DNA from: a virus | IMG/VR virus record: IMGVR_UViG_3300031951_001010 | Span: 1-27,223 of that record | Strand: one strand, 5' to 3' | Length of the DNA stretch: 27,223 nucleotides | Shown: piece by piece, positions 1 to 27,223 of the stretch | Position numbering within the stretch: position 1 is the stretch's first letter | Layout: every line of letters begins with the position of its first letter | Notes under the pieces: generated by a model | The model's input: the letters and a program-made list of their open reading frames with translations, nothing else | Told to the model about the DNA's origin: nothing | The model's database searches: none | Made by a program: the position numbers and the translations under genes

Positions 1-662
1 TTTATTCTGAATATCAAACAAAAGAAACTGAAAAAGCAACGGCAGAATCTAAATTAGAATCATCTAAATCTAGAGTAGAAAAAGCAGAAACAGATTTTGC
101 AAATAAAACAACTGAATCTGAAAATTCAGAGAAAAAAATAGAAGATATAGAGGCAGGAAAAGAATCAGTAGAAGATGAAATATCAGACCTGTCTTCATCA
201 ACACAAGATCTTATTGCTAAAACTAAAGAAGAGCAAAGGCTTGCAAAAATAGAAGAGACTAAGGAAGAAGCTAGAGAAGCAGCAGAATCTGGCGGGGTAA
301 TTACAGAAGAACAAAAAGAACTTATAGTAAATGCATTATTTGAAAATGCTGGCGGAGAACCAATAACAGCAGAGGCAATAGCAGAGTCTGGTATAGATTA
401 TGAAGATTTGCCACCCGACACCCCAGTTGAATTAGAAAATGGTGTAGTTTTGACTGCTGAAGTTGCAGATGCTCTTGAAGTTTTTGAAGATGTAGGTGAA
501 TTATTTTCTGAGGTATTTTCTGATCCAGGCAAAGTCTTAATGGCATTTGCAAATGTTGGAGCAGATATGTCTCCAGAAGTTAGAGAAAAGGCTGAAGATA
601 TAGTTGTTGTGACTGTTGTTGTTGGTCAAATGGTCGTAGCAGCAGCAGCCGCAAGGAGGTAA
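1..662 (+). CDS. C-terminal part of a coiled-coil virion-type protein (5' end outside window)
   Basis: An open frame entering from the left edge (first full codon at base 3) gives about 219 residues before the TAA ending at 662. The first ~100 residues are very rich in Glu, Lys, Ser and Thr in a heptad-like pattern and look like a long coiled coil. A mixed region follows, and the end is hydrophobic and Ala/Val-rich (VVAAAAARR). No enzyme motif is visible. Its place directly before small membrane proteins and a CHAP endolysin fits the last large virion gene of a tailed phage, such as a minor tail or similar structural protein, but the fold is not recognised. The start lies outside the window. 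Confidence 0.6.
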   Translation, partial: YSEYQTKETEKATAESKLESSKSRVEKAETDFANKTTESENSEKKIEDIEAGKESVEDEISDLSSSTQDLIAKTKEEQRLAKIEETKEEAREAAESGGVITEEQKELIVNALFENAGGEPITAEAIAESGIDYEDLPPDTPVELENGVVLTAEVADALEVFEDVGELFSEVFSDPGKVLMAFANVGADMSPEVREKAEDIVVVTVVVGQMVVAAAAARR

Positions 663-664
663 AA

Positions 665-853
665 ATGAAATGGATTAAAGATAGGGTTTTGGCTATTCTC
701 AATGAGAATTTCACATTCCTTGGATTTTTTGTGGCATGGGTAGTGCTAGAGGGTAGCGCAAAAACCGTAGTTGGATATGTAACCCTCTTTTCTCTTGCCC
801 TTTGGTTCCTAACCATAGGCGTACGAGCCAGGGCAGAAGAAGATCAAGAATAA
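665..853 (+). CDS. Small two-helix membrane protein, holin-like
   Basis: A 62-residue protein with a strong ribosome binding site (AAGGAGG, 654-660) formed by the last codons of the preceding gene; the genes are only 2 bases apart. Residues about 15-32 and 35-53 form two hydrophobic segments, followed by a short charged tail (RARAEEDQE). Size, topology and position just before a lipoprotein and the endolysin suggest a holin or lysis accessory protein. Holins share little sequence, so this rests on context and topology, not on a recognised family. Confidence 0.65.
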   Translation: MKWIKDRVLAILNENFTFLGFFVAWVVLEGSAKTVVGYVTLFSLALWFLTIGVRARAEEDQE

Positions 854-862
854 TGCTATAAT
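854..862 (+). promoter_or_regulatory. Extended -10 promoter (TGC-TATAAT) for the lipoprotein gene
   Basis: TATAAT at 857-862 is preceded by TGC, an extended -10 element. Seven bases separate it from the ATG at 870, so the transcript should start at or next to the start codon. No good -35 box is seen. Confidence 0.55.
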
Positions 863-869
863 GAGGGAT

Positions 870-1103
870 ATGAAGCTTCGAAAAATACTATTGTCTTTAG
901 CTATTGTATTTTCTCTTGCTGGATGTGGGTATGATGGACATTTTAGATATCCATGTCAAGATCCTGCTAACTGGGAATCAGAAGATTGTAAGCCACCAAT
1001 TTGTGTAGTAAATGGAGCTTGCCCAGCAGACTTAGTTGGAGAGAATGTAATTAATGGTACAATAGAAGAAGACCTAGTGGAGGAAGTAATAACAAATGAG
1101 TAA
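870..1103 (+). CDS. Small lipoprotein of the lysis region
   Basis: A 77-residue protein starting MKLRKILLSLA: a basic start, a hydrophobic stretch and the lipobox LAGC. This predicts signal peptidase II cleavage and a lipid-anchored Cys on the outer face of the membrane. The mature part has four further Cys and an acidic C-terminus. An in-frame ATG at 861 would add three residues, but it overlaps the TATAAT box, so 870 is preferred and implies a leaderless mRNA. The 3' end overlaps the next gene by 8 bases. A role as spanin-like, superinfection-exclusion or lysis accessory lipoprotein is possible; only the lipoprotein nature is clear from sequence. Confidence 0.7.
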   Translation: MKLRKILLSLAIVFSLAGCGYDGHFRYPCQDPANWESEDCKPPICVVNGACPADLVGENVINGTIEEDLVEEVITNE

Positions 1104-1491
1104 ACAGAGATATACATCATCAGAATTAGATGCAAGGTTAAAGTTTGCATTAGGAATAATGCTTGGAGTTATTCTTCTATCAACAACACTAGGAATTTTA
1201 TATGCCCTCGTTTTTGTATCACAACCAGTAACTGCACAGTCTGAAAATGATAAGATGTTTTTTAATGTTCTTGGCAGTGTTGCTACATTTATTACTGGTA
1301 CGCTTGCTGGATTACTTATTGGAAAAAGCGGTGCACAAGAAATGAAAGAGGCAATGGAAACTAATCCAGTATTTCCATCTCAAGAAGCATTAGCAGAAGA
1401 AGCAAACTTAGAATTTGAAGCACCATCTGGTAAGCCAGAAGGAGAAATGCCAGAAGAAACAGAAGTAGATGAAGATTGGGATAAGGACTAA
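1096..1491 (+). CDS. Membrane protein with two helices and acidic tail, candidate holin
   Basis: A 131-residue protein with hydrophobic segments at about residues 17-42 and 55-77 and a long, strongly acidic C-terminal tail rich in Glu and Pro. It begins inside the end of the lipoprotein gene and ends 2 bases before the endolysin start, so translation is probably coupled. Two transmembrane helices, a charged tail and immediate adjacency to the lysin make it the best holin candidate, with the 665-853 product as an alternative or partner. No family-specific motif was recognised. A GGAGG just before the start (1079-1083) serves as ribosome binding site. Confidence 0.65.
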   Translation: MSKQRYTSSELDARLKFALGIMLGVILLSTTLGILYALVFVSQPVTAQSENDKMFFNVLGSVATFITGTLAGLLIGKSGAQEMKEAMETNPVFPSQEALAEEANLEFEAPSGKPEGEMPEETEVDEDWDKD

Positions 1492-1493
1492 TT

Positions 1494-2075
1494 ATGGCAG
1501 AAATGGGAACAGCTGAAAAACTTATTGAAGTTGCTAAAGGTGAGCTTGGTGTAATTGAAGGACCAAAAGATAATGAAACTAAATATGGCAAGTTTACCAA
1601 GGCAAACTTTCAACCTTGGTGTGGCTCATTTGTTATGTGGTGCGCTGATCAGGCAGGCGTAAAAGTTCCTAATACTGTATATACGCCTTCTGGAGCAGCA
1701 GCATTTAAAAAAGCTGGTAAGTGGATTGATGCACAAATAGCAGATCCAGAGGCAGGAGATATTGCATATTTTGATTTTCCTGCTGATGGCGTAGATCGTA
1801 TCTCACATGTTGGTATTGTTATTAAAGACAACGAAGATGGCACTGTTTGGTGCATTGAGGGAAATACGACTAATCGCAAGGGTGGAAGTCAACGCAACGG
1901 TGGCGAAGTATGCAAGCAGCTAAGAGCATATAAGAAGAATAAGAAGGGCGTTCAGGTCTCCATAGTAGGATTTGGTCGACCTAAGTTCAAAGGTGCCTCA
2001 GAAGCCCCCAAGAAGGCTGAATCTAAGGCTGAAGAGCCAAAGTCATGCCCTACATGCGGACAAACCATTAAGTAA
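1494..2075 (+). CDS. CHAP-domain endolysin
   Basis: A 193-residue protein whose residues 1-160 form a CHAP amidase/endopeptidase domain. The catalytic Cys43 lies in PWCGSFVMWC, the catalytic His105 in ISHVGIVI, and the third catalytic region is around Glu122/Asn124 (IEGNTT). CHAP enzymes cut peptidoglycan amide bonds to lyse the host at the end of infection. No signal peptide is seen, so a holin must release it. The C-terminus after residue 165 is a Lys/Ala/Glu linker ending in CPTCGQTIK, a zinc-knuckle-like tail rather than a known wall-binding domain. It directly follows the candidate holin gene. Confidence 0.88.
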   Translation: MAEMGTAEKLIEVAKGELGVIEGPKDNETKYGKFTKANFQPWCGSFVMWCADQAGVKVPNTVYTPSGAAAFKKAGKWIDAQIADPEAGDIAYFDFPADGVDRISHVGIVIKDNEDGTVWCIEGNTTNRKGGSQRNGGEVCKQLRAYKKNKKGVQVSIVGFGRPKFKGASEAPKKAESKAEEPKSCPTCGQTIK

Positions 2076-2078
2076 TAC

Positions 2079-2107
2079 TTGACACATTTTTAAGCCTCTG
2101 GTATACT
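2079..2107 (+). promoter_or_regulatory. Consensus sigma-A type promoter (TTGACA-N17-TGG-TATACT)
   Basis: TTGACA at 2079-2084, a 17-base spacer ending in TGG, and TATACT at 2102-2107. Transcription should start near 2114, leaving a 16-base leader with an SD-like GAAAGGG before the ATG at 2130. It gives the proteasome-like gene its own expression, apart from the lysis genes. Confidence 0.85.
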
Positions 2108-2129
2108 AAAAGAGTCCGAAAGGGTTGGC

Positions 2130-2651
2130 ATGACCTGCATAGCAGCAATAATAAAAGACGGTAAATCTTATATGGCTGGAGAACGAGCAGCCACTGATGA
2201 CCACATGATGTCTAGATTAAATAATCCTAAGATATGGGAAGTTGGAGAATATCTTATGGGGTTTTGTGGAACATTTGAAGGTCAAATCATACAGGCAAAC
2301 TTTATTCCGCCAAAAGTAGAAGGCAACCTGGATAAATTTATGCGTGGTAAATTTATTAAAGCAATCAATGAATTCTATAAAGAATATGATATTCCAGGAG
2401 AAAAAGAATCAGAACTAACTTTGCTCATCTGTATTAGAGGTAGGATGTATGAGCACGAAGCAGCAACGCTATCAATGATCTCCTATGACATGAACTATCA
2501 TGCTATAGGATCTGGATCAGCCTACGCAATGGGTTCTTTACATGCCACCCAAAACTATAAGGATCCAAAGCGTAGGTTGACTCAGGCACTAGATGCTGCA
2601 ATTAATTATAGCCCTAACTGCCTATACCCTATTGACATACTTACAAAGTAG
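2130..2651 (+). CDS. Proteasome beta / HslV-like Ntn hydrolase
   Basis: A 173-residue protein that begins MTCIAAIIKDG. If the initiator Met is removed, Thr becomes residue 1, as in proteasome beta subunits and HslV, whose N-terminal Thr is the nucleophile. Counting from that Thr, Glu falls at 17 and Lys at 33, the spacing of the Thr1/Asp-or-Glu17/Lys33 catalytic set. Length is close to HslV (about 175). A Gly-rich stretch (GSGSAYAMGSL) near the end matches the region that shapes the active site in this fold. It may act as a phage peptidase or modify the host proteasome; actinobacteria are among the few bacteria with 20S proteasomes. It has its own strong promoter. Confidence 0.75.
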   Translation: MTCIAAIIKDGKSYMAGERAATDDHMMSRLNNPKIWEVGEYLMGFCGTFEGQIIQANFIPPKVEGNLDKFMRGKFIKAINEFYKEYDIPGEKESELTLLICIRGRMYEHEAATLSMISYDMNYHAIGSGSAYAMGSLHATQNYKDPKRRLTQALDAAINYSPNCLYPIDILTK

Positions 2652-2666
2652 GAGTAGAATAATACT

Positions 2667-2876
2667 ATGACTATTGACTTTAATGAAGAGTTTGATAAAG
2701 ATATTGATTATAAAGAATTTGATATTTGGTTACAAAATGGAATAGATCGTGGATGGATTACAATGCCATTTTGCTCTACACATGAAGGCGATCCGTACAT
2801 GAGTGAAGAAGAAGCACAAGAATGGGAAGACGGCGGAGATCCATGCTGTTTTGTCAGTAAATTTATTGGTCTGTAG
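2667..2876 (+). CDS. Small acidic protein of unknown function, end overlaps tRNA-Asn
   Basis: A 69-residue, strongly acidic protein with three Cys (CSTH, DPCCF) and aromatic residues. I do not recognise the family. A GGAG 11 bases before the ATG serves as ribosome binding site, and the gene follows the proteasome-like gene by 15 bases, probably co-transcribed. The last codons and the TAG stop (2874-2876) lie inside the 5' acceptor strand of the tRNA-Asn gene, so the two genes share 10 bases and the mature mRNA and tRNA cannot come from the same transcript molecule. Confidence 0.65.
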   Translation: MTIDFNEEFDKDIDYKEFDIWLQNGIDRGWITMPFCSTHEGDPYMSEEEAQEWEDGGDPCCFVSKFIGL

Positions 2877-2939
2877 CTCAGTCGGCAGAGCGGGAAGCTG
2901 TTAACTTCTAGGTCGTAGGTTCGAATCCTACCAGACCAG
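2867..2939 (+). tRNA. tRNA-Asn (GTT)
   Basis: Cloverleaf with acceptor TGGTCTG pairing CAGACCA, anticodon stem GGAAG/CTTCT, loop CTGTTAA with anticodon GTT, and T-arm GTAGG-TTCGAAT-CCTAC. CCA is not encoded. The 5' end overlaps the stop of the preceding gene. Confidence 0.93.
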
Positions 2940-2973
2940 CTAACATACAAAAGTATGTTTATTAAGGAGAAAA

Positions 2974-3336
2974 ATGGAAATCGTAGAAATTGTAGGAAAG
3001 TTGCTATTTAGTTATCTTTTCATTACATCTGGCATTTCTCACTTCAGATATTTTGATGAGACTGCTGCATACGCAAGAGCTAAGAAGTTGCTATTTGCTG
3101 ATCTTAATGTTATGATTAGTGGTGCTTTCCTAGTTGTTGCCCCAGTTCTTTTTGTATTGGGTTTCTTTGAAACAATTGTATTGATACTTATGTCTCTATT
3201 CTTGTTTCTTACAGCTATTTTGTTTCATGACTACTGGAATCAAACAGATATGCAAACAAAAATGAACGAAGAGCTTGCATTTAAGAAGGACATTTCTCTT
3301 CTTGGTGCTGCGTTAATTATAATTGCCTTGATTTAA
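2974..3336 (+). CDS. DoxX-like membrane protein
   Basis: A 120-residue, very hydrophobic protein with four predicted transmembrane segments (about residues 5-22, 47-67, 68-88 and 105-120). The pattern SGISHFRYFDETAAYA near the first helix and the cytoplasmic loop with HDYWN before the last helix match DoxX/DoxD-type small membrane proteins, linked in bacteria to redox or oxidative-stress complexes. AAGGAG at 2965-2970 sets the start. It sits between tRNA-Asn and the six-tRNA array and was probably acquired as an accessory host-type gene. What it does in infection is unknown. Confidence 0.7.
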   Translation: MEIVEIVGKLLFSYLFITSGISHFRYFDETAAYARAKKLLFADLNVMISGAFLVVAPVLFVLGFFETIVLILMSLFLFLTAILFHDYWNQTDMQTKMNEELAFKKDISLLGAALIIIALI

Positions 3337-3343
3337 TAAGGTT

Positions 3344-3417
3344 GGTCCGTTAGCTCAGTTGGTTAGAGCGCTACCCTGTCACGGTAGAGGTCATGGATTC
3401 AAGTTCCATACGGATCG
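3344..3417 (+). tRNA. tRNA-Asp (GTC), CCA encoded
   Basis: Acceptor GGTCCGT pairs ACGGATC (one G-U). Anticodon loop CTGTCAC gives GTC. T-arm ATGGA-TTCAAGT-TCCAT. The discriminator G is followed by a genomic CCA at 3418-3420, the only such case in this array. Confidence 0.93.
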
Positions 3418-3421
3418 CCAA

Positions 3422-3493
3422 GGCACTATCGTCTATCGGTCAGGACATCGCCCTTTCACGGCGGAAAGACGGGTTCGATTCCCGTTAGTGCTA
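3422..3493 (+). tRNA. tRNA-Glu (TTC)
   Basis: Acceptor GGCACTA pairs TAGTGCT. Anticodon stem CGCC/GGCG with loop CTTTCAC gives TTC. T-arm ACGGG-TTCGATT-CCCGT. It begins 1 base after the CCA of tRNA-Asp. Confidence 0.93.
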
Positions 3494-3494
3494 C

Positions 3495-3567
3495 GCTCCT
3501 ATAGCCCAGCGGTAGAGGCAATCGACTTAAAATCGATCAAGCGTTGGTTCGAATCCAACTAGGAGTA
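3495..3567 (+). tRNA. tRNA with anticodon TAA (Leu), short variable loop
   Basis: Acceptor GCTCCTA pairs TAGGAGT. Anticodon stem ATCGA/TCGAT with loop CTTAAAA gives anticodon TAA, which reads UUA (Leu). The variable region is only about 5 bases (CAAGC), whereas bacterial tRNA-Leu normally has a long variable arm. T-arm GTTGG-TTCGAAT-CCAAC is normal. Confidence 0.88.
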
Positions 3568-3571
3568 CGAA

Positions 3572-3644
3572 GTCCCTATAGCTCAGTTGGTAGAGCAACA
3601 GACTTTTAATCTGTGGGTCGTAGGATCGATACCTACTGGGGACA
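3572..3644 (+). tRNA. tRNA-Lys (TTT)
   Basis: Acceptor GTCCCTA pairs TGGGGAC. Anticodon stem CAGA/TCTG with loop CTTTTAA gives TTT. The T-loop reads ATCGATA instead of the usual TTCRANN, a small departure from consensus. Confidence 0.92.
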
Positions 3645-3645
3645 C

Positions 3646-3717
3646 GCCTCCCTAGCTCAGTGGTAGAGCATCCGCCTTGTAAGCGGAAGGTCGTCAGTTC
3701 AATCCTGACGGGGGGCT
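3646..3717 (+). tRNA. tRNA-Thr (TGT)
   Basis: Acceptor GCCTCCC pairs GGGGGGC (one T-G). Anticodon stem CCGC/GCGG with loop CTTGTAA gives TGT. T-arm GTCAG-TTCAATC-CTGAC. Confidence 0.93.
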
Positions 3718-3728
3718 CGGAATAAAAT

Positions 3729-3799
3729 GCGACTATTGCATAGTGGTAGTGCGTAACCTTGCCAAGGTTAATGTGTGAGTTCGATTCTCACTAGTCGCT
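3729..3799 (+). tRNA. tRNA-Gly (GCC)
   Basis: Acceptor GCGACTA pairs TAGTCGC. Anticodon stem AACC/GGTT with loop TTGCCAA gives GCC. T-arm GTGAG-TTCGATT-CTCAC. Last tRNA of the plus-strand array. Confidence 0.93.
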
Positions 3800-3800
3800 C

Positions 3801-3809
3801 TGGTATAAT
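3801..3809 (+). promoter_or_regulatory. Extended -10 promoter (TGG-TATAAT) for hsp20
   Basis: TATAAT at 3804-3809 preceded by TGG, directly after tRNA-Gly. Predicted start near 3816 leaves a leader of about 49 bases before hsp20. No good -35 box is seen. Confidence 0.6.
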
Positions 3810-3815
3810 ATATAT

Positions 3816-3864
3816 GTACCTGCCAATAGGGGGTATAAATTAACTCGCTGAAAAGGAGAAAAAA
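3816..3864 (+). promoter_or_regulatory. hsp20 leader with possible ROSE-like RNA thermometer
   Basis: Two hairpins fit the leader. The first pairs TACC (3817-3820) with GGTA (3832-3835), with CC/GG inside and loop AATA. The second pairs CUC(G)CU (3844-3849) with AGGAG (3854-3858) across a GAAA loop, with G3847 unpaired, so it buries the Shine-Dalgarno. UCGCU opposite AGGA is the core pattern of ROSE thermometers, which control small heat-shock genes in other bacteria. The stem is short. Confidence 0.4.
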
Positions 3865-4284
3865 ATGGTTACAACATATGCATGGGATCTATTTAAGGAT
3901 CCCTTTTTTATTGGATTCAATCGTGAAATGGAAAGATTGTCCAATGTTCAGTTAGCATCACGCAATACAAACTATCCACCTTATGACTTGATTAAGTTGG
4001 ATGATGATAAGTATAACTTATCTCTTGCTGTTGCTGGATTCTCTAAAGATGATATTGAGGTTTCTGTAGATAATGGAACCTTGGTTATTAGAGGAGAGAT
4101 TGCTGAAGTAGCAGATGCTGAAGTAGTTCACAAGGGTATTGCAAGTAGAAAGTTTACTCGCACATTTGCACTTGGAGAATATATGGAAGTGACTGGTGCC
4201 AAGATGGAAAATGGCATGCTACATATTGACATTGATCGCATTATTCCAGAAGAGAAGAAGCCAAAGTCAATTAAAATTAAGTAG
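3865..4284 (+). CDS. hsp20: Small heat-shock protein, Hsp20 family
   Basis: A 139-residue alpha-crystallin-domain chaperone. Residues about 38-130 carry the beta-sandwich pattern: YPPYDLIKLDDDKYNLSLAV, GFSKDDIEVSVDNGTLVIRGE, then FTRTFALGEYMEVTGAKMENGMLHID. The C-terminus ends in KSIKIK, with an I-x-I motif that binds neighbouring subunits in this family. Such proteins hold unfolding proteins without ATP. The N-terminus (WDLFKDPFFIGFNREMERL) resembles IbpA-type proteins. AGGAG at 3854-3858 is the ribosome binding site. Hsp20 genes recur in phages, where help with capsid assembly or stress survival is proposed. Confidence 0.9.
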   Translation: MVTTYAWDLFKDPFFIGFNREMERLSNVQLASRNTNYPPYDLIKLDDDKYNLSLAVAGFSKDDIEVSVDNGTLVIRGEIAEVADAEVVHKGIASRKFTRTFALGEYMEVTGAKMENGMLHIDIDRIIPEEKKPKSIKIK

Positions 4285-4290
4285 TATAAT
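4285..4290 (+). promoter_or_regulatory. -10 box of the structured RNA at 4297-4380
   Basis: TATAAT overlaps the end of the hsp20 stop region. The predicted start, 7 bases on at 4297, falls right at the first pair of an 11-bp stem. No good -35 box is seen. Confidence 0.45.
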
Positions 4291-4296
4291 ATAGAT

Positions 4297-4380
4297 AGGC
4301 TCCACACAGGATCTTAGGATGGACTAGTTACCCATTTAAAGTCGTGGCGTTAGTGCTTAGAATATCACTGTGTGGAGCTC
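4297..4380 (+). ncRNA. Candidate structured RNA closed by an 11-bp perfect stem
   Basis: GCTCCACACAG at 4299-4309 is the exact reverse complement of CTGTGTGGAGC at 4368-4378, with a possible extra G-U pair outside. The ~58-base interior has a short inner stem (ATGG 4319-4322 with CCAT 4332-4335) and no open frame. A TATAAT box ends 6 bases before the start, so the RNA would begin and end with its closing stem, as tRNA-like or other compact non-coding RNAs do. No U-tract follows. I could not match it to a known RNA family. The HNH gene comes 26 bases later. Confidence 0.45.
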
Positions 4381-4390
4381 TAAAAAGTTG

Positions 4391-4396
4391 TATAAT
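4391..4396 (+). promoter_or_regulatory. -10 box for the HNH gene
   Basis: TATAAT lies 10 bases before the ATG at 4407, giving a leader of about 4 bases. TACTAT at 4396-4401 could serve instead and would give a leaderless mRNA. Confidence 0.4.
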
Positions 4397-4406
4397 ACTA
4401 TTATCT

Positions 4407-4682
4407 ATGACTAATAAAGAACTAGAACATAGACAAAGAAAAGAATATAGGGACAGAATTCGTAGAATCAAAGAGTCCTTTGGATGTCACGACTGTGGAG
4501 AAAAAAATCATATAGTTCTAGATTTTGATCATATTAGAGATAAAAAACATAATGTATCAAGAATGGTTCATGATGGGTTCTCATGGAGACAAATAAAGAG
4601 AGAGATAGAAAAATGTCAAATAGTATGTGCAAATTGCCACAGAATACGTACGTATGCAAGATTGACAGAGAAAACAGCATAG
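4407..4682 (+). CDS. Small free-standing HNH endonuclease-like protein
   Basis: A 91-residue protein. A basic N-terminal helix (RQRKEYRDRIRRIKE) is followed by CHDCG (Cys27, Cys30), the core DFDHIRDKKH (Asp41-His42) and CANCH (Cys74, Cys77, His78). The four Cys form the structural zinc site of HNH enzymes, and His42 is the likely general base that cuts DNA through a metal ion. Small HNH proteins of this kind are usually homing-type nucleases or nicking enzymes in phages. The frame continues upstream to 4344, but that would cross the structured RNA and lacks a ribosome binding site, so the ATG at 4407 is chosen. Confidence 0.78.
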   Translation: MTNKELEHRQRKEYRDRIRRIKESFGCHDCGEKNHIVLDFDHIRDKKHNVSRMVHDGFSWRQIKREIEKCQIVCANCHRIRTYARLTEKTA

Positions 4683-4690
4683 GATATAAT
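4662..4690 (+). promoter_or_regulatory. Perfect consensus promoter TTGACA-N17-TATAAT, leaderless
   Basis: TTGACA at 4662-4667, 17-base spacer, TATAAT at 4685-4690. The -35 box lies in the last codons of the HNH gene. Six bases separate the -10 box from the ATG at 4697, placing the transcript start on the start codon. Confidence 0.88.
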
Positions 4691-4696
4691 TAAGAT

Positions 4697-4870
4697 ATGC
4701 CAACATACGATTACAAGTGTCAAAAGTGTGGATCAACAATAGAGTACCGTCGTGGATTTGGTGAAGACCGTGAGCCAGTATGTTGTCAACAAACTATGAT
4801 TCGCTTGTGGTCTACTCCAGGAGTAATATTTAACGGTAATGGTTTTTATTCAACCGACAACAGAAAGTAG
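4697..4870 (+). CDS. FmdB-type zinc ribbon protein
   Basis: A 57-residue protein beginning MPTYDYKCQKCG, the hallmark start of the FmdB regulatory-protein family. Cys8 and Cys11 form one zinc knuckle, and Cys29-Cys30 (EPVCCQQ) replace the usual second CxxC. The end, PGVIFNGNGFYSTDNRK, also matches family members. In actinobacteria such proteins are small putative regulators. No ribosome binding site precedes the ATG; the perfect promoter 6 bases upstream predicts a leaderless mRNA. The altered second Cys pair is the one departure. Confidence 0.8.
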   Translation: MPTYDYKCQKCGSTIEYRRGFGEDREPVCCQQTMIRLWSTPGVIFNGNGFYSTDNRK

Positions 4871-4874
4871 AAAG

Positions 4875-5135
4875 ATGCATCCCAGTATGATTAAAGAACA
4901 AGAACAGCCTAAAGAATATGTCCTGACATTAGCTGACAGATGTGATAGGTGTGGATCCCAAGCTTTGGTTATGGTTAAAGGCGTATCAGGAGAGCTAATG
5001 TTTTGTGGGCATCATTTTAATAAAGTTATGAATGATCCAGTTGGATATGAAAAAATGATGGCATATGCATTTGAAATTGTAGATGAAAGAGATAAGATTA
5101 AAGAGAATAGACTCATTGGAGGTCATAACCAATGA
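4875..5135 (+). CDS. Actinobacterial-type CxxC/CGHH small protein
   Basis: An 86-residue protein whose core LADRCDRCGSQALVMV...LMFCGHH resembles a small zinc-binding protein widespread in actinobacteria (ADRCDRCGAQA...LLFCAHH). Cys23, Cys26, Cys44 and His46/47 are the likely zinc ligands. The C-terminal 40 residues are helical and specific to this protein. It starts 4 bases after the FmdB-like gene and overlaps the thioredoxin gene by 4 bases (ATGA), so the three genes form one operon. ATG 4887 is an alternative start. Function is unknown; the family supports an actinobacterial host. Confidence 0.72.
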   Translation: MHPSMIKEQEQPKEYVLTLADRCDRCGSQALVMVKGVSGELMFCGHHFNKVMNDPVGYEKMMAYAFEIVDERDKIKENRLIGGHNQ

Positions 5136-5386
5136 GGACACTACTATACTTTACAGCTGATTGGTGTCGTCCTTGCAAACAAATGAGACCAATTATCGAA
5201 AAGATGTATCAGGATAATCCAGATTTTAATTTAGAAATTATTGATGTAGATAAAGAAATCAAAAAGCGTGAAGAATTTTCGCTTTTATCTGTTCCAACCT
5301 TTGTCTTGTTGCAAGATAATGCTGAAATTAAAAGAACAAGTGGTGCAAAAACAGAAGAGTTTATGAAGGATTTTATTTATGGATGA
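5132..5386 (+). CDS. Thioredoxin-like protein
   Basis: An 84-residue compact thioredoxin fold. FTADWCRPC holds the redox pair Cys12/Cys15, and SVPTF (Pro55) is the conserved cis-proline loop. It reduces disulfides in the cytoplasm; in phages such proteins may feed ribonucleotide reductase, adjust host metabolism or act as polymerase partners. The fold is shortened at its end compared with thioredoxins of 105-110 residues. The start overlaps the preceding stop and the end overlaps the next start, giving strong coupling. Confidence 0.88.
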   Translation: MRTLLYFTADWCRPCKQMRPIIEKMYQDNPDFNLEIIDVDKEIKKREEFSLLSVPTFVLLQDNAEIKRTSGAKTEEFMKDFIYG

Positions 5387-5705
5387 GCTAAATATTGAAC
5401 AGCTTATTTTAGATGGCATACTTGAGGTAGCTGGAATAGATTCTGAAAGTGGTGAGATGCTATATAATTTTACACCAGATCTTCAAGAAAAAATACCAGC
5501 ACTATATAAAGCCCATACTGAGTGGGTTCATCAAGAAATAATGTTTTTTTGGGAGCATGGGTTTTTAAATATGAATAATATTTTTACTAATAACCCAACA
5601 GTACATTTATCTGCCAAAGCCTTTGACGATGAAGCATTATCAAAGCTAGATCCCGATAAAAGGTTCGCTTTAGAGCAAATTAAGCATATACTAAAGATGA
5701 TATAA
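5379..5705 (+). CDS. Conserved-looking phage protein of unknown function
   Basis: A 108-residue protein, acidic at its start and mostly helical, with an aromatic-rich centre (WVHQEIMFFWEHGF) and no Cys. No catalytic motif or family was recognised. It overlaps the end of the thioredoxin gene by 8 bases, so it is translated from the same operon. Its last codons contain the promoter of the following gene (TATAAT at 5701-5706). Confidence 0.65.
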   Translation: MDELNIEQLILDGILEVAGIDSESGEMLYNFTPDLQEKIPALYKAHTEWVHQEIMFFWEHGFLNMNNIFTNNPTVHLSAKAFDDEALSKLDPDKRFALEQIKHILKMI

Positions 5706-5706
5706 T
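5698..5706 (+). promoter_or_regulatory. Extended -10 promoter (TGA-TATAAT), leaderless
   Basis: TATAAT at 5701-5706 preceded by TGA, six bases before the ATG at 5713, so transcription should start on the start codon. The -35 region is poor. Confidence 0.65.
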
Positions 5707-5712
5707 AAGTAT

Positions 5713-6885
5713 ATGCCTTATCATGTTGGTGCCAAGGGATCATACGGTTGTGATGGATACCCTGCAGTAAAAGAAGATGGAACCGTTATGGGTTGCCACA
5801 AAACTAGAGGTGCTGCTGCACGTCAAATTTATGCTATTAATGTAAGTGAGGGTAATATTGGAAAAGCCATGATAAAAGAAGGCGATATGGTCATGGCACC
5901 AAATGACGACGAGGTTTATGTTGGTCGTGTAGTTCATGTAATGGCTGATGGTATGCTTGGAATGCCTGGATCAGAATATGCACTTTCTGCATCTCCAGAA
6001 GATCCAGCAGTATTGATTCAGCTCTTTGAAATGGAAGAGGGCGGATTAGAAGAAACAGAATATTTTATTGGCAAGAAAGCATCTGAAGTTATGGCTATGC
6101 CATCTCTTGAAGCAAATGAGGGTATGGATAAGTCTATGGACAATGGATCTTATGACATGGATGAAGAAGATGATGAAGAAGAAGACGACGAAGAAGATGA
6201 CATGTCTAAAGAATATCAAGGCTGTGGCTGTCCAACATGTAAGGAATTAAATGTAAGCTGTGAAAATTGCCCTGTATGTCAAGCTGGTGCTATGAAATCA
6301 GACTGCTGTGGTAATGTTGCAAAAAAGTCTCCATGCTGGGATGGATATGTGCAGCAAGGTATGAAAGAAAAAGATGGACAAATGGTTCCAAATTGCGTAC
6401 CTGCACAAAAAGCAGAAAAACCAAATTATGATGAAATGATTCAACCACGTCGTGGTGGATCTACTCCATCAAATCCAAGACTTTACGCAAAAATTGTTCA
6501 AGAAGCAAAGGATAGATTTGATGTTTATCCATCAGCAGTTGCTAATGGATGGGTAGTACAAGAATATAAGCGTCGTGGTGGAACATATAAGGGAGAAGAT
6601 ATGGACAAGAGAGACTATTCAACAGAATCCCGTCGAAGGATGGCATCAGAAGGTATGGCAATGCCAGATGGTTCATTCCCAATAGGAAATCGTGCTGATT
6701 TGATGAATGCGATTCGATCAGTTGGTCGTGCATCAAACTACGATGCTGCAAGAGCACATATCATTCGTCGTGCAAGAGCATTGAATGCAATGGATATGCT
6801 TCCAGAAGATTGGAAGAATAAGGCTACGAAGGGTGCTACACCTTGGAGTGGATCAATTTTTGATCTTAATCCATTTGTAAAATAA
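5713..6885 (+). CDS. Mosaic multi-domain phage protein
   Basis: A 390-residue protein built from units that resemble separate small phage domains. (1) Residues 1-45: CDGYPAVKEDGTVMGCHKTR, a short domain often next to phage head proteins. (2) About 55-115: GDMVMAPNDDEVYVGRVVHVM to DPAVLIQLFE, an SH3/Tudor-like fold. (3) A run of Asp/Glu (about 148-163) and a Cys-rich part (CGCPTCKELN...CENCPVC). (4) PCWDGYVQQGMKEKDGQMVPNC. (5) SNPRLYAKIV...FDVYPSAVANGW...YKRRGG. (6) A C-terminal helical unit, MASEGMAMPDGSFPIGN...HIIRRARAL. No peptidase motif is seen. It has a leaderless promoter and is followed 1 base later by a related gene. Confidence 0.72.
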   Translation: MPYHVGAKGSYGCDGYPAVKEDGTVMGCHKTRGAAARQIYAINVSEGNIGKAMIKEGDMVMAPNDDEVYVGRVVHVMADGMLGMPGSEYALSASPEDPAVLIQLFEMEEGGLEETEYFIGKKASEVMAMPSLEANEGMDKSMDNGSYDMDEEDDEEEDDEEDDMSKEYQGCGCPTCKELNVSCENCPVCQAGAMKSDCCGNVAKKSPCWDGYVQQGMKEKDGQMVPNCVPAQKAEKPNYDEMIQPRRGGSTPSNPRLYAKIVQEAKDRFDVYPSAVANGWVVQEYKRRGGTYKGEDMDKRDYSTESRRRMASEGMAMPDGSFPIGNRADLMNAIRSVGRASNYDAARAHIIRRARALNAMDMLPEDWKNKATKGATPWSGSIFDLNPFVK

Positions 6886-6886
6886 T

Positions 6887-7297
6887 ATGAGTAGATCACA
6901 TATCGTACAGCCATCAGATATTCATAAGGCAGAAACTTATGCTCCAAATGAGGGTATGAAGGCTGCAGCAAGACGAGCATTAAAGTGGAAAGAGCAGGGA
7001 AAAGCAACTGGAGCTGGTACTCCTGTTGGTTGGGGTCGTGCAACTGATATTGTTGCTGGCAGAGGTATGTCACTTGATACAGTAAAACGTATGTATTCAT
7101 TCTTTTCTCGTCATGAGGTAGATAAAAAAGGTAAAGATTTTTATAACACATCAAATCCATCTAATGGTCGTATTATGTGGGATGCTTGGGGCGGAGATGC
7201 AGGTTTTACATGGTCACGCCGAATAGTTGAGTCAGAGAAAAGAAAAACAGAGAAGCTTTGGGAGAATATTCCGTTTAAAAATAATAAGAGGTGGTAA
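6887..7297 (+). CDS. Phage protein with WGRATDIVAG / MWDAWGGDAG motifs
   Basis: A 136-residue basic protein. The sequences AARRALKWKEQGKATGAGTP, VGWGRATDIVAG and GRIMWDAWGGDAGF recur in tailed-phage proteins, either alone or as a domain fused to head-maturation or mosaic proteins; the function is not established to my knowledge. It starts 1 base after the mosaic protein gene, so the two are translated together and may act together. No Cys and no membrane segment. Confidence 0.7.
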   Translation: MSRSHIVQPSDIHKAETYAPNEGMKAAARRALKWKEQGKATGAGTPVGWGRATDIVAGRGMSLDTVKRMYSFFSRHEVDKKGKDFYNTSNPSNGRIMWDAWGGDAGFTWSRRIVESEKRKTEKLWENIPFKNNKRW

Positions 7298-7298
7298 C

Positions 7299-7682
7299 TT
7301 GGAAACATTTATCATCGGCTGCTTGACAACTATTGTCGCTATTGGTATACTAAATAAGTCTAAAAACAAAAATAGAAAAAGGCATATATTTATGAGGCAG
7401 AGTACCTTTTATAAGGTAATAAAATCTGTTTCGCCAGATACTATTAAGTTAATGACAACAAGAAAAACGCAGTCACAAGTTCATAGAAGTAAAAATGTTG
7501 TAAGGGTTTTACAAACTTCAGACAATAAGGCATACTGGGTAAAAGATAATATCTTTTATTATGCTGATGTTGTAAATGGAGAGTTTGATCCTACGGCTGG
7601 TATCCCTATAGATACCACTGATATATCTAAAAATGATCTTGACAAACTGCTTCTAATACTGGATAATTTAAAGAACGGATAA
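7299..7682 (+). CDS. Membrane-anchored phage protein (TTG start)
   Basis: A 127-residue protein read from TTG 7299, which follows a good ribosome binding site (AAGAGGTGG). Residues 4-18 (FIIGCLTTIVAIGIL) form one N-terminal membrane anchor, then a basic stretch and a soluble domain with AYWVKDNIFYYADVVNG. An ATG at 7393 would remove the membrane segment and give about 96 residues. A consensus promoter sits inside the coding start (7323-7351), so both a full and a shorter form may be made. The frame also runs upstream into the previous gene, but that is unlikely to be translated. Function unknown. Confidence 0.62.
   Translation: METFIIGCLTTIVAIGILNKSKNKNRKRHIFMRQSTFYKVIKSVSPDTIKLMTTRKTQSQVHRSKNVVRVLQTSDNKAYWVKDNIFYYADVVNGEFDPTAGIPIDTTDISKNDLDKLLLILDNLKNG
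7323..7351 (+). promoter_or_regulatory. Internal consensus promoter TTGACA-N17-TGG-TATACT
   Basis: TTGACA at 7323-7328, 17-base spacer ending in TGG, TATACT at 7346-7351. It has the same boxes and TGG as the promoter at 2079-2107. It lies inside a coding start and would begin near 7358, upstream of ATG 7393 and of the genes 7687-10679. Confidence 0.65.
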
Positions 7683-7686
7683 TAAA

Positions 7687-8037
7687 ATGCACGTCGCAGT
7701 TCAAGGAACTAACAGTTTCGATGACTACACTGTTTTTTTAAGAGCAATGGGAGTTGCTATGTCTGGAATGAAGAATGATGATAAAGATTTCTTTGTTTAT
7801 TCTATAGGTCCAGCAAAAGTTAATGGTTTTGTTGCTGAATTCTGTAATCTCTCAGAAAGAGGGATGAAGGGTCGTGGCAAGAAAATTAAATACTATAAGG
7901 TACCTGCACAGTGGGTTGAAGAAAATATTGCATCCTTTGACTACTTTGCATTTCTTAGCAAACCAAACGAAGGTGGATCAAAGTTGCTTGGTATTGCAGA
8001 ACTTAATAATGTCGAAGTCGGCATTTTCCGTTACTAA
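7687..8037 (+). CDS. Phage protein with possible SLOG-like (DUF2493-like) start
   Basis: A 116-residue protein. The start MHVAVQGTNSFDDYTVFLRAM resembles the beta-strand, turn and helix of small nucleotide-binding SLOG/DUF2493-type domains (VxVxGSRxFxDYxxF), and the alternation of strands and helices fits a Rossmann-like fold. SERGMKGRGKKIKYY and NVEVGIFRY complete it. Known SLOG proteins bind nucleotide-derived ligands; no ligand can be named here. It begins 4 bases after the preceding stop, with no clear ribosome binding site. Confidence 0.6.
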   Translation: MHVAVQGTNSFDDYTVFLRAMGVAMSGMKNDDKDFFVYSIGPAKVNGFVAEFCNLSERGMKGRGKKIKYYKVPAQWVEENIASFDYFAFLSKPNEGGSKLLGIAELNNVEVGIFRY

Positions 8038-8050
8038 CAAAAGGAAAAAT

Positions 8051-8260
8051 ATGTTAATTAGTAATTTAGATCAAATGGAATCAATCGTGTCACAGAATAA
8101 ATCCCTATCATGGGATGGTTGGAATGTAGTTGAGCTGACAAAATCTGATTCAGCGGTATATAAGAATACTGGTACATTTATTAATGGCTCTTGGTATTTT
8201 AAAAACACATTCAGCCCAAACCGTGATGGCTGGAGAATCCCTAAAAAGTATGTGAGGTAG
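8051..8260 (+). CDS. Small protein of unknown function
   Basis: A 69-residue protein rich in Trp, Ser and Asn (SWDGWNVVELTK, GSWYFKNTFSPNRDGWRIPKKY). AAAAGGAAA just upstream is the ribosome binding site and decides for ATG 8051 over upstream in-frame starts inside the previous gene. The pattern of strands with a basic end could suit nucleic acid or protein binding, but no family was recognised. It lies 2 bases before the WhiB gene in the same operon. Confidence 0.6.
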   Translation: MLISNLDQMESIVSQNKSLSWDGWNVVELTKSDSAVYKNTGTFINGSWYFKNTFSPNRDGWRIPKKYVR

Positions 8261-8262
8261 TC

Positions 8263-8547
8263 ATGAAGCGTCATCTTTGGAAAGACGATTCTGCATGCAT
8301 TGAGTTTGATACAAACCTATTCTTTGATAAATACGAAGAAGATGAGTCTATTCGTAATGGTATAGATGCAGTTTGTCAAAATTGTCCTGTAAGACGAACA
8401 TGTTTTGCTGTAGGAATATCTGGCAAAGAGTGGGGTGTTTGGGGCGGCATATATTTAGAATCTGGTGAGATTTCTAGAGAGTTTAATAAACATAAGTCTA
8501 AGTTAGACTGGGGTAATACCTGGCAGTCTCTTACTACGGAAAAATAA
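8263..8547 (+). CDS. WhiB-family iron-sulfur transcription factor
   Basis: A 94-residue protein with the four cluster ligands Cys12, Cys38, Cys41 and Cys47 (C-x25-C-x2-C-x5-C) and the family turn GVWGG (residues 58-62). WhiB proteins hold a [4Fe-4S] cluster, bind region 4 of the main sigma factor and change promoter choice; they occur only in actinobacteria and their phages. The C-terminal part after GVWGG is Lys/Arg-containing but lacks the long basic AT-hook of some members. It is the best single marker of an actinobacterial host and may steer host RNA polymerase towards the -10-only promoters seen in this window. Confidence 0.9.
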   Translation: MKRHLWKDDSACIEFDTNLFFDKYEEDESIRNGIDAVCQNCPVRRTCFAVGISGKEWGVWGGIYLESGEISREFNKHKSKLDWGNTWQSLTTEK

Positions 8548-8780
8548 TGTATACTCCAGAAATGCGTAGAGCTTTTCATTCTGTATTGCCACCTAAAAAC
8601 TTTTATGTGGATTTGATTGATAACGAGTTCTTTGTTACAATTAGAATAGATGAAAAGCTCATGTTTAGCTTACCACATGACGATAAGCTGGCTGCATTTG
8701 AGTATGTGTTAAAAGTAAAGAAGGCTTTAGAGGCAGAGGGTGCAATTGTGCATGTAGTGAGAAAGGCATTAGATAAATAA
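8547..8780 (+). CDS. Small alpha/beta protein of unknown function
   Basis: A 77-residue protein of two or three beta strands (FYVDLIDNEFFVTIRIDEKLMFSL) followed by a helix (AAFEYVLKVKKALEAEG) and a strand. The ATG shares a base with the stop of the WhiB gene, and its own stop shares a base with the next start, so it is translationally coupled on both sides. A role linked to WhiB is possible from position only. No family recognised. Confidence 0.62.
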   Translation: MYTPEMRRAFHSVLPPKNFYVDLIDNEFFVTIRIDEKLMFSLPHDDKLAAFEYVLKVKKALEAEGAIVHVVRKALDK

Positions 8781-9274
8781 TGCAAACATTTTTACCATAT
8801 ACTAATACTGCTTACGCTGCTCGTGCATTAGATAACAAAAGATTAAATAAACAAATTCTTGAATGCTATCAGATTCTTAATGTTCTGTCTGGCAGATCTA
8901 AGGGCAATGGATGGAAAAATCATCCAGCAGTCTTGATGTGGAAAGGCTATGAGCATGGGCTATGGGAGTATGTCAAAGGTATGGTATCTGAGGCATCTTT
9001 ACGAGGCATTAAAACAGAAAATAATGTAAAGAATCTAAATGACTTATATGAGCAATGCCATCAAGACTGGGGCAATGAGCATCCTGCTTTTTGGCGGGAT
9101 GAGAATAAGGTAATGCGTATTATTACTACTCATCGTGCTAACCTATTTAAGAAAGACCCTGTATACTATGTAAAGTACCAATACGCAGTCACTAGTCCAT
9201 ACAATGCTCCATGCTGTCCTGACAGAAAAGAGCCATGTAAATATTATTGGCCAACTCATGAAAGTAGATCATAA
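8780..9274 (+). CDS. Pyrimidine-dimer DNA glycosylase-like protein
   Basis: A 164-residue protein. The start MQTFLPYTNTAYAARALDNKRLNKQILECYQILN and the following GWKNHPAVLMWKGYEHGLWEY match the family that includes phage T4 endonuclease V (DenV), present in many actinobacteria as a stand-alone protein. T4 DenV cuts DNA at UV-made pyrimidine dimers using its N-terminal amine; here the residue after Met is Gln instead of Thr, so chemistry may differ. The C-terminus has CCPDRKEPCKYYW, perhaps a metal knuckle. It probably repairs phage DNA. Starts and stops overlap neighbours by 1 base. Confidence 0.72.
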   Translation: MQTFLPYTNTAYAARALDNKRLNKQILECYQILNVLSGRSKGNGWKNHPAVLMWKGYEHGLWEYVKGMVSEASLRGIKTENNVKNLNDLYEQCHQDWGNEHPAFWRDENKVMRIITTHRANLFKKDPVYYVKYQYAVTSPYNAPCCPDRKEPCKYYWPTHESRS

Positions 9275-9663
9275 TGTTTGAAATTTTAACAGTAATATTC
9301 GGAATTACTTCCTTTTCTTTATTTTTAGTTGCAAATAAACTACAAAAGGATAATGCAATTTTAGCTCAGGCTATTATTGAGCAGACTGCCAATAAGATAG
9401 CAAGCAAATTAGATGATGAAGAAGAAATAATGAAAGAAAGCTTTCTTAAGTTTGTATCTGATTCTAGAGAGTGGGCATTTGAGTATATTGAAAATGTACA
9501 AAAACAAATTAAAGATTTTATAGATGTTGCTGATAAACAGTTTTCATTTTTTGATTCTTATGGAGTGCTTTCAGAAGGCCATCTTTATTATGAAAATATG
9601 AAAACTATATCAGAAGAATACAAAAAGCTAAAAGCTTTGTTGCCAGAAGAGGATAATAAATAG
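9274..9663 (+). CDS. Membrane-anchored coiled-coil protein
   Basis: A 129-residue protein with one N-terminal transmembrane segment (residues about 3-21, ILTVIFGITSFSLFLVA) and a long, charged helical part likely to form a coiled coil facing the cytoplasm (KLDDEEEIMKESFLKFVSD onward). No catalytic residues are seen. The start overlaps the previous stop and its stop region overlaps the next gene. Similar single-helix proteins are common in phage accessory regions. Function unknown. Confidence 0.62.
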   Translation: MFEILTVIFGITSFSLFLVANKLQKDNAILAQAIIEQTANKIASKLDDEEEIMKESFLKFVSDSREWAFEYIENVQKQIKDFIDVADKQFSFFDSYGVLSEGHLYYENMKTISEEYKKLKALLPEEDNK

Positions 9664-10679
9664 TGAATATGATTAAAGATATCTCTATATGTTTTGATGA
9701 TATTTTATTATTGCCACAACATTCCACAGTGTCAAGTAGACATTCTGTAGATCTTACTATGCATGGATATAGATTTCCAATTGTTGCTTCCCCGATGGAT
9801 ACAGTTTGCGAATTTGAAATGGCTAAAGCAATAGTAAATGAAGGTGGTATTGGAATTATCCATAGATATATGGACAGATCAGAAAGATTGTATCAAGTAG
9901 AAACTGCTGATCTTGCGTCTAGCTCTAAAGATGGAATTGGTATGGCTTTATCAGCATTAGAGTGTTATGATACAGAGCTTATTGACGATGCTATTGATGT
10001 AGGATGTAGGTGGTTTTGTATTGATACTGCTAATGGTCACGGTGAGGCTGCAATTGGAGCAGTAAGACACCTAAGAGCCTACTATCCAGGAATTAATATC
10101 ATGGTAGGAAATGTTGCAACAGCGGAGGGATTTGCTAGGCTTGCCGAAGCTGGTGCTGATGCAGTTAGGGTCGGTATTGGCGGTGGTGCTACTTGTATTA
10201 CCAGAATTGTATCTGGTCATGGAATGCCTACCCTACAGTCAATTATTGATTCATATGAATATAAGATAAACAATAATATTCATACATTAATTGTTGCAGA
10301 TGGGGGAATCAGAACATCTGGAGATATCGTAAAAGCCTTTGCAGCAGGTGCAGACTTGGTTATGCTAGGATCTATGCTGGCAGGTACAGAAGAGGCTCCA
10401 GGAGACCTTATAGACGGTTTTAAGACCCTTCGTGGCATGGCTAGTGAAGAAGCTCAGATGGACTGGAAGGGTGAGTCTTCTGTAGTTGAGGGCGTATCAA
10501 CAAAAATAAAATATAAAGGATCTGTTAAAAATATATTCAGTCAAATCAAAGGCGGTATTGGAAGCGGTTGTTCTTATTCTGGAGTAGATAAACTATCAGA
10601 ATTAGCAGAAAATGCAGAGTATGCAATTGTTTCTGCTCTTAGTCTTGGGGAATCAAAACCTCATGCTATACATCACTGA
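9663..10679 (+). CDS. IMP dehydrogenase / GMP reductase family enzyme without CBS domains
   Basis: A 338-residue TIM-barrel enzyme read from GTG 9663 (ATG 9669 is two codons on). Family marks in order: FDDILLLP at the start, SPMDTV (44-48), GGIGIIHR (61-68), the catalytic loop GGGATCITR with Cys178, [15 protein letters not shown], and the flap region RGMASEEAQ. It acts on IMP, XMP or GMP with a nicotinamide cofactor. It lacks the CBS pair of full IMP dehydrogenases and has GMP-reductase length, yet the end (LGESKPHAI) recalls the ESHPHD ending of IMP dehydrogenases, so the reaction stays open. It would adjust guanine nucleotide supply during phage replication. Confidence 0.85.
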
Positions 10680-10681
10680 TG

Positions 10682-10687
10682 TATAAT
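10682..10687 (+). promoter_or_regulatory. -10 box for the holin-like gene
   Basis: TATAAT just after the IMPDH-like stop. The predicted start near 10694 gives a leader of about 17 bases with AAGAAGGTG before ATG 10711. The -35 region is poor. Confidence 0.45.
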
Positions 10688-10710
10688 AGTTATAGAAAGA
10701 AGGTGAATAA

Positions 10711-10983
10711 ATGGACGCAAAGATGAAGGCAATGCTAGCATCATATGGACGATCAGTTCTTGGTGCAGGTATTGCATTGTATATGGCAGGTGTAACAGAT
10801 CCAAAGGATCTTTGGGCAGCTCTGGTAGCAGCTATTGCACCAGTCGCACTTCGTGCTCTTAATCCTAACGATAAGGCATTCGGTCGTGTACCAAGTGCTT
10901 CTGATGTAGAGGCAGCACTTAAGGATGTTAAGGTTCCTGCAAAGAAGGCAGCATCTAAGAAAAAGGCTGCTGATAAGAAGTAA
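10711..10983 (+). CDS. Holin-like membrane protein with Lys-rich tail
   Basis: A 90-residue protein with two hydrophobic stretches (about residues 12-28, RSVLGAGIALYMAGVT, and 32-48, DLWAALVAAIAPVALRAL) joined by a short turn, then a tail ending in many Lys and Ala (AKKAASKKKAADKK). Similar proteins appear in actinophages and marine phages, often labelled holin or structural. Located far from the endolysin and with its own promoter and terminator, it could also be a virion or DNA-associated protein. A clear SD (AAGAAGG) precedes it. Confidence 0.62.
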   Translation: MDAKMKAMLASYGRSVLGAGIALYMAGVTDPKDLWAALVAAIAPVALRALNPNDKAFGRVPSASDVEAALKDVKVPAKKAASKKKAADKK

Positions 10984-10998
10984 TTAGATAAAATGACT

Positions 10999-11028
10999 GG
11001 CACCTCGTAATGGGGTGCCTTTCTTTTT
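10999..11028 (+). terminator. Intrinsic terminator closing the plus-strand region
   Basis: GGCACCTC (10999-11006) pairs with GGGGTGCC (11012-11019), loop GTAAT, followed by TTTCTTTTT. It ends rightward transcription at the convergent boundary with the glycosyltransferase genes. Confidence 0.88.
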
Positions 11029-11821
11029 AGTTTATTTTTTGTTTCTTCCACTGAATATAAATGCCGTCATTCCATTTTTCAGAACTACCAGCAAACATAT
11101 GCCTTACAGCTTTTCTTTTAAACATATTTGAATTATCATTTCCATAAATATAAATATTATTTTTAATAGCCTCTTCGCTATTATTTACATAGTCTACATT
11201 TTTTAACAAATCGACTTTTGGATCATACACGTGCTCACCGTTAATAGTTTCTGCCATACCAAGATGATTTAGAATAGAGTAAGAGAATATGTTTGGTCCA
11301 CTTGTAAAATGTATAGCATAATTATGATCTTCTACAGTTGACCAATCTATATTGGATAAAGCTTCATATACGTTATCTATTAATGTTTTAAATATTGGCA
11401 TACCAGGTTTTGCTGCAAATGTCCACTGGCAAACTCTATAAGGAAATTCTCCATCACCTACCATCTCTGCTCCGAATACTGCATTATAGTCTTTATATGG
11501 CGATTTAAGGCCTCTAATCCAAGTATCTATTGGCATAATGCATTGTGTATCAAGGTCTGTGTATATACCACCAAATTTATAAATAACAAGGTATCTAAAT
11601 ATATCTGCCTTAATAACTCCAAGCGGAACAGAGGTTAATAAGTTGTGCCACTCTTTTCCATAATAATCTAATACAAACTTTTCAACTTCTTTATCATTTA
11701 AATATTTATATTTATAGTTTTTGTTTTGTCTTTTCCATGTTTGTGCAGTTTTCTTGGCAGTAATTGGAAGATCATTAAAGTCAGTTTTATATGTTTGCCA
11801 AATTATTTTAGGAATTGTCAT
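11027..11821 (-). CDS. Glycosyltransferase with DXD motif (Gly_transf_sug / OCH1-like)
   Basis: A 264-residue protein starting MTIPKIIWQTYKT, typical of the sugar-binding-region family. The sequence VIKADIFRYLVIYKFGGIYTDLDT carries the DxD motif (Asp-Leu-Asp) that holds the nucleotide-sugar metal ion. It transfers a sugar, often mannose or a relative, from a nucleotide donor. Three bases separate it from the preceding glycosyltransferase stop, so both form one minus-strand operon driven from 12576-12584. Donor and acceptor cannot be read from sequence. No signal peptide or membrane helix, so it acts in the cytoplasm. Confidence 0.85.
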   Translation of the reverse strand: MTIPKIIWQTYKTDFNDLPITAKKTAQTWKRQNKNYKYKYLNDKEVEKFVLDYYGKEWHNLLTSVPLGVIKADIFRYLVIYKFGGIYTDLDTQCIMPIDTWIRGLKSPYKDYNAVFGAEMVGDGEFPYRVCQWTFAAKPGMPIFKTLIDNVYEALSNIDWSTVEDHNYAIHFTSGPNIFSYSILNHLGMAETINGEHVYDPKVDLLKNVDYVNNSEEAIKNNIYIYGNDNSNMFKRKAVRHMFAGSSEKWNDGIYIQWKKQKIN

Positions 11822-11824
11822 ATG

Positions 11825-12556
11825 CTACCCCTGATGAATCGCTATAGCTCTATATAGTATAAATATGTTGTGATATCCCATTTTGTGCATTCTGTCACAT
11901 ACAACTACCATTTCGCAATCATGATGTCCTAATGTCTCATTAAACCAATGATATCTCAACCCCTCTTTAAATGGTTTTGAAAGATACATACATATACCGT
12001 TTGATGTTGCATAATACTTTTCATAACTTTTTCTATTCCAACCATCAAAAAGATTTCCTACTGTTTCAGAACTATTTCTTCGTGTTCCCCAAGTATCATA
12101 AAAATGTCTTCCGTTTCTTGATATTGAAGAAACAACATGAAAATCAGGCTCTTTATTCTTAAAATTGAATATTCTTTCTATAGACTGTAAATTAAATATC
12201 ATATCGAACTCTAATGAAAGTATATAGTCGCTTCTTTGTAAAAAATCTTTTGCTTCTATAGCTTTATTTCTTGCAATAGCAAGATTCCTTACACGCTCTT
12301 CATCATTTGTAGATCCAAAGTATTGAGTATTGATATCTTCGATTACTATTTCATGCTCAACGAATGACCAATCTAAATTTTTTATTTTTTGTTTAGTGCT
12401 ATCGGTAGAATCATTTTCATATATTGATAGTAAAAAATTATACTGGTATGAAAATTTTTTTACTATTTCACGAACTTGTTTATAAAAAGTAATAACACTT
12501 TGTTCACGGTTACGTACAATACTGTATATAAAAACAGTAGGTTTTTTGTTTTGCAT
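11825..12556 (-). CDS. Glycosyltransferase, Cap59-like / GT-A fold
   Basis: A 243-residue protein. The start TVFIYSIVRNREQSVITFYKQ and the motif IYENDSTDSTKQKI mark a GT-A sugar transferase; SLEFDMIFNL supplies the acidic metal-binding pair, and the arrangement resembles Cap59-type mannosyltransferases. The C-terminal part (GLRYHWFNETLGHHDCEMVVVCDRM) is well defined. A leader of about 12 bases contains GAAGGG before the ATG, and a TATAAT lies about 19 bases upstream. It is divergent from the Stealth-like gene and heads the two-gene operon with the DXD glycosyltransferase. Confidence 0.78.
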   Translation of the reverse strand: MQNKKPTVFIYSIVRNREQSVITFYKQVREIVKKFSYQYNFLLSIYENDSTDSTKQKIKNLDWSFVEHEIVIEDINTQYFGSTNDEERVRNLAIARNKAIEAKDFLQRSDYILSLEFDMIFNLQSIERIFNFKNKEPDFHVVSSISRNGRHFYDTWGTRRNSSETVGNLFDGWNRKSYEKYYATSNGICMYLSKPFKEGLRYHWFNETLGHHDCEMVVVCDRMHKMGYHNIFILYRAIAIHQG

Positions 12557-12575
12557 AGCACCCTTCGACCTTTCT

Positions 12576-12595
12576 ATTATATCATGCGGTATAAT
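12576..12595. promoter_or_regulatory. Divergent overlapping promoters between glycosyltransferase and Stealth-like genes
   Basis: On the minus strand TATAAT at 12576-12581 is preceded by TGA (extended -10) and serves the leftward operon with a normal leader. On the plus strand TATAAT at 12590-12595 ends 5 bases before GTG 12601, giving a leaderless mRNA. The two -10 boxes are 8 bases apart, so polymerases would exclude each other. Confidence 0.6.
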
Positions 12596-12600
12596 TAAGT

Positions 12601-13284
12601 GTGGATTATGTTTACATATGTAGAGCTGGTGATAACGAAGAACTTAGATATTCAATAAGAAGTGTAAGAAATAATGCATCATATAATAATTTATGGGTTG
12701 TGGGCGGCAAGCCAGACTGGTACTATGGAAATTTTGTCGAGGTACAAGACGTTGGAAACAAGTTTGAAAATATAGTAGAATGCTATAAAGCTATAGCACA
12801 AATAGGTGCTATATCAAACGAATTTGTTTTAATGAATGATGATTTTTTCATACTAAAGCCTGTTGGTGTTATGCCAATATTTCATGGTGGATCACTAATG
12901 GAAAAAATAGAGCGGTATAACAATAATGGCATATCTAATAAATATACAAGAATTTTACTTGATGCACATAAAAAAATGCAAAAAATGAGAATTAAAGATC
13001 CAATTGATTACGATATCCATGTCCCAATAGTTATAGATAAAACAAAAATAAAAGAATTTATTGATTTATCTTTAGCTCCTAGGTCTTTTTATGGCAACAT
13101 GTTTAATATTGGCGGCACGAATATAAAAGATGTTAAAGTATATAATTCAAAAAAAATGAACTTTAATTCTATTGTTTCGTATGATGATATTGCCTTTTTA
13201 TCTACAGAAGATGAATCTTTTATTAAAATACTTCCAATGTTAGATTCAGTGTTTTCTACAAAATCAATGTATGAGCTTTATTAA
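12601..13284 (+). CDS. Stealth-like sugar-phosphate transferase
   Basis: A 227-residue protein from a GTG start. YICRAGDNEELRYSIRSVRNNA and NLWVVGGKPDWY match the first conserved region of Stealth proteins, and FVLMNDDFFILKPV matches the second (NDDxF). Stealth proteins move a sugar phosphate onto growing polysaccharides and help bacteria mask their surface. Here it is about the minimal core length. A -10 box 5 bases upstream predicts a leaderless transcript. It is the only plus-strand member of the sugar block and lies inside the minus cluster; its end overlaps the next minus gene by 4 bases. Confidence 0.75.
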   Translation: MDYVYICRAGDNEELRYSIRSVRNNASYNNLWVVGGKPDWYYGNFVEVQDVGNKFENIVECYKAIAQIGAISNEFVLMNDDFFILKPVGVMPIFHGGSLMEKIERYNNNGISNKYTRILLDAHKKMQKMRIKDPIDYDIHVPIVIDKTKIKEFIDLSLAPRSFYGNMFNIGGTNIKDVKVYNSKKMNFNSIVSYDDIAFLSTEDESFIKILPMLDSVFSTKSMYELY

Positions 13285-14006
13285 AGTTTAGGCATTTCTA
13301 GTTTTTCTAGTTTATTAAAAACATGCTCATACGGAACTGGTTTCCAACTTGGATCAATATTTTTATAATTTTTTAGCAACCATTTATGGTTTACCTCATT
13401 ATGATTATAATGATTAAACCAAGATTTTGATATTGGCAAATCTTTATTTTCAAAATGGATATTTTCTCCTGGAGAAAAAGCAGAAAGGTCTAATATAACT
13501 TTTGATGACCATTTTTTAGTATCTATATCAAAAGTTTTACTACAGTCAAAAATTGAAGAATACTTCCATCTATCGTCATATTTTTTTTGTAAAATTCTAC
13601 TCTCATAAAACTCTTCTTTTTTTACTATAAACTCATCAATATCTATAAAAGCGCAAAGTCCTTCTTTCACTTTTGCTGCAAAATCAATACAGGCTTCTAT
13701 TTGTCCATAAGTTATTTTTCCATCATGTACTGGCTTCCATTCAATTTTTGTGACTGGATAATTTTTAAAAATTTTATTTTCTTTTTCAAGAGCTTCATCT
13801 AATGATATATTAATTTTTTGTCCGTATTTGTTTACTGAGTGCTCAGATAAATTTTGTCTAATTGGGTCATGAATAAATTTGCTACCAGTATTATCATAAA
13901 GAAAAAAGTGATCTATTCCAATATATAAGTGGTATTTCAGCCAGTCCTCTATAAAAAATATATTTTCTTGTGGTAAATAGACAGTTTGAATGTATGTGCT
14001 TTGCAT
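13281..14006 (-). CDS. GT92-like glycosyltransferase
   Basis: A 241-residue protein. ENIFFIEDWLKYHLYIGIDHFFLYDNTGS is the N-terminal signature of GT92-type (DUF23) transferases, followed by the acidic metal site in CAFIDIDEFIV. The C-terminal part has several His/Trp motifs (SWFNHYNHNEVNHKWL). GT92 enzymes of animals add galactose; the donor of the phage enzyme is unknown. Its start shares a base with the stop of the methyltransferase upstream (TAATG), so both genes form one operon with a leaderless first gene. Confidence 0.78.
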   Translation of the reverse strand: MQSTYIQTVYLPQENIFFIEDWLKYHLYIGIDHFFLYDNTGSKFIHDPIRQNLSEHSVNKYGQKINISLDEALEKENKIFKNYPVTKIEWKPVHDGKITYGQIEACIDFAAKVKEGLCAFIDIDEFIVKKEEFYESRILQKKYDDRWKYSSIFDCSKTFDIDTKKWSSKVILDLSAFSPGENIHFENKDLPISKSWFNHYNHNEVNHKWLLKNYKNIDPSWKPVPYEHVFNKLEKLEMPKL

Positions 14007-14557
14007 TATTTATTAAAAAACATAATTGTGTTTTTGATCCACAGCGGAGGCATCTTTTCTCTTACTATGGCGGTTGTTTCAACATCAAAAACCCAACCAC
14101 GCTTTGTAACCTCTGAAATAATGTAGTCGTTATTCTGACAATTAATATGTCCCATGCCACCTTGTCCCACAATTGCCCAGGACAAAATAATATTTTTTGT
14201 TGCAGACTTTGTAATGTTATCAATAAAAATTTGTTCAAATTCTTTTGGAATGTGCTCTCCAACCTCAATAGAAATAACTAAATCAACTGGGGGCATGTCA
14301 AAAGGCTCAACCAAATCTTTTTTAATAACATTTTTAAAAGAAACATCGATAATATGCCCTTCAAACCCAGTAGCTGCAATTTTAGGATTATATTTTGTTA
14401 TTTCATGTAAGTAATCTCCATTTCCACAGCCAAAATCATATACGCTTTTTATGTTATTTTTTTTTATATGTGCAATAATTTCTTTAGAAAGTTCTGGTAT
14501 AAAGACATGTACCTCATTTTCTTCTATCCAAAATCCAGTGGGAGATATAATATTCAC
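14006..14557 (-). CDS. Class I SAM-dependent methyltransferase
   Basis: A 183-residue protein with motif I DFGCGNGDY (about residues 41-49), the acidic residue after strand 2 (GFEGH), and motif IV-like DLVISIEVGEHI. It transfers a methyl group from S-adenosylmethionine. Linked to glycosyltransferases, it may methylate a sugar or lipid-linked glycan; DNA methylation is less likely as no DPPY/NPPY-type motif is present. Start is GTG 14557, 7 bases after an extended -10 box, so leaderless. Translationally coupled to the GT92-like gene. Confidence 0.8.
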   Translation of the reverse strand: MNIISPTGFWIEENEVHVFIPELSKEIIAHIKKNNIKSVYDFGCGNGDYLHEITKYNPKIAATGFEGHIIDVSFKNVIKKDLVEPFDMPPVDLVISIEVGEHIPKEFEQIFIDNITKSATKNIILSWAIVGQGGMGHINCQNNDYIISEVTKRGWVFDVETTAIVREKMPPLWIKNTIMFFNK

Positions 14558-14564
14558 AATAATT

Positions 14565-14573
14565 ATTGTACCA
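14565..14573 (-). promoter_or_regulatory. Extended -10 promoter (TGG-TACAAT), leaderless
   Basis: On the minus strand TACAAT at 14565-14570 preceded by TGG. Seven bases lie between it and GTG 14557, so transcription should begin on or next to the start codon of the methyltransferase gene. Confidence 0.6.
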
Positions 14574-14586
14574 TAAACACGTATAG

Positions 14587-14660
14587 TAGAACAGGTAGGA
14601 CTTGAACCTACGATGACCGAATTATGAGTTCGGGGCTTTAACCAACTAAGCTACTGTTCC
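14587..14660 (-). tRNA. tRNA with anticodon CAT (Met or Ile2)
   Basis: Read on the minus strand: acceptor GGAACAG pairs CTGTTCT, anticodon stem CGAA/TTCG with loop CTCATAA giving CAT, T-arm GTAGG-TTCAAGT-CCTAC. CAT could mean elongator Met or lysidine-modified Ile for AUA codons; sequence alone does not settle it. It ends the thyX operon region. Confidence 0.9.
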
Positions 14661-14666
14661 AAAATA

Positions 14667-14786
14667 TTATTTAGGATTAATATCTACAAAAATTGTTCTA
14701 GTATCGGTAAGAATATTTGTAATAATTTGTTGTATCATATTACTATTATCAACTGGGTACTCCTGATCAAACTGCTTTTCGTTCAT
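14667..14786 (-). CDS. 39-residue micro-gene of unknown function
   Basis: ATG 14786 is preceded by a near-perfect ribosome binding site (GGAGGA, 6-7 bases away) that overlaps the end of the upstream micro-gene, and the two genes touch (TAA directly before ATG). The peptide starts MNEKQFDQEYPVDNSNMIQ and ends in NPK; it is helical and acidic at the start, with no Cys and no membrane segment. It is the last protein gene before the CAT tRNA. The strong SD argues for real translation. Confidence 0.6.
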   Translation of the reverse strand: MNEKQFDQEYPVDNSNMIQQIITNILTDTRTIFVDINPK

Positions 14787-14900
14787 TTATCCTCCATTTG
14801 GATATGCATTACCTGGCCAACAATAATAGCATCCCTGCTTCCATGCAAAATAATTTACAGCTAAAAATATAAGAGCTAAGATAACAAATAATGGCTTCAT
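14787..14900 (-). CDS. 37-residue membrane micro-protein
   Basis: Starts MKPLFVILALIFLAVNYFAW, a single transmembrane segment or signal anchor, then a short outer tail with CYYCWPGNAYPNGG. The two Cys may form a disulfide or bind metal. AAGGAATAA at the end of thyX is the ribosome binding site, 5 bases from the ATG. It lies between thyX and another micro-gene in one operon. No known family, but order and spacing support a real gene. Confidence 0.6.
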   Translation of the reverse strand: MKPLFVILALIFLAVNYFAWKQGCYYCWPGNAYPNGG

Positions 14901-14905
14901 ATTGT

Positions 14906-15595
14906 TTATTCCTTAAATATAGCAGAATATGTATGTGGAAATGATTCTTTTACAATTTGTTTTACAGCTTCTGCATATTCTCTAATTTCAAATTGTGCAT
15001 CGTTTGGAATCCTCTGTTGTAAAAAATTAATAATGGCTTGTAGACTGGCTGTCCATCTCCATCGAACATACATTCCATAGGCTGGTAAGAATAGTCTGGC
15101 AATTTCTGGTGCTACACCCAGTTGCAAAGCATCTTCATACATTTTTTTAGCCATAAGAGTTAGGTCATAGAGATTGTTTGTAAGTTTACCACCAATATCT
15201 ATTGGAAGTGGTTCGCCAGAACCCTGTTTAGAGTTTTCTGGCTTGCTTCTCCATTGACCACCTTTGGGAAGATAAAACTCTTCATTCTCTGTAATGTATC
15301 TACGAGATGATTCATTCCATCCATTTTGATCATCAATATGACTAGATGCTACTACATATTTCCACCATTGTCTTGCAACAAAAAGTGGAGCATAAACTTC
15401 AAAAGTAATGGTAGCATGTCTAAATGGAGAGGTATGTTCTTCTCTAATTAAAAAGTTAAGTAACTTTGCGTCTTTATCAGAAAATTCTAAAGACTCCTTA
15501 TCATATGAAACTCTTGCAGCATTTACTATTGATAGATCGCTGCCCATTTTATCTGCTAGTTTTACATAGCCTTTATCTAAAACATTAATTTTCAT
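14906..15595 (-). CDS. thyX: Flavin-dependent thymidylate synthase ThyX
   Basis: A 229-residue protein that makes dTMP from dUMP with FAD, NADPH and methylene-tetrahydrofolate. Family marks are NAARVSYDKES (25-35), HTSPFRHATITFEV (54-67) and the end of the ThyX motif, NESSRRY (94-100). The usual RHR of the motif reads KYV (79-81, in ARQWWKYV), and a few extra residues (SSHIDDQNGW) precede NESSRRY, a variant I associate with phage enzymes. C-terminal WRWTASLQAIINFLQQR matches the dUMP-binding helix. ATG overlaps the previous stop (ATGA). It supplies thymidylate for A+T-rich phage DNA. Confidence 0.88.
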   Translation of the reverse strand: MKINVLDKGYVKLADKMGSDLSIVNAARVSYDKESLEFSDKDAKLLNFLIREEHTSPFRHATITFEVYAPLFVARQWWKYVVASSHIDDQNGWNESSRRYITENEEFYLPKGGQWRSKPENSKQGSGEPLPIDIGGKLTNNLYDLTLMAKKMYEDALQLGVAPEIARLFLPAYGMYVRWRWTASLQAIINFLQQRIPNDAQFEIREYAEAVKQIVKESFPHTYSAIFKE

Positions 15596-15708
15596 TTTTT
15601 ATGTTCTGCTTTCATATGTCTTGAGAGTGTGTCGTGAGCAAATATTCCCCATCTTAACTCTGTTTCTTTATAACAGACTGGACAAACTACCACCCTTTTT
15701 GGCTCCAT
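15592..15708 (-). CDS. 38-residue zinc-finger micro-protein
   Basis: The peptide carries CPVCYKETELRW followed by HDTLSRHMKAEH, giving a C2H2-type pattern (two Cys, then two or three His about 18-24 residues later). Such a finger could bind DNA or RNA. Its stop overlaps the thyX start by 4 bases (ATGA), so it is coupled to thyX and may regulate it or simply share its expression. No good SD is seen upstream; the previous micro-gene ends 9 bases before. Confidence 0.55.
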   Translation of the reverse strand: MEPKRVVVCPVCYKETELRWGIFAHDTLSRHMKAEHKK

Positions 15709-15717
15709 ATACTTAGT

Positions 15718-15828
15718 TTACAGCATATCTTCGTTTTTGTCAATTTCATCTGACATAAAAGATAGGAATGCAAAGAGACCCAAAACAATTGCAAATGGTG
15801 CTAACAAAAAGAATAAAAAATCAATCAT
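15718..15828 (-). CDS. 36-residue membrane micro-protein
   Basis: Starts MIDFLFFLLAPFAIVLGLFA: one transmembrane helix, then a short acidic cytoplasmic tail (SDEIDKNEDML). The ATG shares a base with the stop of the nuclease gene (TAATG), a sign of coupled translation. It is one of four micro-genes in the thyX operon. No family recognised. Confidence 0.55.
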   Translation of the reverse strand: MIDFLFFLLAPFAIVLGLFAFLSFMSDEIDKNEDML

Positions 15829-16274
15829 TAAATACCGTCTCCATAATTCCAAAATTGTTTAATAAGATATGTTATGTCTCTTTTATATCTTACCTCATTA
15901 ATGATACCACTTTTTAGGGCAGTATTAATCATCTCTTCAGAATATGATCCTGGTTTTGGCTCTGATGAAAAATAAACTACATAATAGATTGACGGATCTT
16001 TGGTTTTGATTAGTGCAGCATTAGCTATAGCTTTTTTAACATTGTCTGTCCTTTTTGCCCCAGGTCTTTTTTTAAATCCTCGTTGACCACCCTTTGCTTC
16101 TACATATTCTAAAAATATTCCGTTATTGCCTGCTATAAAATCTACTTCGCATCCAGTACCCTCAACATGATAGTCACGATGGTAGATATCAAACCCTCTG
16201 TCTACAAGATCCATTTCAACGATAGTTTCATACTCATCGCCAGTTTTCTTACTTTCAGATTGAAAACTGCTCAC
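15828..16274 (-). CDS. PD-(D/E)xK nuclease-like protein
   Basis: A 148-residue protein with the core TGCEVDFIAGNN...LEYVEAKGG: Asp45, then Glu59-x-Lys61, spaced as in PD-(D/E)xK nucleases such as Mrr- and Hjc-type enzymes. An early Glu in a helix (ETIVEMDLVDRGFD) fits the family. It may cut or resolve phage DNA or act as a restriction-type enzyme. Its start overlaps the end of the preceding gene by 4 bases, so both come from the leaderless promoter at 16505-16533. Substrate unknown. Confidence 0.72.
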   Translation of the reverse strand: MSSFQSESKKTGDEYETIVEMDLVDRGFDIYHRDYHVEGTGCEVDFIAGNNGIFLEYVEAKGGQRGFKKRPGAKRTDNVKKAIANAALIKTKDPSIYYVVYFSSEPKPGSYSEEMINTALKSGIINEVRYKRDITYLIKQFWNYGDGI

Positions 16275-16498
16275 TTGTTTTTCTCTACAACTTCGTTTAG
16301 CCCCCTAGCAATATCAGCACAAACCATAAAAGCTTTCCTTGTTTGTCTGCTTTTTGCTTTTCCGTGGGTAGCCCAAACTTCATATGTATACTCTATATCC
16401 ATAGCAATTTGTTCTCGTATTTCTTTCACTGTAAATACAATAAAGTCCCATACTTGTTGCTTTTGTTCGTCAGTTAGTTCTTCTGTCCAGTTAGCCAT
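16271..16498 (-). CDS. Small helical protein heading the thyX operon
   Basis: A 75-residue, all-helical, charged protein (ELTDEQKQQVWDFIVFTVKE; CADIARGLNEVVEKNK). A TGG-TATGAT box with a TTGCAA -35 at 17 bases lies 6 bases before the ATG, so the mRNA should be leaderless. It overlaps the nuclease gene by 4 bases and leads the row nuclease, micro-proteins, ThyX, micro-proteins, tRNA-CAT. Close coupling to a nuclease could mean a partner or inhibitor, but this is only positional. No family recognised. Confidence 0.62.
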   Translation of the reverse strand: MANWTEELTDEQKQQVWDFIVFTVKEIREQIAMDIEYTYEVWATHGKAKSRQTRKAFMVCADIARGLNEVVEKNK

Positions 16499-16504
16499 AT
16501 ATAC

Positions 16505-16533
16505 ATCATACCAGACAAAAACTTTTATTGCAA
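16505..16533 (-). promoter_or_regulatory. Promoter TTGCAA-N17-TGG-TATGAT, leaderless (thyX operon)
   Basis: Minus strand: -35 TTGCAA at 16528-16533, 17-base spacer ending in TGG, -10 TATGAT at 16505-16510, six bases before ATG 16498. Confidence 0.75.
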
Positions 16534-16538
16534 CAATT

Positions 16539-16547
16539 TGATATAAT
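16539..16547 (+). promoter_or_regulatory. Extended -10 promoter (TGA-TATAAT), leaderless
   Basis: TATAAT at 16542-16547 preceded by TGA, six bases before ATG 16554. It is divergent from and almost back to back with the thyX operon promoter; the -35 box of one lies beside the -10 box of the other. Confidence 0.7.
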
Positions 16548-16553
16548 AAACTA

Positions 16554-16742
16554 ATGGAACATTGTACTCATAAAAATATTAGACCAATAGTTTATACTTT
16601 TATGAATAAAGATATTATTGATAAAATCTATCAAAATGTAGTGATTTATGGTGGGGCAATAAAAAATGCAGACTCTCCAGATTGGTTTTGTTTAGATTGC
16701 TTAGAAGAGCTTTATGATAGAGAAATAGACTATTTAAACTAA
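16554..16742 (+). CDS. Small CxxC protein
   Basis: A 62-residue protein with Cys4 and His6 near the start (MEHCTHKNIRPIVY) and WFCLDCLEELYDRE near the end. Together they could form one zinc site with the CHKN pattern seen in small zinc ribbons. The mRNA should be leaderless. It lies alone on the plus strand between two minus operons and its end overlaps the 28-residue minus micro-gene by 4 bases. Possibly a small regulator; family not recognised. Confidence 0.62.
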   Translation: MEHCTHKNIRPIVYTFMNKDIIDKIYQNVVIYGGAIKNADSPDWFCLDCLEELYDREIDYLN

Positions 16743-16825
16743 ATTATTCCAATATCGTCTAAATCATCAATCTGATCATCAATATCTCGTTGTATTGGAA
16801 AAATATCTTTAACTAAAGAATTCAT
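16739..16825 (-). CDS. 28-residue acidic micro-gene (tentative)
   Basis: ATG 16825 opens a 28-residue acidic peptide (MNSLVKDIFPIQRDIDDQ then DDLDDIGII). TATAAT on the minus strand ends 7 bases before the ATG, matching the leaderless arrangement used by other genes here. The promoter lies in the last codons of the SGNH gene. Its end overlaps the plus gene by 4 bases. Short length makes this uncertain. Confidence 0.4.
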   Translation of the reverse strand: MNSLVKDIFPIQRDIDDQIDDLDDIGII

Positions 16826-16826
16826 A

Positions 16827-17462
16827 CTATATATTATATAATGATTTTAAATGTAAAAATAGTTTATTAGACAATTCTTTTGATAAATGTGAACCATCCA
16901 TGCTTTCCTCTTTCATTAGTTCATCTGTTTTTGTAATATTATAGGAAACACGAACTGGGGCATCTAAATTATTTTTACTACATTCTTCTCTTAAAGATTT
17001 AACAAAACGATTTTGCATAGCCATTCTTTCTTCTATCGTTCCTTTTCGGCCCCAAGGAATCATGTCGTAATCAAAATATGTATACGCAAATTCTGATCCT
17101 TCCATTATGACATTAGACTGAGGAACTGGTTCTATAAAATGTATTTTACATTTTTTTGTTTCAAAAAAATTTAATGTTTTTTCTACATATGTTTTTGCTA
17201 ATAGCTCTGGATTATCATGTTCTACTAAATGAATTCTTATATCAACTTCACCAAAAAATGGTAAGATTACCCAGCTATCATCAATCAATGCGTATACTTC
17301 TTCAAATTTTGATCCACCATTAGCATATTCAAAACTATAGCATGGCCTTCCAGAATAGGTTAATATATGCACACCATCTTGAAAAAATAAATCATGCTCC
17401 ACTTTTTTATCTATTAAATAGCCAGTATGTGAATCTCCAATAACTAACATATTTTTAATCAT
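16827..17462 (-). CDS. SGNH/GDSL-type hydrolase
   Basis: A 211-residue protein starting MIKNMLVIGDSHTGYL: GDSH (9-12) is block I with the catalytic Ser11. EVDIR near residue 72 fits the block III area, and DGSHLS near residue 190 supplies the Asp-x-x-His pair of block V. Such enzymes remove acetyl or acyl groups from sugars and lipids; in this sugar block it may edit O-acetylation of a surface glycan. GGGGGAG 9 bases upstream is a strong ribosome binding site. No signal peptide, so it is cytoplasmic. It follows a possible 40-residue Cys peptide with an 8-base overlap. Confidence 0.75.
   Translation of the reverse strand: MIKNMLVIGDSHTGYLIDKKVEHDLFFQDGVHILTYSGRPCYSFEYANGGSKFEEVYALIDDSWVILPFFGEVDIRIHLVEHDNPELLAKTYVEKTLNFFETKKCKIHFIEPVPQSNVIMEGSEFAYTYFDYDMIPWGRKGTIEERMAMQNRFVKSLREECSKNNLDAPVRVSYNITKTDELMKEESMDGSHLSKELSNKLFLHLKSLYNI
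16833..16838 (-). promoter_or_regulatory. -10 box of the 28-residue micro-gene
   Basis: Minus-strand TATAAT 7 bases before ATG 16825, placed in the final codons of the SGNH hydrolase gene. No -35 box is clear. Confidence 0.35.
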
Positions 17463-17577
17463 TTATTAACTCCCCCGTTAACTCTATTTCCTCATATCCA
17501 CATCTAGAACAAACAATACGAATTATATTTTCATAATCTGAATTTATCTTTATAATGAATGATGTGTGAATATGCAC
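17455..17577 (-). CDS. 40-residue CxxC peptide (tentative)
   Basis: A GTG at 17577 opens a frame that ends 8 bases inside the SGNH gene. The peptide includes NIIRIVCSRCGYEEIELTGE, half of a zinc ribbon. It lies between the terminator of the small RNA and the SGNH gene, and a TAAAAT box 8 bases before the GTG could give a near-leaderless mRNA. The overlap with the next start supports translation, but the GTG start and length leave doubt. Confidence 0.38.
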   Translation of the reverse strand: MHIHTSFIIKINSDYENIIRIVCSRCGYEEIELTGELIND

Positions 17578-17605
17578 AATACACTATTTTACAACCAATT
17601 TTATT

Positions 17606-17705
17606 TAAAAATTAAGAAGGGCCACCAAGACAGAAAGGGGATCTCAGTGGCCCAAAGCGCCCTAATTAGAAAGGGCGACCTCTTCGCCAGAAAGGGGGGC
17701 GAAGT
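17606..17705 (-). ncRNA. Predicted small RNA with three anti-Shine-Dalgarno hairpins
   Basis: Read on the minus strand from about 17705. Hairpin 1: CTTCGCC (17704-17698) with GGCGAAG (17688-17682), loop CCCCTTTCT. Hairpin 2: CGCCCT (17677-17672) with AGGGCG (17663-17658), with CCCTTTCTAATT running from stem into loop. Hairpin 3: GGGCCAC (17653-17647) with GTGGCCC (17625-17619), 21-base loop with ATCCCCTTTCTGT, then TTCTTAATTTTT as a terminator. Each copy of CCTTTCT equals the 3' tail of 16S rRNA and complements the AGAAAGG sites of early genes. C-rich loops recall the actinobacterial 6C RNA, which has two such hairpins; common origin is not shown. The transcript start fits the perfect promoter upstream. 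Confidence 0.72.
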
Positions 17706-17712
17706 ATATATA

Positions 17713-17741
17713 ATTATACACGAAACATATTGCTTTGTCAA
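17713..17741 (-). promoter_or_regulatory. Perfect consensus promoter of the small RNA
   Basis: Minus strand: TTGACA at 17736-17741, 17-base spacer, TATAAT at 17713-17718. The -35 box contains the TGA stop of the zinc-ribbon gene. Start is predicted at 17706 or 17705, one base before hairpin 1. Confidence 0.88.
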
Positions 17742-17920
17742 TCATGGATGTCTAAAGGTGTCGGGGCAGTGATAAAACATCCGCAATCCCTACACTCTGC
17801 ATCATCAAGCAGGTAGCTAGAAATCTCATATGTATCAGGATCAAACTCTACAGTTACCCTAAGTAGCATAGAGCCACAGCAGGGACAAATCGGAGTTGGA
17901 ATACCTCTTAGATCTACCAT
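17738..17920 (-). CDS. Zinc-ribbon protein, leaderless, upstream of the small RNA
   Basis: A 60-residue protein with two CxxC knuckles: CPCCG (residues 12-16) and CRDCG (43-47), typical of a small zinc ribbon that can bind nucleic acid or protein. The middle is acidic. A perfect consensus promoter ends 6 bases before the ATG, so it should be expressed strongly from a leaderless mRNA. Its stop codon lies in the -35 box of the small-RNA promoter, so protein and RNA form a compact cassette with the same promoter quality. Possible partner or regulator of the RNA by position only. Confidence 0.75.
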   Translation of the reverse strand: MVDLRGIPTPICPCCGSMLLRVTVEFDPDTYEISSYLLDDAECRDCGCFITAPTPLDIHD

Positions 17921-17926
17921 ATAATA

Positions 17927-17955
17927 ATTATATATTGTGTAGTATTAATTGTCAA
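17927..17955 (-). promoter_or_regulatory. Perfect consensus promoter TTGACA-N17-TATAAT, leaderless
   Basis: Minus strand: TTGACA at 17950-17955, 17-base spacer, TATAAT at 17927-17932, six bases before ATG 17920, which puts the transcript start on the start codon. Confidence 0.9.
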
Positions 17956-17959
17956 GTAC

Positions 17960-19333
17960 CTATCTGTAATTGTTCATATTAACCATTGGCATTGATGTTA
18001 TAAAGGTGTCAAAATTATTCTCATACTCAAGAGGTATCCTTACTGATCCATTTATTTCTGTCCAAGAAAGTGGGTAGTTATTATTTATAAAATCTGGATT
18101 TACATGTTCAGTAAAGCTTTCATGTATACCACCACTAACCTGATATGGATGTAATGCAGGATTATTTTCTAAGTCTTTATATTTATCATCAAGAATTTTG
18201 TGAATTCTTATCAGCCAGTCATAGGCAAATTTAGTTTTTGGTTTAAATATAAAATGTCCTCCGCCACCAATTTTTCTATGGTTTTTCTTTAAAGCTTCAT
18301 ACATATCTTTATCGTCTTTCCAGATGCTTCCTAATAACTCAAAATCTGGAACCCCACAACTTATAGCGTCCTTATTACTTAAAAATAGTTCATTAAAATA
18401 AAGATTCCAATCAAACCCATGGTCTTTTATATCTGAATATCCCTCTCCATAAAAATACATCATATAAGCTCTTGCATAATCACTTTTATGTACGCTTGAT
18501 AAATATTTAAATGCTGGATGAATTTTAATTTCTTCATTTTCATAAGATTGAAACTGATCTGCGTTTAATAAGACTATATTAACATTGCTATTATTTATCA
18601 TTGAATCAATACATCTTTTTCTATTTTCTGTTATATCTTCATCAAACCAAAACATATAAATATTTCTATTATTTTTTAAAACTTCACAAAAGATATGTGT
18701 TACTCTTAATTTTTCATGAAATTCTTCTTTTGGATTAAATCCAGTGTATATAAAACGTATTTGATCATCAAACGCAATTTTTAAATTCATTTTTGACAAG
18801 GTTGCATAAAGAACTTTGTCTTCATATACGCCCTCTTCATATCTTACATTGTCAAATATATATCTTTTTATTGCTGATGTTCCTGGTATGAGGTTGGTTT
18901 CATTATTTTCTTTATTACCGTATAGCCTTAAATCAAGGCAATCTTCTTTTGGATAATAATTTTTCCCAGAAGGTTTTTCAAAAAAAGAAAAAGCATGAAC
19001 ATCCGCAGAATAGTCTAAATTATCTAAATAATTTGGATTTACAATGTCGTCTAAATCTGAAGCGACAACCCAATCACACAATGACTCTTTTATTGCGGCA
19101 TTTCTAAATGATGCAACACTTCTATATGACGAATTACCATGCTTTATTTTATTGTAATCTAAAATTATATTTTTAATATTTTTATTATTTAAAAACGAGG
19201 TATCTATTTTAACATCAGAAACAATAATAATTTCATCTGGTTCAGTGTTAAATTTATTAACATACATAGACCATTGTTGACCATACTTTTCCCAGTATCC
19301 ATTAAAAGAAACAGTGTATAGAGTTATAGACAT
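17960..19333 (-). CDS. Two-domain glycosyltransferase
   Basis: A 457-residue protein, about twice the size of its neighbours. The N-terminal half (1-220) is a GT2-like GT-A domain: LYTVSFNGYWEKYGQQW, then WVVASDLDDIVNP with the Asp-x-Asp-Asp metal site. The C-terminal half (225-457) starts NIYMFWFDED, with KSDYARAYMMYFYGEGYSDI, as in capsular-polysaccharide sugar transferases of the Gly_transf_sug type. The fusion could add two sugars in sequence. It follows the 19348-20049 gene by about 14 bases without a clear SD. No signal peptide. Confidence 0.78.
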   Translation of the reverse strand: MSITLYTVSFNGYWEKYGQQWSMYVNKFNTEPDEIIIVSDVKIDTSFLNNKNIKNIILDYNKIKHGNSSYRSVASFRNAAIKESLCDWVVASDLDDIVNPNYLDNLDYSADVHAFSFFEKPSGKNYYPKEDCLDLRLYGNKENNETNLIPGTSAIKRYIFDNVRYEEGVYEDKVLYATLSKMNLKIAFDDQIRFIYTGFNPKEEFHEKLRVTHIFCEVLKNNRNIYMFWFDEDITENRKRCIDSMINNSNVNIVLLNADQFQSYENEEIKIHPAFKYLSSVHKSDYARAYMMYFYGEGYSDIKDHGFDWNLYFNELFLSNKDAISCGVPDFELLGSIWKDDKDMYEALKKNHRKIGGGGHFIFKPKTKFAYDWLIRIHKILDDKYKDLENNPALHPYQVSGGIHESFTEHVNPDFINNNYPLSWTEINGSVRIPLEYENNFDTFITSMPMVNMNNYR

Positions 19334-19347
19334 TTTTTATAACTATC

Positions 19348-20049
19348 TCATTTCATAAATTTCTGTTCAAAATAATGCATTGCTGACCCTCTTGGAAAGT
19401 TGTCCCTATTATAGTTTCCCCGTACCACCATCTGATTATATACTGATATTGCTTTTGATTTTTTTTCTATTTCTAAAATTTCTGGCAAATATTTTCTATG
19501 CCATAACTTTTTCCAGTCTTGATACTCAATGCCTAAAAATACTTCATAAGGATATGCATAATCTAGATAGTCGTATTTTATAAAAGCTTTATTTAATAAC
19601 GTAGGTCCAAGTTCAGACCAAATCATTTTTTCTTTATCTATATAATTAACTTCTTTTAAAATATATTCTAAAATTTCTGAGTCAGGATCTAAAGATAAAA
19701 CACCACCAACTACGCATGGTCCTTGTTGTAAAGAAGCAAAAATATTATCTTTAAAGTTCCAGTCTGGAGATAGACATATAGTATCTGCATCTACCCAGGT
19801 CATGCCAGTCTTTTTTATCATATTATATCTAAAAATATCTGAAAATGCAGCATATGAATTTTCCACTTTAAATAAAAGTTCCTCTGGCAAGATTTCTCTA
19901 GCATCTGCTTTTTTAACTCCACGTGGAACTGCCATTTCTAAATCATAAACATATAGCGTAATGTCATGACCATGATATACAAAAGAAGATAGGCACATCA
20001 ACTGAATCTTTGGCATCGGAATGCCTACCCATAAAGATGCAAATTCCAT
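19348..20049 (-). CDS. Glycosyltransferase, DXD type
   Basis: A 233-residue protein. LWVGIPMPKIQLMCLSSFVY and AFSDIFRYNMIKKTGMTWVDADTICL carry the sugar-binding region and the DxD motif (Asp-Ala-Asp) of the Gly_transf_sug / alpha-1,4-type transferases. GTG 20067 is in frame and would add six residues, but a minus-strand TATAAT (20059-20064) lies between, 9 bases before ATG 20049, so ATG is preferred with a leader of about 2-3 bases. It is divergent from the GIY-YIG-like gene and heads the operon with the two-domain glycosyltransferase. Confidence 0.78.
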   Translation of the reverse strand: MEFASLWVGIPMPKIQLMCLSSFVYHGHDITLYVYDLEMAVPRGVKKADAREILPEELLFKVENSYAAFSDIFRYNMIKKTGMTWVDADTICLSPDWNFKDNIFASLQQGPCVVGGVLSLDPDSEILEYILKEVNYIDKEKMIWSELGPTLLNKAFIKYDYLDYAYPYEVFLGIEYQDWKKLWHRKYLPEILEIEKKSKAISVYNQMVVRGNYNRDNFPRGSAMHYFEQKFMK

Positions 20050-20058
20050 AGCTTTTCT

Positions 20059-20078
20059 ATTATACACCAGGGTATAAT
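20059..20078. promoter_or_regulatory. Divergent -10 boxes between glycosyltransferase and GIY-YIG-like genes
   Basis: Minus-strand TATAAT at 20059-20064 serves ATG 20049. Plus-strand TATAAT at 20073-20078 ends six bases before ATG 20085 and gives a leaderless mRNA. Only 8 bases separate the boxes, the same layout as at 12576-12595. Confidence 0.6.
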
Positions 20079-20084
20079 TAAAAG

Positions 20085-20405
20085 ATGACAGTTTTATATT
20101 TACTTTATCACCCAGAACTAAAAGCTATCAAAATAGGTATATCTGATATTTCTGGTAGACGGTATCGCAAGCATAAAACACAGGGATGGGTGCTCATTCG
20201 GTACTGGTATTTTTCCGAGCGGGGTATAGCAAAAAGAGTCGAATCCACCCTAATAGAAACACTAACCAATAAACACGGACATTTCCTTGATAAGAAAGAT
20301 ATGCCACAACACGGCTATACAGAAACGTTTGATGCCTCAAAAATAACACGTAGAGGTTTGATCCGTATGGTCAATAAGGCTATAAAAGATTTAGATATTT
20401 CTTGA
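20085..20405 (+). CDS. GIY-YIG / T5orf172-like protein
   Basis: A 106-residue protein. LYLLYHPELKAIKIGISD and RRYRKHKTQGW follow the GIY-YIG-like pattern (VYLL..., IKIGxS, R, basic His/Lys), and the Glu in VESTLIETL fits the catalytic Glu. Such domains nick DNA in homing, repair or viral T5orf172-type proteins. The mRNA should be leaderless. Its end overlaps the minus membrane gene tail to tail by 15 bases. It lies next to the putative origin, so a role in replication or recombination is possible. Confidence 0.6.
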   Translation: MTVLYLLYHPELKAIKIGISDISGRRYRKHKTQGWVLIRYWYFSERGIAKRVESTLIETLTNKHGHFLDKKDMPQHGYTETFDASKITRRGLIRMVNKAIKDLDIS

Positions 20406-20627
20406 TTCCAGGTCAGATATTCTTTTGATGAGTGGTTTGATCATAGCCTTCACAAGCAGATAGTCGCAGGCTAATCCAACAAATAAACCGACCAAAAACC
20501 AGATCACACTTGACATATAAAGATTATACCGCATGCAAAGTTCGGCGGTAAATAGAAGACTACCAAACACTCCTAATAACAACCATAAGGAATAACACAT
20601 ATGAGATATAGCCTGATATGAAACCAT
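20391..20627 (-). CDS. Small two-helix membrane protein
   Basis: A 78-residue protein with hydrophobic segments at about residues 11-28 (CYSLWLLLGVFGSLLFTAE) and 38-60 (MSSVIWFLVGLFVGLACDYLL), then a charged end (IKPLIKRISDLESRN). No family recognised. It is the first minus gene left of the origin region and may be transcribed from the leftward origin promoter (20967-20995), which would give a leader of about 330 bases. Confidence 0.55.
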   Translation of the reverse strand: MVSYQAISHMCYSLWLLLGVFGSLLFTAELCMRYNLYMSSVIWFLVGLFVGLACDYLLVKAMIKPLIKRISDLESRNI

Positions 20628-20701
20628 ATAGGAAGATAGCTGGTTTACACATTAGGATATCCTTGATACTTTTATGTTTCATATGGCTATTATACATATA
20701 C

Positions 20702-20897
20702 TTTTCCACAGGGTTATCCACAGATATTGATATAAAAATGTGATTGTTTGATAGAGTTATCCACAGATATCGTTGATATTATGGTTTAAAAATGTAGGTT
20801 GTCAACAGGTTATCCACATGTTTATCCACAGAAAAATGTTACTGATATTTTTATTATATAGGGTTAAAGTGGAGAGAAGTGGAGGATAGTGGAGTAT
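20702..20897. other. Probable replication origin: DnaA boxes, A+T-rich stretch and iterons
   Basis: Five DnaA boxes in one orientation: TTTTCCACA (20702-20710, one mismatch) and perfect TTATCCACA at 20714-20722, 20757-20765, 20810-20818 and 20822-20830. An A+T-rich run (20831-20862) follows, then three tandem 10-bp repeats. This order of DnaA boxes beside an easily melted stretch and iterons is the classic layout of DnaA-dependent origins and many plasmid origins. No replication initiator is encoded next to it, so host DnaA would be used. Confidence 0.7.
20868..20897 (+). repeat. Three tandem 10-bp repeats (AGTGGAG core)
   Basis: AGTGGAGAGA (20868-20877), AGTGGAGGAT (20878-20887), AGTGGAGTAT (20888-20897). 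Seven of ten bases are constant and the period equals one helix turn, as for protein-binding iterons. Confidence 0.8.
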
Positions 20898-20966
20898 AGA
20901 GCACTTTCTGTAGAGCGGCCCTTCTTTCCAAACATCCCAAACCACATATCCTGGATATCCCGCTGC

Positions 20967-20995
20967 ATTTTACACCAAACATATGTGTTTGTCAA
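20967..20995 (-). promoter_or_regulatory. Leftward origin promoter TTGACA-N17-TAAAAT
   Basis: Minus strand: TTGACA at 20990-20995, 17-base spacer, TAAAAT at 20967-20972. It points through the iterons and DnaA boxes toward the membrane-protein gene. Its sequence closely copies the rightward promoter at 21267-21295. Confidence 0.68.
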
Positions 20996-21096
20996 ACCTC
21001 AATATCCCCAAATATGCCCATAAAAAATATCAAAAAACCATATAAAAATGTTTGAAAATGTGGAAAAATATTTGGATATCGTAATGTTTTATTTGG

Positions 21097-21141
21097 AAAT
21101 GTTTGAAAACTTTCAGGGATTTTTTGGAAGGCGTTCTTAAT
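21097..21141 (+). repeat. Origin repeat, copy A
   Basis: AAATGTTTG-AAACTTTCAGGGATTTTTT-GCGTTC-TAATG module, about 45 bases, matching copy B at 21292-21337 with a few substitutions and a one-base gap. It is followed by the 21170-21210 hairpin. Confidence 0.65.
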
Positions 21142-21169
21142 GTCTTTTATGGTATCAAGGGGATCTCTC

Positions 21170-21210
21170 TATACCCTGCCGCCTGCGGCGGCGTTAAATG
21201 GCGGGGTATA
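21170..21210. other. Strong G+C hairpin in the origin region
   Basis: TATACCCTGCC (21170-21180) pairs with GGCGGGGTATA (21200-21210), with one T-G pair. The enclosed GCCTGCGGC can form an inner hairpin, or GCCGCC/GGCGGC can form in competition. It may be a terminator without U-tract or a cruciform; it separates repeat copy A from the rightward promoter. Confidence 0.55.
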
Positions 21211-21266
21211 AAAGAATATCCCAAACACCTATATACCCATATACAGTATATAGAAGCTATAAGGGT

Positions 21267-21295
21267 TTGACAAATAGAGATGTTTGATATAAAAT
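21267..21295 (+). promoter_or_regulatory. Rightward origin promoter TTGACA-N17-TAAAAT
   Basis: TTGACA at 21267-21272, 17-base spacer, TAAAAT at 21290-21295. Transcription would start near 21302 and meet the GCCCCC hairpin at 21423-21438. It has the same GGTTTGACAAA and ATGTTTG elements as the leftward promoter. Confidence 0.68.
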
Positions 21296-21337
21296 GTTTG
21301 GCAAACTTTTAGGGATTTTTTAGATGCGTTCGTAATA
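21292..21337 (+). repeat. Origin repeat, copy B
   Basis: Second copy of the 45-base module (AAATGTTTGG, AAACTTTTAGGGATTTTTTA, GCGTTCGTAATAA). It lies at the start of the predicted rightward transcript. Confidence 0.65.
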
Positions 21338-21444
21338 AAATTTCTGGAAATGTTTTTGGTGTTTCGTAATATGGAAATATATATGTTTGTCGTAAATGTC
21401 CGATTTGTATAGGTTTGATCCGGCCCCCCGAAGGGGGCTTTGTC
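21302..21444 (+). ncRNA. Possible origin transcript of about 140 nt
   Basis: Between the rightward origin promoter and a G+C hairpin with TTTGTC lies a region without open frames, carrying repeat copy B and several CGTAA motifs. It could be a replication primer or regulatory RNA like those at plasmid origins. Rests on promoter and terminator calls only. Confidence 0.4.
21423..21444. terminator. Hairpin terminator at the early-gene end
   Basis: GCCCCC (21423-21428) pairs GGGGGC (21433-21438). The loop is CGAA on the plus strand and a stable TTCG on the minus strand. It follows the stop of the leftward gene at 21449 by 11 bases and, read rightward, is followed by TTTGTC. Confidence 0.65.
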
Positions 21445-21448
21445 AAGC

Positions 21449-21712
21449 TTACTTTCCAAACCTCATTAGCAAATCCTCTAATGATTCATATTCCTCATCA
21501 GGGGCTTCTAGTGAAGCAAGTAGTAGGTCATATGTTTCATTGATATAGATTTCTGCTTCAGGGGTCTTATTGACTATACCCTCGGCTAGAAAATATCCCA
21601 ATGGCAAACCTATATCATTGTATTCTATGAAGTCTTGAAAGTTTGCTTCATCTCTGAACTCCATCCAAAGTGAACCAAGAATCTCACACTTCTTAGAGAA
21701 GTCTATCGGCAT
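21449..21712 (-). CDS. Early-region protein of unknown function
   Basis: An 87-residue acidic, helical protein (MPIDFSKKCEILGSLWMEFRDEANFQDFIEYNDIG, then ESLEDLLMRFGK). It looks like a small phage or plasmid early protein; no domain recognised. It overlaps the end of the gene at 21693-21926 by 20 bases and is the last gene of the leftward early block before the origin. Confidence 0.6.
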   Translation of the reverse strand: MPIDFSKKCEILGSLWMEFRDEANFQDFIEYNDIGLPLGYFLAEGIVNKTPEAEIYINETYDLLLASLEAPDEEYESLEDLLMRFGK

Positions 21713-21926
21713 AGTATTTTCCTATCTCTCTGTATTCTGCTACTTCATTATTATACTCTGCTGACTCTAGAACTTCAAGAGCCCTACGATAAATAATATA
21801 TGGCTGTGCTGTGCCAAGATATTTTCCTACCGCTTCTAGGTCAAGAGTTAGGTCAGATAACAATCTGCCAATGGAAAGAGCAACCTTCTCCTCTTTGCTT
21901 GTTGGCAATCTGTGTGCTCGTCTCAT
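21693..21926 (-). CDS. Early-region helical protein of unknown function
   Basis: A 77-residue helical protein starting MRRAHRLPTSKEEKVALSI. A TTG at 21944 could add six residues, but the -10 box (21935-21940) overlaps that stretch, so ATG 21926, 8 bases after the box, is preferred and would give a nearly leaderless mRNA even though GGAGGG sits just before it. Not recognised as a family. It overlaps the next gene by 20 bases. Confidence 0.58.
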   Translation of the reverse strand: MRRAHRLPTSKEEKVALSIGRLLSDLTLDLEAVGKYLGTAQPYIIYRRALEVLESAEYNNEVAEYREIGKYYADRLL

Positions 21927-21934
21927 AGCCCTCC

Positions 21935-21963
21935 AGTCTATCAAATATGTGAGGGGAGCGCAA
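21935..21963 (-). promoter_or_regulatory. Early promoter TTGCGC-N17-TAGACT
   Basis: Minus strand: -35 TTGCGC at 21958-21963, 17-base spacer, -10 TAGACT at 21935-21940. The region upstream contains GAGCGCA and TGCGCTC, which can form a hairpin around the -35 box. Confidence 0.6.
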
Positions 21964-22010
21964 GCGAAAGGATGACCTGCGCTCTACCCTCGTGCCTAGG
22001 GTCACCACTC

Positions 22011-22379
22011 CTAAGCCTTCGCTAAATACTCTTCCTTTGCAAAATGATATGTAACAAAATCATCTATTGAATGCGTCCCAGTATCATCATGAACAATCTT
22101 ATTTACTAAATCAATGATAACTGGGTGGTCCATGAAACCTAAATCATTTGGATTACATGCATATATTCCATATCCTGTTTCTGACATTAGTTCATGCTGT
22201 AGCAAATAACTGATTGCCATACGTGTTCCATATGCAGGGTCTCCCATATCGATACGTGGTTTGGCATGACTTAGGGCCCCAGCCAAATCAATATACATGG
22301 AGTCTTCTCCCCAATGGCTGTACAGTGCCACCGCCTGGTCCTCCGCCTGCTTGAATACAAATGTACAACGTGCTCCCAT
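22011..22379 (-). CDS. Early-region protein of unknown function
   Basis: A 122-residue protein starting MGARCTFVFKQAEDQAVALYSHWGEDSMYIDLAGAL, with a regular strand-helix pattern and several His. Similar short proteins that begin with a strand and YxHWGG-like motif occur in phages and plasmids, but no function is known to me. AGAGAGGAAG precedes the ATG as SD, and a TTGACA promoter is 30-58 bases upstream. It stands alone between two operons. Confidence 0.6.
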   Translation of the reverse strand: MGARCTFVFKQAEDQAVALYSHWGEDSMYIDLAGALSHAKPRIDMGDPAYGTRMAISYLLQHELMSETGYGIYACNPNDLGFMDHPVIIDLVNKIVHDDTGTHSIDDFVTYHFAKEEYLAKA

Positions 22380-22408
22380 GTTACTCTTCCTCTCTGTTAG
22401 TTTGTTTC

Positions 22409-22437
22409 ATGATATCAAAATCCAGCGGTAGTGTCAA
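22409..22437 (-). promoter_or_regulatory. Early promoter TTGACA-N17-TATCAT
   Basis: Minus strand: -35 TTGACA at 22432-22437, 17-base spacer, -10 TATCAT at 22409-22414; start near 22402, leader about 22 bases before ATG 22379. Confidence 0.75.
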
Positions 22438-22448
22438 CTGCTCCCACA

Positions 22449-22853
22449 TTATTCTAACCACCCGTCATCGTCCAAGGGCACCAGGAAATCATTCTCCCGC
22501 ATCCAGTCCATTATTACTTCTTCTATGATCATGCCACCGCTGTCCATAGATAGACCTAAGTTATCTACATCTTCCCAAAACTTATCAAATATTTCTTTTA
22601 GGGTAATGCCAGTAGGAACAGCCTCTTCTACAGAGTTATCATCAGCAACCAAGTCATGGTAGTGATTCTGATATACCTCACGTAGAATATCAAAGGTCCA
22701 GACCCATAGCAATGACGGGAATACAGGAATAGATTGCAACTTATCTACAATCTCGTTTAGTTCTGTATATACATCATCTCTACGAGTTGCATCTTGTAGA
22801 TCTATTTGTGCCTTTAGCACATCGATTGATTCAATGATATGTGCCTTATCCAT
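22449..22853 (-). CDS. Early-region acidic protein of unknown function
   Basis: A 134-residue acidic, helical protein (MDKAHIIESIDVLKAQIDLQ at the start, acidic WLE at the end). The frame continues to 22892, but ATG 22853 overlaps the end of the upstream gene by 8 bases, the usual coupling here, so it is chosen. No domain recognised. Last gene of the seven-gene early operon that begins at 24430. Confidence 0.58.
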   Translation of the reverse strand: MDKAHIIESIDVLKAQIDLQDATRRDDVYTELNEIVDKLQSIPVFPSLLWVWTFDILREVYQNHYHDLVADDNSVEEAVPTGITLKEIFDKFWEDVDNLGLSMDSGGMIIEEVIMDWMRENDFLVPLDDDGWLE

Positions 22854-23121
22854 TCTTACCGTCTCTTTCATCAATAGCAAAATACAGTCCATATGTCAGT
22901 GTGTACATAGCCTGGATAGCCTCACATTGGCCCTCCCAGTATGTGCGTTCCATAGAGTCCATTGCTTCACCTGACTCGTCTTCAGTCTGTTGAGCCATGA
23001 GGAGTTCTTCCTCTGCCTCCACGAGCATGCGCTTTAGTTCTCCGTGCATGATGTCTAGGGGCTCAATCTTGTGGTCTACAGCCTTTTGAATATGTGGCTC
23101 TAACTCAGTATTGATTACCAT
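22846..23121 (-). CDS. Early-region coiled-coil protein
   Basis: A 91-residue protein (MVINTELEPHIQKAVDHKIE..., LKRMLVEAEEELLMAQQTEDE) likely to form a helical hairpin or coiled coil. The open frame runs farther upstream, but AGAAAGGA 6 bases before ATG 23121 sets the start (ATG 23127 is too close to that SD). It carries the AGAAAGG site that the small RNA could cover. Overlaps the next gene by 8 bases. Function unknown. Confidence 0.58.
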   Translation of the reverse strand: MVINTELEPHIQKAVDHKIEPLDIMHGELKRMLVEAEEELLMAQQTEDESGEAMDSMERTYWEGQCEAIQAMYTLTYGLYFAIDERDGKNG

Positions 23122-23123
23122 GG

Positions 23124-23303
23124 TCATCCTTTCTTTTCTCCATTGTACTTGATGTCGCTGTATACCTGCAATAGGTGTGCGGTAGTAGACCAAGCGGCTT
23201 CTAGTTGTCTGTATGGAACTACATCCTCAGAGGATAGAACTTGCATATCTTGTTCTAAACTAATCAGATGTAGTTTGGCATACTCAATGAACTCATCAGT
23301 CAT
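23124..23303 (-). CDS. 59-residue early protein
   Basis: A helical, acidic peptide (MTDEFIEYAKLHLISLEQDM..., YRQLEAAWSTTAHLLQVYSD). The ATG shares a base with the preceding stop (TAATG), and its TGA lies next to the start of the following gene, so all are coupled. Not recognised. It is part of a stack of micro-genes of the early operon. Confidence 0.6.
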   Translation of the reverse strand: MTDEFIEYAKLHLISLEQDMQVLSSEDVVPYRQLEAAWSTTAHLLQVYSDIKYNGEKKG

Positions 23304-23440
23304 TACATATCCGCCATTGGGATTACTTGGTCGTTGATAAGTTGCGAACCTGTTGAGACAACGATTTCTCCGTCAATCTCACCAAAGATAGCATTAGGAA
23401 ATATGGGTAGCACCTGCGCTACCATTTCATCAAAGGTCAT
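23303..23440 (-). CDS. 45-residue early protein
   Basis: Starts MTFDEMVAQVLPIFPNAIFG with a short strand-rich end (EIDGEIVVSTG). GGAGGAG 6 bases before the ATG is a full-strength SD formed by the Glu codons of the upstream gene. Its stop shares a base with the next start. Not recognised; paired with the neighbouring 43-residue protein, which has a similar DGQIVIYTG ending pattern. Confidence 0.6.
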   Translation of the reverse strand: MTFDEMVAQVLPIFPNAIFGEIDGEIVVSTGSQLINDQVIPMADM

Positions 23441-23442
23441 TA

Positions 23443-23574
23443 TTACTCCTCCTCAGGTTCAGTTGATAGTGTGCCGTCATTGTGCTCATACCAGCCTGTG
23501 TAGATAACGATTTGACCGTCGTTATCCAACTCGTAGCCATGAGACATTACCTTCGTTAGCATTGCGCTATTCAT
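23443..23574 (-). CDS. 43-residue early protein
   Basis: MNSAMLTKVMSHGYELDNDG then QIVIYTGWYEHNDGTLSTEP and an acidic end. The DG-QIV(I)-TG turn resembles the DGEIVVSTG of the next protein, so the two may be diverged copies of one small fold. ACAGAAAGG before the ATG is the SD, and the start overlaps the stop of the Api92-like gene by 4 bases. Function unknown. Confidence 0.58.
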   Translation of the reverse strand: MNSAMLTKVMSHGYELDNDGQIVIYTGWYEHNDGTLSTEPEEE

Positions 23575-24293
23575 GCGTTTTCCTTTCTGTAATCAGGGAT
23601 GTTGTCTAAGTATAACTTGTGGGTCTGACACTCCTTGGCATAGTCTAGGTCAATCTCCCCTAGATAGTTACAGGATGAGCATATATTACCGTCACAGTTA
23701 TCACAGTATTCCATGCAGTCGTATGCATCACAGTCCATACAGCGTGACTCATAGTCCATGCTAGATGTGACTTCTCCTGCAACAAACTCAAACTCCCCAC
23801 CAAAGCCCTGCTCTTCTTGCCAAGATAGAGTTAGGACAGCAGTAGGATACTGATTAGATAGATGAATCATAGCCTGAACAGGTGGACCCCAAGCGGTATC
23901 AAAACGATATCCTACCCAGTTATCCATACCGTCTGCCTTGAAATCAGTCATACATGTATCTGAGTATTCATCCTCATCTGATTTGGCTACATCCCACTTA
24001 GTACCCCACTCCCTATTGTTGAATGAATACCAGTCGTCACCACCATAGGGGTCAGCAGAGTTGAAATCAGATTGTTTCTCATATGCCTCTAAATCAAGAG
24101 GGGCTTTGATATTCCAAAATGAGAATACAGGATTATTATATTTGACAGTCTTGGTAATAAAACCCTGTGTTTCTCTATCCCAGTAATGGGTGTAGGTTCT
24201 CTCAAAAGGACGATTGAGTTGGTCCTTGATGAGGTGTACGGTCTCAGGATTTGAGTCCTGAATCATAAGATTATTGAAGCACCAGTTTGGCAT
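23571..24293 (-). CDS. Api92-like (ferredoxin-fold) protein with Cys-rich tail
   Basis: A 240-residue protein starting MPNWCFNNLMIQ, the hallmark of the Api92/YubB family found in phages and plasmids, with REWGTKWDV and FDTAWGPPVQAMIHLS as further signature blocks. Residues about 185-225 add a Cys-rich tail (CMDCDAYDCMEYCDNCDGNICSSCN), likely to bind two zinc ions, not usual for the family core. Function is unknown. The start shares a base with the preceding stop (TAATG). Ends by overlapping the next gene by 4 bases. Confidence 0.75.
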   Translation of the reverse strand: MPNWCFNNLMIQDSNPETVHLIKDQLNRPFERTYTHYWDRETQGFITKTVKYNNPVFSFWNIKAPLDLEAYEKQSDFNSADPYGGDDWYSFNNREWGTKWDVAKSDEDEYSDTCMTDFKADGMDNWVGYRFDTAWGPPVQAMIHLSNQYPTAVLTLSWQEEQGFGGEFEFVAGEVTSSMDYESRCMDCDAYDCMEYCDNCDGNICSSCNYLGEIDLDYAKECQTHKLYLDNIPDYRKENA

Positions 24294-24430
24294 TATTCTA
24301 ACTCATCCGTTTCCCAATAGACATCTACATTGTCCACCATATAGGGCAACATATTGTCTAGAATATTACTGATAGAGGCATTTACATCTTCATTATCAGT
24401 AGAGTAACTGATAGTGATTACTACGTCCAC
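24293..24430 (-). CDS. 45-residue early protein (GTG start), head of operon
   Basis: GTG 24430 follows CTAGAAAGGA, a good SD, at 7 bases. The peptide is a strand-helix-strand unit (DVVITISYSTDNEDVNASI..., VDVYWETDELE). It is the first gene behind the promoter 24458-24486 and coupled to the Api92-like gene by TAATG. Not recognised. Its SD is of the CTAGAAAGG type that matches loop 2 of the small RNA. Confidence 0.6.
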   Translation of the reverse strand: MDVVITISYSTDNEDVNASISNILDNMLPYMVDNVDVYWETDELE

Positions 24431-24457
24431 GATATATCCTTTCTAGTTGATATTCTA

Positions 24458-24486
24458 AGTATCGCATATTTGGTGGTATTTGGCAA
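24458..24486 (-). promoter_or_regulatory. Early promoter TTGCCA-N17-GATACT
   Basis: Minus strand: -35 TTGCCA at 24481-24486, 17-base spacer, -10 GATACT at 24458-24463; start near 24451 and a 20-base leader. It drives the operon 24430 to 22449. Confidence 0.72.
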
Positions 24487-24512
24487 GGTATAGGAGTGTG
24501 ACTTACACCACA

Positions 24513-24707
24513 TTAGATATGCCCACAGCCACAGTTACAACAGCTATTACATCTACCCTCGTATCTTTCACACATTAGATCTATGAGGTCCTCTTCACCG
24601 CAGGTACTACAAGTAAACTCAGATGTTTCATCTATACATCTAAAACAAATCTCTTGATTATCTACATTTACTGTCTGTACCCCATAGGCATTACAAATGT
24701 CACACAT
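24513..24707 (-). CDS. Cys-rich zinc-binding protein
   Basis: A 64-residue protein with about 13 Cys in CxxC pairs (MCDICNAYG, CFRCID, CSTCGEED, CNSCCNCGCGHI), enough for two or three zinc sites as in small RING-like or zinc-finger proteins. Its SD AGAAAGGGG is unusual in this window, and the leader bases 24710-24722 are fully complementary, over 13 bases, to hairpin 3 of the small RNA at 17606-17705. It has its own promoter (24734-24762). Possibly a DNA- or protein-binding early regulator. Confidence 0.68.
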   Translation of the reverse strand: MCDICNAYGVQTVNVDNQEICFRCIDETSEFTCSTCGEEDLIDLMCERYEGRCNSCCNCGCGHI

Positions 24708-24733
24708 AAATCCCCTTTCTGTGAGATATATTT

Positions 24734-24762
24734 ATTATCCCATGTTTGGCGAAATAATACAA
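24734..24762 (-). promoter_or_regulatory. Early promoter TTGTAT-N17-GATAAT with upstream ACGT box
   Basis: Minus strand: -35 TTGTAT at 24757-24762, 17-base spacer, -10 GATAAT at 24734-24739. TTACGTCAGA overlaps or abuts the -35 box (24764-24773), as at two other early promoters. Confidence 0.72.
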
Positions 24763-24858
24763 GTCTGACGTAATAAAAATTTGGGAAAAATCTAAGATTA
24801 TCGTAATTCAAATGTGGTAAAAATCACACCCCGCCGGGGCCCCATTTATGCAGAAAGC

Positions 24859-24879
24859 AGGCAGTTTATACTCATGCCT
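24859..24879 (-). other. Conserved intergenic hairpin, copy 1
   Basis: AGGCA/TGCCT stem with loop TGAGTATAAAC on the minus strand, 17 bases after the DUF932 stop. Related hairpins lie after the genes ending at 26946 and 27183. It is followed by AAATGGGGCCCC. Possible terminator or processing element. Confidence 0.5.
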
Positions 24880-24895
24880 AGGAGTTGCGATTTAT

Positions 24896-25912
24896 TTATG
24901 CAATCGCTAACACATTTTGCACTGTTTGCAATATGCGATTCTTTTCTGCAGTAATAGAAGCATCAAAGCCAGAAGCAGCAGCAAGCACTGATTCATTATT
25001 ACCACCACGAGCAGAGCGATGCCAATCTAATCTCTCAGTGAGAGCATTCATTGCACCCCATGCAGTGTTAGCAATCATGCCATTGAACTCACCCGTATAA
25101 ATATCATTGATGAGGTCAATCTTATTTTGCCACTTAGTGAGAGCAATCTTCTTCTCACCTTCTGGCTTAGGATATACCGCAAGCACAATATCATTGAATT
25201 GTTGCGCTGTGATTTCTTTCTCAATCATGGTCTTAGCCATGAGATCAAAAGCATCCATGTATTTATTAGCAAGCCCAAGAGTCTCACGAGCAATCTGAAC
25301 ACGACCTGTTGCAGATTGTGTGTGACGAATCTTGAACGATTGTTTGACGGCATTCTTGCCACGCTTAGAGCCTAGAGCAAGATTGAGAGTATTGGCGCAT
25401 ACAACACGAACGGGCGTGATTGATGCCTGAATAGCAATAGACCCGTCATGCGAGGTATTGATGAGAAGATAAGTCTTTACCTTATCGGATACACCGCTAG
25501 GGTCTAGCACTGTCTCACGCTCAAGAGCAAGAGAGCCAAATACTACACGCCCACCCTTGATTGAGCCAGCCGTTTCCCAACGACCGCCACCATCAAGAAT
25601 GTTATCTCCGAATGCAAATAAATCTTCATTCTGCAATGGAACATAACGCTCACCAACAACACCTAGAACATCTGTCTGGTTATTGTTAGTAGGATTAGTG
25701 CGAACAACATATTGATAAGACTTATCTGATGTAAGAGTATTAGGAATCTCAACATCAACAAGGCGAACATTCCAGTTGTTTAGATTAGCAGCAGCCAACA
25801 TTTCTGCTGTATTCTTTTCCTCCATGAATACGGTTCCAAGACCATGCCATGCAGGTTCACGGAAAGATGCAAAAGATGCAGCCCCGTTTTGTGTTTCTAA
25901 CTCATGAGCCAT
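24896..25912 (-). CDS. DUF932 phage/plasmid-like protein
   Basis: A 338-residue protein of the DUF932 family found in phages, plasmids and conjugative elements. Recognisable parts are PAWHGLGTVF near the start, the block VLGVVGERYVPLQNEDLFAF, TPVRVVCANTLNLAL (about 165-180), and a C-terminal helical part with EFNGMIANTAWGAMNALTE. Members are expressed early and abundant, but the biochemical role is not established. The SD CTAGAAAGGA and a TTGATA-17-TAAACT promoter precede it. Single-gene unit with a following hairpin. Confidence 0.88.
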   Translation of the reverse strand: MAHELETQNGAASFASFREPAWHGLGTVFMEEKNTAEMLAAANLNNWNVRLVDVEIPNTLTSDKSYQYVVRTNPTNNNQTDVLGVVGERYVPLQNEDLFAFGDNILDGGGRWETAGSIKGGRVVFGSLALERETVLDPSGVSDKVKTYLLINTSHDGSIAIQASITPVRVVCANTLNLALGSKRGKNAVKQSFKIRHTQSATGRVQIARETLGLANKYMDAFDLMAKTMIEKEITAQQFNDIVLAVYPKPEGEKKIALTKWQNKIDLINDIYTGEFNGMIANTAWGAMNALTERLDWHRSARGGNNESVLAAASGFDASITAEKNRILQTVQNVLAIA

Positions 25913-25941
25913 TTTATTTCCTTTCTAGTTATCTTATTTCA

Positions 25942-25970
25942 AGTTTAGCACACTGGGAAAATAATATCAA
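25942..25970 (-). promoter_or_regulatory. Early promoter TTGATA-N17-TAAACT with upstream ACGT box
   Basis: Minus strand: -35 TTGATA at 25965-25970, 17-base spacer, -10 TAAACT at 25942-25947. TTTACGTAAC is directly upstream (25971-25980). Leader about 22 bases. Confidence 0.75.
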
Positions 25971-26028
25971 GTTACGTAAACCAAATCGGACATATGGTAC
26001 AAATGCCCCGCCGGACTTAACGGGAAGC

Positions 26029-26061
26029 GGGCCCTAGGAAACCACCACGATCCCAGGGCCC
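26029..26061 (-). terminator. 11-bp hairpin after the 26074-26795 operon
   Basis: Minus strand: GGGCCCTGGGA pairs TCCTAGGGCCC across an 11-base loop. One pair is G-U in the minus RNA but A-C on the other strand, so the structure is specific to leftward RNA. It begins 12 bases after the stop at 26074. No U-tract. Confidence 0.65.
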
Positions 26062-26073
26062 AAGATTACATTG

Positions 26074-26532
26074 CTACTCCCACTCCTCTTCATCGATAGT
26101 TTCAACATAGTAAGTATTTATTTCTGTATCACCATTATTTGAATCTACAGATAACTCATCGTTGATGAAGTAGCGCAAATCAAATGAATCAACTTCGCTA
26201 AGTAGAACGTCCGTTGAGCCTTCTACTCTAATGGTGGCGGACCAGTTTAGAGTTGTCTTAGCCTCATAACTAAGAATGGTGCACAACTGCTCCAGCACCT
26301 CTTCTTTGGTAACATCAGCACTGTACCAGCCATGGGCTGCAAGATTGTCTTGAATCTTGTCTATCTTTGCGTTGGCAGATTCCAAGAATGATTCAGTGAA
26401 CTGCTTCTTACGAAATATCTCATTGATATCATGCTTAGTTAGCATGTATGTAACGGTCTCACCGTTTGGCTTGAACTCTAATGCCTCCACGAGATAGTTG
26501 TCATAGAGGGTGGTTCTCTGTGTGTCTTCCAT
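26074..26532 (-). CDS. Early-region protein of unknown function
   Basis: A 152-residue acidic protein starting MEDTQRTTLYDNYLVEALEF, with a helical centre (DINEIFRKKQFTESFLESAN) and a strand-rich end (LNWSATIRVEGSTDVLL). Not recognised as a family. The ATG shares a base with the stop of the preceding gene (TAATG). Ends 12 bases before a strong hairpin. Probable regulator or host-takeover factor by its position only. Confidence 0.6.
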   Translation of the reverse strand: MEDTQRTTLYDNYLVEALEFKPNGETVTYMLTKHDINEIFRKKQFTESFLESANAKIDKIQDNLAAHGWYSADVTKEEVLEQLCTILSYEAKTTLNWSATIRVEGSTDVLLSEVDSFDLRYFINDELSVDSNNGDTEINTYYVETIDEEEWE

Positions 26533-26795
26533 TATTCCATTTCCTTTCCAAGTTCCTCAAACTCTGCGATTTCTTCCATCATAGCATTCATCTGTTCTTC
26601 GGTCAATAATACGGATGTAACTAGATGTGCTGTTAGCGCTGTTAGATGTGTTGAGTAGATAAACATTTCTCTCAACATTTCTTCATCACTAAGAATATTT
26701 TTATTCTCTAATATGTATTTGACTCCGCTTACGATATCGTCGGAGTGTAATGCCTGCTTACTTGCTTCTGCTACTGCTAACGCTGTTGCGCTCAT
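26532..26795 (-). CDS. Early-region helical protein
   Basis: An 87-residue, all-helical protein (MSATALAVAEASKQALHSDD..., LREMFIYSTHLTALTAHLVT). The frame continues upstream to 26849, but ACAGAAAGGA about 10 bases before ATG 26795 and the promoter at 26821-26849 set the start. Not recognised. First gene of the pair with 26074-26532. Confidence 0.62.
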   Translation of the reverse strand: MSATALAVAEASKQALHSDDIVSGVKYILENKNILSDEEMLREMFIYSTHLTALTAHLVTSVLLTEEQMNAMMEEIAEFEELGKEME

Positions 26796-26820
26796 TGGTG
26801 GTTCCTTTCTGTATATACCA

Positions 26821-26849
26821 AGTTTAGCAAAAATCTGGGAAAAATACAA
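26821..26849 (-). promoter_or_regulatory. Early promoter TTGTAT-N17-TAAACT with upstream ACGT box
   Basis: Minus strand: -35 TTGTAT at 26844-26849, 17-base spacer, -10 TAAACT at 26821-26826. TTTACGTCAGAA is next to the -35 box (26851-26862). Confidence 0.75.
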
Positions 26850-26912
26850 CTTCTGACGTAAAGCTCCCGTGTGAGAAAGATCACAGGCCGGGCCCCATTT
26901 TGACGGGGAAGT

Positions 26913-26933
26913 GAGCAGTTTTACTTCATGCTC
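26913..26933 (-). other. Conserved intergenic hairpin, copy 2
   Basis: GAGCA/TGCTC stem with loop TGAAGTAAAAC on the minus strand, 12 bases after the stop at 26946, followed by AAAATGGGGCCC like copy 1. Confidence 0.5.
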
Positions 26934-26945
26934 AGGAAGATTTTA

Positions 26946-27113
26946 TTAGTAGGTTTTCACCATAGCGAAACGCTGTTGTCCATTAGCAAGACGAAGCATT
27001 ACACGAGTTACATTTCTACGAATAGGAGTGAACTTCTCAATCCTACCTGTAACACCTGTTTTGCTAGTAGTGAAGAGATCTCCTACTTGATAGGTATATC
27101 CTCCGAGAGTCAT
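26946..27113 (-). CDS. 55-residue early protein
   Basis: A basic, strand-rich protein: MTLGGYTYQVGDLFTTSKTG, then VTGRIEKFTPIRRNVTRVML and ANGQQRFAMVKTY. Small beta-barrel proteins of this kind (SH3- or KOW-like) bind nucleic acid or protein, but the family is not recognised. SD ACAGAAAGGA lies 7 bases before the ATG, and a TTGGTG-17-TAAAAC promoter is 34 bases upstream. Two adjacent TAA stops end it. Confidence 0.62.
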   Translation of the reverse strand: MTLGGYTYQVGDLFTTSKTGVTGRIEKFTPIRRNVTRVMLRLANGQQRFAMVKTY

Positions 27114-27136
27114 TTGCTTTTCCTTTCTGTTAGTGT

Positions 27137-27175
27137 TTGGTGGGCAGTTTTACCTTAGGTGATGCCCAGCACCAA
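27137..27175 (-). other. Conserved intergenic hairpin, copy 3, overlapping a promoter
   Basis: GGGCA/TGCCC stem (27142-27146 with 27163-27167) extended by TTGGT/ACCAA. Its loop ends in GTAAAAC like copies 1 and 2. The promoter -35 and -10 boxes lie inside the hairpin. Confidence 0.45.
27147..27175 (-). promoter_or_regulatory. Early promoter TTGGTG-N17-TAAAAC
   Basis: Minus strand: -35 TTGGTG at 27170-27175, 17-base spacer, -10 TAAAAC at 27147-27152; leader about 27 bases to ATG 27113. Confidence 0.55.
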
Positions 27176-27182
27176 GTCTCAT

Positions 27183-27223
27183 TTAGAGATAACGAGCAAC
27201 TGCCTGATATGTAGATGTGGAGA
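27183..27223 (-). CDS. C-terminal end of a further early gene (partial)
   Basis: The minus frame at the right edge reads STSTYQAVARYL and stops with TAA at 27183-27185, next to the promoter of the 55-residue gene. It has the look of a protein end and fits the spacing of the block, but only 12 codons are in the window. Confidence 0.4.
   Translation of the reverse strand, partial: STSTYQAVARYL

What the first reader, a model, noticed from the sequence alone, without database searches (positions are those of the whole stretch)
20702..20897. DnaA-box origin with iterons in a phage genome
Four perfect TTATCCACA plus one near-match, all in one direction, spaced 12, 43, 53 and 12 bases, next to an A+T-rich stretch and three 10-bp AGTGGAG repeats. 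Most tailed phages bring their own initiator; this looks like use of host DnaA, as in P1 oriR and many plasmids.
Basis: partly seen in the sequence, partly recalled or inferred. Interest (0 to 1): 0.75.

Follow-up and report, generated by a model that had tools for sequence, protein, structure and literature searches.

The report
Phage genome-end site with host boxes
A stretch of non-coding DNA in a freshwater bacterial virus, first read as a replication origin, most likely marks the end of the virus's linear genome and carries ready-made docking sites for two host cell-cycle proteins, DnaA and MraZ; it would matter because it points to host cell-cycle control of a virus genome end.

Summary
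In detail: TTATCCACA at 20714, 20757, 20810, 20822 plus TTTTCCACA at 20702, all +, then A+T-rich DNA and three AGTGGAG repeats at 10-bp period. The origin reading is only partly supported. The core (window ~20809-20907) is conserved non-coding DNA in 109 of 161 sequences. (1) The "iterons" match the MraZ operator: the same triple repeat in bacterial genomes lies upstream of mraZ in 73 of 80 loci examined. None of 20 long relatives encodes MraZ or DnaA. (2) The third repeat runs into the motif that precedes the direct terminal repeat in related Streptomyces phages (clear in EGole, MindFlayer, Tomas, Wakanda; weak in three; absent in Annadreamy). An oriented TCGTAA array starts at the known repeat start in isolates and at the predicted cut (~20898/20899) here. 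(3) DnaA boxes are optional: 47 of 76 distinct elements have them, and they lie elsewhere in other relatives. GC skew does not switch here. Best reading: the terminal-repeat boundary of a large actinophage, with host-MraZ boxes and an adjacent DnaA cluster that may start replication. Binding, cutting and replication are untested.

The parts
20702..20710 (+). near-match DnaA box TTTTCCACA
20714..20722 (+). perfect DnaA box TTATCCACA
20757..20765 (+). perfect DnaA box
20810..20818 (+). perfect DnaA box (first of the 12-bp pair; pairs at 11- or 12-bp spacing recur in relatives)
20822..20830 (+). perfect DnaA box (second of the pair)
20831..20866 (+). A+T-rich stretch with conserved TTACTGAT (20839-20846); TTACTG is present in 75 of 76 distinct relatives' elements, with or without DnaA boxes
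20868..20894 (+). three AGTGGAG boxes at 10-bp period (20868, 20878, 20888): MraZ-operator-like
   Evidence: site rule (AAAGTGKN3)3 in PMC5282649
20887..20899 (+). terminal-repeat boundary motif; predicted cut between 20898 and 20899 (a few bases uncertain); DNA to the right would be the start of the direct terminal repeat
21079..21395 (+). same-strand TCGTAA array (21079, 21330, 21364, 21390), with a GGG then A/T block about 18 bp upstream of each in the family consensus
20628..21448 (.). non-coding gap that holds the whole cis-acting region (between ORFs 20391-20627 - and 21449-21712 -; one 76-aa ORF 21229-21459 - overlaps the TCGTAA array and is judged spurious)
24896..25912 (-). DUF932 protein, the syntenic anchor; in Boydwoodruffvirinae isolates it is encoded inside the terminal repeat

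Best explanation
The element is the left boundary of a long direct terminal repeat (the end-forming, packaging site) of a large actinophage related to Stanwilliamsviridae. It is built as DnaA boxes, then an A+T-rich segment with TTACTGAT, then three MraZ-type boxes, the last of which overlaps the cut motif, then the repeat, which opens with an oriented TCGTAA array. Most likely mechanism: the phage terminase cuts concatemers just after the third box (about 20898/20899). Host MraZ, for which the boxes are a ready operator, binds over or beside the cut and helps position or gate it. Host DnaA, where boxes are present, binds left of it, melts the A+T-rich DNA and starts a fork into the repeat, which would help duplicate the repeat for packaging. 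Shown: conservation, motif identity, synteny, onset of the array, absence of mraZ and dnaA matches from 20 phage relatives. Inferred: cutting here in this phage (about 0.8), MraZ binding (about 0.6), DnaA binding (about 0.85), replication start here (about 0.45).
For: Conserved core in 109 of 161 sequences, 77 distinct. Terminal-repeat starts found in 8 isolates by exact match of the record's first 40 bases at the right end; the junction reads GATAGTGTGTAATG| in EGole, MindFlayer and Tomas, against freshwater-phage GATAGTGGGTAATG or GATAGTGGAGAATG. A weight matrix built only from freshwater elements ranks the junction 1st of 36,484 positions (MindFlayer), 1st of 33,196 (Wakanda), 2nd of 41,274 (EGole), 25th (Tomas), 47th (Comrade), 134th (Bmoc), 243rd of 62,140 (NootNoot). 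Forward TCGTAA density rises from about 0.6 to 4.7-6.5 per kb at the predicted cut in 148 distinct elements, reverse 0.03; 5 of 5 Boydwoodruffvirinae show 4-6 forward and 0 reverse in the first 750 bp of the known repeat. DnaA boxes lie within 120 bp left of the repeat start in 4 of 5 Boydwoodruffvirinae. The triple box is upstream of mraZ in 73 of 80 bacterial loci, and of no mraZ in 119 viral loci. 39 of 41 small-genome actinobacteria of the probable host group have MraZ, and their printed mraZ upstream regions carry such repeats, whereas 28 of 31 Streptomyces genomes have no match and 3 only weak partial hits, which goes with the absence of true boxes in Streptomyces phages. 3 of 28 whole contigs end 3, 13 and 29 bp past the predicted cut (weak).
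Against: Annadreamy does not fit the junction motif (rank 13,239), and Bmoc and NootNoot fit poorly. The motif segment was chosen after seeing EGole, and isolates share ancestry, so ranks are not independent. No terminal repeat can be seen in this 27-kb fragment. The 3 contig ends could be assembly breaks at conserved DNA. Streptomyces-phage repeats (AGTGTG at 11-bp spacing) may mean that the repeats are sites of a phage protein such as small terminase, and that the MraZ match is convergent; a similar GTG-core repeat is bound by a different regulator, HsdC (PMC5282649). 29 of 76 elements lack DnaA boxes. TCGTAA is absent at the repeat start in 3 of 3 Loccivirinae. The host is inferred from one gene only. 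No promoter or terminator excess was found in the gap.
Confidence: 0.65

Rival explanations
1. One reading: a DnaA-dependent replication origin; the match to the terminal-repeat boundary is incidental or secondary.
For: Clustered same-strand boxes beside A+T-rich DNA; perfect boxes 48 in nine long relatives against 8 for the reversed sequence; in 3 of 3 Loccivirinae a DnaA-box set sits in a ~1.4-kb non-coding gap away from the repeat boundary, as an independent module would.
Against: No GC-skew switch in the window or in three long relatives; boxes absent in 29 of 76 elements and no perfect box in G013; conservation centres on the MraZ/cut part.
Confidence: 0.35
2. The 10-bp repeats are binding sites of a phage protein, such as small terminase, and resemble MraZ boxes by convergence; host MraZ plays no role.
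For: Repeats abut the boundary motif; Streptomyces phages NootNoot, EGole and Bmoc have related GTG-core repeats at 11-bp spacing there; 0 of 20 relatives encode MraZ or a MazE/AbrB-type match.
Against: Close fit to the MraZ site rule (AAAGTGKN3)3 and to host-type operators; two element classes share it (98 and 19 of 119); phages of hosts with MraZ have it and those of Streptomyces, which mostly lacks it, do not.
Confidence: 0.3
3. A regulatory or decoy region: the phage titrates or uses host DnaA and MraZ to steer transcription or host division.
For: Further DnaA-box pairs in intergenic early regions beside TGTGAT..ATCACA-like palindromes; MraZ is a repressor of division genes (PMC8475190 passages).
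Against: One triple box per genome is a poor decoy; no promoter excess in the gap; the genes flanking the gap on the right run towards it, so the boxes have no obvious gene downstream to control.
Confidence: 0.2

Closest known systems
Terminal-repeat boundary of Stanwilliamsviridae (Streptomyces phages NootNoot, EGole, Bmoc, MindFlayer, Tomas)
   Same: synteny (right arm, non-coding gap, minus-strand repeat genes with DUF932), boundary motif, TCGTAA array, DnaA boxes within 120 bp in 4 of 5
   Different: no true MraZ boxes; DnaA boxes inverted, not same-strand; DUF932 protein identity about 50%
Bacterial mraZ operator
   Same: three GTGG-type boxes at 10-bp period (site rule in PMC5282649)
   Different: no mraZ signature downstream in 119 of 119 viral loci; third box overlaps a phage boundary motif
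DnaA-box origins of chromosomes, plasmids and P1 oriR (recalled)
   Same: DnaA-box cluster plus A+T-rich DNA
   Different: boxes optional in the family; no skew switch; no Rep match among the proteins scanned
Lambda cos with host IHF (recalled)
   Same: idea of a host DNA-binding protein used at a phage end site
   Different: host factors would be MraZ and DnaA; long direct repeats, not cohesive ends; binding unproven

Membership tests
Stanwilliamsviridae-type terminal-repeat boundary | boundary motif at the repeat start | tested here: met
   strong in 4 of 8 isolates, weak in 3, absent in Annadreamy
Stanwilliamsviridae-type terminal-repeat boundary | TCGTAA array starting at the boundary | tested here: met
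   148 freshwater elements and 5 of 5 Boydwoodruffvirinae; 0 of 3 Loccivirinae
Stanwilliamsviridae-type terminal-repeat boundary | a direct terminal repeat in this genome, cut at this site | not testable with these tools
   the record is a 27-kb fragment; no reads or virion ends
MraZ operator | three (AAAGTGK N3) boxes at 10-bp period | tested here: met
   AAAGTGG, GAAGTGG, ATAGTGG in the window, i.e. two of three boxes with one mismatch
MraZ operator | lies upstream of mraZ / the dcw cluster | tested here: not met
   0 of 119 viral loci; 0 of 20 relatives encode MraZ
MraZ operator | bound by MraZ | not testable with these tools
   needs a binding assay
DnaA-dependent origin | cluster of DnaA boxes with adjacent A+T-rich DNA | tested here: met
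DnaA-dependent origin | GC skew switches at the site | tested here: not met
DnaA-dependent origin | boxes conserved across relatives | tested here: inconclusive
   47 of 76 distinct elements; none perfect in G013
DnaA-dependent origin | replication starts here | not testable with these tools
   needs marker-frequency sequencing
Iteron origin with phage or plasmid Rep | rep gene near the iterons | tested here: inconclusive
   no Rep among 10 proteins in PHROGs and 20 submitted to Pfam (some proteins in both); 87% of PHROGs are unnamed

The most novel reading that the evidence does not exclude
A widespread group of freshwater actinophages has placed a complete host cell-division operator (MraZ boxes) over its own terminase cut site, beside host DnaA boxes, so that genome-end formation and end-proximal replication are gated by the host's division and replication regulators; phages of Streptomyces, whose hosts mostly lack MraZ, have lost or never had these boxes.
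Probability: 0.3. Interest if true: 0.82.

Novelty: new variant of a known kind. Interest (0 to 1): 0.62.

Why it matters
It would be the first case known to me of a phage using the operator of MraZ, a widespread regulator of cell division, and it ties a phage genome end to host cell-cycle proteins. It also gives a sequence handle for finding genome ends of uncultured large actinophages, which metagenome assemblies hide. The paper searches made listed no paper on MraZ sites in phages; one search listed only 25 of 239 papers, many of which probably hold a personal name rather than the gene.

Tried and rejected
Origin by GC skew: no switch at the element. Iterons of a phage Rep: no Rep found among the proteins scanned. 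Own DnaA, MraZ or MazE/AbrB-type protein: 0 of 20 relatives each. Nucleotide relatives among phage isolates: only weak hits, so protein anchors were used. Promoter or terminator excess in the gap: none. Structured RNA: only tRNAs. DnaA-trio reading of TTACTGAT..: set aside because TTACTGAT stays where DnaA boxes are gone. Contig ends at the cut: 3 of 28 whole contigs, kept as a weak hint because shared DNA can break assemblies. The first regular expression for host operators found 6 of 30 and partly misaligned; it was replaced by printing upstream regions and reading them. One search's strict cluster rule missed elements with fewer boxes; profile search replaced it. Structure prediction and metagenome scans were not used.

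Full report
Observation. The four perfect boxes, the near match, their spacing and strand, the A+T-rich stretch and the three AGTGGAG repeats are all present. They are far beyond chance: 0 of 400 simulated windows had even two boxes within 130 bp or a triple repeat. The window is a whole virus record of 27,223 bases and a fragment.

Relatives. Protein anchors to the right of the element (an 87-aa protein at 21449-21712 and a DUF932 protein at 24896-25912) gave 160 viral loci. Profile search found a conserved non-coding core in 109 of 161 sequences (window included), 77 distinct. Some of the 52 misses are truncated loci and others carry different arrangements. Without the window there are 76 distinct elements: TTACTG in 75, a relaxed triple box in 73, the strict triple in 32, and at least one perfect forward DnaA box nearby in 47; reverse boxes occur in 1. 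So the conserved heart is TTACTGAT plus the repeats, and the DnaA boxes are optional.

The repeats are MraZ-type boxes. I recalled MraZ as a candidate, then tested it. The seven without are L302, L314, L317, L319, L338, L345 (too short) and L353. The class regular expressions are loose; one search prints the sequences. A passage in PMC5282649 gives the MraZ core site as (AAAGTGKN3)3, and passages in PMC8475190 describe MraZ as a repressor binding MraZ boxes; of the two primary papers on MraZ sites named there, one was looked up and is not held, the other was not looked up.

Host side. The phage IMPDH-type protein matches best a set of small genomes (about 1.2-2.2 Mb) among 296 of one class (39-43% identity, so weak host evidence). 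In the family of the best one, 39 of 41 genomes have MraZ, and the 30 mraZ upstream regions printed show GTGG-type repeats near the gene, most with clear 10-bp period (read by eye). In Streptomyces, 28 of 31 genomes have no MraZ match and 3 have weak partial hits in 513-602 aa frames.

The element sits at the terminal-repeat boundary. The nearest isolates by DUF932 are Stanwilliamsviridae (about 50% identity among the best). I fetched 8 records of 537 with a match, or of that family, chosen for diversity and not at random (Wakanda came from the weak nucleotide hits). Their repeat starts were found by exact match of the first 40 bases at the right end: repeat lengths 10.8-12.8 kb in five Boydwoodruffvirinae and 0.7-1.8 kb in three Loccivirinae. 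In the former the order is right arm, non-coding gap, repeat with minus-strand genes including DUF932, as in the window. The boundary word GATAGTGTGTAATG precedes the repeat in EGole, MindFlayer and Tomas; freshwater elements have GATAGTGGGTAATG or GATAGTGGAGAATG at the third box. A matrix from 45 freshwater elements ranks the boundary 1, 1, 2, 25, 47, 134, 243 and 13,239 among all positions of the eight stretches.

Independent support. TCGTAA, noticed only later, is sparse before the cut but jumps to 4.7-6.5 per kb, on one strand only, in the 750 bp after the predicted cut in 148 distinct elements, then falls away by 1,000 bp; the 5 Boydwoodruffvirinae show the same at their known repeat starts, the 3 Loccivirinae do not. 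The family consensus has a GGG and A/T block about 18 bp upstream and frequent 34-37-bp spacing. In the window it lies at 21079, 21330, 21364 and 21390.

DnaA boxes form a separable module. They lie within 120 bp left of the repeat in 4 of 5 Boydwoodruffvirinae (not Tomas), in a 1.4-kb non-coding gap 5.5-6.3 kb away from the repeat start in 3 of 3 Loccivirinae, and about 540 bp to the other side of a triple repeat in class B loci L157, L159, L161, L163 (the triple is only loosely MraZ-like in L159 and L163). Nine long relatives hold 48 perfect boxes against 8 for the reversed sequence; G013 has none. Second clusters lie 6-13 kb to the right in several of them, in intergenic DNA. The same-spaced pair of boxes occurs in 7 of 21 genomes of the probable host family, control 0.

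Interpretation. The best-supported reading is an end-forming site with host-factor boxes. That the phage is cut here, that MraZ and DnaA bind, and that replication starts here are inferences. The most novel reading, gating of phage end formation by host MraZ, is not excluded; its main rival is that the repeats serve a phage packaging protein and resemble MraZ boxes by convergence.

Noticed in passing
window 21079-21395 and 148 related elements: Strand-oriented TCGTAA array (consensus GGG - A/T block - about 9 bp - TCGTAAT) in the first 750 bp after the predicted cut; function unknown, could be initiator sites or promoters.
   Followed up: partly
L268, L431, L442, L443, L451, L460, L488, L495 and others: Class B element: triple MraZ-type boxes behind TATCCCCCTCCC..AGCCCTTAGAAGGCTTATAT, no adjacent DnaA boxes; a second group with the same boxes.
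   Followed up: partly
G003, G006, G008, G010, G011, G018 (coordinates): Second DnaA-box pairs or a five-box cluster (G018 16942-17007) in intergenic DNA, often beside TGTGAT..ATCACA palindromes and CGGGCGTGTCG; perhaps DnaA as an early-gene regulator.
   Followed up: no
MT024865 119039, NC_048728 121979, MH536811 118873: Loccivirinae share a 1.4-kb non-coding gap with palindromic DnaA boxes and conserved TATGTGAGAAAAGCTCTGT; possible origin of these isolates.
   Followed up: no
window 2867-3800: Seven tRNA genes, six of them clustered at 3344-3800; an eighth, tRNA-Met, at 14586-14660.
   Followed up: no
window 9663-10679, 14906-15595, 3865-4284: IMPDH/GMP reductase-type, ThyX and HSP20 genes, host-like metabolic genes in a phage.
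   Followed up: partly
window 20085-20405: Small protein matching the end of an endonuclease PHROG, next to the element.
   Followed up: no

Follow-up and report, generated by a model that had tools for sequence, protein, structure and literature searches.

The locus and its setting

The window, by which is meant the whole 27,223-base stretch analysed here (a virus record), is probably a 27-kb portion of a phage genome of approximately 100 kb, of which 73% or so would lie outside it; the longest contigs among the IMG/VR relatives reach approximately 119 kb. On its minus strand lie a predicted small RNA, preceded by a consensus promoter, and a block of genes whose leaders share an AGAAAGG Shine-Dalgarno (SD) sequence, among them a DUF932 gene and the gene of a short Cys-rich protein (Table 1). 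Because the window contains a WhiB-like gene, and because the best-scoring matches of its DUF932 protein among GenBank phages are to Streptomyces phages, the host appears to be actinobacterial, and the phage is probably one of lake actinobacteria. A host search with two phage proteins against genome contigs gave no match, and no close homologues were recovered with the exact DNA pattern of hairpin 1, with the Cys-rich protein or among GenBank phages; in Streptomyces phage NootNoot, whose DUF932 protein is 52% identical, neither the pseudoknot described below nor a comparable anti-SD hairpin was present in the 22 kb scanned. Elsewhere in the window, a small protein (2130-2651, plus strand) adjoining a tRNA cluster displays a weak Pfam Proteasome match (E 0.0011) that falls below the curated cut-off.

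The small RNA, the ends of which were placed from its promoter and U-rich tail, corresponds to the best combination of promoter and structure within the window, with a fold of -43.8 kcal/mol, its z being -6.1 where the plus strand reaches -3.6. The 9-nt loops of hairpins 1 and 3 are identical, and represent a slightly altered copy of the 3' tail of 16S rRNA (the anti-SD), which ends in CCUCCUUUCU. An Rfam scan gave no match to the small RNA at gathering score, and a c-di-GMP-I-GGC riboswitch candidate on the plus strand of the same locus was rejected, as it scored 21 bits where the gathering score is 59. A further perfect TTGACA-17-TATAAT promoter is found at 17955-17927 on the minus strand, about 215 bases upstream of that of the small RNA; because it ends 7 bases before the ATG of 17738-17920, the mRNA of that frame may be leaderless.

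Table 1. Features of the small RNA locus and of the predicted target region
Feature	Position	Strand	Basis
Promoter of the small RNA, TTGACA-17-TATAAT, 12/12 consensus	17713..17741	-	consensus scan
Predicted small RNA, about 105 nt, three hairpins, U-rich end	17600..17706	-	fold and promoter
Hairpin 1, loop CCCCUUUCU at 17697-17689	17682..17704	-	predicted fold
Hairpin 2, its CCCUUUCU partly in the stem	17655..17681	-	predicted fold
Hairpin 3, 13-bp stem, loop CCCCUUUCU at 17640-17632, then UUCUUAAUUUUU (terminator-like)	17619..17653	-	predicted fold
Small RNA segment AUCCCCUUUCUGU, 13 nt complementary to the leader	17630..17642	-	
Leader segment ACAGAAAGGGGAU, including the entire SD AGAAAGGGG (24720-24712)	24710..24722	-	
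Gene predicted to be the target; encodes a Cys-rich protein of 64 aa without a Pfam match	24513..24707	-	
Terminator-like hairpin between DUF932 and the target leader	24828..24840	-	
Candidate H-type pseudoknot, about 27 nt, after the DUF932 stop	24859..24885	-	

A 13-base match between the RNA and one leader

The earlier note had described a perfect 13-base match between hairpin 3 and the leader of the Cys-rich gene, and this was borne out: the window contains exactly two copies of ACAGAAAGGGGAT, at 17630-17642 on the plus strand (which reads ATCCCCTTTCTGT on the minus strand) and at 24710-24722 on the minus strand, where it spans the whole SD of the frame that starts at 24707. The same note's remark that the GGGG of this SD sets it apart also held, with other leaders of the block (at 25912, 24430, 23574 and 27113) reading AGAAAGGA; three copies of AGAAAGGGG are found in the record, corresponding to the two RNA loops and this one leader. 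In the predicted fold of hairpin 3, only nine of the 13 RNA bases (17640-17632) stay single-stranded, and seven of the 13 matched bases (AGAAAGG) are common to the other SDs of the block.

In a scan of the window, 24722-24710 was the only exact complement to the small RNA of at least 12 nt outside the RNA's own locus. The leader ranked first of 57, with a hairpin 3 duplex of -21.4, followed by a leader at 7874 (-16.9, its start being doubtful) and then by one at -13.3; no other site beyond the RNA locus equalled it, the next being one in coding sequence at -17.8 and the next on the same strand standing at -14.8.

Dinucleotide shuffles gave an expectation of 0.55 matches to ACAGAAAGGGGAT when two mismatches were allowed; because the loops copy the anti-SD, however, a fair null must hold the SD fixed. 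Much of the match is built in, since loops that nearly copy the 16S tail will pair over 7 nt with every AGAAAGG SD. Among the other AGAAAGG leaders of the window and its relatives, none of 186 reaches 12 nt with hairpin 3 and one reaches 11, while an independent-sites model with the AGAAAGG SD given yields 0.0004 per leader, or about 0.003 for the eight such leaders in the window. The shorter AGAAAGGGG, taken by itself, has a chance of about 1% per leader.

Calculated pairing energies set this leader apart as well. Its pairing with the loop (-15.1 kcal/mol) exceeds that with the 16S tail (-12.5 kcal/mol) because of its GGGG, whereas the DUF932 leader pairs more strongly with 16S (-10.2 kcal/mol) than with the loop (-8.8 kcal/mol), and most AGAAAGGA leaders pair more weakly with the loop than with 16S. 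Opening costs about 0.1 kcal/mol or less for the loops and 1.1 for the target 9-mer; for the full 13-bp duplex (about -21), it amounts to about 2.8 kcal/mol for hairpin 3 and 3.3 for the target.

A covarying RNA family in related phages

In four sister contigs whose DUF932 proteins are 98% identical to that of the window (L004-L007), a homologous RNA is found with paired changes in its stems and the loop UCCCUUUCU. The leader that follows DUF932 reads CTCACAGAAAGGG in these contigs, against CTCACAGAAAGGGG in the window, so that the sister lineage retains both the leader core CTCACAGAAAGGG and the loop core CCCUUUCUGU, each one G/C shorter; that leader belongs to a different small gene, directly after which lies a partial homologue of the Cys-rich frame. 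A wider family (L009, L011, L012, L015, L018, L020, L023 and L164-L182) displays the loops UCCCUUUCUG, ACCCUUUCUG or ACCUUUCUG on one or two hairpins and has a pseudoknot candidate on the 3' side, often with a further hairpin on the 5' side. The window and these relatives share a common arrangement, in which hairpins bearing CCUUUCU loops come after a promoter and are encoded on the same strand as the AGAAAGG block. Across 14 aligned sequences, 9 of 19 base pairs display changes on both sides and 97% of cells pair, as compared to 35-51% in slid controls, and the loops are fixed while the stems covary. A covariance model built without the window gives it 21.8 bits (E 0.0014), a score that pseudoknot-driven matches elsewhere also attain. 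CCUUUCU hairpins beside a pseudoknot in L008, L013, L016, L021, L022 and L110, which lie near other genes and have no shown promoter, were not counted as part of the family.

The 3' end of the small RNA in most relatives is the same candidate pseudoknot element as that found after the DUF932 stop, although the RNAs of the window and of L004 lack it. The element, which follows the pattern N4-C(C/U)GAGCA(U/A/C)-N4'-(U)AAAACUGCUC, gave 337 matches in the fetched loci against one in reversed sequence, with covariation in both stems, and was absent from Rfam matches. Further copies occur in the window at about 26939 and 27173 (minus strand) and in many relatives (for example, L023:4846, 5377, 5665, 6542 and 12837), often just 3' of the stop codons of block genes; it may serve as a 3' end, a processing site or a protein site. 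A second conserved, structured RNA-like region is found behind the MGARC gene in many relatives (…GGGUCCUCCCAC…AAUAAGGG…GGAGCGCAGG…CUUGCGCUCCCCCAACAUCUUUGAUACAAUG), at G003 54361 (+), L009:5577, L011:11994, L014:14106, L018:13738, L071:14003 and others.

The leaders of the AGAAAGG block

In three relatives of approximately 100 kb, AGAAAGG leaders are concentrated in a single block of 8-14 kb (9 of 10, 13 of 13 and 15 of 15), and the small RNA lies within a few kb of that block, which is taken to be 'early' by position and gene type alone. In most RNA-bearing relatives, between one and five leaders carry AGAAAGGG, a sequence that is altogether absent from a relative of 101 kb for which no copy of the RNA was recovered. 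The base 5' of AGAAAGG, which the G of the loop can read and the 16S end cannot, is C in 48% of the leaders of RNA-bearing phages, as compared to 28% in close relatives for which the RNA was not recovered and 4% in more distant phages, while a G after AGAAAGG is present in 22%, 4% and 7%, respectively; relatedness among the phages exaggerates these differences, and in some ortholog groups the leader bases display no shift.

The earlier note's reading of this RNA and leader is supported in part, by the promoter, the structure, the covarying relatives and the top rank, but not as an exclusive pairing of one RNA with one target: across 13 genomes, foreign leaders fit an RNA as well as its own do (p 0.56 for the best match and 0.05 for the mean), a result that lends no support to strict co-evolution between an RNA and the leaders of the same phage. 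Compensatory CCUUUCG loops, predicted for relatives with CGAAAGGA leaders, were not found. Leaderless mRNAs were also considered as a class that would escape such an RNA, and -10 boxes at gene starts showed no clear enrichment. Several leaders in L054, L061, L067 and L078 are of a GAAAGGAAGUCAAAAUGACUUC or GAAAGGAAUUCAAAUGAAUUC type, with the start codon inside a small inverted repeat, the sequence of which differs from gene to gene.

Proposed function and alternative explanations

On balance, we lean towards the view that the RNA masks the SDs of its own phage's mRNAs and lowers their translation. The phage would produce the approximately 105-nt RNA from its own consensus promoter, and the hairpin loops, as slightly altered copies of the 16S 3' tail with a preference for CAGAAAGGG(G), would pair with the SDs of mRNAs from the nearby AGAAAGG block in loop duplexes of 7-9 bp, which an opening of hairpin 3 could extend to 13 bp at the leader of 24513-24707; that pairing would exclude ribosomes and thereby reduce translation. 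Transcription, pairing in the cell, repression and timing are what we infer from the features described above. Of the visible targets, the Cys-rich gene would be the strongest, because loop pairing exceeds 16S pairing at its leader, and the chances that it is in fact regulated appear, from sequence, to be about evenly balanced. A more ambitious and less likely version is that the block is written in an SD dialect of its own, CAGAAAGG, to which some genes add further G, and that a 16S mimic with several loops shuts down translation of the block and spares the remaining genome, with the Cys-rich gene responding first.

Several other explanations account for part of these observations. The RNA might act mainly on host mRNAs, masking host SDs and dampening host translation, such that the phage leader match is a by-product of a shared SD consensus; the closeness of the loops to a general anti-SD and the lack of strict co-evolution with the phage's own leaders are in keeping with this, but the extra loop C and G suit phage leaders (CAGAAAGGG) better than a plain copy of 16S would, and the RNA adjoins the AGAAAGG block; we regard such a role as unlikely. 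It is somewhat more doubtful that the RNA is real and its long leader match a matter of chance superimposed on SD resemblance. While seven of the 13 bases are indeed common to all SDs of the block, and AGAAAGGGG is expected at about 1% per leader, the estimate of about 0.003 for a 13-nt match among the eight AGAAAGG leaders of the window argues against coincidence, as does the parallel 3-C/3-G pair in the L004 lineage.

The constancy of the loops, which far exceeds that of the stems and is typical of protein sites, would also be expected if CCUUUCU were bound by a protein or ribosome factor (as a decoy for a holder of the 16S 3' end) and mRNA pairing were incidental; this leaves the top-ranked leader match and the shifts to C and G around AGAAAGG unexplained, and is judged rather improbable. 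Least credible, and very improbable, is an active plus strand whose hairpins display AGAAAGGG as ribosome decoys: that strand also folds, at the z of -3.6 given above, but the perfect promoter and U-rich tail are found on the minus strand only, the minus strand folds better, and 10 of 14 relatives retain a G-U pair that, read on the opposite strand, would become A-C. The masking of phage SDs by the small RNA, if it occurs, suggests that the phage may switch off some of its own genes.

Relation to known SD-masking RNAs

How lytic phages turn off their early genes when no repressor protein is involved is often an open question, and to our knowledge few phage RNAs are known to target mRNAs of their own phage. 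The family described here, supported by covariation and found in lake phages, places a near copy of the tail with which the ribosome reads mRNA close to the sole block that uses the matching start signal; it would, if the reading is true, constitute a switch at the level of translation, and it can be searched for in other metagenomic phages.

In the predicted fold, C-rich unpaired loops are complementary to an SD, a feature of the functional class of sRNAs that mask SDs with C-rich loops. In Listeria monocytogenes, LhrC was shown experimentally to prevent translation of lapB, the G-rich SD region of which it binds through three redundant CU-rich UCCC sites; two of these sites lie in a hairpin loop and the terminator loop (PMC4132741). 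The RNA described here resembles LhrC in presenting C-rich or CU-rich sites in loops aimed at an SD region, but no sequence relation was seen, the small RNA having no Rfam match; LhrC is chromosomal, multicopy, stress-induced and from Firmicutes, whereas this RNA is phage-borne and carries a fuller copy of the 16S tail. The 6C RNA (B11) of mycobacteria and other Actinobacteria pairs with G-rich sites near start codons through two C-rich loops, either of which is sufficient, and B11 was shown experimentally to act through its C-rich sites (PMC10470900). The C-rich loops and actinobacterial setting are shared, but 6C loops contain a run of at least six C where those here read CCCCUUUCU, and the 6C Rfam model gave no match at gathering score, nor at E up to 10 for 17580-17760. 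The c4 RNA of phages P1 and P7, which binds the ribosome-binding region of a phage mRNA through complementary parts that are probably in loops (review, PMC12197685), is likewise phage-encoded and directed at a phage ribosome-binding region; c4, however, is dedicated to ant, whereas the RNA described here, at a distance of 7 kb, is preceded by a promoter of its own and bears a copy of the anti-SD that suits many leaders. These comparisons are most consistent with a small RNA that would work like LhrC, B11 and c4, yet is a member of none of these families by the tests made: the principle of SD masking is known from LhrC and 6C/B11, while the phage family and its block-wide use look to be new.
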